Shown piece by piece: positions 1-64,000 of a stretch of DNA of 64,000 bases. The translations under genes were made by a program, and so were the position numbers. The DNA lies in NCBI GenBank assembly GCA_950295325.1, contig OX485808.1, positions 36,541,180 to 36,605,179 on the forward strand, given 5' to 3'. The notes below the pieces were generated by a model, which searched no databases, was not told where the DNA came from, and worked only from the letters and a program-made list of their open reading frames with translations. This stretch comes from Polytrichum commune. Its lineage: Eukaryota; Streptophyta; Polytrichopsida; Polytrichales; Polytrichaceae. Position 1 is the stretch's first letter; every line of letters starts with the position of its first letter.

Positions 1-1586
1 CTTATTGCCACTACCGTAAAGCATTGTGTCGTCAAACATAATTGTGCCACTAATGTACTGCACCCACCATAGAGAATTCAAAACTTGAGTACCATTCTGG
101 AGACAACATTCCAGGCATATTTTGATCCCCATCTACAAATAGGGAGATCTGACTGCTGGTTCCAGATGGGCTGCTTCGGGGAGATTTAGGGCACGAACCG
201 TTGAGATCCGAGCGTTTCCAAGCCCAACCGGGTTGCATGTAGATGTCTTGAGTTTTCCTCTCTTCATTCAATTAGGTATAATCTATGGATTCCTGTAAAA
301 TGATCAGCCATTTGCCTAAAGTCTTGAACTTGAACCGGTCATATCTCAAACCCAACCGGCCCATCTGTAACTAGCAGCCGAATCTACCCATTCGTAGGGC
401 TGGTTGAGTTTGAGAAACGACTAGTTCAAATTCAAGAATCTAGTCAAAGTGTCGATTATTTAAAAGAAATCTACAGGATGCACCTTAAATTAATTATGGA
501 AACCCGAAAGGTATCAACATGTAACCGGTTGGACTCGGAAACACTTGGATCTTGACAACCGATTGTGCCCAAAACCTCCCCGGAAACTGATCTCCATCTC
601 GGGTTTACATAAGAGCTTGAGGTGCAGGAACCATTGTCTTATCATACATAATTAGGTCACTAACATATTGCACCCCCTACCCACCATAAAGAATTTGATC
701 TTGAGTACCACATTCAGACGCTTTGGTCTGCATTCACCATTAAGGATCAACCTCGCAATGACGGCTCCATTCTATATGAACGACTTTAAATGCTTCTAAA
801 GAACTAATGACTTGCTATTCCACAAAGAGCCATAGCAACATGCTTGGAAAGAAGGTAGGCAATGAGTGGAATCCATTGATCGGAACATTTGTGTCTAGAG
901 TAGAAAAAAATTATGCTTTCAACTGTCGATGGTTTTCCAATTCAAAGCATTTTACCTAAAGCAAAGGTCACCATCCAAATCCAAACCTTTCTAGGTATTG
1001 AATTTTTCACTTTTAGAAATTTATTTAATTTCCTAGGATTTGTAAACAAACTTCTAATGAAAATACTGAATAAATATATCAAGTACTCAGGAGATAGATG
1101 GTACATCTGATTTTTCAACAAGCCCTCTTCTTGACCTTCACCAGAAATCAGATTGCAGTGACCTCTTCCCATGATTTCGCTCGGCTTGCTTCAAATCAGA
1201 GGTGATGCTACAATAGTAATGTGAATTGGGCATCCAGGAAAATTGATACATCCAAATAAATTGGCAACCCAAAATTGAATGTTACAACATCCAACAACGC
1301 TCACTAGAGGTCCTCCATTTGAACAATCCTGATCACTTTGGAGCAATTCCTTGAACATTCTCGCTCATTTCCAACCCCACTAAATAATCATGTTACTGTG
1401 GACCATGATGATCTTCTAGAGCCCACGCTCATTCTCATATTCAAAATCAATGTGGACCACATTGATTGTTTTTCTAGGAAATTGATGTGGGTGGATATTT
1501 TCAGTTTATGCTAGGTTTGACTTTTGGTGAAAGGTGACTCTTTGATTTCATATAAGGCGTTGATCGGAAGTCGCAAGGAAGACTGA
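1..1586. other. Gene-free repeat region
   Basis: I see no supported gene here. The stretch 20-80 is echoed imperfectly at 640-710 (a phrase about 'cactaatgtactgcaccc'), and 190-600 forms an inverted-repeat element listed separately. The remainder (700-1586) is low-complexity AT-rich plant intergenic sequence with only short ORFs that show no domain or splice pattern. Confidence 0.5.
190..600. repeat. Inverted-repeat (foldback) element, family A
   Basis: Two arms containing AACCGGTT-type boxes, 'ctgtaactag' and 'gtttgagaaacgac' read in opposite directions around a centre near 370-400. Related sequence recurs at 35940-36590 (again two inverted arms) and at 61575-61770 (one arm). The recurrence and inverted layout suggest a foldback transposon or MITE family. 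Ends and target duplications were not resolved. Confidence 0.5.
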
Positions 1587-1689
1587 GTGGAAGTTATTTG
1601 TTATTTCCACCCCACTAATTATGTCCACGCCAATTTTCCACCCCCACTAATCGGACTGTTTAGAGCGAATGCATTAGCTAGCTTAGAAC

Positions 1690-1830
1690 TGATGACGGAC
1701 CATTCGCCAGTGGCAGCACTGCGAATCATGGGACAACATCCGGCGATTCACGCACCAGGCCCAGGCTTGCAACAATTAATGCATCCTGAGCAATTTCGAG
1801 CGTTTAAAACAAACATCGGGGCACCATAAT
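1690..1830 (-). pseudogene. Possible degenerate second copy of the aldolase exon
   Basis: On the minus strand, a stretch near 1690-1760 aligns loosely with the coding stretch for the conserved GILxxDESNA motif of the aldolase exon just upstream (1891-2287), with substitutions and small indels. No frame is open across it on the minus strand. It may be a decayed tandem copy of the exon. The match is by eye and short, so this is weak. Confidence 0.2.
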
Positions 1831-1890
1831 CCAACTTAGTGAGCAGCTGAGAGTGAAAGCACAATTGGTGAAGTAAGCATAATTACTGAC

Positions 1891-2287
1891 CGTTTGCCAG
1901 TGATGGCATTGCTCTCATCGGAGGCCAGAATGCCCTTGCTTCGCTGTGAGATGGAGGACGCCGTCCGCCTCAGCTCCTCCGTGTATGGATTGGTGCTCTC
2001 GAACTCCGGTGGCATCACAATCTGCTGTGGAGATGGGCAGGAGCCCTGCTGAATTGTAGTGGCCTTGCGGGAGCGGTGCAACCATGAATCCCCAGGAACA
2101 CGCTCTGTTGCAGGCCAGCGGATGCCGCCATCACCATTGTGCGTTTCACTTGAGGATTGAGTGTTCCGTGTTTGTGAAGAATTCTTCCTTTCCTTTCCTT
2201 TCCGATCCGAAGAAGCATGGATCGCCGTGCGAGGAGAGGAGATGGGGAGTTCGGGACAGCAAAGCAGTGGCAGAGCGAGGCTGCCAC
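1891..2287 (-). pseudogene. Plastid-type class I fructose-bisphosphate aldolase, 5' exon only
   Basis: Class I fructose-bisphosphate aldolase splits fructose-1,6-bisphosphate into two triose phosphates; plastid forms act in the Calvin cycle. The mature part reads PYTEELRRTASSISQ then KGILASDESNAITGKR, the conserved N-terminal block of this family, and DESNA rather than DEST points to the plastid type. A likely transit peptide begins MAASLCHCFAVPNSPS at 2287 and is rich in Ser, Ala, Arg and Lys. It lies in a different frame from the mature block, so a frameshift or an undetected short intron lies between about 2020 and 2110. The exon ends at 1891 on a good donor (CG|GTCAGT). I find no second exon at lower coordinates, so the gene is probably truncated. 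A MITE-like element begins about 110 bp upstream of the start codon. Family identity is firm; whether the locus is functional is doubtful. Confidence 0.7.
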
Positions 2288-2395
2288 ACTGCCAATCTTG
2301 TGAGAGGCGCCTGCTGCCTGTTTCTTTATCTGCTAACGCACCTTCCTTCCCTGCCTTCCTTCCTCCCTGCCTGCCATCAGTGTTCAAGATTGAAG

Positions 2396-2831
2396 CCCTC
2401 ATATGAGTCACGGGGAGGTCACTTCATTGTCAAGTTGACACCACGTGCGGACAAAGTTTGCTACCCCTATATTACATGCCATATATAATTTTAATTTTTA
2501 TGATATTTTTTCTACATATACATAACCATTGATAGTATCTTTTGTATATTCTTCTGAAATTTTTAGTCATCTTTATTTTTTTTAGTAATTTTTTTAGTTC
2601 AATTTTGTGTCATTCTAGTTAGAAATGGTATGTTTTATGAAAAAAACAAATCATCAAATCTAGTTACCACTTTTGACTATGTCCTAGGTGCTGTGTATAT
2701 CTACTCATGAAAAAAATTTGATAAAATTTTGACCCATTTTGGTGGTGCAACTTACCAAAAGAAGATTTTTTTTGGTCACACGTGGTGTTCAACTTGACAA
2801 TGGAGTGATCTACCCGTGATATGAGTTTCAT
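2396..2831. mobile_element. MITE-like element with ~45-bp terminal inverted repeats
   Basis: The left end contains 'cattgtcaagttgacacc' and 'acgtgcgg'; the right end contains its reverse complement with a few mismatches, extending outward to ctcatat/atatgag. The interior is AT-rich and non-coding. The target duplication is unclear. It abuts the 5' side of the aldolase exon and could supply or disrupt its promoter. Confidence 0.6.
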
Positions 2832-3024
2832 TTTGAAGGGCTATCAAATTTTAGCCCTTCAATTGAAGGGTTGGTTCAAATCCAAGATGCCAATCTAAGA
2901 ATATAGAAAGGAAATACAAAACTCATAGTAAACTTGTGCATGAATTATATGGTATATGTTTGCAGTACAATTATGTGAAAAATTAAGAACCAACCATCTA
3001 ACTCCACTTCTTGTAGTGACAATG

Positions 3025-4645
3025 TGTGAGGCCAAACCCACCACCCTTAAGCGTCCTAGTCCGGGTGATGGTCTTGAGAATCACATGTAGTGTATGTAGC
3101 GTGAAAATTGATCTCTTCACATCCTTAAGCATTCAATGTCATTGTGAGTCACTTTGTTTATTAGAAGTAGCCTCTTGGCTCGTGGTCGCGTTGGCCTTTT
3201 CTAGGGTCCAACCGGCGGCCTTGGCAACACAAGTTCTCAAGGATATTCCCCCTTGGCCTTTGATTATCCTTTCCTTCACATTACCCTTGCTAGAGTCTTC
3301 CACTTTATCCATTTTTTATAAGTGATTGAGTTTTACCAAAAAGGACGTAAGTGTTGAAAAACACTCCCTCAATGGTTAATCACAATTACAATTGCCTTTG
3401 AGGCCACACGTGATTCTAGATAAACTAATGCTTTAACTACTTGGCTTGCACTACAAAGTCTAAACACCTAATGTAATGGTTTCTAGAATACTAATGTATG
3501 GTTATTTAGGACCAGCCTTGACTAGCTTCTCATGTTAATCCGATGTGGTTAGGCTCCCCAAATAACCGGCCTTTAATGCCTTCTCACATCAATCCCCTTT
3601 CGGGCAGCTCCAGGGCTTAGCCTCAACCGAAATCACCCCAGTCAGCAGCTCCAGGGCTTAGCCTCAACCGAAATCACCCCAGTCCCGCAGCTCCAGGGCT
3701 TAGCCTCAACCGAAACCACCCCAGTCGGCAGCTCCAGGGCTTAGCCTCAACCGAAATCACCCCAGTCCCGCAGCTCCAGGGCTTAGCCTCAACCGAAACC
3801 ACCCCAGTCGGCAGCTCCAGGGCTTAGCCTCAACCGAAATCACCACAATCCAGCAGCTAGACCTCCTTAGGCTCAACTCAGGCTCAATCAAGCCGAACTA
3901 AACTCACCATAACCACCTAATCACCTAATTGCTCAAAGGCCCACATGCGAGCCTTTTAGCTACACACTTAAATGTAATCCCCTCAAGATGCTTAATCGGA
4001 CAATTGCTAACTCTTTTATTCTTCGGCTAATAAGCTACCTAATTACCTAACATCATTAACTAATCCACACACGTGACCCCAAGCTCTAAGAGCTCACCTC
4101 CCTTGAGAGGACTTGAGAGAGAGAGCTTAACTAATTAACTTCACTAAAACTAATAACCTACACACGTGGCTCAAGCTCTTAAGAACTTGCTCCCTTGAGA
4201 GCGCTTGATGGAGAGAGAGAAAAATAAGAGACAAACCACCTTAAGTAGTAAAGAGGGAGAGAGGGAGAGAGGGAGAGGAAGGTAAGGATAGGGTGAGAGG
4301 ATTAGCACCTCCAATCACAATCCCTTAACCTTCACCTCAAAAGTAGGGACTAATCCCCTTCCACCAAGTTTCCTTCTTCCTAAACTAACAAGGTGGATCC
4401 AAAAGTGGGCATTTAACCCACGGAGCTCACCTTGCTTCACCTTACCCCCTACTCACATTATCAAGGCATACTCTTATTGAATTCAACCTTGAAATAATCA
4501 CACAACACATTCTAAAGCCTAAATTTAAATCCAAACCACATTTCACTCTTTTTATGTTTTGTGAATAATCATAATACATCAAAGTCAAACTAAAATTGGT
4601 TTCGAAGAGTTAATCACCACATGTGATCATCATTTTGGGCTCACA
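3025..4645. repeat. LTR-like block (TGTGAGGCC...GGGCTCACA)
   Basis: The block starts TGTGAGGCC and ends GGGCTCACA, the short inverted TG...CA termini of an LTR, and is 1,621 bp long. Its start ('cacccttaagcgtcctag' then 'tccgggtga') resembles the start of the solo LTR at 51961, so the two belong to related families. It is followed at 4650 by a primer-binding-site-like TGGCGACCC. No direct flank duplication follows 4645, so it is not a solo LTR. A matching second LTR was not found in the window. It contains the 41/42-bp tandem array at 3604-3852 and GAGAGG-rich simple sequence near 4250-4280. Confidence 0.55.
3604..3852 (+). repeat. Six-copy 41/42-bp tandem repeat
   Basis: Six near-identical copies start at 3604, 3645, 3687, 3728, 3770 and 3811; each begins GCAGCTCCAGGGCTTAGCC. 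From the second copy on, unit lengths alternate 42 and 41 bp, and the same copies alternate aaatcacc and aaaccacc. This implies a higher-order 83-bp unit that was duplicated. The array lies inside the LTR-like block. A degenerate seventh unit starts at 3853. Confidence 0.95.
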
Positions 4646-7182
4646 TAATTGGCGACCCATAGTGTCCGAATCCCCGTCCAAAGTGTATTTGGGTCGCAAC
4701 GTGACCATTCCGATGTCCAAGATCCTTCTCCACTTGGTGCTTTGAAATAATGTGCGTCTTCTTCACTCGATTGGGTTTGATTGTCATCCTTTTCATAACT
4801 ATTCATTGATACTTTCGGGTAGTCGTAGACATCTTGCTCCACCATAATATCCGTAGATGTTGTGTTAAATTGGACTGGTTCTTCTAACTTAGAGGCCTCC
4901 AACATAGTTTCGTCGTCTTGCGTACCATCCACGTCCATCTCATCAATCTCGAACTCGTATTCACTTCCTACCCAAAAAGTTAATTTTCCCGAGATCCAAC
5001 CCTCTTCGTCAATATCTTCACAAGATGCTACCGACAACTCACTTTCACTTCTCGAACTAAGCCTTTCGTCACTCAAACAAGGGTGATGAGACGTTGTTAA
5101 AATATCACACTCCGACTCGGGATACTCTTTTAACCATTTAACGTACTCACCATCATTTTTGTGGTGGTAAAACTTAGGACCTAAGCATCCCGAACTTGGA
5201 CTTACATTTGTGCTTTGACCTTCGGGTTGAACAACTCCCACTAAGACCTCATCAAGGTTATCCTTAATCTCGTCCTCAACTACCTCCTCCGATAGTAGAT
5301 ACAATTCTTTTTTCATCCAACTTCTTAGTGACCCAATCGACACTACGACTCTATTGTCTTTAGGACCATAAGTGATGGATAGCTTCGTCCCTCCCCAATT
5401 TACTATGGCATCCGACATTCTCAACCAAGGCTTACCCAACAATATGGGGAATGTATCCTTGTTAGAATGCATCTTAATCACATGGAACGTGACTAAATAC
5501 TCTTCTTCGCCGGTTGTCATCCTACAATCCTTAATCATCCCCAAAGGTGTCGTTGAACTTTGATTCGCCATATTAATAATCAATGGTGACGGACCGGTGA
5601 GATCAAGTCCTAACCTCTTCATAGTATGCTCCGGCAAGATGTTCAAACTACTACCGCCATCCACTAACACATTGGGAACTACCTTGTCCACAATGACAAC
5701 CTCTATCTCTATGGCTTTCACATCCCGACCTCCGTGTGACTCAATCCTAGCGGCAACTCTAGTCTTGACCTTCCTAGCTCTCCTATTTACCGGCATGCCG
5801 TCTTTGAGTGTCTTTCTCGCCACCGGTGAAATCTCCAATAGTTGTCCGAAGGTTATGTCCGCCTTGAGCGAACTAAGATCGGCCCATAAATCGTAACCGC
5901 TCGACTTTTCCACCTTAGTATTGCCCACACCATCAAATTCATCCAAAGGAATTCCCGGTCCTTCCCATTCTCCTATATCACTACCCTCTAAATCATGAAC
6001 TACATTAGGTCCCTCCCTATCATGGCGAATCGCATTCTCCTCTTCTAACTCTTTGGTGACCCTCCTAGCTACTCTAGCTACCTTGTCTAACTCGGGAATA
6101 TTAAGACCTTCATCCGAAGAATACTCCTCTTGATCTCCTATTCCTACTTCTAGTGGAGCATCCCCTCTTCTAGCTCTAGTAGTGACCGCCAAGGCCGGTG
6201 CTTCATGAATATCTTCCCCATTTAGACCTCTCAACTCATAAGTAATGGCATTGGTGTGGGGAGGCCGTTGACTTCGCTCCTCTCCAATATCCATTGGAAG
6301 AGGAAGCATGTCATTACAATTGGCATCCACAACACCATCCATAAATCTAACATCTTGTGAGTTAGACGGACCCGGATCCATAGGCGGAGCTTGGCGCCTA
6401 TTGTCGTGATTTTGTGGACCTCCTTGCTTACCTTGAATAGGGATGTACCCATTCGTCATTTGCAATCCCGCCGGTGGGTTAAAAGTTCGTCTCGCGTTAC
6501 CATGGTCGTAATACAAATTTGGTGGTCTAAGTTCATTAGGTGGTCCACCTTGAGGTCTAGCTCCTCTCATATTATCCCTCGCTTGTTGTTGTGGATTGGC
6601 TACCGGATATGACATGCTAATGATTTTATCCGGTTGACGACATTCATCCGAAGGGTGGTTTCCCCCACAATTACTACAACCGTAACCTTGTCCATCGGAC
6701 CAACATTGACCTTGGGCGTGCCATTTCCCACAAACCGAATGAAATTCTTTCTTCTCATTGTCTTGACCACCTTGACCTCTAGGATGGTAATTTCTATTGT
6801 TCCCTTGACCATAGTGAGGTGGTGCTTGACCTCGTTGATTTTGTAGAGGTGGACCGTTGTGTCTCCGTTGATCACGGTTTTGTCCAACTCTACAATATTG
6901 ACGAGTGTGGCCCGGTTGGCCACATTGAACACACCATAAACCCGACGAATGTCTATCCGACTCAATAGGTGGTGGAGGTCCCGGTTGTTGGCTCTTAATC
7001 ATCAATGACATTTGGTCAGTAAGGCTTTGCATTTGTTTGATCATGGCCTCTTGGAATCCTAATTGACTAGCACCTAATCGTCGCTCTACTTCCTCAAGGT
7101 GAGGATCAACTCTAGGGGCCGGTAGTGCTAGTAGAGACACCGGTTTTCTAACCGCCAAAGGACGTGGCCTACAACATTGCAT
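4630..7182 (-). CDS. Gypsy-type gag (C-terminal part)-protease polyprotein, 850 aa
   Basis: An intact 850-codon ORF. Residues ~80-95 form a CCHC zinc knuckle (CVQCGQPGHTRQYC), the nucleic-acid-binding site of retroelement Gag; a second Cys/His cluster (CSNCGGNHPSDEC) follows near 170. Residues ~490-620 are an aspartic protease of the retropepsin fold with active-site VLVDGGSSLNILPE and a later ILLGKPWLR flap-side motif, as in plant Ty3/Gypsy elements. Only about 80 residues precede the knuckle, so most of the capsid domain is missing. No reverse transcriptase, RNase H or integrase follows: the stop codon (4630-4632) lies 14 bp inside the LTR-like block. The reading frame is uninterrupted, unlike the other elements here, suggesting recent origin or selection. 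It may be a non-autonomous gag-pro element. Its orientation relative to the adjacent LTR is puzzling (see findings). Confidence 0.85.
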   Translation of the reverse strand: MQCCRPRPLAVRKPVSLLALPAPRVDPHLEEVERRLGASQLGFQEAMIKQMQSLTDQMSLMIKSQQPGPPPPIESDRHSSGLWCVQCGQPGHTRQYCRVGQNRDQRRHNGPPLQNQRGQAPPHYGQGNNRNYHPRGQGGQDNEKKEFHSVCGKWHAQGQCWSDGQGYGCSNCGGNHPSDECRQPDKIISMSYPVANPQQQARDNMRGARPQGGPPNELRPPNLYYDHGNARRTFNPPAGLQMTNGYIPIQGKQGGPQNHDNRRQAPPMDPGPSNSQDVRFMDGVVDANCNDMLPLPMDIGEERSQRPPHTNAITYELRGLNGEDIHEAPALAVTTRARRGDAPLEVGIGDQEEYSSDEGLNIPELDKVARVARRVTKELEEENAIRHDREGPNVVHDLEGSDIGEWEGPGIPLDEFDGVGNTKVEKSSGYDLWADLSSLKADITFGQLLEISPVARKTLKDGMPVNRRARKVKTRVAARIESHGGRDVKAIEIEVVIVDKVVPNVLVDGGSSLNILPEHTMKRLGLDLTGPSPLIINMANQSSTTPLGMIKDCRMTTGEEEYLVTFHVIKMHSNKDTFPILLGKPWLRMSDAIVNWGGTKLSITYGPKDNRVVVSIGSLRSWMKKELYLLSEEVVEDEIKDNLDEVLVGVVQPEGQSTNVSPSSGCLGPKFYHHKNDGEYVKWLKEYPESECDILTTSHHPCLSDERLSSRSESELSVASCEDIDEEGWISGKLTFWVGSEYEFEIDEMDVDGTQDDETMLEASKLEEPVQFNTTSTDIMVEQDVYDYPKVSMNSYEKDDNQTQSSEEDAHYFKAPSGEGSWTSEWSRCDPNTLWTGIRTLWVANYVSPK
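4650..4667 (+). promoter_or_regulatory. Possible retroelement primer-binding site
   Basis: TGGCGACCCATAGTGTCC lies four bases after the LTR-like 3' end. Its reverse complement ends in CCA, as a tRNA 3' end does, and TGGCGAC resembles the tRNA-Arg-type site of plant Tat/Ogre elements. If real, it implies a plus-strand element, opposite to the gag-protease ORF. Confidence 0.35.
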
Positions 7183-8947
7183 CGCAACTTTGATTTAGAC
7201 CCTTAAAATGACGAATTGCCCTATTCATAGTTGCTAATCAAAAGAGTAATTCCCAAACTAACCCAACAACAAAATTGCCACATGCCTTATTGATAGGGAG
7301 TCCTAAATTGAGATGTTAAGTAAGGTAGAGGGTGCTTAATCCTCAACTTCCCAAAGCTATGAAAGGGCATTTCACTCAATGTTGTTTGTGGAATTTTCAT
7401 GGACAAGGTTTGAGGTTAAAGTGGGACATATATGTAAGATCTTGAAACATGGGATATGAGCTATTTGCAGGGGGAAAATGGGATATGAAGGACCATCTAG
7501 ATTTTCAAATTATAACATTTGAAGGAAGGGGTGCACATGAAAAGCTTGTCTTGTTTTAGCCCCAATAAAGAACCTTTGACCAATCAAACCCACCTAGAAA
7601 ATGAGTGGAATGCTTGTGTGACCCACTAGATGGAAACAATCCAATAGTTGAGCACCTCCACAAATCCTCGGGCCAAAAACATGCAAACCACAATGAGCTT
7701 GCCACCTTGCAATTGGGGTATGCAAATTGTCCCATATATCTAGCTACATATTTGCAAAGAATTCCTTAAGATTCAAAGAGTGTACAAAAGCTGAAGTTAA
7801 TAATGGGTTTGAGGATGAAGGGCGTATTTACAAGGACATCAAAGAAAATTCACTTCTGCCGAAAATAACATCATTGATGTTCATGCCAAGTTTGCATCCG
7901 AGTGGCAACCTTCGATGGGAGTGAACACCCTCACATGAGCTCTCAACACAACAAAGACATGACTACTTCCCGTTTGAACGTTCTAATCATCTCCAAATTT
8001 GGCAAGACAGGTGTGCAAATATTCATGTTGTCTTGAAGTTTGTAGTAATTTTGACTACAGATGAATAAGGTAGATGGGATTTAATGTAGGGAGGAAATCA
8101 TCCAGCAACCATGGTTACTTGGAAAGTTAGGGGTTTAACCAACCATTATGGTTCATTAATCCTATTTTTAAATTCCACATAGATTAGTGGTATACATGAA
8201 TGGATAAGCAATTTGGCTTCACCTTCCTTTTGGCAACACCTACTTTTCATCCTTAAGCCGTCAACAACTGAGTGCAAGTATGCCATTGAGTAATTCATTA
8301 ATAAAAGTGATTAAGCCTAATATCTGGCATTAAGTACAAAATAGCACCACTACAACCATTAATAGTAGCACCGTAAGAAGAAAGAAAGATTGCTCTAAAG
8401 AAGAGCACCAACTTTGGCCAATTACCCTAGCTAATTGGAAATCTAGAATCTATCCGCTCAACAAGGCCATGTGTAAGAAGTGTGCCACAAAAGGGGGCAA
8501 CACCTTCGTTTAATAAAAGACTCACCCACAATAATGCCGACTTTGTGGTGATTCTCACCTAGGAATCCAACATCAATGGACCCTCTAGTGGAGAGTAAAA
8601 GGCTCATTTCTTCAAACGACTTTCCAAATTTTTGTAAGTTGCATACCAATTTGTTCTTTTTTGAAAATCACTATGTCAACTGTATAGATTTGTAGATGTA
8701 GGGTTTTTTTTGAAAATTTTCCAATCTATTTAACCTGCCTACAATAGATTTTTTTGAAAGTGTCGCTTTTAGGCTCAACTACCTTAGACATGGTAGAAAC
8801 AAAAACAAAATAAATTCCACATTGAGATACTACAAACTTTTGAAATCACTTGCCTCTGGCTAATTATATCCCTCCTTGGACCCACTTTTTTGCACTGCAA
8901 ACAACACCCAAAACCACCCTCATTTCCACGCAAAATCAACCTGTAGC
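7183..8947. other. No supported gene
   Basis: AT-rich intergenic sequence. The ORFs are short and show no domain, splice or repeat signal that I recognise. The part next to 7182 may include the lost 5' region of the gag element, but I could not identify an LTR there. Confidence 0.4.
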
Positions 8948-9453
8948 CCCGGGTACGCAACTCCCGTATTATATGGTCCTGATTATAATCACTTATAATG
9001 CGTTTTAGTCCAATATTGAGTGATACAATTTGTTTTAATGTAGGAAACCTTTGTAGCCCTTCTAACAAGGAATCCAAAAATGTAATTATATATAGGAAAT
9101 GAATATATTTTGAAGCATATAATTGCATTAAAAACCTAATTATGTGATTTTTTTTAATACAGGTACCATAGGTCAAACTACCCAACTTTTTGGACTTTTT
9201 AATAAAATTTTAACATTGTGAATGAATTATAATTTTAATGGGAGGCTTAATAAATATGCAACCCAACTTTTTTTTCATCTCATTTTATTTAATTTGGTCT
9301 TTACCCAACTTTTTTTTCATCTTATTTTATTTAATTTGGTCTTCACCCAAATTTTTGATCATTTTAATTTGATATAATTTTTACAAAAGCCGTCCTCTAA
9401 GCCGTTTTAAGTACGATGCCCCCTGCGTGTAATATGGGAGTTGCGTACCCGGG
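8948..9453. mobile_element. hAT-like non-autonomous element, short copy (506 bp)
   Basis: Ends are CCCGGGTACGCAACTCCC and its inverse, with ~25-bp imperfect terminal inverted repeats. It is flanked by an exact 8-bp direct repeat, CCTGTAGC (8940-8947 and 9454-9461), the target-site length of hAT and P superfamilies. It shares both arms with the copy at 12438-13538 but lacks that copy's ~600-bp centre, so it looks like an internal deletion derivative. Confidence 0.9.
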
Positions 9454-9461
9454 CCTGTAGC

Positions 9462-10391
9462 TTTGTCCCAAACCACCCCCCACGAAAACACAGCACTCCA
9501 CTCACTAAAAAAAATGAGCTCTTAAAACTTTTGTATGCATGATTCTAAATAAAACATAAGAGATACCCTAGTTAACTCACTCAAAACCAACCCCAACTTC
9601 ACCCAAAGCCACACCCGTCTATGCACTGTAGACGTATAAGGATAGTACTAGGTGTCCTCCAGTTACAGGTTTAACTAGCGATGCATGCAGAGGGTGCTTC
9701 TGGTGTAGGAAGGGATTAGATGCCCAATATGGATGAAGTGCCGAGTCCAATGCCTGACTCTAATGGTGTCGATAGGTATCTGAAAACAAGCCATGGTGTA
9801 TGTTCTATGTGAGTTAGGCATGCAACACTTTCTCAGTGGTAGGATGTTTCATGGATGTGTAAAATTGTCTCGGGAACAAAACACAACTCCTAAACCTGTG
9901 AAAGGCCATGAACATCCTAGTTTTGAAAGACCCAGGGAGAAATTGCCATCAAACAGAAATGATGTATAAACTGATTCACAACTGCCACAATCTGAATAAC
10001 AACTCACATATGGTCAACAGTGTAAAGTTAACAATCCAAGTACTCAAAATTGTGCTTTTGAATTAAAAACTGAAGTGTCTATAATTCTCCCAGACACATG
10101 AAATATATAACGTTCCCTGTAAAACCGAATCTAACTCTCTGCAAAGCCCTACAAGTTACAAATTCAAAGTGCAATCGTATGATTCTAGTCCTACTCCACG
10201 AAGCCCAAGAATGCAAGCGATTCTAGACTCTGAGCAACATGATTTACACGAAAATTGTGGTGGATTACATTCCCTTCCAGCCAAGCTACTAAGTACTGCC
10301 ACGATTCACCTGATTTAGTACTTGCATTGAAAGAATTTAAAGAGGTGGCAAAGTACCCATTTAGGGATAATAAGAAGCTGTTAAAATCACT
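9462..10391. other. 3' flank of the BRX1-like gene; nothing else seen
   Basis: Non-coding sequence between the hAT-like element and the stop codon of the BRX1-like gene. The part near 10200-10391 is the natural position for the 3' UTR. No repeat or RNA gene was recognised. Confidence 0.4.
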
Positions 10392-12237
10392 CTAATCCTC
10401 ATCCCAAACATCAGCAAGCTCATTAGGCTCAAGCTGATTGGCAACCACATAATTCTTACGCCTTTGTTTAGCTTTGACTTTCTTAGCATACTTGCCAGCC
10501 TTCTTCCTCTTCTCCATTGATCGCTCCTGCACAAAGTAATAATTTAGTTTCAATTTGGAGGGTATGCAATTCCAACAAACAAGTTGTTGAGAAAATTCAT
10601 TTAGACACAACTGCATACTTTGTGGTGTGGCACATTTTGCCTTGCCTCATCTAGCTGTGATCTCTTTTAGATGCAGCAATGAGCAAAAGTACTAACACCC
10701 ATGAATTTATTTATTTTAAAGCTGGCACAAGGATATAAAATACTCACCAGGTTTGGTGAAACATAAAACGGATTCTCATATAGAGTTTGACCACCAAAAC
10801 TACCACTGAAGATCTTGATGGGGTTCATCGCAAACCTTGGACCAACCTACCCCCAGCAAACAAAATCAATGCCAGCAGGACATTAAAACGTCAAGGAACT
10901 TTACTATTAAAGACCACATAACCCTCTCTCAATATGAAATGGCTCTTTGTTTTTGAAAGAAATGATAAATTGGGAAAATTATTTATGTAAAAGATACAAC
11001 CACAATCCTGTACCTCAATAAGAGTCATCTTGTCTAATGCAGACTTTTCTATCTTGTCAGTAGCACTTTGATGGGGCACTGATATCTGCACATACATATC
11101 AACAAGATGTGAATCAGGAAAGCTACATATCTACCTCATACAAGATAAAGCATGATGATGAGAAACACCCTTATTCAATTTTCTCCATTCCCACTACTTT
11201 GCCCAATTCATTTGCTGAGACCAAGTACGACAAAGAGGGAATAAATCCCAATAGAGTCCAACTTAAAATCTCCACATTTAACCCCGAGGTGCCTTAAAAT
11301 CTCCAAACTTTCATAGACAAAGTGAATACTTGAGATCACAGAACCGATTTGAATATTTTCTTTGAAGTAGAATTCATCCACTAAACTGTACATGCCAAAT
11401 CAGGGAAAATATGAGTTCAATCCAAACCAGACAGGTAAAAGGTTAAGCAGTCACGGACCTGATAATTGCGAAACCAGATGTGATTATCCAGGATTAAGAA
11501 TGTCAAAACGTGATCGTAAAACGGTTTTGATTTGCAATGATCTTTTGGAGTGCAGAATACCTGAGACCATGAGACCCAATCTTCCAGATGTGATCTTAAT
11601 TATGAAAACCTATTCCTAACATTGAAATCCACTGGGTCCTTGAAGCACCATGCATCACTAAAAGGTGAAAAGGAAGAAAAAAAAAAACCTTACGCATTTC
11701 AACCACTCTCTTGCAATTCAACAGTGTGTAAAGGAAACATGTTGCCTTTAATTTAAACATGTATAATACCTGTGTGAGAAGTTCCTTGAGAAGCTGCAGG
11801 TGTGGATGCTCATTAAATTCACTAGAAAACGAAAGGAGAGGTCTTGACCCTCTCAAATGGTTTCCTGTAAGTTTCAGCTCCTCTGTTGTGTGAATTGCAT
11901 TCAAATGTCCTATTTCAGTCCCTTCAATGTTGTGACAGTCAAATGTCATCCTATTTTAGTACCTCAGATGATGCGTAAATAAAATGCTTCCGACAAATTA
12001 CACACCTGCTTTCAGTGAAAACTTGGCAGAAGGCCCACTTGGTGCTTTTGAAATCCAAATATACAAATCCTTCTTCTTCCTGCACTGTTCCACCAAAATC
12101 CAGATCCACATGACCTCCACCCTGAATAAATTTCAATCAACATGCCCCAAAGTTTTAGGGTCATGTCCTCGCCTTTGCGAAAGAGAGGCTTGGAGATGGT
12201 GCAAAATGGAGCAATATGGGAGAAAAACATCTACGTC
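10392..12237 (-). pseudogene. BRX1: BRX1-like ribosome biogenesis protein (Brix domain), 5' part degenerate or missing
   Basis: BRX1 is a nucleolar Brix-domain protein needed for assembly of the 60S ribosomal subunit. Five well-conserved minus-strand exons with GT-AG borders join in frame: 11770-11909 (KLTGNHLRGSRPLLSFSSEF), 11459-11560 (DNHIWFRNYQ), 11014-11085 (ISVPHQSATDKIEKSALDKM), 10748-10846 (NPIKIFSGSFGGQTLYENP) and 10392-10526 (EKRKKAGKYAKKVKAK, ending NELADVWDED and a stop). Upstream, 12006 to about 12121 or 12237 encodes CRKKKDLYIWISKAPSGPSA, again BRX1-like, but the frame before it is poorly conserved and contains a TGA if extended to 12237. The N-terminal exons are not recognisable, and a hAT-like element sits at 12438. 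The downstream exons look intact, so this may be a recently 5'-truncated copy or a gene whose first exons lie outside my recognition. Confidence 0.85.
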
Positions 12238-12437
12238 CTAGAACAACAACACTTGTTGATACGTAAGGGTCATCGGCAAAATAAGGCTCCAACAATCTAA
12301 CAAATTTTATAATAAAGCTTGAACATGCTATGTTGAGAGTATTGATGAAAGAATAAAGTTTAATAATGTAAAATTGACATAATAAGATATCATAAAAACC
12401 ACACTTATTTAATAAGCTTTATGAAACTCTTCAATAT

Positions 12438-13538
12438 CCCGGGTACGCAACTCCCGTATTATATGGTCCTGATTATAATCACTTATAATGCGTTTTAGTC
12501 CAATATTGAGTGATACAATTTGTTTTAATGTAGGAAACCCTTGTAGCCCTTCTAACAAGGAATCCAAAAATGTAATTATATATAGGAAATGAATATATTT
12601 TGAAGCATATAATTGCATTAAAAACCTAATTATATGATTTTTTTAATACATGTACCATATGTCAAACTACCCAACTTTTTGGACTTTTTAATAAAAATTT
12701 AACATTGTGAATGACTTATAATTTTAATGGGAGGCAACTACTCGTGGCTTATAATTCTAATTGGAGGGAAATATTCGTGTGGATTTTTTTAAATTATGTA
12801 TACGCAACTTACTGGTCTAACTGTTGGGATAGAAAACTAATGATTTGTGTTAGGATACAGTTGAGGTATGTGTTTTTAAGACCATATACATCATCTGGTG
12901 CCCCGACTACTCAAGGGTATCATGGGGTATTTCAAAATATCATGGGTTCCCGGTTTAGGGTTAGGGCTTAGGGTTTGAGGCTTCTATATATTCGCTTTGA
13001 AGCTTTTGTGTTCGGTTTTGGAGCCTTTGTGTCTTTGCATTGGAGTGTGCGGCTTTGCTTTGGAGCCTTTGTGTCGTCGCTTTGGAGTGTGCTTGTGCTC
13101 ATTTGGGAGGGTCATCCTTGGCTTAAACAAACACATGGATTGTGAGATGAAGCGTAGAGGCTCATGTAGTGAAGGTAGAGATAGGGAGAAGGAATATGTT
13201 ACACCTGTAATTGCCACAACTCCTTCCAAAAGAGGGAGACCTCAAAAGGACCCTCTATCATTTGTGAATACTAATCCGACATCTACATTGAATACCCCTC
13301 TTAGACGCTCTACAAGGTTAAAAAACTAGGTGTTTCAATTGTTTATGTACGTTGGAGTTTTTTTTAATAAATATGCAACCCAACTTTTTTTTCATCTCAT
13401 TTTATTTAATTTGGTCTTCACCCAACTTTTTGATCATTTTAATTTGATATAATTTGATATAATTTTTACAAAAGCCGTCCTCTAAGCCGTTTTTAAAACG
13501 ATGCCCCCTGCGTATAATATGGGAGTTGCGTACCCGGG
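12438..13538. mobile_element. hAT-like element, long copy (1,101 bp)
   Basis: It has the same terminal sequence as the 8948-9453 copy, with an exact 8-bp target duplication TTCAATAT at 12430-12437 and 13539-13546. The extra central ~600 bp contain a telomere-like TTTAGGG tract (about 12953-12980), two ~54-bp minisatellite units (13010-13095) and a short ORF with an AT-hook-like motif. No transposase is encoded, so it is non-autonomous. Confidence 0.9.
12997..13329 (+). CDS. Short ORF with AT-hook-like motif inside the hAT-like element
   Basis: A 110-codon ORF. The first ~45 residues come from minisatellite sequence (CSVLEPLCLCIGVCGF) and are unlikely to be meaningful. The C-terminal part is basic: SKRGRPQKDPLSF then TPLRRSTRLKN, where KRGRPQK matches the GRP core of AT-hooks that bind the minor groove of AT-rich DNA. 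It could be the last exon of a captured gene or of a lost transposon protein. I do not recognise a family. Confidence 0.35.
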   Translation: MKLLCSVLEPLCLCIGVCGFALEPLCRRFGVCLCSFGRVILGLNKHMDCEMKRRGSCSEGRDREKEYVTPVIATTPSKRGRPQKDPLSFVNTNPTSTLNTPLRRSTRLKN

Positions 13539-13546
13539 TTCAATAT

Positions 13547-15058
13547 ATCCTATACCGCATGCATAATAAATTTCCTTATTCTCCTCTTATTGAAGTTATT
13601 GAGAAAATAAGAGGAAAAAAAGGCTCCTTATCAAAGGTATGTTGCAGGCATCAATGTGTATGTTTGACAAATTTCATTTGACATTCAACTTCAAATCGAA
13701 AGTGTCACGTGATGTTTTCAAAAATGAAAATGAATGTCAATCGACATCTATATTTTCTTCTAAAATGTCACCTCAATTCTCATGGCTAGTAGTACGTGTC
13801 ATTTCATTTTTTGAAGTGTCAATTGACGTGTGGTTTTTTCCTTCACAAGTCACACTACATGTCAAAATCTAAATTGTGCATGTCAAGCGACGTGCAATTT
13901 GATTTTGTGCAAGTTTTGCGTGTCAAATGTCAAAAACTTGCAAAAACTTTGTCAAAAATACACACTGGTGGGCATGGTGCCCATCCCCAGACCTCCATGT
14001 GTAAACACAAACTAAGTCAACAAGATATACGTCTCTGAAACATTAAAATATTGCGTAGCTACCCATAGCATCAACCCATTCCCGGTGTACACAAGTTGAG
14101 TGAGCATTGATAACCATACACATGAAAGTCAATCTTGAGCCCACTATGGGCCGGTTTAGACTACGCTGAAGAAGGCCACTAGTCTTTTAAGAATTTCCAC
14201 CCACGAAATGAGAGTTGTATGCTAGATGATGTTATGTATGATGTACAAGATGGAGAAAGAAAGAAAAAAAAGGGAAGAAAAAAAAAAAAAAAAACAATAA
14301 CAACAACAACAACACGAGATCTGCTAATGTGTTATGCACCAGATCTTTGGAATGTGTAATGCACCAAGATCTACAAATATATTATGCACCAAATCCGGGT
14401 CTATAAATGTGTTTTGCAATGAAATTAACATATCTGAACTTGTTAATGCACACAATTATTTCATACAAATAATGCATGTCAAAAGGAATTAAACTTGCAG
14501 TGGTTTGCCAGTTTGATGTTGATTTAGACCATGCTACAACACTTATTTGAGTGCAAGCTGACTTCAATTTGGGTTCTCTTTTTGAAGCCATGCAGTGGAT
14601 GAAGCCAAAAGCAAGCAATGAGTTATAAAGCCCAATCTCAACAAGTCCCATTCACACACCAATTGCAGAGAACGCTTATAACAACGGCTTTTTTTTTTTT
14701 TTTGGAAACTCAATGTGACGATGGAAAAGAGGACTCAGCTATCTTCTTGAATATATTCCAAGAAAGAAAGAGATAATTCATTTTGCATACATAATTGCAA
14801 GATTCCACACAGAAATGATGATGAGGATGAGAAGAGGTGAAGTTGGTGAAAGAAACCATATTTTCATGTGTCATCAAATACTGCAACAATTTATTGTGTG
14901 TGCCGTGTCTTGAGTGCAAAAACTTCCACACAACCAAGTAATTAACACATATCAAAGACCGAGACTCAGCTATAACAAAATTCACAGATATTTCATGCAG
15001 ATAACTCTCCCTTGATTGAATGCACATGCTTGTGATAATGTATGATATGCTAAACAAG
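13547..15058. other. No supported gene
   Basis: AT-rich sequence. 13640-13960 repeats short 'tgtcaa' and 'acgtg' phrases without a fixed period. 14275-14320 is an A-rich then CAA-rich tract and 14686-14702 a T-run, possibly tails of old retroposons. No gene was recognised. Confidence 0.4.
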
Positions 15059-17160
15059 CTACACTGTTTATGGTGTTTAGTGGCACGTACACTATTTGCG
15101 AAGGGCCTAAACTAGATGCCTGGAGATTTCAAAATGTCACACCCGCCAATTGCCAATATGATTTTATTTATCAACATAAGTAAATTTTTTAAAGTGAAAA
15201 AATATGTACATTTTGACATTAAGAGTAGCACATTGGGATACATTAGATGATAATCTTCCATTTTTAGTATGCAAGGGGAAATTTTATTTTGAGCGTGCTA
15301 ATGGAAAATGTCATGAGTTTATATTTTAGTATGCAAGCTGAAGATGTTCTTAAGAATACTAATGGCAAGTGTCATTTGTGTATACTTTGATCAACTTGTA
15401 AATCATTGTGTAACATATGCATGCACATCATAACATTATTGGACATGCTCATGTCAAGATATTAGTAAGCGCACTTGAACGCCAAGTGTCATGAGTTGAC
15501 ACTTATGGTGAAGGTGTTAATCATCAACATAACTCTATTAAGTTTTTAAGCTTGTTGGGGAGTGTAGCTCTTTACCAGATTGGCAACAAAGTTCTTGATT
15601 TCTGGAGACAACAAATTCAATTTGAATAACAGGGATAAACGATTGTTACTACCACACACCGTGGATTGATAGAGCATTCTCATAATCATGTGTATTGAAT
15701 ACTAAGTTGTAAAGTGAGATTGAAGACTTCCTCTTGAAGTTTCTTATGGTGGGCCACAAATTCTAATACACCCACCTCATTCAAAATGTGTCATATGGAT
15801 CTTCGTTTACAAAAGTCTTCAATGATGTTTACAATGAAATTATGGACAACATAGTCAAAGAGAGGAGAGTAGATGAAAACCCTAGTAAAGTTATCAAGTT
15901 CATGTTCATTCGAATTTTATGGTCAAGTTGCTCTAGTTACTTGATCACTTTTGCCTTGATACCCCATATAAGGATGAAACACCATATTTTTTTGGAAGAC
16001 TATGTATGACATTGTAGATAGCTTTCTTTTTCTTTTTCTAGTTGATGGAATCAATGTATCATGGTGTATGCTCATGCTCAATCTCAAGCTTAAATGGGGA
16101 AATATGTGCAATAAAGCTATGAACAAGGAAGAGGGAGCCATCATCTGGTCCCTTTGGAACATCATTGTTGCAATGAACTCTTGGTTTTCTAGGTAATTTG
16201 TCATAGAAGCCGATTGCAAATGCCGCATGTGTCGACAACATCCTGCAAACCATTGTACACATGTTTTTGAATTGTAGAATTGCAAGGAGAGTATGAGATT
16301 ATGCCATTGGGGTCATTACACTGAGTATGATATTTAATGTCACTTACATTTGGGTTACATACTCCATTTATGGTATTTAGTGTCACGTACCCAATTTGCA
16401 AAGGGCCTAGATTACATGCCTAGAGATCTCAAAGTGTCACACCCACTAATTGCTAATATGACTCTATCCATCAACATAAGTAACTTTTTTAAGTGGAAAA
16501 CATCTACATTTTGTATATTTAGAGTAGCACATTAGGATATGTTAGATGCTAGTCTTGCGTTTTAGTATGAAAGGGGAAGATATTCTTGAGTATACTAATG
16601 GCAAGTGTCATGTGTTTACATTTTAGTATGCAAGAGGAAGATATTCTTGAGCATACTAATGGCAACTGTCATTTGTGTACAATTTAGTCAAGTTGTAGAC
16701 CATTGTGTAACATAGGCATGCATTTCATAACACTATTGAACATGCTCGAGTCAAGATATTAGTAAGCGCACTTGAATGTCAAATGTCATGAGGTGACACC
16801 AATATTCCAAACAATATTTAGTCTCATACAACGTTCATAGTATTTAGTGTCATGTACATTATTTGCGAAGGGCCTAAACTAGATGCCTAGAGGAGGCCTA
16901 GAGGAATGTAAGTGTCACGCCCACGAATTGTCAATATGATTACATTCGTCCACATAAGTAACTTCTTTAAGTGAAAAAATATCCACATTGTGACACTTAG
17001 AGTAGCACATTGGGATACTTTAGATGATATAGTCTTGCATTTTAGTATGCAAAGGGAAGATATTTTTTAGCGTACTAATGGCATGAGTCATGTCTTTACA
17101 TTTCAGTATAGAAGAGGAAGATATTCTTGAGCATATTAATGGCAAGTGTCATTCTTGGGT
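15059..17160 (+). repeat. Cluster of three 'TATGGTATTTAGTGTCAC' MITE copies
   Basis: Three same-direction copies start near 15059, 16363 and 16831, each opening with a variant of TTTATGGTATTTAGTGTCAC followed by a conserved 'atttgcgaagggcct' phrase and shared interior text ('agagtagcacattgggata'). They are truncated on the right and do not show a complete second terminus. Complete or right-end copies of the family lie at 38775-39143 and 31700-31938. Confidence 0.75.
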
Positions 17161-17334
17161 AGGTTGCTTAGTGCATTTTAAAAACGAAATGTGACTTCAT
17201 AAACTAGGCAGGAATAAATTTATTTGACATAACATTTATAGAAAACTTCTACATAATTTAAGGACCATAAAAATGTATAATCCCATTACAAGTAGCACAT
17301 GGATCGATATAGATTGCATTATATCCCTTGAACC

Positions 17335-17440
17335 GAGGGAAGCTATCTTATGAGCGATGAGCAGTGAGCGGTGAGCGGTGAGCAGTAACACATGAGCAAT
17401 GAGCAGTAACATATGAGCAATGAATCCAAATTTAGTAAAG
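17335..17440 (+). repeat. Left terminal and subterminal repeats of the giant MULE
   Basis: After the terminal motif come repeated units of TGAGCRGTGAGC and GTAACACATGAGCAATGAGC. Such clustered short repeats near MULE ends are often transposase-binding sites; that role is inferred here. Confidence 0.75.
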
Positions 17441-17664
17441 ACACACGGGTTTAGGGTTTACAACCAAATTTTTGACAAATTAATTGCATATTTTCAATTA
17501 TAAATTGCCAATATTTTAAATGAAGCACAAGTGAAAGGGCCCTATTTCCATGGATCATTTAGAACACTTTCAATCCATTGCTGATTTTTATTATAATAAT
17601 TCAAACCAATACATGTCATATATTAACATCCTTATACATGTAGCTACAACTAGCACTTGTACAA

Positions 17665-17784
17665 CTACTCACATTCTACAACACCAGCAAATTCAAGTAG
17701 GTGCATAACCTCATTATACATATATGTCGGTGCCATAATTGTGAGCCACTCAAACTGCTCACGGGTTGAATAAAGGCCCATAAT
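17665..17784 (-). pseudogene. Duplicate last exon of a MULE transposase
   Basis: After a TTTTGTAG acceptor, the minus strand encodes MAPTYMYNEVMHLLEFAGVV and a TAG stop. This is a diverged version of the end of the main transposase (APTYTYNEVMRLLELAGIV at ~18241-18320). The flanking 3' DNA (17560-17660) is also duplicated at 18130-18240. It is either a partial tandem duplication or an alternative last exon. Confidence 0.7.
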
Positions 17785-17849
17785 CTACAAAAGAAAGAAA
17801 ATTATATATTAGAAATAGTGAATATGTAGGTAGCTACTAGGTTTTGAGA

Positions 17850-18060
17850 CATCCGCCTGTGGATGCGAGTTGTGTAAGAGACTGGTATTAAGTCTGGATC
17901 AACCCGGGTTCGAATCCGGTTGGTTACATTGACTGGTGCTATCCCAAATTGAGCTAGTGATAAAGCAGGAATAATCTATAGGCGGATACCAAGAAGACGT
18001 TACTACGCGGATGTGCGTAGAATCTTCTTAACTATTAATTATTTTTAGAAACGTGATATT
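17850..18060 (+). mobile_element. SINE-like insertion with tRNA-type B box
   Basis: GGTTCGAATCC at about 17910 is a perfect Pol III B box, and a plausible but weak A box lies about 35 bp upstream. No full tRNA cloverleaf is present. It lies between the two duplicated transposase 3' ends. Boundaries are uncertain. Confidence 0.45.
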
Positions 18061-18240
18061 ATTTATCCGTGTGAATCAATCAAACCACACATGGTTGGGT
18101 CACAGTCTAAATAAAAATGAAGTTACTGAATCATTTGAAATACTTTCAGTCCACTGCTAATTTTTATTATAATAATCCAAACCAAAACATGTCATTTATT
18201 GACATTCAAATATATGTTGCTTAATAGAACACTTGCAATA

Positions 18241-21200
18241 CTACTCACATTCTACAATACCAGCAAGTTCAAGTAGTCGCATGACCTCATTATAGGTATA
18301 TGTAGGTGCATGAATGAACTTGTCACTCTCGTAATCCACCTTGCACAAAAATCTAAACACATAATAAAGATGTTTACAATACACCCATTTTCCTTTCTTT
18401 CCCAATGCATGAGAGGACATTTTCGTGAAATCTAGACATGTGCAATGCGGGATATCGCCAATTGTGACATGGTAGGTGATATCCTGCTTGGAGACAATGT
18501 TGATTATCACTCCAAAGCCCGGATATGGAATGGCAGTGACCCCAACCACATAGTAACCTTCCATGAGTCCGGCGCTCTCCCATTTGTTTTTGTGATCCGC
18601 CAGAGGTGTTGTTGGATTACGACAAACTGTCTTCCCAAATCTGAATGTAGGGTGGGCGTCTGGGTTTGGTGGCATAGAAAAATGCGATCGAGGGATGGGA
18701 AGAGTTGCGATTGTTGAAAGCCTACGACGAGGAGACAATGCCTCCCTCTGCTGTAGTTGAAATCCAGCATCTTCAAGTGCCAAAACCTCCTCTCTCGATA
18801 GATTGGTACCTATCTTCACTGGCCACGTGTTGGGTACTATAGGCCAATCCTACACATACTTCTTCTTACTGCCACTCACACAACGTTTGATGTCGTCAGG
18901 ACAAAACCAAAATTCATACTCCACATTGTTGGGAGAGCGAAATTCCTTCCTAAGCCCTTTGTATGTTGGAGCAGGTGTGCCATGTTTCCCAGTCCTGACT
19001 TTGGCATTGCACATAGTCCCTGTAATGGCCTGCAGTGCCCAACAACGCTTGGCTGAGTTGGATGGCAATCTTGCAATGTGCCACTTAGAAGCAAGACAAT
19101 CAGTCTCTAACACGGATGTAGTATGAGCCACACCATGAATTGCAGAACTCAACGATTCCTCTATGCGTTGACGAGTTGCTCGGGTGTTGGGACGAGGAAT
19201 GGAATAGTTCACTTTGTCGGGTCGATGAGAGTCACAATCAGCATCCGGTGGTAGGTTGAGTTTGCGTTTGGTGGAACCAAAGAGCTCTGACCCTTCCAAT
19301 GCACAATCTCTCGTGTTGACGTCTTCTGCCCCTGGATAAGACTTCATGGCATCGGCCAACATTTTTGGATCTCCACACCTGGCAGCCGCTTTGAGTTTCA
19401 AGGATGCCGAATCAGGACCTTTACCATCAGACCCCTTTCAACCATGTCCGGTAATTTGCAATTTGCATGAAGGCACGAATCATGTCGTCCACTGTAACTT
19501 CATATAAACAAGTCATCTTGTTGCCGGACTGTTGAAGCCATTTGTTGTGTACAGTCTCTGCAAGGTTGCATGTTGGCATTTTCGCACGTTTTTCTATTGT
19601 CATATCCTATGAACAACACACAAATATGAGGATAAGAAAAATAGAAGATATATATAACAGTGGAAGAAAAATGAATGACATTGAAGAATGAAATTTGATA
19701 TGTACTTATAAATAGCATATGACCACCCCATTGTCTGTAACGAAAGTGCCAAAAACCCAACCACTCTGAAAGGCCAAGGATGCCTTCTTCTGAGGCAGCT
19801 CCGGATGACAACCACCAAGAACGAATCACATGATACTTAGTCTCGGCGTCGTCCATTATTTTTGCGTCTTTGTAATCCTTGCATATTTGCTTGTGTTGAA
19901 ACTGCAAGGATGGTTTGATATACTTTTGGGTCACCATATCCAAGCTTGCAGACCAATGGAAAAGACATGTACGCTCACGTGCAACCATGGGTAGACTTGG
20001 ATCACCATCCCCGTAAATCGCCCTCACCGCATTCCAATTAGCTTGAGCACTATTAGCCATAAACCCTTTGAAGTTTACGTTTGGTACACCATTTTCTGCC
20101 ATGACATTATTCAAATTTTTCCAAAAGAGAATTTGTGCTCCACCATCTTCAGATTGCATGTCACAACACGCAATAGTCAACACTTTACAGTATCGACTGT
20201 CGTACACATGGCAAGCCATGGTCGTCCAGCCTTCAAACGTTTGACATGGTCAACATAATCCATGAATTCTCCATGTCCCCACCGACTTGCATCCTCTTCA
20301 CAAGCTCCACACCACTACCTGGAAGGTCTACAGACATCTTAAAAACAAACACTTTGTCCTTTGACTGCCCTGGAAACCAACTACCATGGACGAACTTGAA
20401 AGCAGAGTGGTCGTTGAATGCCATAATACTATCCATAGTTCCCATTCCACTACGCAAAAAACGCTTTGATCCGGATACAAAGTTACGACAATTCGGGGAC
20501 ACAAGAGTGCTGAATTTGTCCATGACGACCTCTAGGGATGAACCAACCAAGTGATGGCCTTCGACATTTGCGGGAGATTTGAGAAGGTAATCGGCCAAGA
20601 ATTGTTTGCTTGCTGCCATAACTATGGTTGAATTTTTGGCTGTGGGTGTTTTCAATACTTCATTTGCAACGCACAGGTATGCCATGTCCAATGACTCACG
20701 GCATGTGCCATTGGCCATAGGGTGATCATGTACACCAATATGAATGCAAGCCTTGGACATTCCAACAGATGTGGAATGGATGTATAGGATTCGAGCATGA
20801 CATAAAGCAATGCACACAGGTGTGGAACGACATACCTTACACTCGACAGTGGACCTAGAAGGAGGAACATTACCCACAGCAAATGGGAGAGGAGTTGAAC
20901 TGGCCCATTCAGTGTTGTTCCGGAGGCCTCCATTGCGATTCATGTAATCACAGTAGTCATTAGGACATTGGAGATGACCAGCACAAGTGGAGAGCCGGAA
21001 GGACAATCCAAAATCATTTTGGATATTGGTGGTTTTGGTAGTGCACCAAGGGTGACCGTCGCACATCTTGTCCATGCCCTCCATTGAGCGGCCATACGTA
21101 CTTGGAGCTTTAAGTGTCACAGGAGGTAAGAGAAATAAAACATCATCATTAAAAGAAGATGGTAAGTACTTGATATCATGAACATCTATACTATCAAAAT

Positions 21201-21843
21201 CAATGGATGCGAGATCTGACTTTGATTTTTTTCTAGACTTTGTAAGCTTCAAAGCATCAACGATAGTCAACCCTATAGATGAAGGTGAAGGGTGTAGTGG
21301 AGGACGTTGAGAAGGTGAGAGCTGGGGAACCAAACTCTTGTACATAGGACCGCATGGAGATTTGGCTATATATATAGGAAGCTGTGAAGAAGTGGAATGA
21401 AGACTTTTAAATGGAAACGGCGATGTGTTTGAAAGATCAACAGATGCACAAATGTCATCTTCCGAATCTGATAGCACAAACACACAATCATCAGTGGGTT
21501 CAAATTTAACATGTGCGACATAGGGAATTTGAACGGTGGATGTACCGGATTCGTTTGTCAAGATGATAGTTGAAGCTTGCATCTGAGATTCAGAAAGACC
21601 TATTACCCTAAATGAACCAGGTCCTAAGATCCACATAAAACCAACCTCGGTTCTGTTTTTTTGAACCAAAACCGTTTCATACACCTCTCCATCTGCAGAA
21701 TACATCTCCTGTTCTAAATACATGGTTCCTATCTGGAGGTTGAATCTCAGACTAAGCAAATCCTCTAAGACATTGACATGACCATCATCTTGAAGTGACA
21801 AAATGAAGGGAACAAAAGATCCGTGAGCTCTAATGGTAGCCAT
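18241..21843 (-). pseudogene. Mutator-like (MULE) transposase with WRKY/GCM1-like and SWIM zinc fingers, decayed
   Basis: MULE transposases cut at the element's terminal repeats and insert the element elsewhere. The start is probably ATG at 21843 (MATIRAHGS). The first segment (20233-21843) carries a Cys/His domain (GHPWCTTKTTNIQNDFGLSF ... CKVCRSTPVC ... HIGVHDHP) like the WRKY/GCM1 finger of plant MULEs. The DDE domain (19715-20219) has HVYDSRYCKVLTI, FMANSAQANWNAVR and a Glu in LSEWLGFWHFRY. After an intron at ~19.61-19.71 kb come segments ending in a SWIM finger (HCTCLDF ... YCKHLYYVF, ~18370-18450) and a stop at 18241. Defects: a frame break at 20235-20237, a second at 19432-19435, an in-frame TAG at 18850-18852, and Asn where I expect the second catalytic Asp (codon 20052-20054). 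It probably no longer encodes an active enzyme. Confidence 0.85.
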
Positions 21844-22546
21844 GGAGAAGAAGGAAAAGATGAACAACACATGACAATAATCTTAGATCAACATCGCTTT
21901 TGTATTGAATAATGGAGAATATAATAATGGATGTAAATTAAAAGAGGTGATACCATAGCATCCAATAATACAAAAGAAGACAGATCATAATAGTAGACAG
22001 AGAATATTTGCAAGGAAGATATAGAATCCTAAATCAGATCCCAAAAAATATCTCCTTTAGAAACTAAGCCATAGGAAACTTGAACCCACAAAGGAGTTGT
22101 CTAATATAAGATTATCACATGGGAGAAATGCAGGCACGGATATCATGGAGAAAACGGCGTCAAATAATAAACAAGTTGGCAGAGTTTTAAAATACGACTG
22201 TGTAGGCTGGATGTAGATGCAGGAACAATTAAAATTGGCTGGCAAAGTAAATGATTGGCCATTATAAATAGAACAAAGTCAATGTGGTAGGTTGGGATAT
22301 CAGAGAAATTTGGCGGATATAATAAAAATAGAAGCAGAGTGAAAGACGCGTTAAAACAACTTGATCATTGGACGCCAATTGCAACACTGATGATCGTAAT
22401 GTGCGCTAGGTTTAAGTGAGCTCTAAACACTAAACAAATGTATGAAAGTGGAGTGGTAGAAGATATATCATAGACAGCAATGATAGTGGAACATGTAAAG
22501 ACAACACTAGTGAGGCGGAAGAGAAGACATAGGAAGGCGGAGGACG
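21844..22546. promoter_or_regulatory. Divergent promoter interval of the giant MULE
   Basis: This 0.7-kb gap lies between the leftward transposase start and the rightward small gene, so it should hold promoters for both. It is AT-rich (e.g. 21895-21935). No specific element was identified. Confidence 0.4.
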
Positions 22547-23586
22547 ATGAAGGTGCAGAGAGCATGCAGACGATGGTATTTCGGAGTCGGAAATGAAGAC
22601 GAGTTCACAAAACAGAAGAAACAAAAAGGTAAGTCAGTTTCTGAAATTATTTGATTTGAAATTATTTTGTTATGTATTCCTTAACAAGATGTTGTTTGTT
22701 TATCTTGTTCGAAATATTCATATGGTTGATTGTATAATTTTTATTTATATTATATTATGTATGTATTTAGTTGAATTATGATGGGTATTAACACATCTAT
22801 GTTGTCAAGTGCTAGTAATGTGACGTTGGCGATCTTCTTTTGAAGAACCAAAATTTCTAGCAAGTCCATCACCTTCACGAAGCCTCCCTATCTATGCTGA
22901 GACCGTGGCTTCTGTTTGGAGTTCATAAATTTAGTGGCCGAATCATTATTAACATCCATGAAATGCATGTTGTTGAGAGTAACAATGTAGTGCAGAGGGT
23001 AGCTGAATGCGTTTAAATGTAAAAGAACGTCATTTATTCATATTAGCAGTGGTTATTCTAGTGAAGGGTAGGAAAAAAAATAGGCGAAAAAATAGCTTTC
23101 GTTTTTCAAGTAAGAGACAATTGTCAAGGGCTAGAATGAATAGACGTATTCCTCGAATGAAAGGAGTGGACCTATCAGGTACAACAAGGAATTTGACGTA
23201 TGAAGATATTGTGGCATGCGAAATGATAACAGAAGATGTCTTCGAACACCAAACTCCTACATGTGAAGCTCAACCACATATCGTCTTTGAATGCAATGAA
23301 GAAGATGAAGACGAGGAAGATTATGATAAAGGCATCGACAAAGAGCAAGCACACAATACGAAAAAGAAGAACAATCTTCTGAGGCGGAATTGGAGGTAAG
23401 TTGTACGAAAGAAATGATAAAAGAAGAAATTTAAAATGAGAATCAATTTAGAGGTATATAATATATACTATATTGTGCACACCGAAAATACGATTCCAAC
23501 GGTATATAGCATAAACAAAATAATTTTGTTTTGCATGTTTTAGAGCCAAAAAACAATTAGAGCATCTTAGATTCTTCAAAACATGA
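22547..23586 (+). CDS. Small three-exon MULE-borne gene of unknown function (~152 aa)
   Basis: Modelled by eye: exon 1 22547-22628 (donor AAAAAG|GTAAGT), exon 2 23062-23395 (acceptor TTCTAG, donor GGAG|GTAAGT), exon 3 23544-23586 (acceptor TTTTAG, stop TGA). The frame is open across both joins. The N-terminal third is strongly basic (KGRKKNRRKNSF, KRQLSRARMNRR), suggesting nucleic-acid binding or nuclear import; the centre reads GTTRNLTYEDIVACEMITED; then comes an acidic run (NEEDEDEEDYDKG) and a charged C-terminus. I recognise no family. It lies between the transposase and the ParB-methyltransferase genes in the same direction as the latter, so it may be a cofactor. Intron 1 contains a fragment related to the methyltransferase C-terminus (22808-22928), which makes the model of exon 1 less certain. 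Confidence 0.5.
22808..22928 (+). pseudogene. Remnant of a second methyltransferase-type C-terminus
   Basis: The frame ending at TAA (22926-22928) reads FLASPSPSRSLPIYAETVAS, closely matching LRSPSLSPQSLPVYAEALAE in the last exon of the methyltransferase gene (29580-29650). It indicates that a second, older copy of that gene once lay just upstream, or that its last exon was duplicated. Confidence 0.6.
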
Positions 23587-23878
23587 AGATTTTATGCAGG
23601 AAATCTAACCATATTAGTTTAGTAGACTTTGACGATTTATGTAAAATTGATATTATCTCCAATAATTCTGAAAAACAATGGAGTGAAAGGCAAGGCTTAA
23701 ATCTATGCACTTGATTTTTTGTGGGAACTAATTAGGATATTTGAAAAAATTATAGCAAAGATTCCATAGACTGAAATCTACCAAAAAAATTTTTTTTTTT
23801 TTTTTTTTTAAGAGTCCGACTTACGCTAATCTCTTGAAGCCATACTCTTCGTAATGTCTTCAGACATCCTCTTTCGAA

Positions 23879-26800
23879 ATGCGGCGGCAACAACATACGC
23901 AAGAAGCAAGAACGCGCACCATGGAGGATGCAGATGCTGGTACAAGTTCCAGGCAGCGACGTGGGCACATAGACAAAACGAGCAAGAGCGACAAAGAAAC
24001 TGCAACTCCGGAAAGCGACTCAAATGAAGGTGAGTTTCTCTTCCAAATGGATAGCCGTTAACGGCCACCCTTTCTATGATGCCCACTTCTGTATTGTAGT
24101 CTGTTTCATCTAAAAGTGTGGCCGTTAACGGCCACCCTTATTCTCATTTCAAATTTTTTGTCATAAGGATTTCTTTCTACATGTAAACACCCATTTCTCT
24201 CATTTTTTTTTCCTTCAATAAGGGTGCCCGTTGACGGCCACCCTTATTCTCATTTCAAATTTTCTTTCATAAGGGTTTATTTCTACATGTAAACACCCAT
24301 TTCTCTCATTTCTTTTCCTTCAATAAGGGTGGCCGTTAACGGCCACCCTTATTCTCATTTCAGATTTTTTTCATAAGGGTTTCTCTCTATATGTACACAC
24401 CCATTTCTCTTATTTTTTGTCCTTCAATAAGAGTGGCTGTTAACGGCCACCCTTATTTTCATTTCAGATTTTCTTTCATAAGGGTTTCTTTCTACATGTA
24501 CACACCCATTTCTCTTATTTTCTATCCTTCAATAACAGTGGCCGTTAACGGCCACCCTTATTTTCATTTCAGATTTTCTTTCATAAGGGTTTCTTTCTAC
24601 ATATACACACCCATTTCTCTCATTTTTTTTTCCTTCAATAAGGGTGGCCGTTAACGGCCACCCTTATTCTCATTTCAGATTTTTTTTCATAAGGGTTTCT
24701 TTCTACATGTACACACCCATTTCTCTCATTTCGTTTCCTTTAATAAGGGTGGCCGTTAACAGCCACCCTTATTCTCATTTCAGATTTTTTTCATAAGGGT
24801 TTCTCTCTACATGTACACACCCATTTCTCTTATTTTCTGTCCTTCAATAAGGATGGCCGTTAACGGCCACCCTTATTTTCATTTCAGATTTTCTTTCATA
24901 AGGGTTTCTTTCTACATGTACACACCCATTTCTCTTATTTTCATTTCAGATTTTCTTTCACAAAGGTTTGTTTCTACATGTACACACCCATTTCTCTCAT
25001 TTTTTTTTCCTTCAATAAGGGTGGCCGTTAACGGCCACCCTTATTCTCATTTCAGATTTTCTTTCATAAGGGTTTCTTTCTACATGTACACATCCATTTC
25101 TCTCATTTTCTGTCCTTCAATAAGGGTGGCCGTTAACGGCCACCCTTATTCTCATTTCAGATTTTTTTTCATAAAGGTTTCTTTCTACATGTACGTACCC
25201 ATTTCTCTTATTTTCTGTCCTTCAATAACAGTGGCCGTTAACGGCTACCCTTATTCACATTTCGGATTTTTGTTCATAAGGGTTTCTTTCTACATGTATA
25301 CACCCATTTCTCTCATTTTTTTCCTTCAATAAGGGTGGCCGTTAACGGCCACCCTTATTCTCATTTCAGATTTTTTTTTATAAGGGTTCTTTCTACATGT
25401 ATACACCCATTTCTCTCATTTTCTGTCCTTCAATAAGGGTGGCCGTTAAAGGCCACCATTTTTCACATTTCGGATTGTTTTTCATAAGGGTTTGTTTCTA
25501 CATGTATACACCCATTTCTTTCATTTTTTTCAGCTTCAAAAAGGGTGGCCGTTAACGGCCACCCTTATTCATATTTCAAATTTTGTTTCTACATGTATGC
25601 ATGCATGTGTGTATGCATTCATTTCCTTCATTTTTTTTCTCGTAGAAGAGTGGCCGTAAACGGCCACCCATATTCAAAATTTAGACTTTTTGGGAATATG
25701 TGGTTTTCTCTCTTATGTATACTCTCACTTTCTTTAATGTTTTTTCATTTTGTTTTAGTTTGCATATATGATTTCTTTCCTATGTATATATTTCTTTTGA
25801 TTTATTTTTGTTTCTCAAGTGGGTGATATGTTTTGTGCTTTAGATTTGGAAGTTGTACATCTTTCTGAAGATCAAATGGAGATGCAATTGCATGCATTTT
25901 TTAAGAAAGAAACTGTCAACACATCTTCCCGTCTTGAACGGTTGAGGTATCAACCAAGGGCAAAATCAAACTCAACATTCCACTATGTCGAATGATTGCA
26001 TTGCCTGTTGTAAGGCCTTTTCTAAAAAATGATGTTATGAACCTGGCTGCACATTTTGTTGCTTGTGGTTATATGGAGGGCAATGGGGTTTTTTATGTGG
26101 CCTTGGAAAACAATGAGGGAAAAACCTTAGATGTTACCGATAGTATCATTGACTCTTGGAGTGAAAATTGGGTGAAGGCTAATGATGCCTTTGAAAAAAT
26201 ATTGCAAGCTGATGAGGACCTCAAAGTTTTTTCTAGGAAAATGTTCATGGTGTGGGACGGAAATCACCGTTTGCAAGCACGGTTGCCCATTATTAATCGA
26301 GATCACACACATGATCCGGTTTGGCATTATGCTTTTGAAAGTATTATTTTGGACGTCAAAGGAGATATTGCAACCATGTTGGCAGCTTTACATGAAGTCA
26401 ATTGGTAATTACTTCATTCTTCTCTTTTTATTTATTCGGTTCATTTGGTTTTTTTTTTAGTTTTTTTTTTTATTGTATATCTTTTTTGTTTGGCTTATCA
26501 TTGGATGTTTTGTTTTGACAGGAGGAACCAAAAATCTCATGTTTGTACCAATCTTGTTCATAAGTTTTTCCGCATTCAAAGCATTGTTGGACAACCACTT
26601 TCATATTTTGAGAAACTTGTTTCCAAAGAAGATCTTACTGCCGCTGATGCCAAACAAAAATCCAAACATAGGACTTGGTTTACTTTTACTGTTGAGGCTC
26701 TTAATGGATTTCTATACCAGGTTATTTTTTTTGAAGTATTCATTTTTCACGATTTTTATTTTCTTGTATATTTTTCTTGTTTTCTTTTTATTTCGATTTT

Positions 26801-29759
26801 TATAACTATATTTTCTATTGCATCTTATTTTTGTAGTGTGTGATTATTCATACTCTTATATGGTTTTTCGTTGGTGTAGCAAGAGTTGGGAGATGTTGCT
26901 GCTACTGCTCAAAGAAAATTTTATGAGAAATATCTTGATCCTGCGCATTGGACTTCGAGTGCAGTAGATGAATTTGTTTCCAAAGCTGTTGAGAGGGTGA
27001 GATTGACTTCCATTCGGAATTGAAAAAACAACTTCTCATTGCGGATCCTAAACATTCTCCTATGTTCTTAGAGCAGGTGAAGTCTCATTATGAAACTCAC
27101 GATAAGCACCCTGAGATGACTCAAGAGAAACTTTGGATGTTAGCAACTTCGGCAATGGACACATCTATGAAGATTAAGTGGCTTGAGAGGTGGAACAGTC
27201 CACCTGCTCTTCGTGAGGCTCTCAAGTTTCCGAAACCAAAATTCAATGATATAGAGTTTCCTAAGTGGCTTCATAAAGCTACTTGGTGGGCTCAGGTGAT
27301 AATTTTTGTGCTTCTATTATGTTTGGTTCATTTATTTTTGGTCTGTGTTTTTAATTTATTTTTAATATTTTTTCAATCATTTAATTCTTCTACTCTTTAT
27401 TTTGTATTTGGCAGTTGGCTATTGAGACCGAGAAGCTCTTTGATGCTACTGTGGCTGATATGCATGTGTCCATCAACTACCTTCCAGATGGTATGGATCC
27501 TTTATCCATTATTTTTGATTATGTGGAGGCAATGCGCATATCATTGTGGGATACTGCATTTTTTCGTGAATTCGGTGTGGATAAGGGAGTTCACAAAAAT
27601 CATAACATTGACAAGCAACTCAATTTTTATCCGGCCATGCGAAGGGTGTTTTATAGGTACTTCAAATATGTCTTATTTCCTGCGAAAGCCATTTCCAAAT
27701 CTCCCATTTTTTTGGCTAATTATTTGGATATCGAAAGTGAAGAATGCATGTTCACAGAGGGGATCATGAAATCTTGGGATCCTATGCATTTTGAAAAATG
27801 TGGGTGGTATTTGGATTGTCCTCTTAAATCACCTCCCACTTTTGATATTGCCCTTCGAGATTCCATTCAACCCACCCTCAAGGGTACAACTAAAATTGTT
27901 CCCTCTATAATGGATGAGGATGCAGCCAAGATGCCAAAAAAAAAAGTCTAAGCCTAAAAGACCAATCCTCCTCATTCATGATAGCGATGAGGATGCTCCA
28001 ATTCAAAGCAGTCTCAACAACCTTGTAGTTACTGAACCTTCTTCTTCAAATCTAGAGGCAACGTTTCATACTTCAAAGCGGCAGAAAACAACCCCTTCTC
28101 CTACCTTGGATATGCCTCCCAAGCTTAGAGGTATGATGAATATCTTGCCTCCTTACCTGCAAATCATACATCTTCGGATTTAATCTTGAATGATTCTTTT
28201 GTGAGGATTATCGAGGATAAGAAGCAAACAGGTACATTTCGTGCACCATATGACGACATTGTGGCTTTTCTATCAAAGGTGAGTTCATTTTATTTTACAG
28301 TTTTTACTTTATTCAAGTTTTATAAAGTTTCACTCGTATTTTGTTACGTTATTTCATTTTTATTTTTAATTGTCATCTTTATTCATGAATTGTAATATTT
28401 ATATTTTATCTTTGTAGGTTGGTGAAGGTAAACAATTTTTTTTATGGCCAATTGCAAAAGAAACCTGCTGTGGACCTCATTATTGCGGATTACCCAGACG
28501 GTCTTCGGGTTCCAGGTGTCTCGGATCCGCCATCTCAAATTCCCCCTTGGAATGCCAACATTCCAAGTTTTCTCAACATATTGATGGCATTTGCTCTTAC
28601 CTATCTTCATGATGATGGAGCATTCCTTTTGTTTTATCCTGACAGTACTGCCGTGAAGAGAGAAGTGGTAGGATTCTTCAAGAACTATAAGTTCAAAATC
28701 AAGGATGAGTGGACTATCATTAATTCCTTGCACTTGGCAAATCCTATGAATCTGTCCAAAAATGTAAGTAGCAATTATGACATTTCATTTTGATTGGTTC
28801 ATATTTGAATTTGTTTTTATGTGTTGTATATTTTTTAATTTCAATTTTATATTGACTTTCAGACTTTGAAGTTCAGGGCTTTGTTATTGGTTCGATCATT
28901 TTCAATTCCCATTGCGAGGCAACCTCAAGAACTTCTGATCACCATGCATCCTTCAATTCCTGAGGTCGATTTAGCCACAGATGACGTTCTCTTCAACTCT
29001 ATTACTATGGAAACTCAATTATGTAGACAAAGAGATGGCAAGCCATGGAGGGGTGCAAAGGAGAAGTCTGAAGTTTTAATGAAGTTATTTGTTCATGGTT
29101 TGAGTCCTGTAGGCGGTATTGTGGCAGACATGACTGCTTCTACAGGTATTGTATATTACAGTATCCAATTATTCGTTCATATGTTTTTTAATTCATACTT
29201 CAATGTTCGTATTTTTCTAATTAATGTTTTGCTTCATCCAGGTTCTTCTATTAGAGCGGCTCATTCATCTAATCGTCATATTCTAGCATTAGAAAGTGAT
29301 GCCGAACTCTTTGATGAGGTACTAAAACCTCTTCAAACACCTACAAATGATACCTCATGCGATGGTATGGACTTTGATGATGATACTCCAATAGAAGACG
29401 CCGCACTTCTTAACTTATGTGAGTAAGTTTTTTTATTGTTTTTTTCTCAACAACTTCAATTGCAAATTCTAGATTTTGTATTCTAATTTGTTGTTACATA
29501 TTCTAATACATGGTTTGTTGTTTGTAGTTGGATGAATCCATCGCCGATACAAATTTCGTCATTTTATCGGCACCGTGGATTATTGAGAAGCCCCTCTCTT
29601 AGTCCTCAGAGCCTCCCTGTGTATGCTGAGGCTTTAGCTGAAGCTTATGCTAATGCTTCATCTACTTCATCTTCAATTTCACCTTCACCTCGTAGATATT
29701 ACGATACTAGAGTATGTGCTTATTTTGAACTCAGTGCATCTGAGTCCGACGATATTTAA
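23879..29759 (+). CDS. ParB-like domain + beta-class-like DNA amino-methyltransferase, nine exons (~1,075 aa)
   Basis: Exons by splice sites: 23879-24029, 25844-26404, 26522-26720, 26880-27295, 27415-28278, 28418-28763, 28863-29145, 29242-29422, 29528-29759. An acidic/basic N-terminus precedes a ParB/sulfiredoxin-like domain (~residues 90-200; RMIALPVVRPFLKNDV ... MVWDGNHRLQARLP), where DGNHR aligns with the ParB GERR motif. A long helical middle ends in an NLS-like basic patch (KKKSKPKRP, ~27940) and HDSDEDA. The C-terminus has motif IV-like DLIIADYPDG (~755), then VADMTASTGSSIRAA and LALESDAE (~935), the motif I region following a KSEVLMKLF stretch: the permuted order of beta-class N6A/N4C methyltransferases (PF01555-like). 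Both catalytic motifs depart from DPPY and FxGxG, so activity is uncertain. Frame breaks lie at 25958-25960, 26995-26997, 27936-27945, ~28126-28131 and 28436-28443, four of them in homopolymers. Inference: a DNA-modifying or DNA-binding protein carried by the MULE. Confidence 0.75.
24047..25672. repeat. Array of ~16 palindrome-centred repeats in intron 1 of the ParB-methyltransferase gene
   Basis: Units of about 105 bp each carry GGCCGTTAACGGCC; in the best copies the perfect palindrome extends to 26 bp (AAGGGT...ACCCTT). Palindromes occur near 24055, 24120, 24225, 24330, 24432, 24540, 24645, 24750, 24853, 25020, 25126, 25232, 25337, 25440, 25547 and 25650. One interval (24.87-25.02 kb) is longer because a unit lost its palindrome. 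The linker is T-rich with conserved 'tctacatgtacacaccc' and 'catttcag' phrases. Apparent long ORFs across the array are artefacts of the repeat period. The array starts 17 bases after the exon 1 donor and ends about 170 bp before exon 2. Confidence 0.95.
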
Positions 29760-30428
29760 GTTTGTATTCATGATTTGATTTTTGAAATTTGATTTCCAAG
29801 AACTTCAACAATTTTAATCTACTACCCGATTTATATCTACAATCCATTTTTGTTGTTCTTTATGTTTTGGACTTCGTAAATGTCACCCTCATGATGGTGT
29901 TATGATGTATTTAAATTTTACATTGATGTGTATTATAGTGAGACATTCTAACATGCTACACTTGTTTTCAACATGAGTTTGCTTACACATTGTCTCCAAT
30001 TACATTATTATTATCTCAACAATTAAATGTATATTAGTTCATTTTTAGTACAAAATTGTTATAGCAACATTCTCATTTGTTGTTCATTTGGACTATAGAC
30101 CCTTACATGTAATTCCACAGTCATAGGCCCCCAACGGATTTACAAACCATAACCGGGAAAAAATTGAAGGCTCACATGTTCACGCTCGCATGCTCACATA
30201 CTAGCAACCCCGAGTCGTGTACATATTGGTCTTTTTCATTGCTCACTACTTGCAATCTAGCATTCATATTATTTGTCCTCCCCAATCTTCTTATTATTGA
30301 ACCCTAAAAAATAATTTCTTTAGGCCACGGTTATAGGATACTCGGGGTCCTATTACCAAATATTTTGTTTTCTTCACCGCTCACAAATTACCGCTCATCG
30401 CTCACCGCTCACAAGATAGCACTCCCCC
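29760..30428. other. 3' flank of the methyltransferase gene and right MULE terminus
   Basis: AT-rich 3' UTR-like sequence to ~30.1 kb, then subterminal sequence containing 'tcaccgctcac' and 'tcgctcaccgctcac', the inverse of the left subterminal repeats, ending at GCACTCCCCCC (30428). No further gene was seen. Confidence 0.6.
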
Positions 30429-30437
30429 CCTTGAACC

Positions 30438-31299
30438 TATGAGTGGCAATTCTACAAATGTTGTACACCTTAGAGAGGAATGATGTATGGCAATTGACCA
30501 AGTTTGCTACATAACACAAAATATAGGTTGACAATGCATTGTGGCTTATAACTAGATTGCCATGGAGTGGGTGTTGTGTATATGTAACACATGTTAATTC
30601 TTGTTGTGTTTTCACCTTAAGCCTCATTTTGTGATGCATGATGATAATGTAATATTAAACCATAAATCTACAAAATTGTAAGTCGTATTTAGATTGTGCT
30701 TAATTTTCTTGTTGCAATTTTCATTCATGTTATACTCTTGGAATAATTTGCTTCAGGTTGTTATAGTTGTAGGCTCGGGGGCTTCACTGGCAAAAATCGT
30801 AGAACAACGTGCGATAAAAAGTAGGGTCTAATATATTCATTGTAGATAAATTTTGTAAAAAACTTACATATAATATAGGGGGTTTTAAAATAGTGAAAAA
30901 GGATTACATGTAATATACCATCACACCTTTATTTTGAGAAATACCATACCTTATAATCTTTTCTGCAAGGTAAATAGCCCCCCAATAAATAGGTCCCGAA
31001 CGCACGTGTATGCAAAATATAAGAGGGAGTGAACCCCCCGAGGTTGTAGGCTGTGTCTTTAGGAAGTGTTTCACTTGTATGATTCTGAAATGGTAAGTAC
31101 GGATCATGTTTTTTTTGGGCCACTTTTTCAATGTGTAAACTTTGAATTACATATTTTTATTATAAGGAATATATACTATAAAAAAATGCAATAACATTGG
31201 GGATATGACTAATGATAGGGTGGAATAAAATAGGTAATTTTGGAGTATGAAGTAATGATAGGGAGCTATTAAATCATGTTGTGGAGGTAAATAGACCAC
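30438..31299. other. No supported gene
   Basis: Intergenic DNA outside the MULE. Short ORFs only. A G-run/C-run MITE begins at 31308. Confidence 0.4.
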
Positions 31300-31307
31300 A
31301 CAAATAC

Positions 31308-31656
31308 CTCGGGGGGGGGGGGCACTGTGTTAAAAAGTTAAGGATATAGGTGCGAACAACCACTATTTTATAGGGGGGGGATTACTTTCAATTCTCTTCT
31401 TTTTTTCACATGCTATCATTATGTAAATTTCTACTTTGGGTTAATAGAAAAATGGCTTGCATTACTTATAATTCCAAATTACCTATTATTTCATACCCTA
31501 TAGTACTTTAAAGATGTCCAATGCCATTTTTGATACCCTATATTACTCTTAAGTCCATTTATAAAAAAATTCCACCATGTTTTTAAAATACCCTATCATT
31601 TGTTCGCACGCATATTGCTACTCCAACCAATGACTACCCCCCCCCCCCCCCCCGAG
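31308..31656. mobile_element. MITE with CTCGGGGG termini
   Basis: It begins CTCGGGGGGG and ends CCCCCCCGAG, flanked by the direct repeat ACAAATAC (31300-31307 and 31657-31664; the shared stretch is 11 bp if CTC is counted). The interior contains a second G-run (31371-31379). Length is 349 bp. The homopolymer lengths may be unreliable. Confidence 0.6.
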
Positions 31657-31699
31657 ACAAATACCTCTCAGCTGCATGTGATGCACAAAATCCTATAGA

Positions 31700-31938
31700 G
31701 TGACCTACTTGAGGTGTCATTTGTGTACACTTTAGTCAAGTTGTAGACCATTGTGTAACATAGGCATGCACCTTATGATGTTATTGAACATACTCATGCC
31801 AAGATATTAGTAAGCCCACTTGAGGTGACACTTATGGTGAAGTTGTTAATCATCAATGTAACCTAGTATACACCTCAAAAATAGGGTAAGTGACAATATT
31901 ACTCATGTGCCACTAAAAACCATAAACAATGTAGTTTG
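31700..31938 (+). repeat. Right half of the 'TTTAGTGTCAC' MITE family
   Basis: It shares the interior phrase 'aagttgtagaccattgtgt' and 'gacacttatggtgaag' with the 15-17 kb cluster, and ends with a variant of the inverted terminus (GTGCCACTAAAAACCATAAA). It matches, inverted, the complete copy at 38775-39143. Confidence 0.7.
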
Positions 31939-34794
31939 GAAGTGAGAACCCACCAAAAAAAGATGTTGGAGACCACTCGATTGGCATCATAGCAATTTCC
32001 TTATTAAAAAAATCCTCTTCCTTAAAAAGTTCTTTAGACTTTGGCTTTTGTTAAGAGTATTACTTTGTAGATATTTTGAGTGGAAAGGAACAATCTTGTC
32101 TTATAGCTACAATATGTAAGACGTCAAGAAGGCATACCAAATGTAAGGAGTAACACTAGAAGAAATCGTGTCCAAATGAACCATGGCTTGTGCTGGCAAT
32201 CGCCTTTTGAGTTCACTACCATTTTGATTGGTACTGCCATTTCCACTATTGTTTTGACTACAAGAGGGTGACACTAGGTTAAATCCATTTATGTACTAAA
32301 GATTATGTATTTTGGCACCAATAGTAGCCATCACATCTTTTGGTAGCCATTAGGTAGACACTAAGCAATCATTAGGTAGACACTTAAGTAGCCATTGGGT
32401 AGTTGTTTCCATGTTATGGGTATACATTTTGGTGGCAAGGTGAACACAATGTTTGTTTTTGGAGCACAATGGTTGTGGGACAATATTAGTCACTAGGGAG
32501 GGTAGCAATTACCATAAAGCGCAATGCACATGAAACTTTAAATTCTAAATCTTAAACAACATTACCATCATCCATCTCCCTCCTCTCTATTGTTGTTATT
32601 AATCCCCCATCCCCTCTTGCCCTTCCTACTCATGGTCTTGGTGCTCTTGGTCGTGTTGGTCAATGTGTTGGTGCTCTTTGACATAGTGTTAGTCATGCTA
32701 GCCATCTTCATGTAACTTCTCTTCTTCCTATTCAATTTTTTTCTTGTTTTTTTTTTCTTGTTGGTTCTTTGCATTTGATTTTGGAGGTCAAATATGTGTT
32801 GATGTTAAAAAATGTGGATTTTGGTTATTTTGGAGGTATACAAGGTCAAGTGTGTGCCGATGTTGGATGCTTGATACATATTATGAAGTCCAAGTACTAT
32901 GTTTTTGTGGGTTTCAGTTTTTGAAAGTGTACAAGGTTAGATGTATGCTAATTTCCAATTTTTGATGCATATTTTGAAGCCCAAGTGTTATGTTCTTGAG
33001 AGTTTGGTTTATTGAAGATGTAGAGCTCAAATGTATTCTGATGTTGAATGTTTGATGCATATTTTGAAGCATAAGTTTGACATTTTTGTAGGTTATTGGA
33101 AGGCTAACATACTTAAATCATTTCAGGTGCACTGATGCAAATGAAGCTATGCAAGCCCAATCTTGCATATTGAAGGTTGTCACTTGAAAATGGTCTATTT
33201 GAAATCATATTTCTTTTGCATGTCATAAATTATGTATTAACTAACCACCAATAATCATCATGTATCATCCAACAACAACAACTAAGAATACCAAATCAAC
33301 CACCCACAATCCATCCAAAGTCCATCAAACAATACCTATACATAAGCTCTATAACTTTAATCATCGTTCATGATGAGGTGGAGAGGTGCACTCCAAACTC
33401 AATACGTTCACCTTTTATCGGTGTATTTAGCATTTAATATGCATCACCCATAAAACACTCACCCTCACATCACTCCATGTTAGTAGAACATCGAACAAAA
33501 CCGTACCATTAACCATTTGACTTGACCATCTAGACCACACCCGATATTGCACAAATTGTCTACCGGTGACAATTTCCACTGCAATTCCAGCTACCATACA
33601 AGGTTCATTTGGACATTATATCCTTAAGTACGAGGTCGTACGGCCACATTTACGACACCTACATGTGCTTATTTGGAGCAATGTGATAACATTATTATAT
33701 ATTTTACAAAACGGATTAAATGAATGCACTTTTGTGTTAAATATTTTATTAATAAATATTTTCAATATATTTTGATCCTCTTAGAAGATGACCAGAGTTA
33801 TAAAATATTCAAACAAGCACAATCATGTGCAAGTTAGAGGTTAGTTGGGGCCCTATGGAGATAAGGTGCTTGCACTTGGAAGGTCTTGGATTTGAACCTT
33901 TAAACTAACAAAGTAAGTAGGTCATATGACCATTTAGTGGTTGTTCTATCAATTTAGAGTTGCTTGGACATTAAGATCATAAAGGCAACACCGGGGTGGG
34001 GGGAACCTAAAAAGGGGAAAAAAGAAAAGAAAAACACACACACATTAGCTTACATATGCATGAGCTTTATCTGCAAATAGAAAAGGATATTTGGAAGCTT
34101 CCTTTACTCTACCTCATGTAAGCCCCCCACATGGATGTACATGAACACTTTTAATATTTAATTATTACTTATGAAAATTGCACTAGGCAGTCTTCCTTCT
34201 AGGAAAGAGCTTGGCACGCGACAATTGGGCCAATTATATAAGTTGCGTGTGGGCCAATCATATAAGTAGTCGCCTTCCTAATGTTGGCAAGCACTCACCG
34301 GCTAATATTCCACATTCACGTCGATACTAACAATACCCCCATGAGGCATACACCTTTTGTCCCCAACCAATGATGGGATTCCTTTGCACATGACATGGTA
34401 GTTACGACTAATCACCGTGAAGACACACTACTTATTAGTCGAAGTTTTGGGACTAGGTGAATAGCAATGGTGATGAGGTAATTTGTAAGTATTTCATATT
34501 TGATGTTCTGGTACTAGTTGAATGCCAACTAATTTCTTTTTTTCATGTACATCTCCAAAATAGCAAAACTAAATTTAGATCGTGATGATTTTACATTCAC
34601 TAATTATTATGCCATGTGAAATTACTTTAAAAAACCATGCAATTCCCTCTTACAGTGGTGTGTACAAAAGAGTGACATGAGTGAGGTCAAATGAATATAT
34701 TTTCCTTAATGGTCACATCCAGACTGACACATTTTGTTGTCTACATTTCCTTATTGAAATACTCAATAATAATATTTTGTGGTGATTACCTCTT
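31939..34794. other. No supported gene; minor tandem repeats
   Basis: 32330-32410 holds short imperfect 'tagccattaggtagacact' repeats. 32745-33090 is a 90-bp tandem repeat (separate entry). 33840-33910 has a weak SINE-like look. No coding signal was recognised. Confidence 0.4.
32745..33090 (+). repeat. ~90-bp tandem repeat, about 3.7 copies
   Basis: The phrase 'gatgcatattttgaagc' or a variant recurs at 32873, 32964 and 33054, with conserved 'tacaaggtcaa' and 'tgctgatgtt' segments between. Copies are about 75-80% alike by eye. Confidence 0.75.
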
Positions 34795-35841
34795 TTGCAT
34801 GTAAAGTTTGATTCCGAAACTTCAAATGAGATTCTTTGTGATGGGCAATTGCTAATTAAACGAGTGTTATTTTTGCCAATGCAACAGTCAGATGATGGCG
34901 GGTATGTTTGTGGAGTTGGAAATGTTCATAATTGGGTTGGATACCTTAAAATAGAGGGTGCTAAACCAACACCCCACTCAAAAACAAGACCTATAAGCGC
35001 ATCCCAATCGTCAACCCTCTACTACCTTGAACCATTCCCCATGGAAAAGGAGTGCCCAAGCACACGCAGTGACGGGTTTAGGTCCATTAGTGGCATCATC
35101 TCATACCCACCTCCACTACCTTCATGTAGGGTAGGTAATTGGCTCCACTCTATCTTGGGTCGGTTCAATGTAGGTTAAGGGTGCTTTGTTAGTGCCTATT
35201 CTAGTCATTATATTCATGGGTGGGGGCAGGGGGGAGACAATTCAAGCCCACAAAGCCAAGGGGGTTGGTTATGGGTACAAAGGGGGTTGATTTTGGGCAC
35301 AGAAGGGGTCAATTATAGGCAACAAGGGGGTCACTACCCGAAATGCAAGGGGATAGTTCTATAGTTGAACCATGTGGGATCATGGAGGTGGCCATGTTGG
35401 GCTTTGATCTAGCTTGGGTCCAATACACAACTATGTTGGGTTGAGTCTAGGCAATGAAAGTGGGGGTCCTCAACATATGCGAGGTCGTTGTACATGGAGC
35501 CTAGGGATCGGATTAAGGAAGCTAGAAGTGTTAACTTTGAATATTCATCAAATATTCAACTGAGGCTTTTTAATAAAAAAAAGTCCTTATACCTATGTTT
35601 AGCCCAAAAGCTAATATGAATTTTTATTTTTTATTTTTTTATATCCCCACATAGACATATGTAAGTACAATAGCTTCAATTGTTGGTTTCAGCACTCTCT
35701 ACCTCATTTCTCAATTACAAATAGTTCATGTGCCAAAGAAAAGATGATCCCCACTGCTCGTTCTATTCATGCTTGGGTACTTTTGTGGGATCCATGGCCC
35801 ACCCATAAGTTACATCATGCCCTCTATAAGTGTTACCCCAG

Positions 35842-35900
35842 AAGTGTTAACATTCTTATTACAAGGTAAATATTACCTTGTAATAAAGATGTTAACACTT
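35842..35900. repeat. 59-bp near-perfect palindrome
   Basis: Arms of about 29 bp (AAGTGTTAACATTCTTATTA and onward) are complementary with only one or two mismatches or offsets and essentially no loop. It could be a tiny MITE or a cruciform or hairpin-RNA source. Confidence 0.85.
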
Positions 35901-35939
35901 AGACTGTAGTTCTACTCCATGAATGAACAGGGACCACCA

Positions 35940-36590
35940 ACCTCTAAGTTACTTACACATGAAGCAGTCGAGTTTGAGAAATAACCAGTTGAAGTTCAAG
36001 ACTTCAGGAAAATCACCGATCCATGAAGAGAAATTTGCAGATTAATTATTAATTTAACAAAAGAAAACACAAAAGATGTCAGTTTGTAACCAGTTGGAGT
36101 TGGACACACTAGGATGTCGACCGATTATGCCCAAAAATCTCCCCCAACACTCTGGTCAGAGAAGATTTCCACAACCCACATGAATTCTGGGGGCCGCTTT
36201 ACACATGGACCGAGATGTTTAGTAATGAGAAATAACTTCAGCCATGTTATTTCTCAACCCATGCCAAATCTATAGTTTAAAATCAGTGTGTACCACATAG
36301 TTTTTGTTTTTTTTTAGGACATTGATTTGCAGGACTATGTGACTGTATGCTCCTTTTGTCTTTGAAGTACTGTAGTATTCAGGACATTGTCTGAGGAGAG
36401 TTTTGGGCATATTTAGTCAAAACCGTAGTGTTTCCAAGTCCAACCGGTTACATGTTGACATCTTTCAAGTTTCTTTATAGATTTGAGGTATATTCCATAC
36501 TTTTTTTTTTAATGACCAGTGATTTCCCACAGTCTTGAATTTCAACCGGTTCATTTGTAACTAGTGGTCGGTTCTCCCCGTTCCTTGATA
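35940..36590. mobile_element. Inverted-repeat (foldback) element, family A
   Basis: The left arm (~35955-36180) and right arm (~36390-36585) read in opposite directions and share 'tgtaaccagttggagtt' and 'atgcccaaaa' text and their inverses, around a ~200-bp centre. Same family as 190-600 and 61575-61770. Confidence 0.6.
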
Positions 36591-36939
36591 TATGCAAATT
36601 ATCCATGTGAACCAATCACAAAGCTTTTTAATTTAGTGGTCCAAGAGGGTGTCTTGGATTCATGGACTGTCAACATCACCAAAATGATTTTCAAATCTAG
36701 TGAAAGACGCTTCATGGGGAACTGGAGGACCATTATAATGCTAGGAACAATATTTGGCAGGCTCTATATGTTTTTTTTTGGAGAGTTTGATAAGTTGATG
36801 GGCGGAATTGAAAGGGGTCAGAGCAACAAGACGAGCAACTTTTATGGAAGGTATATCTACTTTGGGCTACATTTCTTACATATGTGCTTTAATTGAATAA
36901 GAAGTATTTGTAGGTCGATGCCTCTATTCTTGTTTTGTT

Positions 36940-37941
36940 GATTTCCATATGCTTTTGACACAATCCCATGAGACATGCTTTGGGAACACCTCCAACGATT
37001 AGGTGTGCCACTTCATTTACAACAAGTTGTAAATGCCATGTGCACTGCAGTCTTTGCAGAAGTACAAATATATATTAACACACATGGTGAAGCAATGTTC
37101 GACATCTTTGTTAGACAAGAATGTCTCCTCTCCCCCACACTATGCGGCTTGTACATCGATGAACTTGAACATCTTTGGTCGAGATTGACATGGATTCTTT
37201 GTGTTTATTTCACACAATGGTTGCCATTCTTCTTTATGTTGACAATGTTGTTTTCAATAAGGGCATGAAGATGTAGATGACGTTTCACGTCCAAGTGCGC
37301 TCTTCGACTACCTATAATGTTTTGGTGGCCGAGTTTGGAGAACCTCCCATAGAACTATCTGCTCTTAAGTTCACCATGGATTTTCAACAACGGCTTGTCC
37401 ACCTACCCTCCTCTTGGTTAGTCAATAAAGCAACCTCACTTTCTTGAAACCTTACCAAACAAGGATTTAACACCTGACACAAATCAACAACTATGTGGAA
37501 GGCATCATGGGATCTATCTCATTGGGAAGTTTGTGACAATCTAAACACATCGAGAATCACATATGATGATATCAAGAAGGCTTTTTCTTGCTAAAGCGAG
37601 GAAATCATTCCATTTCTTAGGGAAGAAACTTGGATTACTTCCACCTCAAGGATTTTCTCAAATACGAATGTGAATTATACTTGAAGCAACCATTGACACC
37701 ACCACAACGGAAGATCATTGTTGCTTACCGCACCTCAAACCATAGACTTGCCAATGAAATCGGACGGAGGACTACTATCCCTGTCTCTAGAGATAATAGA
37801 CTATGCCATTTTGACTCCTATACCGTAGTTATTAATGAAGCACATTTTGTGTTGGAATGCCCCCTATATAACCTCATTAGGGACAAGTTTCCATCACTAC
37901 TTGAGAATGTAGTTTTGGGGAGCCTCGAGTCTTTCTTTTAG
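36940..37941 (+). pseudogene. Decayed LINE (non-LTR retrotransposon) reverse transcriptase and C-terminus
   Basis: LINE reverse transcriptase fragments are spread over frames. 36975-37190 encodes MLWEHLQRLGVPLHLQQVVN then VRQECLLSPTLCGLYIDELE, matching the VxQGCPLSPxLFxxYxDxL region. About 37220 a YVDN variant of the YADD box appears in another frame. 37630-37941 encodes RTSNHRLANEIG ... RLCHF ... HFVLECPLYNLI, the Cys/His C-terminal region typical of plant LINEs. Several frame breaks show it is dead. 37950-38160 may be its 3' end. Confidence 0.8.
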
Positions 37942-38169
37942 TCGGACCATCAAGTTGACATTAGCCTCTATCTCACGGAGTCTAACGCACTCCGCCACTC
38001 TAGGGAATTAGTTGGTTTGAAACCACTACGACATATTTTTAGTCTCATTAGCCTTTTTGGATTCCCGGACTTTAAAATCAATTTCATTTCATTCACTACA
38101 AGCACATGAGTCCTAGGAAATTGACCTACGTCACTGGGAACTTGTCCTATGTAACTAGACAAATTACAA

Positions 38170-38774
38170 ATCTATCACGGAGGTAGATTTGCATTATTCT
38201 TTCATTGATGTGGGACAAATGCATAAGACTCACATGCTAGTACACTAAATATGATATTTAGTGTGATGTGGTATTTTATGTCACTTTGGTAACTTTTTGG
38301 ATGACACTTCCTATGAACAAGTGAACAATTTTTGTCATGGATGATGGATGAGTTCATTGATTGGCCAAAGCCCTACCTCCTCTTGTCAGCAACTTGTGAT
38401 GAAATATCGTCATGGATGATGGAATTCGGATGAAAAATCAGTTTGTAAGTGACAGTAATTCCAACACTATAAATCTAGAATCCCCCCCCCCCCCGCCCCA
38501 AAAGTTTACAAGCAATGACAAATAATGTTGGGTTAACATTTGGTGTTGGTGACACTATACCATGGTTTACAATTGGTATCGAGCAAGACAATTAGAATTG
38601 GTGACACTAAATATTATATTTAGTGGAGTTACTTTATTGATTTGAGAAGTTGGTAGGAAGTCTCCAAGAAGACATAGAAGAAGACCCCGGGTCTTCAGTC
38701 CCGATTATGTGTACCTTTACTAGATTATTAGCGTAGCCCACATGAATGACTTCCACGCTACTTTTCCACCCATA
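38170..38774. other. No gene; short 'ACTAAATATnATATTTAGTG' palindromes
   Basis: Near-palindromes at about 38246-38268 and 38607-38630 resemble two fused termini of the TTTAGTGTCAC MITE family; another is near 45598. A C-run lies at 38485-38497. Confidence 0.5.
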
Positions 38775-39143
38775 CTACATCATTTATGGTATTTAGTGTC
38801 ACGTGAGTAATAATGTCACTTACCCTATTTTGAGGCGTATCCTAGGTTATAGTGATGATTAACAACTTCAGCATAAGTGTCACCTCATGACACTTGGTGT
38901 TCAAGTGGGCTTACTAATATCTTCACATGAGTACGTTCAATAATGTTATAAGGTGCATGCCTTTGTTACACAACGGTCTACAACTTGACTAACGTGTACA
39001 ATGACACTTGCCATTAGTATGATCAAGAATATCTTCCTCTTATATACTAAAATGTAAAGACATGACACTTGCCATTAGTAGGCTCAAAATGTTAGGCCCT
39101 TTGCAAATAGTATAGGTGACACTAAATACCACAAACGGTGTAG
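38775..39143 (-). mobile_element. Complete copy of the 'TTTAGTGTCAC' MITE
   Basis: It has terminal inverted repeats of ~28 bp: CTACATCATTTATGGTATTT at the left, and the inverse (aaataccacaaacggtgtag) at the right. The interior matches the 15-17 kb and 31.7 kb copies in inverse orientation. Target duplication was not resolved. Confidence 0.75.
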
Positions 39144-40740
39144 TTTGAAATTTGTGTGAATCCCATAATTTGTTGTTCTAGAAGATTGATTTGAATGATT
39201 GTTTTATTTTATGCTACTTTTGTCCTTGAACTAACATTCAAGGTGTTGGTGGAAAGTCTTTGAGAAGAATAGGAGAAGATCCATGGTCTTTAATCCACAC
39301 TATATCCACCTCGATTGGGCGATTCTTTGGCCCACATTGATTATATCCATGCAAATTGTCCACCTACACTAGTAGACCATTTAGTGCAGTGGTGTGGCAT
39401 CAAGGAAGTCGTGGGTTGCAAAATTCTATCAGGAAGAGGTTCAATTATCATGTGGAGTCATCTTGCTTTGGGCAAATGAATGGATGGCAAGTCGTTGTGA
39501 TTTCATCCAGAAACAATCATGTAATCCAAACACACCTAATTTGTGTAAGATCACATTTGTGGAACCAAAGTGCACGTGATATCAAGGAGTTTTGTAGTGT
39601 CAACACGGATGCATGATAAAAGAGAATTAGTGCAATGTGACGTTAGTAAAAGCATGTGACATTATGGAATGACACAAATCAACATTGCAATAATGACAAT
39701 AAATACAATGATGACAAGTGATCCGTGTGAGCGTGTGGTTTGAATTCTTTGGTGGTTTATTTTAATGTCAAAACCCGTGATATATATGGGAATGTAAACG
39801 TTTCAACAAGGAGTGAAATTTCTATTGGGAACATCCGTTCCCTAGGGTTTCAGGATATAAAAGAAGGAGTAACGTAAAGGAGGTCCATATATTGGAGAAA
39901 ATAGCATGTGGACTTGGCAAATTGCAATGAGTCATGAAGGCCTAGGCAGCTCATGCGGGGCCGGGGATTTGTGGCACTCAAGTAAAGTCATCCGGTAACA
40001 AAAATTGGATGAGTCCATCAAGAAGCTCGGATGGAGCTAACTTTAGTGAAACACCTCCGAGTTGGCATGTAAGACCTATTTTCTCATTTATAGCTATTGT
40101 GAATTACTAGCTATTTTGTAAATATCAATTAGTTGGCAAAGGGCAATGATGTGGCATTGGATACTCTAAGCCTATTTTCTAACTTCCCATGAATTGTTTC
40201 CAAGGCCATGATGTGAATTTGAATTCCACATGGTTATTTTGATAAATATTGCAAGATATCAATGTGTGCAACATATAATTATGACGTGTTGTCATAGACA
40301 TTTTTTGTTTGTTCATAATTCATTTATTTTGCACGGGTTTGATTGCTCAAACATTTGTAATATATCAAAATAATATATATCACCTTATGGTAGATTGGTG
40401 AACTCAAAAATCAATTCAATATTATTATTTTTATGTTTATGTTTATAAATTTTATTTTAAAATAATTAATATACATCATGTGATTTTAAAGATTATACAA
40501 TATGTGATGAGGATAAAATATTACAATAATTCAGAAACTTATGATTTTCTGAGTATACCCCATCCATAACGTTGTCCCACAAGTCTAATGCCAAATAACA
40601 TACCATTTATTTATACCTCATATTATATTATCTAAAAAATAAAATAAATTTCTATATAATATTTTTTGTTATTTGTTCTATATTCTATCTTCATTATTTC
40701 ATTTTGGTCATCTTATGAACACTTGTAGTAATCTATTATT
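39144..40740. other. No supported gene
   Basis: AT-rich, with very AT-rich stretches at 40320-40540 and 40610-40700. No domain-bearing ORF. Confidence 0.4.
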
Positions 40741-41070
40741 AAAATGACAAAGACAATGGAAAACGGTAAGTCACAAAATTATAACCTCAATATCAATGAG
40801 GATTTTGTAAATTTTTTGACCTCCAAGTTAATTACGTGCTTGGTTGATGGTTTCACTTCCGGAATGAAATCCCAATCAATTGCTTATTTACTAATTGGAA
40901 GTGCACATATATATATTGGATTTTAGACCTTGAAGGTGAAGTGCATTCAATATGGGATTTGTAGTCAAGCAGCCTTCAAGAATGCAAGGGCAATGTTTTT
41001 TTTCGAAATTAGGCGGGATGGCCAACAATTTGTGAGGGGGTATTTAACGTACGCCCATATTAATTTCTTT
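40741..41070 (+). pseudogene. Older copy of the ORF found in the 58.7-kb TIR element
   Basis: The translation shares NEDFV..LTSKLITC..GFT, then KC.QYGIC.Q.AFKNA with the ORF at 59075-59380, interrupted here by one stop (TAG, ~40924). The right end ('gagggggtatttaacgt') echoes the right terminus of the TIR element at 58745-59440. The protein family is unknown. Confidence 0.55.
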
Positions 41071-41236
41071 AAAATAACCGGACTAGTAATGATAGATTGG
41101 CAACGCATGATGCACCCACTTGCTTCTATATGAGGCATTTTGTTTTTTATGTCTAACACCCTTTATATTATTGCCTTAAGTATTAGATTAGATTGGGATT
41201 ATTTAGAACTACTAAAACTTGGTATTTTTGAAACCC

Positions 41237-41650
41237 TTGAGGGGCTGATCACACCGGCTAGTTGTGACACCATCCGTCGGCATCTCTGGTTGTAATAGTG
41301 TGAAAAGTGGTGGACTGACAATCTAATTTGGAACATAGACCCCAACAATTTCACGGCAGGAATCGGACGGAAAGTTTGGCGTGGTTGGCGCTCGGCACCG
41401 CCCTCCTTTTATTATGATTAGTATGTAGTATTACTATAGTATTATTATCACAGATTTCCTTATGCCCATGTACAGACTGAGACTTGTGCAGACAAGTGGG
41501 TGCAGGTACATTCGGAGCCCACTCTCTGGAGCAATTTCAGGGGCTGCTGGTAACCCAAACTATATATAATAGCGGACATAATGTAAATGTGGACTAGAAG
41601 ACCTGGACTTGGGACCTGGACCCAAGGAAGGTGCGCACATTTGCTACTGT
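41237..41650 (+). repeat. ~410-bp dispersed repeat (also at 58395-58740)
   Basis: From TTGAGGGGCTGATCACACCG onward it is nearly identical to 58395-58740, then continues at 59505-59560 beyond the TIR element inserted in that copy ('gacctggacttgggacctgg'). Very high identity suggests a young element. Its class is unclear; no coding sequence. Confidence 0.85.
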
Positions 41651-41905
41651 TGGGCTTCATCTAACAAGGCTTGGAATGTAGGTCCTGTAGTTGAATTATA
41701 CGAGCATGCCCACACTTAGGGCCACACTTCACACACAAGGCTGAAGGCCCCTGACCATGGCAAAGTAAGAGCTCTCATTGGTCGAAAAGGCGGAGACTGT
41801 CCAAGATCACTTCACACTAGGAGGTGAAGGCCTAAAGGTCCAAAGAAAAGTTCGTGGATGAAAAGTCTACATGAAGTCCTATATGGCAGGCTATGGATAA
41901 GGGTG

Positions 41906-41976
41906 CATGGTCTGCCGGAATTTGTGTCAGGCCCACCTCCAAGAGGTAGGCCTGACGCAAATTCTGGCAGACCATG
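41906..41976. repeat. 71-bp hairpin at the inner edge of the left Harbinger TIR
   Basis: CATGGTCTGCCGGAATTTG pairs with the stretch ending in CAGACCATG; the loop is a few bases around 'ctccaagag'. The same hairpin ends the right TIR (46172-46242). A fold this strong on both TIRs is probably functional or a relic of replication slippage. Confidence 0.85.
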
Positions 41977-42179
41977 GAAGTGAAACATCTGTCACTGGCT
42001 GGCAGGAATATTTTAATATTTTTCTCAACATTATTTTTTTCAGGGCAGACTAGTGAATAAAAGGCAGATGTTCGTTTCTTGCAAATGTGTTGGAGTTGAA
42101 GTGCTAAGAGTTTGTTGTATGTAGAGAAATTTTTTGATTGATTTTTTTTTGATAATTTTTTTGACAATTTTTTGTCTTC

Positions 42180-43380
42180 AATGGCAGGATTCTCGCAAGA
42201 TGGGAATGGTTTGAAAACCCAACAATGGAGCCAGAATTCTCCTTGGATGTCGTGGAGTCAACCACAATTCGGATTACACGGACCCTCATTAGGAAGTAGA
42301 AATTTCAATCATTTTCAGTTGTTCAATGATGAAAATCTAGAAGTGATTGGAACTCAAATGTCACAAAATATAGAGGGCAGTAGAGATATCGATATGAGAG
42401 GAAAGACAAAAGTTATTATTAGGAAAGATGATGATATCGGCAAGAAGAAAAGAGGTAGGACAGTAGCTTCAAAATCAAAAGGAGCACAAAAAAAACAAAG
42501 GTAGATGAAGTGGAGTTGGGAGATTCGGAAGGTGAAGAAGAGGCCCCTATTAAATGGCGGGATTATGAGATTGAAACTCTCATAGCCATTTCCGGCGAGA
42601 TAGAAGAAGAATTTGTAAAATCTACAAGAAAACAAGGTATGAATTCGTGCATTAAAAACATTGATTTTTTTTATAAATGCAAAAAATCATATTCAGATTG
42701 GGCCAATTGGGCATTTTTAAAGGCCTTGGCTTTTGCCTCTTGCCCTGGGACCCCCGCTCCCCTTTCCCCCCATTAAGGACTTAGGCATTTCGTCGGGGTC
42801 GAAAATGGATCCTAAGACCTCTTCGTTATAAAGGAGCTTGGAGGCTCACATAAACCACAATGTTCCTCCCCTCAAGTTGATAGATTTTCTGGGATATAAT
42901 ATTTGATCCAATTGTATTGTTTGTATGCAAACAAGAATGAATGTTTGGATCAAACAATATGCTCGTATGATATCTAGTTTGCGCAATTTCGGCAGAACTT
43001 GGTTGGCATATAAGAAAAAATACAAGGTTCTGCTAATAGAATACAAAAATGACAAATGCTCAAATGAAATTTTAAGACATGATAGAAGAGAATGTCAGTA
43101 TTATGAGAAAATAGATATATGAAATGGACATCGTGCAAGTATGGTCAATCAAATGCCCGCAAGTGCTCAGGAAGATGATGACCACCATAGTATGCAGACT
43201 ACACAACAAAATTCGCCTGCAAGCGTCACAAAGGACAAAAGAAGAAATTTCAAGACAGAATGGAAGGATTTCTAAAACATATAGTCAGTAATTCTTCTAG
43301 TTTGATTTCATCTTTTCGGACAACAACATATTTATTGAAAAATATTGATGATCATATAGCAGCCTTAGTACATAAATTAT
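42180..43380 (+). pseudogene. Harbinger ORF1 (Myb/SANT-like DNA-binding protein), decayed
   Basis: Harbinger ORF1 proteins bind the element's ends and help import the transposase into the nucleus. This one starts MAGFSQDGNGLKTQQWSQN, has a basic patch (GKKKRGRTVASKSK), then a frame break at an A-run (~42488-42495), then KWRDYEIETLIAISGEIEEE, the start of a Myb/trihelix-like domain. After an apparent insertion at ~42720-42850 the domain resumes as FGRTWLAYKKKYKVLL, followed by a tail to ~43380 (HIAALVHKL). It is read from several frames and is not functional as sequenced. Confidence 0.65.
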
Positions 43381-43599
43381 AGTTATTCATTCATATCATA
43401 ATCAATATCCATATCCTAAAATTATAAGTTTGAATTTTTTTTTGGAGTTTTATCTGCCACAAATATTTGACTATTGTTATATACACTTTTGTAGCTTCCA
43501 ACAATAAATCTTTATTTTTCTCATATTCTTTTATCAAGAAATTTTTAGTGTCTTTGTTAACTTCTTCTATTCTTCCTGCATTATTTTTTATAATACTGA

Positions 43600-45400
43600 T
43601 ATTTCTGGTCTCACTTATTGCTGCTAATTTAGCCCTCATTTATTATCCTCTTAACAATCTACTATTTATATGTCTATTCATTTCTTTGTTTGCTTCTTCT
43701 ATCCATTATATATCAAATTTGTGCTTTCCAATTGTACACATATTATGTATTACAATACATGTAGCAACTATATCAGTCATATGCCGTAATGATATATTTG
43801 CTCTTCTCATAATAATGCGTTATCTGCCTTTCAAAATTCCGAAAGCACGTTCGATACACATACGGGTAGAACTTTGAATGAAATTCCGATTTGCTTTGTA
43901 ACCTTTTAAACCTTCTGCACACCCTTTGAATGGGCAATAAATCCATGGCTGCACTGGATATGCGCAATCTCCAACCAACTTATAAGGTAAGAATTTGCCT
44001 TTGATGCAATCTCTTCTAATTTTTGTCAATTGAAACAATGTCCAATCGTGCATATTTTTTATCCATCCAAATTCGTAATCCCGACAGATACATTTTGTAT
44101 CTACTATACCTTGCAATAAAGCCTCAGGGAGTGCACTATTCATTAAAACCAAACATCACGTGCGTGCATGCCCCTTATTAAAATACCCCTGTATACATTT
44201 TATTTTTGCTAAAATCAAGCAATATACTTACAAATCTCATTGCTTCAAAATACATTTCCATATGTACACAAGGGTCCAAAAACAAATACAGAAATTGTAT
44301 ATAACATGTGTACAAATGTTTGGAAATGCAAAAATATGGCCCTATTATATGTATAATATCAAATTATGGATTTTTAGTTATAAAGTCGTTACTTAGTGGA
44401 TGAAAAACGCATGATTCTTGGTCCAGGTCTGACTTGAACGTGTAAACGCGTAAACGCGTACTTTACATATATTTTTCTATAGCCTCATCTCCAGCCTCAT
44501 GTATATCTACTTCCTGCTTAATAGCAATATGTCTCTTGTACGTACATTTTGTACATGTTTGTTCTAAATAATACCCCTTTTGTGCACGCACGTGTATATT
44601 TACAGTACTTGAACAGTGCACTCCCTGGGAATAAAGCCGAATAAAATGATTTTCTATAATAATAATTCCCTCCTCCAATTACAAGTGCAAGGATTGGAAT
44701 GTAAGATCCATCTATTGCTCCTATAATATGAGAAATTCCATGAAGAGCCTCAAATTCTTAAGTAAAACCCTAAACCGAGTTGGACTTGGAAATTTTATAA
44801 AAATCCCTTGCAAATACACTCTTACCAATCTACAAAATTTCCTAACTATCTCTGAAATTATACTTCCAGCCAACTCATATACCTCTCCTACAATACATAA
44901 AATATTTCTAGTCCCAAGCCTTTGTAATGACATTGCATTTCTACTCTCAACTGAAATTGTCTCTCTCATACGTGTATTCTTTCTTTGCAAATACAGACCT
45001 AACCTCACAAAGAAACTTGAATGTGTTGTGACATATACGAGTTCTTTGTTTGAACATTTTTTCCGTGAAAGAACCCAATAGTAGCCTATCGGTGAACCCT
45101 ATATTTCTCTCAAAAGCCCACACACTACGATCGCTCATCTTCATACCCTCAAAGCAAATGCTCAAAATCAAGGCATTTTCCCATTCTCCATTGAATGCCA
45201 ATGCTTGCATATGAAGCACATGTTGCACAATCATGTGCAAACACCAATATAAAGCTATTGCAACAAGAATCCTCCCTCTTCTCTCAATATGATCCATCGT
45301 GCTCTCTTTTCCTTCCTCACCGATGTAAGACTCAAAAAGAAAGTGAAAAAATAGAGAATGAGGATATGTAGCTAGTAAGGTAGGGTTGCCCTCTTTTTCC
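43600..45400 (-). pseudogene. PIF/Harbinger transposase (DDE_4 type), decayed
   Basis: The transposase cuts and pastes the element at TWA targets. N-terminal part at ~44947-45090: FKQRTRICHNTFKFLCEVRS, then (44721-45008) RNAMSLQRLGT and VGEVY.LAGSIISEIVR, a conserved helix-turn-helix-like region. About 44680 the frame reads GAIDGSYIPI, containing the first catalytic Asp. A 506-bp element interrupts the gene at 44124-44629. Past it come GIVDTKCICRDYEFGWIKNM HDWTLF, then KLVGDCAYP (second Asp) and FIQSSTRMCIERAFGILKGR (catalytic Glu). The C-terminus to ~43600 is broken by stops. Identity is certain; activity is lost. Confidence 0.85.
44124..44629. mobile_element. 506-bp TIR element inserted in the Harbinger transposase
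   Basis: The exact 9-bp duplication AATAAAGCC (44115-44123, 44630-44638) flanks terminal inverted repeats CAGGGAGTGCACT with one mismatch at the border. A 9-bp duplication suggests a Mutator-type MITE, although CAGGG ends recall hAT. It splits the transposase reading frame precisely. Confidence 0.85.
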
Positions 45401-45403
45401 ACT

Positions 45404-46010
45404 AATAAAATATGCAACGGTCCCTCAACATGGTCCATTCTCACTTCACACTATGTTTGAGGACCCGTCCCCACACACAATGGGTAGCCCAACACCCATG
45501 GTACGGCCTTTGGATGATAGTCAAAGGCCCTCACCATTCCATGGTCATGGCCCTTGGCTCGTGTGTGAAATGGCCCTTATTGGTGTGGGCCACTACACTA
45601 AATATGATATTTAGCATTTGATACACTAAATACGAACGCGTACACTACATGTCAATAACCCTATGAAAGTAATGCCCCCTCCCCCACCTGACTTTAGCGA
45701 AGCCTAAAAATTGCTTCTAAAAACATGGCCTCCACACCATCGACATTATCTAGTGCCAAGCCTGGTTGGCAAATGATGTGGCACGGCTTAAAAGTGGAGG
45801 TTTTAAGCCCCAAGCACCGACCCTCCCATCGGTACTTAGGGCCACTTCACACATGAGCCAAGAGCCGTGACCTTGTAATGGTGAGGACCCTTGACTCTCA
45901 TCCAAAGGCCGTACCACGGGTGTTGGGAAAGCCATTTTATGTAGTCTTTGGCCCTCAAGCATAGTGTGAAGTGAGAATGAACCATGTTGCGGGACCATTG
46001 CATATTTTGT
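45404..46010. repeat. Nested inverted repeat inside the Harbinger element
   Basis: The arms ~45404-45576 and ~45839-46010 are inverse copies ('ggtacggcctttggatga' and its inverse, 'ttctcacttcacactatg'). Their inner borders read GGCCC|TTA and TTA|GGGCC, like Harbinger termini facing the spacer. The 262-bp spacer contains an 'actaaatatgatatttag' motif. Possibly two MITEs inserted tail to tail. Confidence 0.7.
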
Positions 46011-46171
46011 TGACGGAAAAGAGGGGAGGATTTGGTTTAATATAATATGTCTCCAAGTTTATCAATTTAAGATAACTACTTGGTGGTGTTTGTCTGTCCT
46101 GGAATCTGTCATGGAATCTGCCATGCAGTCTGTCCTGAAATCTGTCTTGCTGGAAAAAATATTAAAAAAGT

Positions 46172-46242
46172 CATGGTCTCCCGGAATTTGAGTCAAGCCC
46201 ACCTCTTGGAGGTGGGTCTGACGCAAATTCCGGTAGACCATG
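46172..46242. repeat. 71-bp hairpin at the inner edge of the right Harbinger TIR
   Basis: Counterpart of 41906-41976: CATGGTCTCCCGGAATTTG pairs with the stretch ending GGTAGACCATG around a short loop (TTGG). Confidence 0.85.
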
Positions 46243-46430
46243 CACCCTTATCCACAACTAGCCATGTAGGACTCCATGTAGACTTTTCATCCACGAACTT
46301 TTCTTTGGGCCTTTAGGCCTTTACCTCCTAGTGTGAAGTGAACTTGGACCGTCTCCGCCTTTTCGACCAATGAGAGCTCTTACATTGCCATGGTCAAGGG
46401 CCTTCAGCCTTGTGTGTGAAGTGGCCCTTA

Positions 46431-49400
46431 GACATGAGGCAAGAATATAGGACTTTTAAAAGTATCGCCTCCCGCCCTTGTGATTGGTTGCTTTTTAGTC
46501 TTAGATATGAGGGCACGAGGAGCTCCATTAACAAAAAACGATGGTAAAACTTTGGCCCTGACTCCAATGACATACCCAATTTTTGTGCTAAAGTTGGAAG
46601 ATAAAACCTCCCTCCGGAGGGCTGATGTTTTCCCATTTCCATTTCTTGGGGTCCACTTGAGGTCCTGAATGGGTTCAAGGTACTAAAGGTTGGAGGGACT
46701 ACACTATCTATTGTAGTTTATGTTGCCATTTCTATTTGTCTTGCTCAATACTAATTGTAACCGCCCATGTTGTGCCACTAACACTAAATGTAAACCTAAC
46801 ATTACTTGTCGTCCCTTGTAAACTTTTTGGGAGTATTCTAGATTTATGATGTTGCAATTATTGTCACTTACAAAGTGATCCTTCATCCAAATTTCAATCA
46901 TTCACGACAATGCTTCATCACATAAACGTTAGGATGCAGAAATATATCCAACTTTGTTTCAACAATTGGCTGTGGATGAACTAAAAGTAAGGTGGGATGG
47001 CTGTACTAGTATCTTTATTCATAAGAGGTGTTATTATAAACGTTACCACATTGACATAAAATACAACGTGACACTTAATACAATATGCAGTGTACCATAT
47101 ACAGATAACCTCCATTTACAAGAGCCTCTTTTGATTACATGGCCTTGCCCTCAATTTTAATGCCTTTAGCCCTTTCAAAGGAGAACTGAGGGATGTCATG
47201 AGTGCGATACCATCTTTATTTATTTATTTGGTAATTTATTACGTAGAGGAGTTGTGATTTATTCTTACTAGCAGGAACATATTCCGTGTCTTGAGAGGTT
47301 CACCATTTACACCCAATACCATGGGCTGAAAGTTAGCGTGGGTAGGAAAATTATGGCATGGTGCTGTATTTTATGTGTGGGTTGAAAACCAAGATGGTTC
47401 ATACATCAATATATCACTTATTTTAAAATGTGAAACGGTAACATGCTAATCTCAACATTGGAGTTTCTTTGGTATTGGACCCTAGTGTACAAGTACCCTA
47501 AGGTATGTGGGTGTTATTTGGTTAGTTTCATGTTCTCCAACTTTTGCTAATAATATCTACGTAACTAAACATGTCTTGCATTAGTAGAATCCATGACAAA
47601 GCATGTGCAAAACTTGGATTGAAAATGAAACCCTCCTTGACTTATTTCTGATTATTGAAAGGACATGCGTGTTGATTCTTCATATGAATACCCATGTCCC
47701 CCCTCCTCCTCCAAAATTGAGTTGACTTTGAATCAAGAATGGTTGATAAATGTTGTGCATATAGTCTAGTCACTTTTAAACACATGCCTCGTTGGATTAT
47801 GTTCTCAAATCTAACCTAACCACACACCACTCAAATATAGGTGTCCCATTAAGATAATTGACCGAATGAGGCCCACGTATAGTCCTATCTCTTTAATACA
47901 ACATTTGATAATATGACAACCTCATATAATGACCAAATTTTGTAGTTAAAATCTACCTCTATAATATGACTGTGGCATTGGTAATATGATTCTCTTATAG
48001 CTCCATAATGTCCCATATTATAAAGGTAAGAAAATTTATACATGACATGTCCCAAACATGTGTAAGTACATAGTTAATATTCAATTTATGTAACTTTCAC
48101 TTATGAAATGTGGATAAAATATATATTAATGTAAAATGATGTTATAAATATGGGAAATAAGGGAGCTAGGTTCTATATCTCAAAACCTAATCAAAAGACT
48201 CATCAAGTTCTGTCTCTTTCGCATTAGTTTCTCACCTAAACCCTAAACCAAGGTGCATAATATGTTTTTGAGCATTTTGAACTCCATATTTATTAGATTG
48301 CTTTGATATGCATATTGTCAGCGTTGGTTGATATGGCCTTGGGATAGGGAATAGAGCAACTAGTTTTGGCCTTCTATATAAATATGTACATGAGTAGAAG
48401 GTCAATATAGAAGAAATGACCCCTCAATTGCATGCTTTCTTGTTTATAGAGTTTTACCCATCATTACTCTCTCATTTTTTTGTAACATGTTATCAACACA
48501 AAGCTCTTACCAACGTAATTGTTATTGTGGTGGTGGACTTTTGTTTAAATGATGCAAGGTGGAGGAGAAAAAAATGTGATAATTTTGATAATCATGATCC
48601 AAGAAAACAACAATATACAAATGAATTATTAGGTTGCACCAACCTATTTTGTGACTCGCAAAGATAAGTTTTTTACACACTCTCTTTGATGATGTCTATG
48701 AATGCATTGGTATTAGGTTGTGTATAGTCAATTTTATTTTATTTTATCCACAATTTTAAAAAAACAATGTGAATAAAGGTCACTTAAAACGAGACATTCA
48801 ATTAGCACATGATAAACCAGGCCATAGACTAGGAGATATGAAGAAGATAAGATTGTAGAAGCTTATGGTCTCATAAGAGTAGTCACCAGCGTACAAAATC
48901 AACATATGCCTTGTTGTTGCTATATATAGGGAATGGTTTTCTAAAGAAAGGGTCTTAGACCAATACTTTACCTACAATACACCTCTGCCGGAATGACAAT
49001 TGACTTATCAAGCAAATTGAGATTGTACTAGGATTGGGGTTTAATTCTTGTTTGTTTTCCATCTACACTAGTTGTGGGAATTTGTGGCTGTGTGTCTTGG
49101 CGATAAGAAATAATTCCTTAGATCATCATTTGCATAATACACTGCGTATCCTTCTATGAAACTAAATCGAAGCAATTTGATGTTGGATACTTTATATGAT
49201 TAGATTTATGGTCTAAGGCTCAATTAATTGTTTGTGAGCGTATGTGGATACTTAGCAACCATAAGGGTTGTACCACCAACACCATTGTCTTAAGAATATT
49301 GTGAATGAGTCGCAAAATATTGTTTGTTCAATTTAAGGGCTCCAAGATTGAAACAACTTCATAAGAATTAAGTGAGTGCATCAATTGAATTACCATTGCA

Positions 49401-49630
49401 TGTTTTTATCATGGTCTATACCAAGAAAAAGTCTCAGAGATTGGTGAGGCTTGGGAACAAAGCTACGATAACCGAGCGCTTGATGTAAGTGCATATTTTA
49501 TCAAACAACGAATCCTTGTATTTGGAGTCTTAATATTTTCACATCTTGGAAACAATCATAATACAAACAACGTTATGATGTTATTGGGTTGTAAAATGTT
49601 ATTGAAAACCGCTAAGAAGAAGAAGAAGAA
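46431..49630. other. No clear gene; possible Copia 5' region
   Basis: 47770-47880 is repeated at 58270-58385 ('attgaccgaat' and flanks). 48330-48500 has an LTR-like look: a TATATAAATA box near 48380 and 'ttatcaacaca' near 48490, similar to Copia primer-site regions. This would suit the decayed Copia element downstream but is weak. Short ORFs only. Confidence 0.35.
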
Positions 49631-49655
49631 CTCCGGCCCCTTTTAGGGGCCGGAG
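49631..49655. repeat. Perfect GC-rich hairpin
   Basis: CTCCGGCCCC and its exact inverse flank a 5-base loop (TTTTA), in AT-rich surroundings directly after a GAAGAA tract. It stands alone, with no matching gene end. Confidence 0.85.
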
Positions 49656-51239
49656 TGAATAAAGTGTCTGTTCGTAGGAAAACCGCTACATGTCTATATT
49701 ATTGTCTGAAGTTTGATGAAGCAATGATTGATTGTCCTTTGAAGAGGTTATCAGAGAGTATGTGTTGATTCCCTTCATGAAATCATGAGGAAGAAAGGGG
49801 AGTCCTAACATCTAAAGCAAACTATTGCTTGGATATGGAGATGAAATTGATAGACAACAACTTCAAGTAATTAAACACAAGTTGCGCATTGTATTGAAAG
49901 GTTATGAGTGAAAGTGAATTTCTTGTCCAAATTGGAGAAGCGAGAGAGAAATTTTGAATGAACCATACTTGGAAAACTTGAACTTGTATGAGGTCGAATG
50001 TGCAACAATTTGCACTAAACAATTAATTTCAATGTAGTAATTGAAGAGATTGTGAGCCTTGAAAGACTTGGTCATATCAAAGAAAGTTTAATTAGTCCAT
50101 ATTCTAAGTGAGAGCCATCAAATTTGAAATTGAATATCCATTCATATATTGAGGAAAGGGTATATTGTCGTTGTAATATGATTTAATGAATTCAAAAGTA
50201 AGTAGAAAAATAAATGATAATGATATTAAGAAGAGGAAGTGGCTATGGTCTCATAGTAACGAACCGTACAAGTTCCACCTTTCCTTCCCTTTGCAAAAAC
50301 AAAAGGACAATTGCCCGAGACCATTGGCGGTGAAGAGACTGAGAAGGCATGAGGATTTGATGGTTGGAATTCTAGTAAGTATTGTGCTCACATGGAATGT
50401 ACTAAAGTGATTTCACTCTAATATGCTAGAATGGTAATCTTGAATTAGTCAATATATTATGATTGAATATGGTAGCCAATAGTCTTGGGACATAATTTAT
50501 GAAATGGCCTTCCAACATACTATGGACCAAAAAAGCAAGATCATAAATTGAATTCCAATTTAAAAGATAATAAATCAATGAATCATGTCATGATCTAATA
50601 ACCCGCATATGTGGTTTGGCCTATTATCGCAATTCATAAACATCATGGTTACTTTCGCCAAGACTAAGTAAAAGACCATTGTCAGACAATGTAATTAAAC
50701 AATAATCAGTAAAGAAAAAATGGAAATCCTAAAAGGATGATTGCATTGCCTTTTCAAGAGGGCTTAACTAACACGAGATCATTAACTATACCAATATGCC
50801 CTTGGCTTTGGTAAAAATAACTAAAATGGAAAACTTTATGAAAGATTATCGATGATGGTTGTGCCTATGCTTGTGCACCGCACTTGGTCCAATTTAAATG
50901 AAATCATTGCCAGACTATTGCATGGGTAAATAGTGTGAGTTGAGAGATAGCCATAATTGCATGTACGATTGTGAGAGTTTGTAAGACTTTGTCCTATAAT
51001 TCATCATCCAATTGCCAGTTCAAAACCAAAATAACTTGAAATAATCAAGAGTTCGTCTTAATAAAACTTATAGGAGACGCTTAGATGAGATAAAAATCAC
51101 CTTGTAAGTCTTCCCTAAGTGTTTACGTGGTTTTTGTCATATCCAAAATCCAAACTACATGTAGAGCTTGTATGTCTTTGATAAAGGCCATGGTGAGGTG
51201 GTTGCAATAACACTCAAATTTGTCCCATGACAATGCATT
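49656..51239. other. No supported gene
   Basis: AT-rich sequence, probably the decayed gag and early pol of the Copia element whose integrase follows, but I recognise no motif to prove this. Confidence 0.3.
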
Positions 51240-51439
51240 GATCATAATGTCTACAAGTTGGTTATTTGTAGAAATGTAGGAAATGTCATTTTTTCCATCC
51301 TCAAACTTTTCTCAATGAAACGATACAATATAGTCATGAGTTAAATGGTCTATCGGAATGTATTATAAAGTGATTGCAATTAATCACTAAACAACTACTT
51401 ATGAGATCCAACCTTCCTACTTTAACATTGGGTTACATT

Positions 51440-51830
51440 CTCCTTCAAGATCCTCCATGCTAAAATCCATTACACCTTTGGAAGCAATGTTTGGTCAAGT
51501 GCCTAGTTTAAGACACCTAAGGATTTTGGGTTGTAAGATACTAATACCCATTTTTTCCTTACAAAGTACCAAGATGGGCCCTCAAAGGAGAGAGGGGAAT
51601 ACATGTTGGGTGTGAATCACCTAGCATTATTGGATACATAGATCCTCCAACTATAAATCTAGCGCGAGGAAGATTTGTTGATTTTTTTCTTCGATGAGGG
51701 ATGTTTTCAAGTTTGGTTAGACAATCAAATCCGTCGAAAGATTTGATCTTCAATACTTCATGTGCTCCAAACATGTTTCTAGATCTTTGTATCCAATAAT
51801 GAGAAAGAGAGATTGAACACATTTTGCATT
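51440..51830 (+). pseudogene. Copia integrase C-terminal fragment
   Basis: The frame from 51457 reads LKSITPLEAMFGQVPSLRHL RILGC, matching the 'TPxExxxGxxPxxxHLRxFGC' block that ends the Copia integrase core. Stops and shifts follow, with a relic of the 'F(D)E..F' segment near 51690. The solo LTR at 51961 separates it from the reverse transcriptase. Confidence 0.75.
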
Positions 51831-51960
51831 TGAATCAATTAGCATATAGACTATTTGATCCATCCAATAATGCAACAAATTTGACTAAGTCTTACATTGT
51901 GTAGCTAATGCTCATGCTCATTCAAAGAAACATATTGATTGAACCACATCCATGAAAGAG

Positions 51961-53663
51961 TGTCAGCCCTAAACTCCCACCCTTATGCGTCGTAGTCCGG
52001 GTGAGAGCCTATGGCTTACATACAATTGACCCCACCTTTAGCGTTGGGATTCACCCCCAATGCACCAACCCAGAGTATTGAACACACAACTTTTATTCCA
52101 AGAACATAAGGTTCCAAGTATTTAGAAATACTTTTCCACCTCGTGCTCACCACAGGTTACAATCATTCAACCAACGCCACTTCCAGTCTCCCACCTTCTA
52201 CCTATTCTAATGTCCCACCTATCCACCCTAACTACCTCCAATATCCTGAAGCATCACCAACCATGAATTTGGCGTGCCCAGTCCCCTTGATTATCCTATT
52301 TGCTCCACAAATCCACACCTAGACTAATTTTCTAAGTGGCATAACCGGCCTTAAGTCACACATCCTAATCTAATAAACTTTAATTTTGTAAAATATTCCA
52401 ATGGCCACCCCCCTGTCCAGAGTCGGACCTCCCCTATTCCCAGAGTTAGCCCTTTTACTCCCGTCCGGTTACTGTTACCAACTCCTGTTCCCGTCTAGCT
52501 GCCAAGCCTCGGCTTGCCTGCGCGGCCAATGAACCGAGCACCTCCTTCGTCCGCTCCCTTGGAGCCACCCCTTCGAGGCCTCCTTCTCCGCTGGCTCCCA
52601 GACGCTTGAAGTCTCAAGCTCAGCTTCCTGCATTGGCCCTGGTCCTTCTCATTCCCACCGCATTCAGTCCACTCGCAAGAAGGACGCACCCACTGGAATT
52701 AGCAGGCATTCCTTCCCAGCACTTGCATGCTGGCTGGGTTAAGTGACCGCGCCCGAATCCTCATAATTTGAAGGCCCATCAGCATCACTAATATGTCCTC
52801 GTCGGCCGCCTGCCTGAATTGATCATCATTCGAATCTTGACCAACCCACAACCTCAAACAATGCACAAACCTTTTGGAGTTGGATGGACTCTCAGTTTGA
52901 ATCCTGGTTGAAAAATGTGCATCTGATTCCCCGAATGCACTCCCCTTGCCGGCACAGTTTTGGTTGTTCTCAATTTTGCAAGATTCGTCACAAGAGCTGC
53001 AGATGTAATTCCACTTCCCCCTTCCTTCAATCAGAATTTCCTTGTGCCTTACTTCAGATTCACATCAGTATGTATTTATGGAATTTCCCCCCTTGCATTG
53101 AGCAGGCTTGAAAAGCTCTCGCCAACTCCGAGATCCCCCAGGAATGCCCACCTTGCTCTCGGTTCCCTTCCATTGACTCATGCCTGCCAGGAAGGTGGCC
53201 CCTTCAACAACCCAGCTACATCACTGCCGTTTTTTCTCCCCGCCGCACCAAGCCGCACCCCAGAGAGAGAGAGACACACACACACACACACACACTCTGG
53301 CCGAGGAGGTCAGCCAGGTCCCTTCCCCTGATCCGCAGAATCCAAGCCTAATCCGAGTTTGGGTAGGTCCCTTACTTAATTTCAACATCCAAGTCACCCT
53401 AAACAAACACTTATCCCAACCGGAAGGCCCACCAACTCAAGCCTAAATACACACTTAACCTTACTCTACGATTTTCTTTTAGATTTTATTTCCGTAAGCC
53501 CAAACCTCACACCTCACTCGACACACGCTAATTAACTTATCCAAACCTAATCTTAACACATTACTCCTTTTCCCATCTTGTTAACCCTTCACACCACACC
53601 CTCTCTGAAGTTTTGACCTTTCAAAGGGTTAACTGGTCATGTGGGCACAAAATTGAGCTCACA
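51961..53663. mobile_element. Solo LTR (1,703 bp) with 5-bp target duplication
   Basis: It begins TGTCAGCCCTAAACTCCC and ends GAGCTCACA, bordered by AAGAG at 51956-51960 and 53664-53668. The start resembles the LTR at 3025. It is GC-richer than its surroundings and contains GA and CA simple repeats at about 53262-53297. ORFs inside it are not genes. It inserted into the Copia element. Confidence 0.8.
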
Positions 53664-53879
53664 AAGAGGTTGGGGTAAAGGTTTGCAACCACGTAAATGA
53701 CGTGTCCAAAAAGAGGTACGTATGGCATGCAAGGGTGTGCTTCCATGCATTTAGCATGATAACTTTGAAAAAATAGCACTAATTGATTCAACATAGATTG
53801 CAATCAACCTTGTGAAAAAGTTTATGGGACTATATGTAGGTATAGCTAGACGATACCTTTAATTTCCATGTAGAACAAC

Positions 53880-54720
53880 ACTTGGACAATGATTGTGAGT
53901 ATTGTAGCTGAGGCTCGTAGTCTAATTGATTGACCCATGTGGGAAGAAACCATAAGAACTAAACTAAAGTCTTTAAGATCACAAATGGTTTTTAGTCTAG
54001 TTGACACTACACCGAAAGGCGTTAATTAAGTAGGTTTTATATGGATGTTTGTGAGGAAACGAGACAAGTTCGGAAACAATTCTCAGTACAAAGCACAACT
54101 AGTTGCCCAAGGCTTCGCCCAATTTCCGAATATTGCTTATGAAGAGAGATATTCCTATATGATGGACTCAATTATGCTCATGTATCTTCCAAGTCTTGCA
54201 CTTGACAAGAAACAAAATTAAATTAAAAAAGAAGAAGATGGATGTAAGTTGTTGTGTGCTTAGAAGGCAAATTGGATACTAACATATAGATGGAGGTCCT
54301 TGCAAGGTTGGTAGGATTTCATAATTCTCAAGGACAACCACAATGCCTTTGACTTGAGAGGGCTTTATATGGTCTTAAACAAGTTGGCATGATGTGGTAC
54401 AAGCATTTGAGAGATCTTTTGATAGATCGACTTTAAGATTGATGAGGTTTGTCCAATTTATTTATTTATTAGATGGACCCATACATGGTTAGTTATTGTA
54501 GCCATACATGTTGATGACCTCAAGCTCATCGGCACAACCAATACCATCTCCCATATCATTATTTAACTCAAAGATAAATTTAAAATAAAAGATCTTGGAG
54601 AAATCAAATTTTGTCTTGGTCTACCAAGTTGAATGTCTTGCAAGAGGCATATTGCTACATCAAATTTTGTACCATCGAAAGATACCCATGCATTTCTCCA
54701 TGGATCTAACTCACTTACTA
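53880..54720 (+). pseudogene. Copia reverse transcriptase, decayed
   Basis: In shifting frames I read PMWEETIRTKLKSL, then VRKRDKFGNNSQYKAQLVAQ GFAQFPNIAYEERYSYMMD, then LERALYGLKQVGMMWYKHL, then VDDLKLIGTTN (the YVDD region) and KFKIKDLGEIKFCLG. These are the ordered blocks of the Copia RVT_2 domain. Multiple stops. The copy runs into a MULE-type terminus at 54733. Confidence 0.85.
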
Positions 54721-54732
54721 AGGTCTTTGATG

Positions 54733-54800
54733 AGGGAAGCTAAGACATGAGCAATGAGCAATGAGGGGTAAGTGGTAACACATAAGCAGTGAGCGGTAAA
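54733..54800 (+). repeat. Stray terminus of the giant-MULE family
   Basis: GAGGGAAGCTAAGACATGAG then AGCAATGAGC and GTAACACATAAGCAGTGAGC match the left terminal and subterminal repeats at 17335-17440. No partner end was found in the window, so it is a solo or truncated end. Confidence 0.75.
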
Positions 54801-57800
54801 CTTGTGAAACTTCCTAAGGACATAGATCCACCGATCACCCATTGCAAATCCTGATGGCATGTTGTTGTCAAGGAAGTTGCATACTTAGTGCTAGATTTGC
54901 GTGTTCAGAACCTATATACCAGATTTGAGAAACAACTCCATGATGTATTGAATAGACAATTTCAATTTAATCCCCTAAACCAATGATAAAGTAGAGAAGT
55001 ACATTCTAGGCACGTACAAAAGCAAGAGATGCCTTTGGAAGGCATATTGGATCAAGTTTGGGGATGATAACAAACATCCCAACTATCTAGATGAGCCATG
55101 GGTCAACCTCATGAAATGGTTGTCCAACCAAGCCACAATTGATGAAGCCACACATATGGTTGGTAGACAAGCGAAGTTGTTCACGAATACCATTTTCTTG
55201 TATATGATATGTGCGTGTGAAATGCTTATAGTGCCATGACCCCAATTGTATTGATTGGTTAATGAAGGTTGATGTGCAAGTCACCATAAGTTGGATGAGG
55301 AGGGTGTGCTTATTCTTCATAACCATCAATAGAGATGGCAATAACAAAATTTCAAACGATTTGGGTGGCGAATTCGTTTGATGAATTCTTCATTCTTGTA
55401 CTTCATGGCTCTGACTTTGCAGACCATTTTGTGGCCGTTTTAGAGTAGCTCCCACATCTTAGTTTTTGATTGACGATTGCATGATCCGTCTAGAGGGAGG
55501 CAAGGATATGATGCTTGCAATGTGGAACTCCATCAAAACTCTCATTGCATTTATCATGTCACTTGAGCAAAAAGTATCAATGATAAACTTTGATATGATG
55601 CATGTGAGTTTAGAAATATCTAGAAATTGGTGGATTTGTTCAACTTATTGGACCCTCCACTCTCCATGTCATTGGCAACAACTGCAAACACTCCCACAAT
55701 GCCTTGGTTCCCATCCATGTGTGTGGGCGAGCTTATATCCAAGCATGACTCCTTTGAACACAAGCAACCTAGGACTCTAGAGTTCACCGCCTCAATTGGT
55801 AGCCGCAAGTAGTCCACATTCTACACTCTACACCCTCGTCCACTTGGAAACAACAATCATGTACAACCTCGTAGATGCAATCAACTAAGTGACGATCTTA
55901 GACTTGATGAAGAATATCCTACATGCTCATCACAAAGACCACATAATAGAACAAAACAAAATGGCATTAATTGTAGGCCATCTCCTTAGCCAATTTGATA
56001 CACATGGCTATATATGGATGTTTGTGCATCCCAATTTATTCTTGACCAAGAGGCAAACATCCGCGGTTGCAGATCAAATCGATGAACTCTCATGTATATG
56101 AAGATCCCTCCCATCATGATGATTCACAAAACACTTTAAACATATGCCCAATATGGATGCAAATGGGAACCATTCACATATGGCCTCCTATGCGAGGATC
56201 AAAATCAAAAACCTTTTAAAACAATTCAAATCAAGTCATAACATTAAGTAGCAATGCTAGCAGGGTATCCTTTGAGTACCCACAATATTATCTCGACAAG
56301 ATGGGAAAAAATTGCAAAGCAATGGTGAATGAATGGATAATCAATCAAATAGCTTCAAAAAGGTATCAAAGAGGTTTCCAATGGGGGTGTCGGTAGACTT
56401 TTCCAAAACTGCAACTACCATTTTGACCTCATCAACTCTCCCGTTGCTTTAAAGTTGTTTAGATTTGTTTAGATCATTATTTAGTCTAGATTAGAACATT
56501 TATTCTTGATATTAGTTTCGTCCTAGAAATCGACATAATTAATTCCAAGCATTGAAAGTAACTACTCAAATAAATTAAAAATAACCTAAGTAAAACTCAA
56601 AGGTAGGGCTACCTTTGCTCTTGTAAGAGCATCAAACCGGGACGTGCCGGTTTGATGCTCTCTTGAGAAGGTTATTCCGGGCTTTATACTTCATGTTATG
56701 GTTGCTCCAAAGAGAGCCACAAAGAGCATTTGATTACTCAACTCCATCACCTAGTTGCTTGAATTTGAACATGCCGCCTAAGCCAATTGTTGTGCTGGCA
56801 TAGTTCAACCCAAAGGTGACCACAAATTAGATAGCGATGCTGGGAAGGAGAGCGTGGACTCCTCTCATGGCACATCCGGGAGCGAGAAGCTACCACAAAT
56901 CAATCCAAGATATAACACATAAATGTAACTCTTTCACCCCTTGCCTAATAGGTTATTCAATTATGAGCCAATCGACCAATACTTGCACAACTATGAGAGG
57001 TTTGAATTTGATGTGCTGGCAAACAACTATTGAGCATGGCAAGAAGGCATACATTGCATTAAAATCACCAAATACCACAAAAGGCACACCAATGATGTTT
57101 CTTTCGGATAACAACACCATACAATGTATGGACCAAGTTCAAAGTTGCCTAGAATCCTAGTCTGTCCCCTTGTGGTGGACATCTTGTTATATAGTAGAGA
57201 TGCCACAATGAGGCGAGTTTGTAATAATTTCCTTTTGTCATTCGCGCATTGAGTTAATTAAGATATGAATATATGGCCACCGCTTCTCTACTAGTATTGG
57301 TAGTCTAATTGTTGTTATTTTGTTTCATCTCTCTTTGAAGTGTATCAGCTAAATATTGTTGGTGTATTGTGAAGCAAGTGACATTGTTGCAAGGAATGTT
57401 TGCTCAATAGCTCACCAAACCACCCCAAATGGAGACAATGAAAACACTTACAAATTCACACCATGTCATGCTATTTAGAAGGAATGTTTTGACGAATAGC
57501 TTGAACATTGTGATTTTCCACGTATGTATTGGATACTACGTAATAAATATGCCACGTGCATTATCTATATCCCCTCTAGTGTGAGCAATATGTCTTCTTT
57601 TAATGTAATGGTTGGTGGTTTATATATGATGCCTTCTTTGTATGTCTTCATTCACAACCATATGCATTTTGTCCACACTGAGGCATTGAAGCATAAAACC
57701 ACTTACACCCAATTGCAGAAATACATTATTATGGACCAACATAATATTACATTATCATATAGAATTGGCATAATATAAATTTCTCCATGCATTCACCAAT

Positions 57801-58394
57801 TCAAAGCATGTTAGAAGAGGGCAACATGCAATGACCTTCGCAAAACAAATGCAGTAAATACAATCGTCGGCATTGTGATTAAAAAATAGTTATCAATTGG
57901 ATTCATTTAACGTTACGTTGACCACGTTAATATGAGAATAGGAAGTCAACAAATAGACATAGTAAAGTAAATAATCATTAGACTGTGCATGGGGAATTAG
58001 CCTAGCCAACATGGCTACCGGCATAATATCTTGAATCCAACTCTAACACTTGCTTTAATGTCCAAACCGCCATATACGATCATTTTGAAGGCCTACAAAG
58101 GTAAACTCTAACATTTAACATGAACCCTACTCTTGGTGTAGGTGGTGTCAAGAGAAACACCCTTTTGACATCCTAACCCTATCCCCCCCCCCCCCCAAGC
58201 ATGGATGACACATGTGTGATGCAAAAAATTGTAGTCATCCAACAATCATTTCACAGTCATATACCCTTGACTTTCCTACTTGTGTTCAAACACACGCCTT
58301 GTTGGGTTCTTAGATCGAACCTAACCAGACACCACTCAATTACAAGCATCCGTTTAAGAAAATTGACCGAATAAGGTCCACGTACCATAAGTGA
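54801..58394. other. No supported gene
   Basis: Several 60-107-codon ORFs lack recognisable motifs. Some of this may be the tail of the Copia element. Two hairpins (56599-56616 and 56627-56660) lie close together. 58187-58200 is a C-run and 58270-58385 repeats 47770-47880. Confidence 0.35.
56627..56660. repeat. Perfect 14-bp-stem hairpin
   Basis: GAGCATCAAACCGG and its exact inverse flank the 6-base loop GACGTG. Directly upstream a smaller hairpin (AAAGGTAG-GG-CTACCTTT) is found. No gene explains the pair. Confidence 0.85.
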
Positions 58395-58740
58395 TTGAGG
58401 GGCTGATCACACCGGCTAGTTGTGACACCATCCGTCGGCATCTCTGGTTGTAATAGTGTGAAAAGTGGTGGACTGACAATCTAATTTTGAACATAGACCC
58501 CAACAATTTCACGGCAGGAATCGGACGGAAAGTTTGGCGTGATTGGCGCTCGGCACCGCCCTCCTTTTATTATGATTAGTATGTAGTATTACTATAGTAT
58601 TATTATCACAGATTTCCTTATGCCCATGTACAGACTGAGACTTGTGCAGACAAGTGGGTGCAGGTACATGCGGAGCCCATTCTCTGGAGCAATTTCAGGG
58701 GCTGGTGGTAACCCAAACTATATGTAATGGTGGACATAAT
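58395..58740 (+). repeat. Second copy of the 41.2-kb dispersed repeat, interrupted
   Basis: Nearly identical to 41237-41580; the match resumes at about 59505 after the inserted TIR element. Confidence 0.85.
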
Positions 58741-58744
58741 AATG

Positions 58745-59440
58745 GGGGGACGTTAAATACCCCCCCACGAACTTTTCGGGGGGGGGGGATATTCTGTCAG
58801 GGGCAGAAGAATATTTAATTAATTTGGTACGCATATTTTCTGATTTAATTGGGCTTAAATAGGATAAATTAGGATTAATCAGAAATTATTAGACTTAGTT
58901 GCATTCAATCTTACTTAACTAGTTTAAATGCGTATGAAAACTTTGTGATAGTAGAAGGTATTAAATATATATTAGATATTAGATATTAGATGATTAGATA
59001 TTATAATATTTCATATACTATTATAATATTTCATATTAAAATAAAATAAAATAAAATAATGGTTTCATTTTAGAATGACAAAGTCCTTTTCAATTGTAAG
59101 TGACAAAAATTATAACCTCAGTGCTAATGAGGATTTTGTAATACTGTTGACTTCCAAGTTAATTACATGCTTTATTGGCGGTTTCACTTTGAAAGTGAAA
59201 TCTAGTCAATTACTTATTTATTTAATGAAAGTGAACATATATATTGAATTTGAGACCTTGAAAATGAAGTGCACTCAATATGGGATTTGTGGACAAGTAG
59301 CCTTCAAAAATGCAAGTACAATAGTTTTTTCGAAGTCCGGCGGGCGGGCAACAGTTTTCGGTCAGGTGCAAAAAATATGACGGGCGGCTGCCCCTGACAG
59401 GATATCCCCGAAAAGTTCGTGGGGGGTATTTAATGTCCCC
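58745..59440. mobile_element. TIR element (~700 bp) with ~57-bp terminal repeats and an internal ORF
   Basis: The left end GGGGACGTTAAATACCCCCC, continuing through ACGAACTTTTCGGGG to CTGTCAGGGGCAG, is mirrored at the right end. It sits inside the dispersed repeat at 58395. A clear target duplication was not found, and extra sequence (59441-59504) remains on the right. Confidence 0.8.
59075..59380 (+). CDS. ORF of the TIR element, unknown function (101 aa)
   Basis: It starts MTKSFSIVSDKNYNLSANED and is related over ~80 residues to the translation at 40741-41020, with shared SKLITC, GFT, KC.QYGIC and AFKNA. Two copies keeping the same frame hint at a real peptide or at recent duplication. No family recognised; the last ~10 residues run toward the right TIR. 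Confidence 0.4.
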   Translation: MTKSFSIVSDKNYNLSANEDFVILLTSKLITCFIGGFTLKVKSSQLLIYLMKVNIYIEFETLKMKCTQYGICGQVAFKNASTIVFSKSGGRATVFGQVQKI

Positions 59441-59639
59441 TCTTCGAAACAGATGCAAACTCTTTTATTTTATCGGTTATAGATGCCTCAACCTCAGACA
59501 AGGAGACCTGGACTTGGGACCTGGACCCAAGGAAGTCGCGCAGTTGCTAACTGTTGAGCTTCATCGATTCAGGTCCCAATCACCGACCCATTTGGCATCT
59601 GGAGACTGGAATCCAGTTTTGTCGATGGCGTGCAGTTTA

Positions 59640-59930
59640 CCTCGCCATAGCCAAAGTATTCTGTCGGCATTGCTTAGTTGCCAGTGTGTTCTCTGTCCGT
59701 CGCCGAAGCACTTTGTGGGCATAATGTAGTAGCCATTGTTTTTCTCTCGCCATAGCCAAAGTACTTTGTCGGCATTGCTTAGTAGTGAGTGTGTTCTCTC
59801 GCCATAGGCAAAGTGCTTTGTCGGCATGACTGAGTAACCAGCGTGTTCTCTCGCCATAGTCAAAGTGCTTTTGTTGGCCTAACTTCCTAGTAGTCAGTGT
59901 GTTCTCTGCCATAGCCAAAGTTTCCACTCG
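59640..59930 (+). repeat. ~59-bp minisatellite, about five copies
   Basis: The unit 'ctcgccatagccaaagtac' plus 'tttgtcggcattgcttagta' and 'agtgtgttct' recurs at about 59640, 59690, 59745, 59805 and 59855 with substitutions. Overlapping ORFs on the minus strand are by-products. Confidence 0.85.
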
Positions 59931-62900
59931 TCATTTCCAATTCATACACATAGTTACTTAGGCAGTTCTAGATTGATCTCGAGGTTTGTGTTGTGGCTTA
60001 CCACGGCTGCACTCCCCTGGAATCCAAGTGTTGTACGATTATTAGAGAAGGGACCGCAATTGTGTGAATTAATTACCACCCTCTGCGATGGGGGCTTGTG
60101 GCGCTAAAGAAGATGGCGCTCGACTGCGAGGTGGGCATTATTAGAACTTCATGCTTTCGTCCAGTGTGTTCTTTCTGAATCATTTGAAGATGTGTGTCAT
60201 ATTTTTGGTTCAAACTTCTACCCATTTGGTTTATGTAGATGAGGGTTTGCGATTCTTATTTAAGTTTCCTTGTTGTGATGGTCGCTCTTTTTCATCTTGG
60301 TATCTTTTGTTGCCGAGTTTGTAGAAGGTATGGATTTTCCTTATCGGTGTGAAAGAGATGAGGAAGTTGGAATTCTTGTCCGTGTGTTTATTGCTCCACA
60401 TGTTGGTGAATGGACCATTTGCATGTCGGTGTTCTCTCTCACTCAATTGTGTTAGAGTGTGTTGAAGGGAAATCAATTTGGTCTGATATTCTATTTGTTC
60501 ATATTAAACAATGGTGATGCTCCAGCGCCAACTTTAGGAAATTAGAGATCTGTGAATTTATTTAGGATGTTTTTGAAGAGTCGGGATCTGTGTTGGTTGC
60601 AGATACTTGTACAGAGGATGTGTGCTCTTCACAAATTGAGCATGAAGTTGCTTTGAACCGTGCCCGAGTCCATCGACCTTGGCCCAAAGTGGAACCCTAT
60701 GAATAATTTGCTTTCGTTCCTTCACGTAGTTTTGCTGGAATTCTCTAGGGCAAATGATTGTAGTACCTTTAATACCTCATAGTCTGCAGCCTCCTCTTGC
60801 GCCCTGAACTCTAGTTATTACGTTCAAACAAGTCATGGATCTTGTGGGCTAAGGATCTTATTCGCGGTGTTGCGGTCATCCTGCAGAATCATATTCTTAT
60901 GCTTGTCACCTAGTTGCGCAACAACCTAAAACTGTGCTATCACTTGCACAACATAGTCTGTGTTGGTCGGTCGACGAGATAGAATAGAAGAACACTCTTG
61001 AGGCACCGCAAACCTCGAAATCTCCACCACTGAGACTCCTTTGATTCAACATACGCGATTCTAGGCAATTGGGTATTGAGATCCTCAGTTCTCTGATTTC
61101 GACCTTCTCCCTTCGCCTGCCTTCATTTCTTGTCTGGGGATAAGACTGAACATATATACAAGGGGCCATAGCACTCGGGTGAAAATCGACGATCACTTGG
61201 GTTCTCTAACTTTGTAGATGAACCGAGTCGGAGTAGCGTTCTTGATACATGCTGTTTTGAGAGGTAATCTAGTACTGCAAGCAGGACACTTGGATTATCT
61301 TCACCTAGCAGCAACAGTTGTGGACGACTTCGGCAAGCTGAGAGGCGTGTTTACAGAATCATAGCTCCTCGCCCACCTGTGGCGAAGCCCACCTTCCGAA
61401 CAACTTGCTTGCAACTCGGGGAAGCCAGCCGCCGTGGACGGGAGCGATCTGAACGGATCTGCAAGGAGACAAGTGAGATAGACTGCCATTATACCATGTT
61501 TGTCACACTCAACCCTACCGTGTTCTTTTCGCACACTGTTTACCTGTGAGCTAATAGAATCAATGAACGGGGTGATCCGATCGCTAGTTACAGATGAAAC
61601 CAGTTGAGTTCGAGAAATGACCGGTTCAAATTATCGATCCATTTAAAAGTATTTTACAAAGTATCTAACCTGTTAAGTAAAACCTGTTGGTCTTGGAAAC
61701 AGTGGGATGTCAACCAATTATGCCCAAAAACCAATCAACAGGGAGGGCATGCACAGGGCAATCTCAAGTGCCGGGTGACTATTCCAAATCTAAGTTGGTG
61801 GTTGTCTGTGTGATTGAATAAACCTGCCCCAACATCCAAAACCTTGGTTTGAAAATTCAATTGGAACTGTCGAGGTCAAGTTAATTGTGTGCTTTCACAG
61901 GGGAACCTGTAGAGTAGTGCACCAGCTGTGAGCTCTATGGGTAATTTGACAGAATACCCACGGTGTTAGCATGTGGGTCGATGGGTTTAGAAATTCAACA
62001 GTGTCCTCCCCACTATGGAGTTTTTGTGACAGTGTATGTGTCTAAACTCACAGGTGTTATTAAGAATTCACTTTGTTGGCGATAGGTCAGACTTGTCAAT
62101 ATACTCTGTGCCACTAAGTCAGAATTGTCGTGGCTGGGATTGTTCGACTTCAATAACAGAAATCTGATATCTTGAAGACACCTTGGGCCCAGTGCTGCTT
62201 GCGGAGAGTCCGCTGTTGCCGGGGTTCAGTCCAATTTTTTCTTGCAGTACCAAGATTATTTTGTAGCCAGCTTGCTAGATCCCAGAAAGCTTCTTGTTCT
62301 TTTGTGGGTTTTGTGACTTCAGAGACTTGGAGTAACTTGGAGAGAGGGTTATCGCACACAAGCATATCTCTCATCCATCCAATATAAAAACTTGAACCCC
62401 TATAGATTTGTTGCTGATTCATTTCAAATGACCTTGAGTAGACTAATTAAGGCCTTTAAAGCTAATTTCGGTGTCGAATAACTTTTAAAAAGTAACCTCG
62501 GGGTTGCATACTATTTTGGCACTTTTATGTTGGATCAATGATAGGTACGCTTATACACAATAATCCCTTCTCTATGAGTAACTCGACTTTACCTAAAAGG
62601 CTGCGATGCGTGGTAACTTTACTTTCTGTGGAGAACTCACCCACTCAGTGAAGATAGCTGAACCTAGTCCCGACCACCACCTCATTTCCACAGCTTAAAT
62701 ATGCACTTCGGACATTATTCGGCAAGAACTTAAGTTTAAAGTTCGAAGTTTTGGCGATCCGTGACTTGAATTTTTTGATTATAAAGACCTTGAACAGTGT
62801 AGTCCAACCTCTTATGTGGTCCATGTGTACATCAAGTGATGATGCAAGTTAGGGTCTACTAGGGTTTAGGTAACTCTGCTTCTATGATTGGTGACCGTTT

Positions 62901-64000
62901 ATGTAACTATGACATATTCAACTGGTGGTATTCATTGTAGTTCAAGTTGTGCATACTTGCTTGTCGCCCTCGTCTTCAATTTTAGGATTCAAGCTTTAAA
63001 TTTTCTATAGCTCATTGCGGTGATTTTGGTCGATTAGGTTCTGAAGTGTTCCTTCGTACTTTTGCAATCACTTAAAAATTCTTATGGCATTTAAGTTTTT
63101 CTTCAAGGGTTTGGCTGATTGGATATTAAAGGTTCTTGTCCCTTACGTGGCAAATTTCTTCACTCTTGCTACGTTTTATTTTGTGATGTGAAGCCTGTGC
63201 AACAATTTGTGCACCTTAGGTGTCCTGAGATCGTGCGCGTAGTGTAGTGTTGCAATTAATCAATCAGGTAACCCACCTTGTCTCGACTCTTGTTGTCGAT
63301 CCGTTGACGACTTCGAGGTGGCAATGGGGTTGTGTGTTGTCATGCTTGGAGTAGGGTCGAGGTTTCATCATCACTCTCAATCTATTGATTGAGGTTGTCT
63401 ATATTATGCCAAAGAAACTCCTCCTGTGCTATTGACATGAATATTCTTCCTCTTGATATGTTCCATGTCCGCCTTCTTAGTCTGCAATACTCTTGTTGTC
63501 CAAGTACAATTACATAATTTCACAATATATTTTATCAATTATTGTTGAGCCAAACTTGGCTGTACTGTTCTGTATTGTGGTGTTTGATTTCTCGTCATCT
63601 TGAAGATCTGCTTTTGTATGTTGAAAGAATACATCACACTGCAAGGAGATCTTTAAGTAGTTGAGCGAAAGACGATAAGTAGCAAAAGAACACACCGTGA
63701 AGTGAGGCATGAGGGATTTCTATTCATGGATACTCAGGATATTCTTTGCTCTTTATCTAATTGCAGCTTCATATTTTTTCTATTTGATATGAGTTATGAA
63801 AATGAAGAATCCTCAAACAACAGGTGAAGTGAATACTTTAAAAGTAATAAGTAGGTAAGTTATTTACATTGTTGTGCCAACATTAGCCCTTTCATCCATT
63901 ATACTACTGTTATGTTAGCCCTTTTGGGATTGCTTAGTCTTTTACAGTTGTGACAATTGTAGCGAGGTCCAAAATTCAGGTGTCGCCCAAAAATGTGGAC
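59931..64000. other. No recognised gene; one arm of foldback family A
   Basis: 61575-61770 matches the forward arm of 190-600 and 35940-36180. A 90-codon minus-strand ORF at 62150-62422 (KEQEAFWDLASWLQNNLG) has gene-like composition but no family I recognise and no splice context. The interval 60.0-61.5 kb is less AT-rich than its surroundings and may hold a gene fragment, but I cannot name one. Confidence 0.35.

Follow-up and report, generated by a model that had tools for sequence, protein, structure and literature searches.

A MULE-like element of the moss Polytrichum commune carries a gene for a methyltransferase-like protein and clade-specific arrays of CpG-bearing palindromes

The window, by which we mean the whole 64,000-nucleotide stretch of the Polytrichum commune genome that was analyzed, contains a MULE-like element in which a transposase gene on the minus strand and a methyltransferase-like gene on the plus strand lie head to head and divergent. 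The features of this element are as follows.

17325 to 17334, no strand: left target-site duplication CCCTTGAACC, read from the sequence, 9 or 10 bp
17335 to 30427, no strand: complete MULE-like element of 13,093 bp, bounded by inverted ends and a flanking duplication
18241 to 21882, minus strand: transposase gene, several open ORF pieces, with a C-terminal CxC...CxH SWIM-like zinc finger
23879 to 24029, plus strand: exon 1, 50 codons and one base, GT donor, phase fitting exon 2
24030 to 25843, plus strand: intron 1, GT-AG, tandem palindrome array
25844 to 26404, plus strand: exon 2, candidate ParB/Srx-like domain, DGNHRLQA, frame break near 25,940
26521 to 26720, plus strand: exon 3, in the middle region, without a known domain
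26880 to 27295, plus strand: exon 4, frame interrupted near 26,996
27415 to 28278, plus strand: exon 5, middle region with a basic NLS-like patch, breaks near 27,940 and 28,130
28418 to 28763, plus strand: exon 6, with DLIIADYPDG at the motif IV position; frame interrupted near 28,437
28863 to 29145, plus strand: exon 7, PWRGAKEK...VADMTASTG, methyltransferase X/I region
29242 to 29422, plus strand: exon 8, SSIRAAHSSNRHILALESD, covering motif II and the end of motif I
29528 to 29759, plus strand: exon 9, C-terminal tail and stop
30428 to 30437, no strand: right target-site duplication CCCTTGAACC, read from the sequence

The nine-exon layout given in the original prediction is possible, with GT-AG borders at all eight introns and with five exon ends or starts (exons 2, 3, 4, 6, and 8) shifted by 1-2 bases by eye. 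The motifs that it had named are also present: DGNHR at 26,256-26,270 in exon 2, DLIIADYPDG in exon 6, VADMTASTG/SSIRAA spanning the exon 7/8 border, and the NLS-like patch as a basic KKKK..KPKR in exon 5, lying across a frame break. The claim that these nine exons encode a protein does not hold for the window copy itself, which has no single open frame and is interrupted near 25,940, 26,996, 27,940 (an A run), 28,130, and 28,437 (a T run), either through decay or through homopolymer assembly error. In another copy, L011, the equivalents of exons 2-8 are open throughout with no break detected by eye, and L008 is open across the site of the window's first break. The exon layout is taken as sound in view of L011, whose ParB-like exon is about 65% identical and which is open over exons 2-8. 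The assembled genome of 407.8 Mb, of whose 64 contigs seven are large, holds at least 151 matches to the ParB-like exon (150 of 1,173 candidates scored). The family has well over a hundred members. The assembly also has above-cut-off matches to SAM_LFY of the LEAFY family, which 14 control genomes lack, pointing to a land plant or close kin. For comparison with the window, 40 further loci were chosen non-randomly, 20 (L009-L028) for open frames and a spread of identity and 20 (L029-L048) for differing frame lengths.

The ends of the window element are short, imperfect terminal inverted repeats (TIRs) (left, GAGGGAAGCTATCTTATGAGCG; right end, reverse-complemented, GGGGAGTGCTATCTTGTGAGCG) with sub-terminal TGAGCGG-type repeats, and CCCTTGAACC is duplicated intact at both borders, its length being 9 or 10 bp depending on border placement. 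MULE transposons make target-site duplications of 9-11 bp. The transposase is called MULE because of this length and its CxC...CxH pattern; profile searches gave no confirmation, the Pfam SWIM match (E 0.21) lying below the cut-off, with no MULE-domain match in Pfam, joined pieces included, and no match in a PDB search. The right end is also matched in L021 (81%) and L025 (86%), and in L021, L022, and L033, transposase DNA that is 76-79% identical to the window's adjoins the gene. Transposase pieces were found near 6 of the 20 loci L009-L028 (L010, L016, L021, L022, L024, and L025; tblastn E≤1e-4), a count that is a lower bound because these loci span 9.5-9.9 kb and two are partly masked. The prediction that the gene is carried by a transposon is supported: inverted ends and an intact 9-10-bp duplication enclose the transposase and the gene together. 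A host gene outside transposons was rejected in view of the inverted ends, the duplication, and the many copies.

Several other features were observed in and around the element. Between the transposase and the second gene lies an open frame of 130 codons (23007-23399, plus strand), basic and then very acidic. By the left end, a diverged second copy of the transposase C-terminus (17668-17739, minus strand; 79%, 24 residues) may stem from local duplication. The stretch 17821-18010, with a tRNA-like B-box (GGTTCGAATCC), is perhaps a SINE; ARAGORN called no tRNA. Just outside the left end, at 15052-17109, a segment of 280-470 bp is present three times and is 79-81% identical to part of L025, and at 36561-37941 (plus strand), broken frames resemble, by eye, the reverse transcriptase of a non-LTR retrotransposon.

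The main new result of this analysis, absent from the original prediction, is the arrays of palindromes that accompany the gene. Intron 1 (24,030-25,843) of the window copy contains 16 palindromes in tandem, with cores at 24,053-25,665 and 13 of the 15 spacings at 104-106 bp; the consensus, AATAAGGGTGGCCGTTAACGGCCACCCTTATT, is perfect in five of them. Over 13 units, the palindromes are 96% conserved and the spacer 90%. The 20-bp core has 332 sites in the genome at up to one mismatch, against none for the reversed control, and two other palindromes of the same design, GGCCTCGGATCCGAGGCC and TGTCTCGGNNCCGAGACA, have 2,171 and 1,310 exact sites, again with no site for the reversed controls. Of the window-type sites, 50 exact ones were listed and compared, with a reach of 5 kb, with 75 of the at least 151 gene copies: 44 are upstream of a gene copy, at distances of 278-1,613 bp, and none is downstream; the other six, at three places, have no copy from this incomplete list within 5 kb.

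A de novo search took in the 2.5 kb on the 5′ side of the ParB-like exon and scored as an array any recurring 18-mer dyad with four or more copies. Such arrays were present at 24 of 41 loci, the window included; the controls, namely 21 regions located +0.5 to +3.0 kb downstream, 19 chunks of the window lying beyond the element, and 390 dinucleotide shuffles (10 for each of 39 loci, the masked L015 and L017 being left out), yielded none. One array in a later intron of L027 (+2.4 to +3.7 kb) falls partly inside the downstream control, with fewer than four copies there; further later-intron sites, at C1:10,938,933-10,939,926, follow the exon at 10,937,025.

The palindromes vary between clades (GGTTTCGGTACCGAAACC, CCTCTCGGAACCGAGAGG, GGCCTCGGATCCGAGGCC, TGTCTCGGTCCCGAGACA, GGTGCCGTTAACGGCACC, and others), and 21 of 24 consensus palindromes have in common two CG dinucleotides separated by four free central bases (CG-N4-CG). 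As for the exceptions, one CG is replaced by CA in L021 and by CT in L024, and the best dyad of L020 lacks the core, which is found in its second dyad, GGTGCCGTAAACGACACC. When the palindromes of 28 loci were masked, their flanks fell into 21 groups without similarity at E≤1e-3, and identical palindromes were found despite unrelated flanks in L037/L044, L038/L045/L047, L026/L027, and L023/L032. The core itself is tested by the de novo list and not by this flank scan, because the dyads there were chosen by the core. CpG dinucleotides are kept in the palindromes and depleted between them, with 482 in 5,676 bp of palindrome and 330 in the 37,466 bp between them (22 loci), the former count being inflated by the rule by which palindromes were recognized. 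We would guess from the fixed spacing of the CpG pair in most sites that binding may be methylation-dependent.

That the arrays are selfish satellite repeats or sources of hairpins, bound by nothing in particular, is scarcely credible. Slippage does expand tandem arrays and perfect palindromes can form hairpins, but unrelated repeat units here have only the palindrome core in common, the palindromes of the 13 window units are better conserved than their spacer, and palindrome type co-segregates with protein clade. In the tree built from 27 ParB-like domains, the 10 palindrome types require nine changes, which is the minimum, a count that none of 200 shuffles reached. These types were assigned by us from the arms, seven comprising at least two loci and three a single locus; the array loci L016, L026, L039, L041, and L048 are outside the tree, and the array of L024, a member of type C, is degraded. 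Because arrays and protein are physically linked, shared ancestry could by itself produce the co-segregation. Flanks that are unrelated speak against descent as the whole account, without pointing to this protein as the binder.

Indeed, the transposase is linked to the same arrays and would therefore co-segregate too, so that it could equally be what binds them, and tandem palindromes in an intron could serve as enhancers. Under such an explanation, the palindromes would be sites of the element's transposase or of a host factor (enhancer or insulator), and the methyltransferase-like protein would act otherwise. We consider this unlikely: the arrays are located within the methyltransferase-like gene or immediately on its 5′ side (intron 1 in the window, and also a later intron in L027) rather than at the terminal inverted repeats, no CG-N4-CG dyad was found elsewhere in the 13-kb window element, and clade-specific arms are unexpected for host factors.

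The 17 loci negative in the de novo test include all nine clade B copies (L009-L012, L014-L017, and L025), of which L015 and L017 are masked in part or whole. Among the other eight, L013 and L027 have arrays farther off or in a later intron, and the remainder are L018, L019, L028, L034, L042, and L043. A scan for CG-N4-CG dyads recovered three to four copies of AGCCGGTGCCGGCC 5′ of the gene in L009, L011, and L016 of clade B, as well as six palindromes in L013 and two dyads in L012; L010, L014, L019, L025, L034, and L042 had none, and the same was true of L015 and L017, which are masked. In L010, L014, and L025, which belong to clade B, a 53-bp tandem repeat without CG-N4-CG palindromes lies 5′ of the gene. 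The scarcity or absence of palindromes in clade B copies, and this repeat in some of them, are unexplained by a model in which the protein binds the palindromes.

Palindromes of another clade's type were also observed downstream of the exon, in L012 at +4.3 to +4.7 kb (TCTCGGGACCGAGA) and in L024 at +1.0 to +1.2 kb (CCTCGGATCCGAGG), perhaps as parts of neighboring or nested elements. Two long arrays, at C1:468,609-471,945 and C1:2,252,877-2,257,761, lack a listed gene copy, the match lists being incomplete; these are either solo arrays or belong to unlisted copies.

The protein is under purifying selection between clades, as judged by dN/dS values of 0.04-0.16 for the ParB-like exon in pairs at dS 0.6-1.5. 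Over 38 listed pairs, the median for this exon was 0.13, with the window copy counted twice in one pair and copies with stops in the core left out. Within the window clade there is little constraint (dN/dS 0.87 at dS 0.05 for the window and L006). For the methyltransferase exon, the sole informative pair (L013/L027) gave 0.08, and two pairs near saturation (dS about 1.75) gave 0.38-0.39. A gene that was captured once and has been decaying since was rejected in view of the between-clade values.

Profile matches show that the C-terminal half of the protein has the fold of beta-class amino-methyltransferases, in which motif IV precedes motif I. The Pfam family N6_N4_Mtase (PF01555) was found in all five members searched (best 1.1e-9) and the best PHROG match reached 1.5e-12; the window copy alone scored 0.001, below the Pfam cut-off, and 8.7e-5 in PHROG, the strongest scores being those of its relatives. 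Profile matches to CcrM (positions 3-218 of 227, E 3.2e-4) and to DpnA (last quarter, 8e-5) agree with the predicted permuted order, which, like the assignment to a beta-class-like enzyme, was supported. Phage methylases are only remote relatives, the best match having 25% identity at E 1e-4. CcrM, DpnA, and RsrI share with the plant protein the motif order and the motif I/II region; the plant protein differs from them in its replaced DPPY, a large N-terminal extension, introns, and its transposon setting.

The catalytic motif IV of beta-class N6/N4 methyltransferases, [DNS]PP[YFW], was found in none of 34 copies (0 of 14 and 0 of 20), nor does any of them have an aromatic fourth residue. Its position is occupied by DYPDG, EYPDG, DLPEG, DIPEN, and close forms; the pattern [DE]xP[DE][GN] fits 13 of the 14 and 12 of the 20, and the other nine deviate, three of them without the proline. 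We therefore describe the domain as derived from a beta-class enzyme and not as one. It had been predicted that DPPY is altered, possibly with a changed or lost activity, and, as DPPY is absent from all 34 copies, the domain probably lacks ordinary base-methylating chemistry. The accompanying guess that the element marks its own DNA by methylation is not supported, for the same reason. An active amino-methyltransferase that places 6mA or 4mC on the element's own palindromes would draw on the beta-class fold, the recognizable SAM-binding motif I and motif II, and the typically palindromic substrates of bacterial methylases; against it stand the missing aromatic residue and a motif I that reads DLTASTG, DVTASSG, DWKAGTG, or similar rather than DPFxGSGT, and we hold it to be quite improbable.

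The N-terminal half is harder to place. GNHRxxA is invariant among 17 diverged members. Box II of ParB follows the pattern G-x-x-R-x-x-A, which the GNHRxxA of all 17 fits, and the N-terminal part has a VRP...LE..F...GY...YVS layout that resembles ParB/Srx by eye. With the exon uncut, the PHROG family "ParB-like partition protein" was matched by 3 of 17 members (best 0.049); with an insert of about 40 residues removed, it was matched by six (best 0.0024), a result weakened by a PHROG of unknown function that was also matched by six (0.0029). DndB (0.064) and DUF1015 (0.11), both named among ParB-fold proteins in part of the text of PMC12704722, matched one member each, and so did zf-H2C2_2 (0.041) and PH (0.095), which lessens the weight of the former two. 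The ParB-like exon has no Pfam ParB match, and NCBIfam and PDB searches with it were without result. Aligned by hhalign to a profile of 10 phage and bacterial ParB domains, it scored 12.2, with 100 column-shuffled decoys reaching 16.0, and with the insert removed 11.9, with decoys reaching 19.7. Single-sequence AlphaFold (pLDDT 35.9) gave no usable fold. Of the predicted ParB-like domain, the conserved GNHRxxA and the PHROG matches in 6 of 17 members therefore stand, while neither PF02195 in Pfam, nor hhalign against its decoys, nor AlphaFold recovered it; taken together, these results weakly suggest that the N-terminal domain may be ParB-like. The middle region gave no match in Pfam.

Matches to PF02195 elsewhere in the assembly were rejected as plant ParB genes, as they lie on three contigs of 20-61 kb (C10, C12, and C23) with a bacterial look. 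The genes on these contigs (L049-L051) are of bacterial ParB type, and two of them carry an N6_N4-like methyltransferase in fusion (proteins of 443 and 711 aa, of which the longer has an insertion that may, by eye, be an intein); the contigs are likely contaminants or associated microbes.

Fusions of this kind from phages and bacteria (OP947158.1, "ParB-like partition protein," and L049) have the same order of ParB-like region, middle region, and beta-class methyltransferase as the plant protein. Their methyltransferase parts align with it by hhalign at a probability of 97% (E 2.7e-10 for the phage fusions) over columns 64-227, i.e., with motif IV excluded, whereas between their ParB parts and the plant domain there is no significant alignment. 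They are also single intronless open frames with a DPPY-like motif IV in most rows, which the plant copies lack. Pattern scans of viral and genome contigs, with two short peptide patterns per scan, revealed no close prokaryotic or viral relative. With ParB and parS, the moss element shares, in kind only, clustered palindromic sites near the gene for a protein with a GNHRxxA box; it differs in that no ParA was noticed, in being a eukaryotic transposon, and in a fold that is only predicted. The protein could alternatively be a ParB-like clamp that pairs elements or assembles transposition complexes, with no part in anti-silencing. ParB loads at parS and spreads, according to the portion of PMC12704722 that treats it, and tandem sites favor assemblies; with the ParB fold as weakly supported as it is here and no partner ATPase noticed in the element, we judge such a clamp highly improbable.

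The nearest working analogue is VANC of the Arabidopsis VANDAL transposons. In the sections of PMC5735166 and PMC10398659 that describe it, VANC binds short tandem-repeated noncoding motifs, including those in VANC and VANB introns, this binding leads to loss of methylation over the element, and the repeats turn over fast. In those same sections, the system resembles ours in that VANC is a further gene of a MULE, in the tandem short motifs in noncoding DNA including introns, and in a motif that varies between related families; a clade-specific motif in the element's own tandem repeats is thus shared by VANC and the palindrome arrays. In contrast, the VANC motifs given there, YAGTATTAY, AGTTGTCC, and AGTTGTAC, are non-palindromic and have no CG, whereas the moss sites are palindromic and CpG-bearing, and the word "palindrome" is absent from the texts of both papers. 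VANC is also unrelated, the fold of the moss protein being methyltransferase-like, and the spliced protein has no Pfam match at E≤1 to DUF1985, the VANC domain. No comparable system was found in searches of the openly licensed PubMed Central literature, including the available portions of PMC12704722, PMC6446971, PMC5735166, and PMC10398659; in the main text of PMC12704722, "plant" and "transpos" have no occurrences.

We cautiously favor, as narrowly probable, a model in which a protein that reads clade-coded palindromes acts on its own tandem arrays and keeps the element unsilenced. Composed of a probable ParB/Srx-like domain, a middle region, and a methyltransferase-like domain, the protein would bind DNA and, probably as a dimer, read the arm-CG-N4-CG-arm palindromes carried by its own element, arms and protein changing together from clade to clade. 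It would load on the array and, perhaps, spread as ParB does from parS, which is a guess that depends on the predicted ParB fold. In this way the regulatory region would escape cytosine methylation and silencing, allowing the transposase and the protein itself to be expressed, and the clade-specific arms would restrict the effect to the element's own kind. Binding of the sites, dimerization, spreading, and anti-silencing are all proposed steps, and the last is suggested by analogy. The original prediction had offered evasion of silencing as a guess, to which the palindrome arrays now lend support, the mechanism itself being something that we infer. A more specific form of this model, which we regard as tentative and rather doubtful, is a clade-coded self-recognition resembling ParB/parS, in which a ParB-like clamp joined to a retired methyltransferase would read CG-N4-CG in a methylation-sensitive manner, load in the intron, and hold the element open by spreading, with at least 10 protein-palindrome codes among the copies read.

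If the favored model is true, plant MULEs would have evolved anti-silencing a second time, independently, with a protein whose methyltransferase half resembles bacterial and phage enzymes and with a code that may be read from the genome by comparing arms with clades. It would bring within reach the questions of how transposon factors change their target specificity, whether they sense CpG methylation, and whether a methyltransferase fold may serve as a DNA reader. The natural protein-site pairs of this one genome could, in addition, yield sequence-specific DNA binders.
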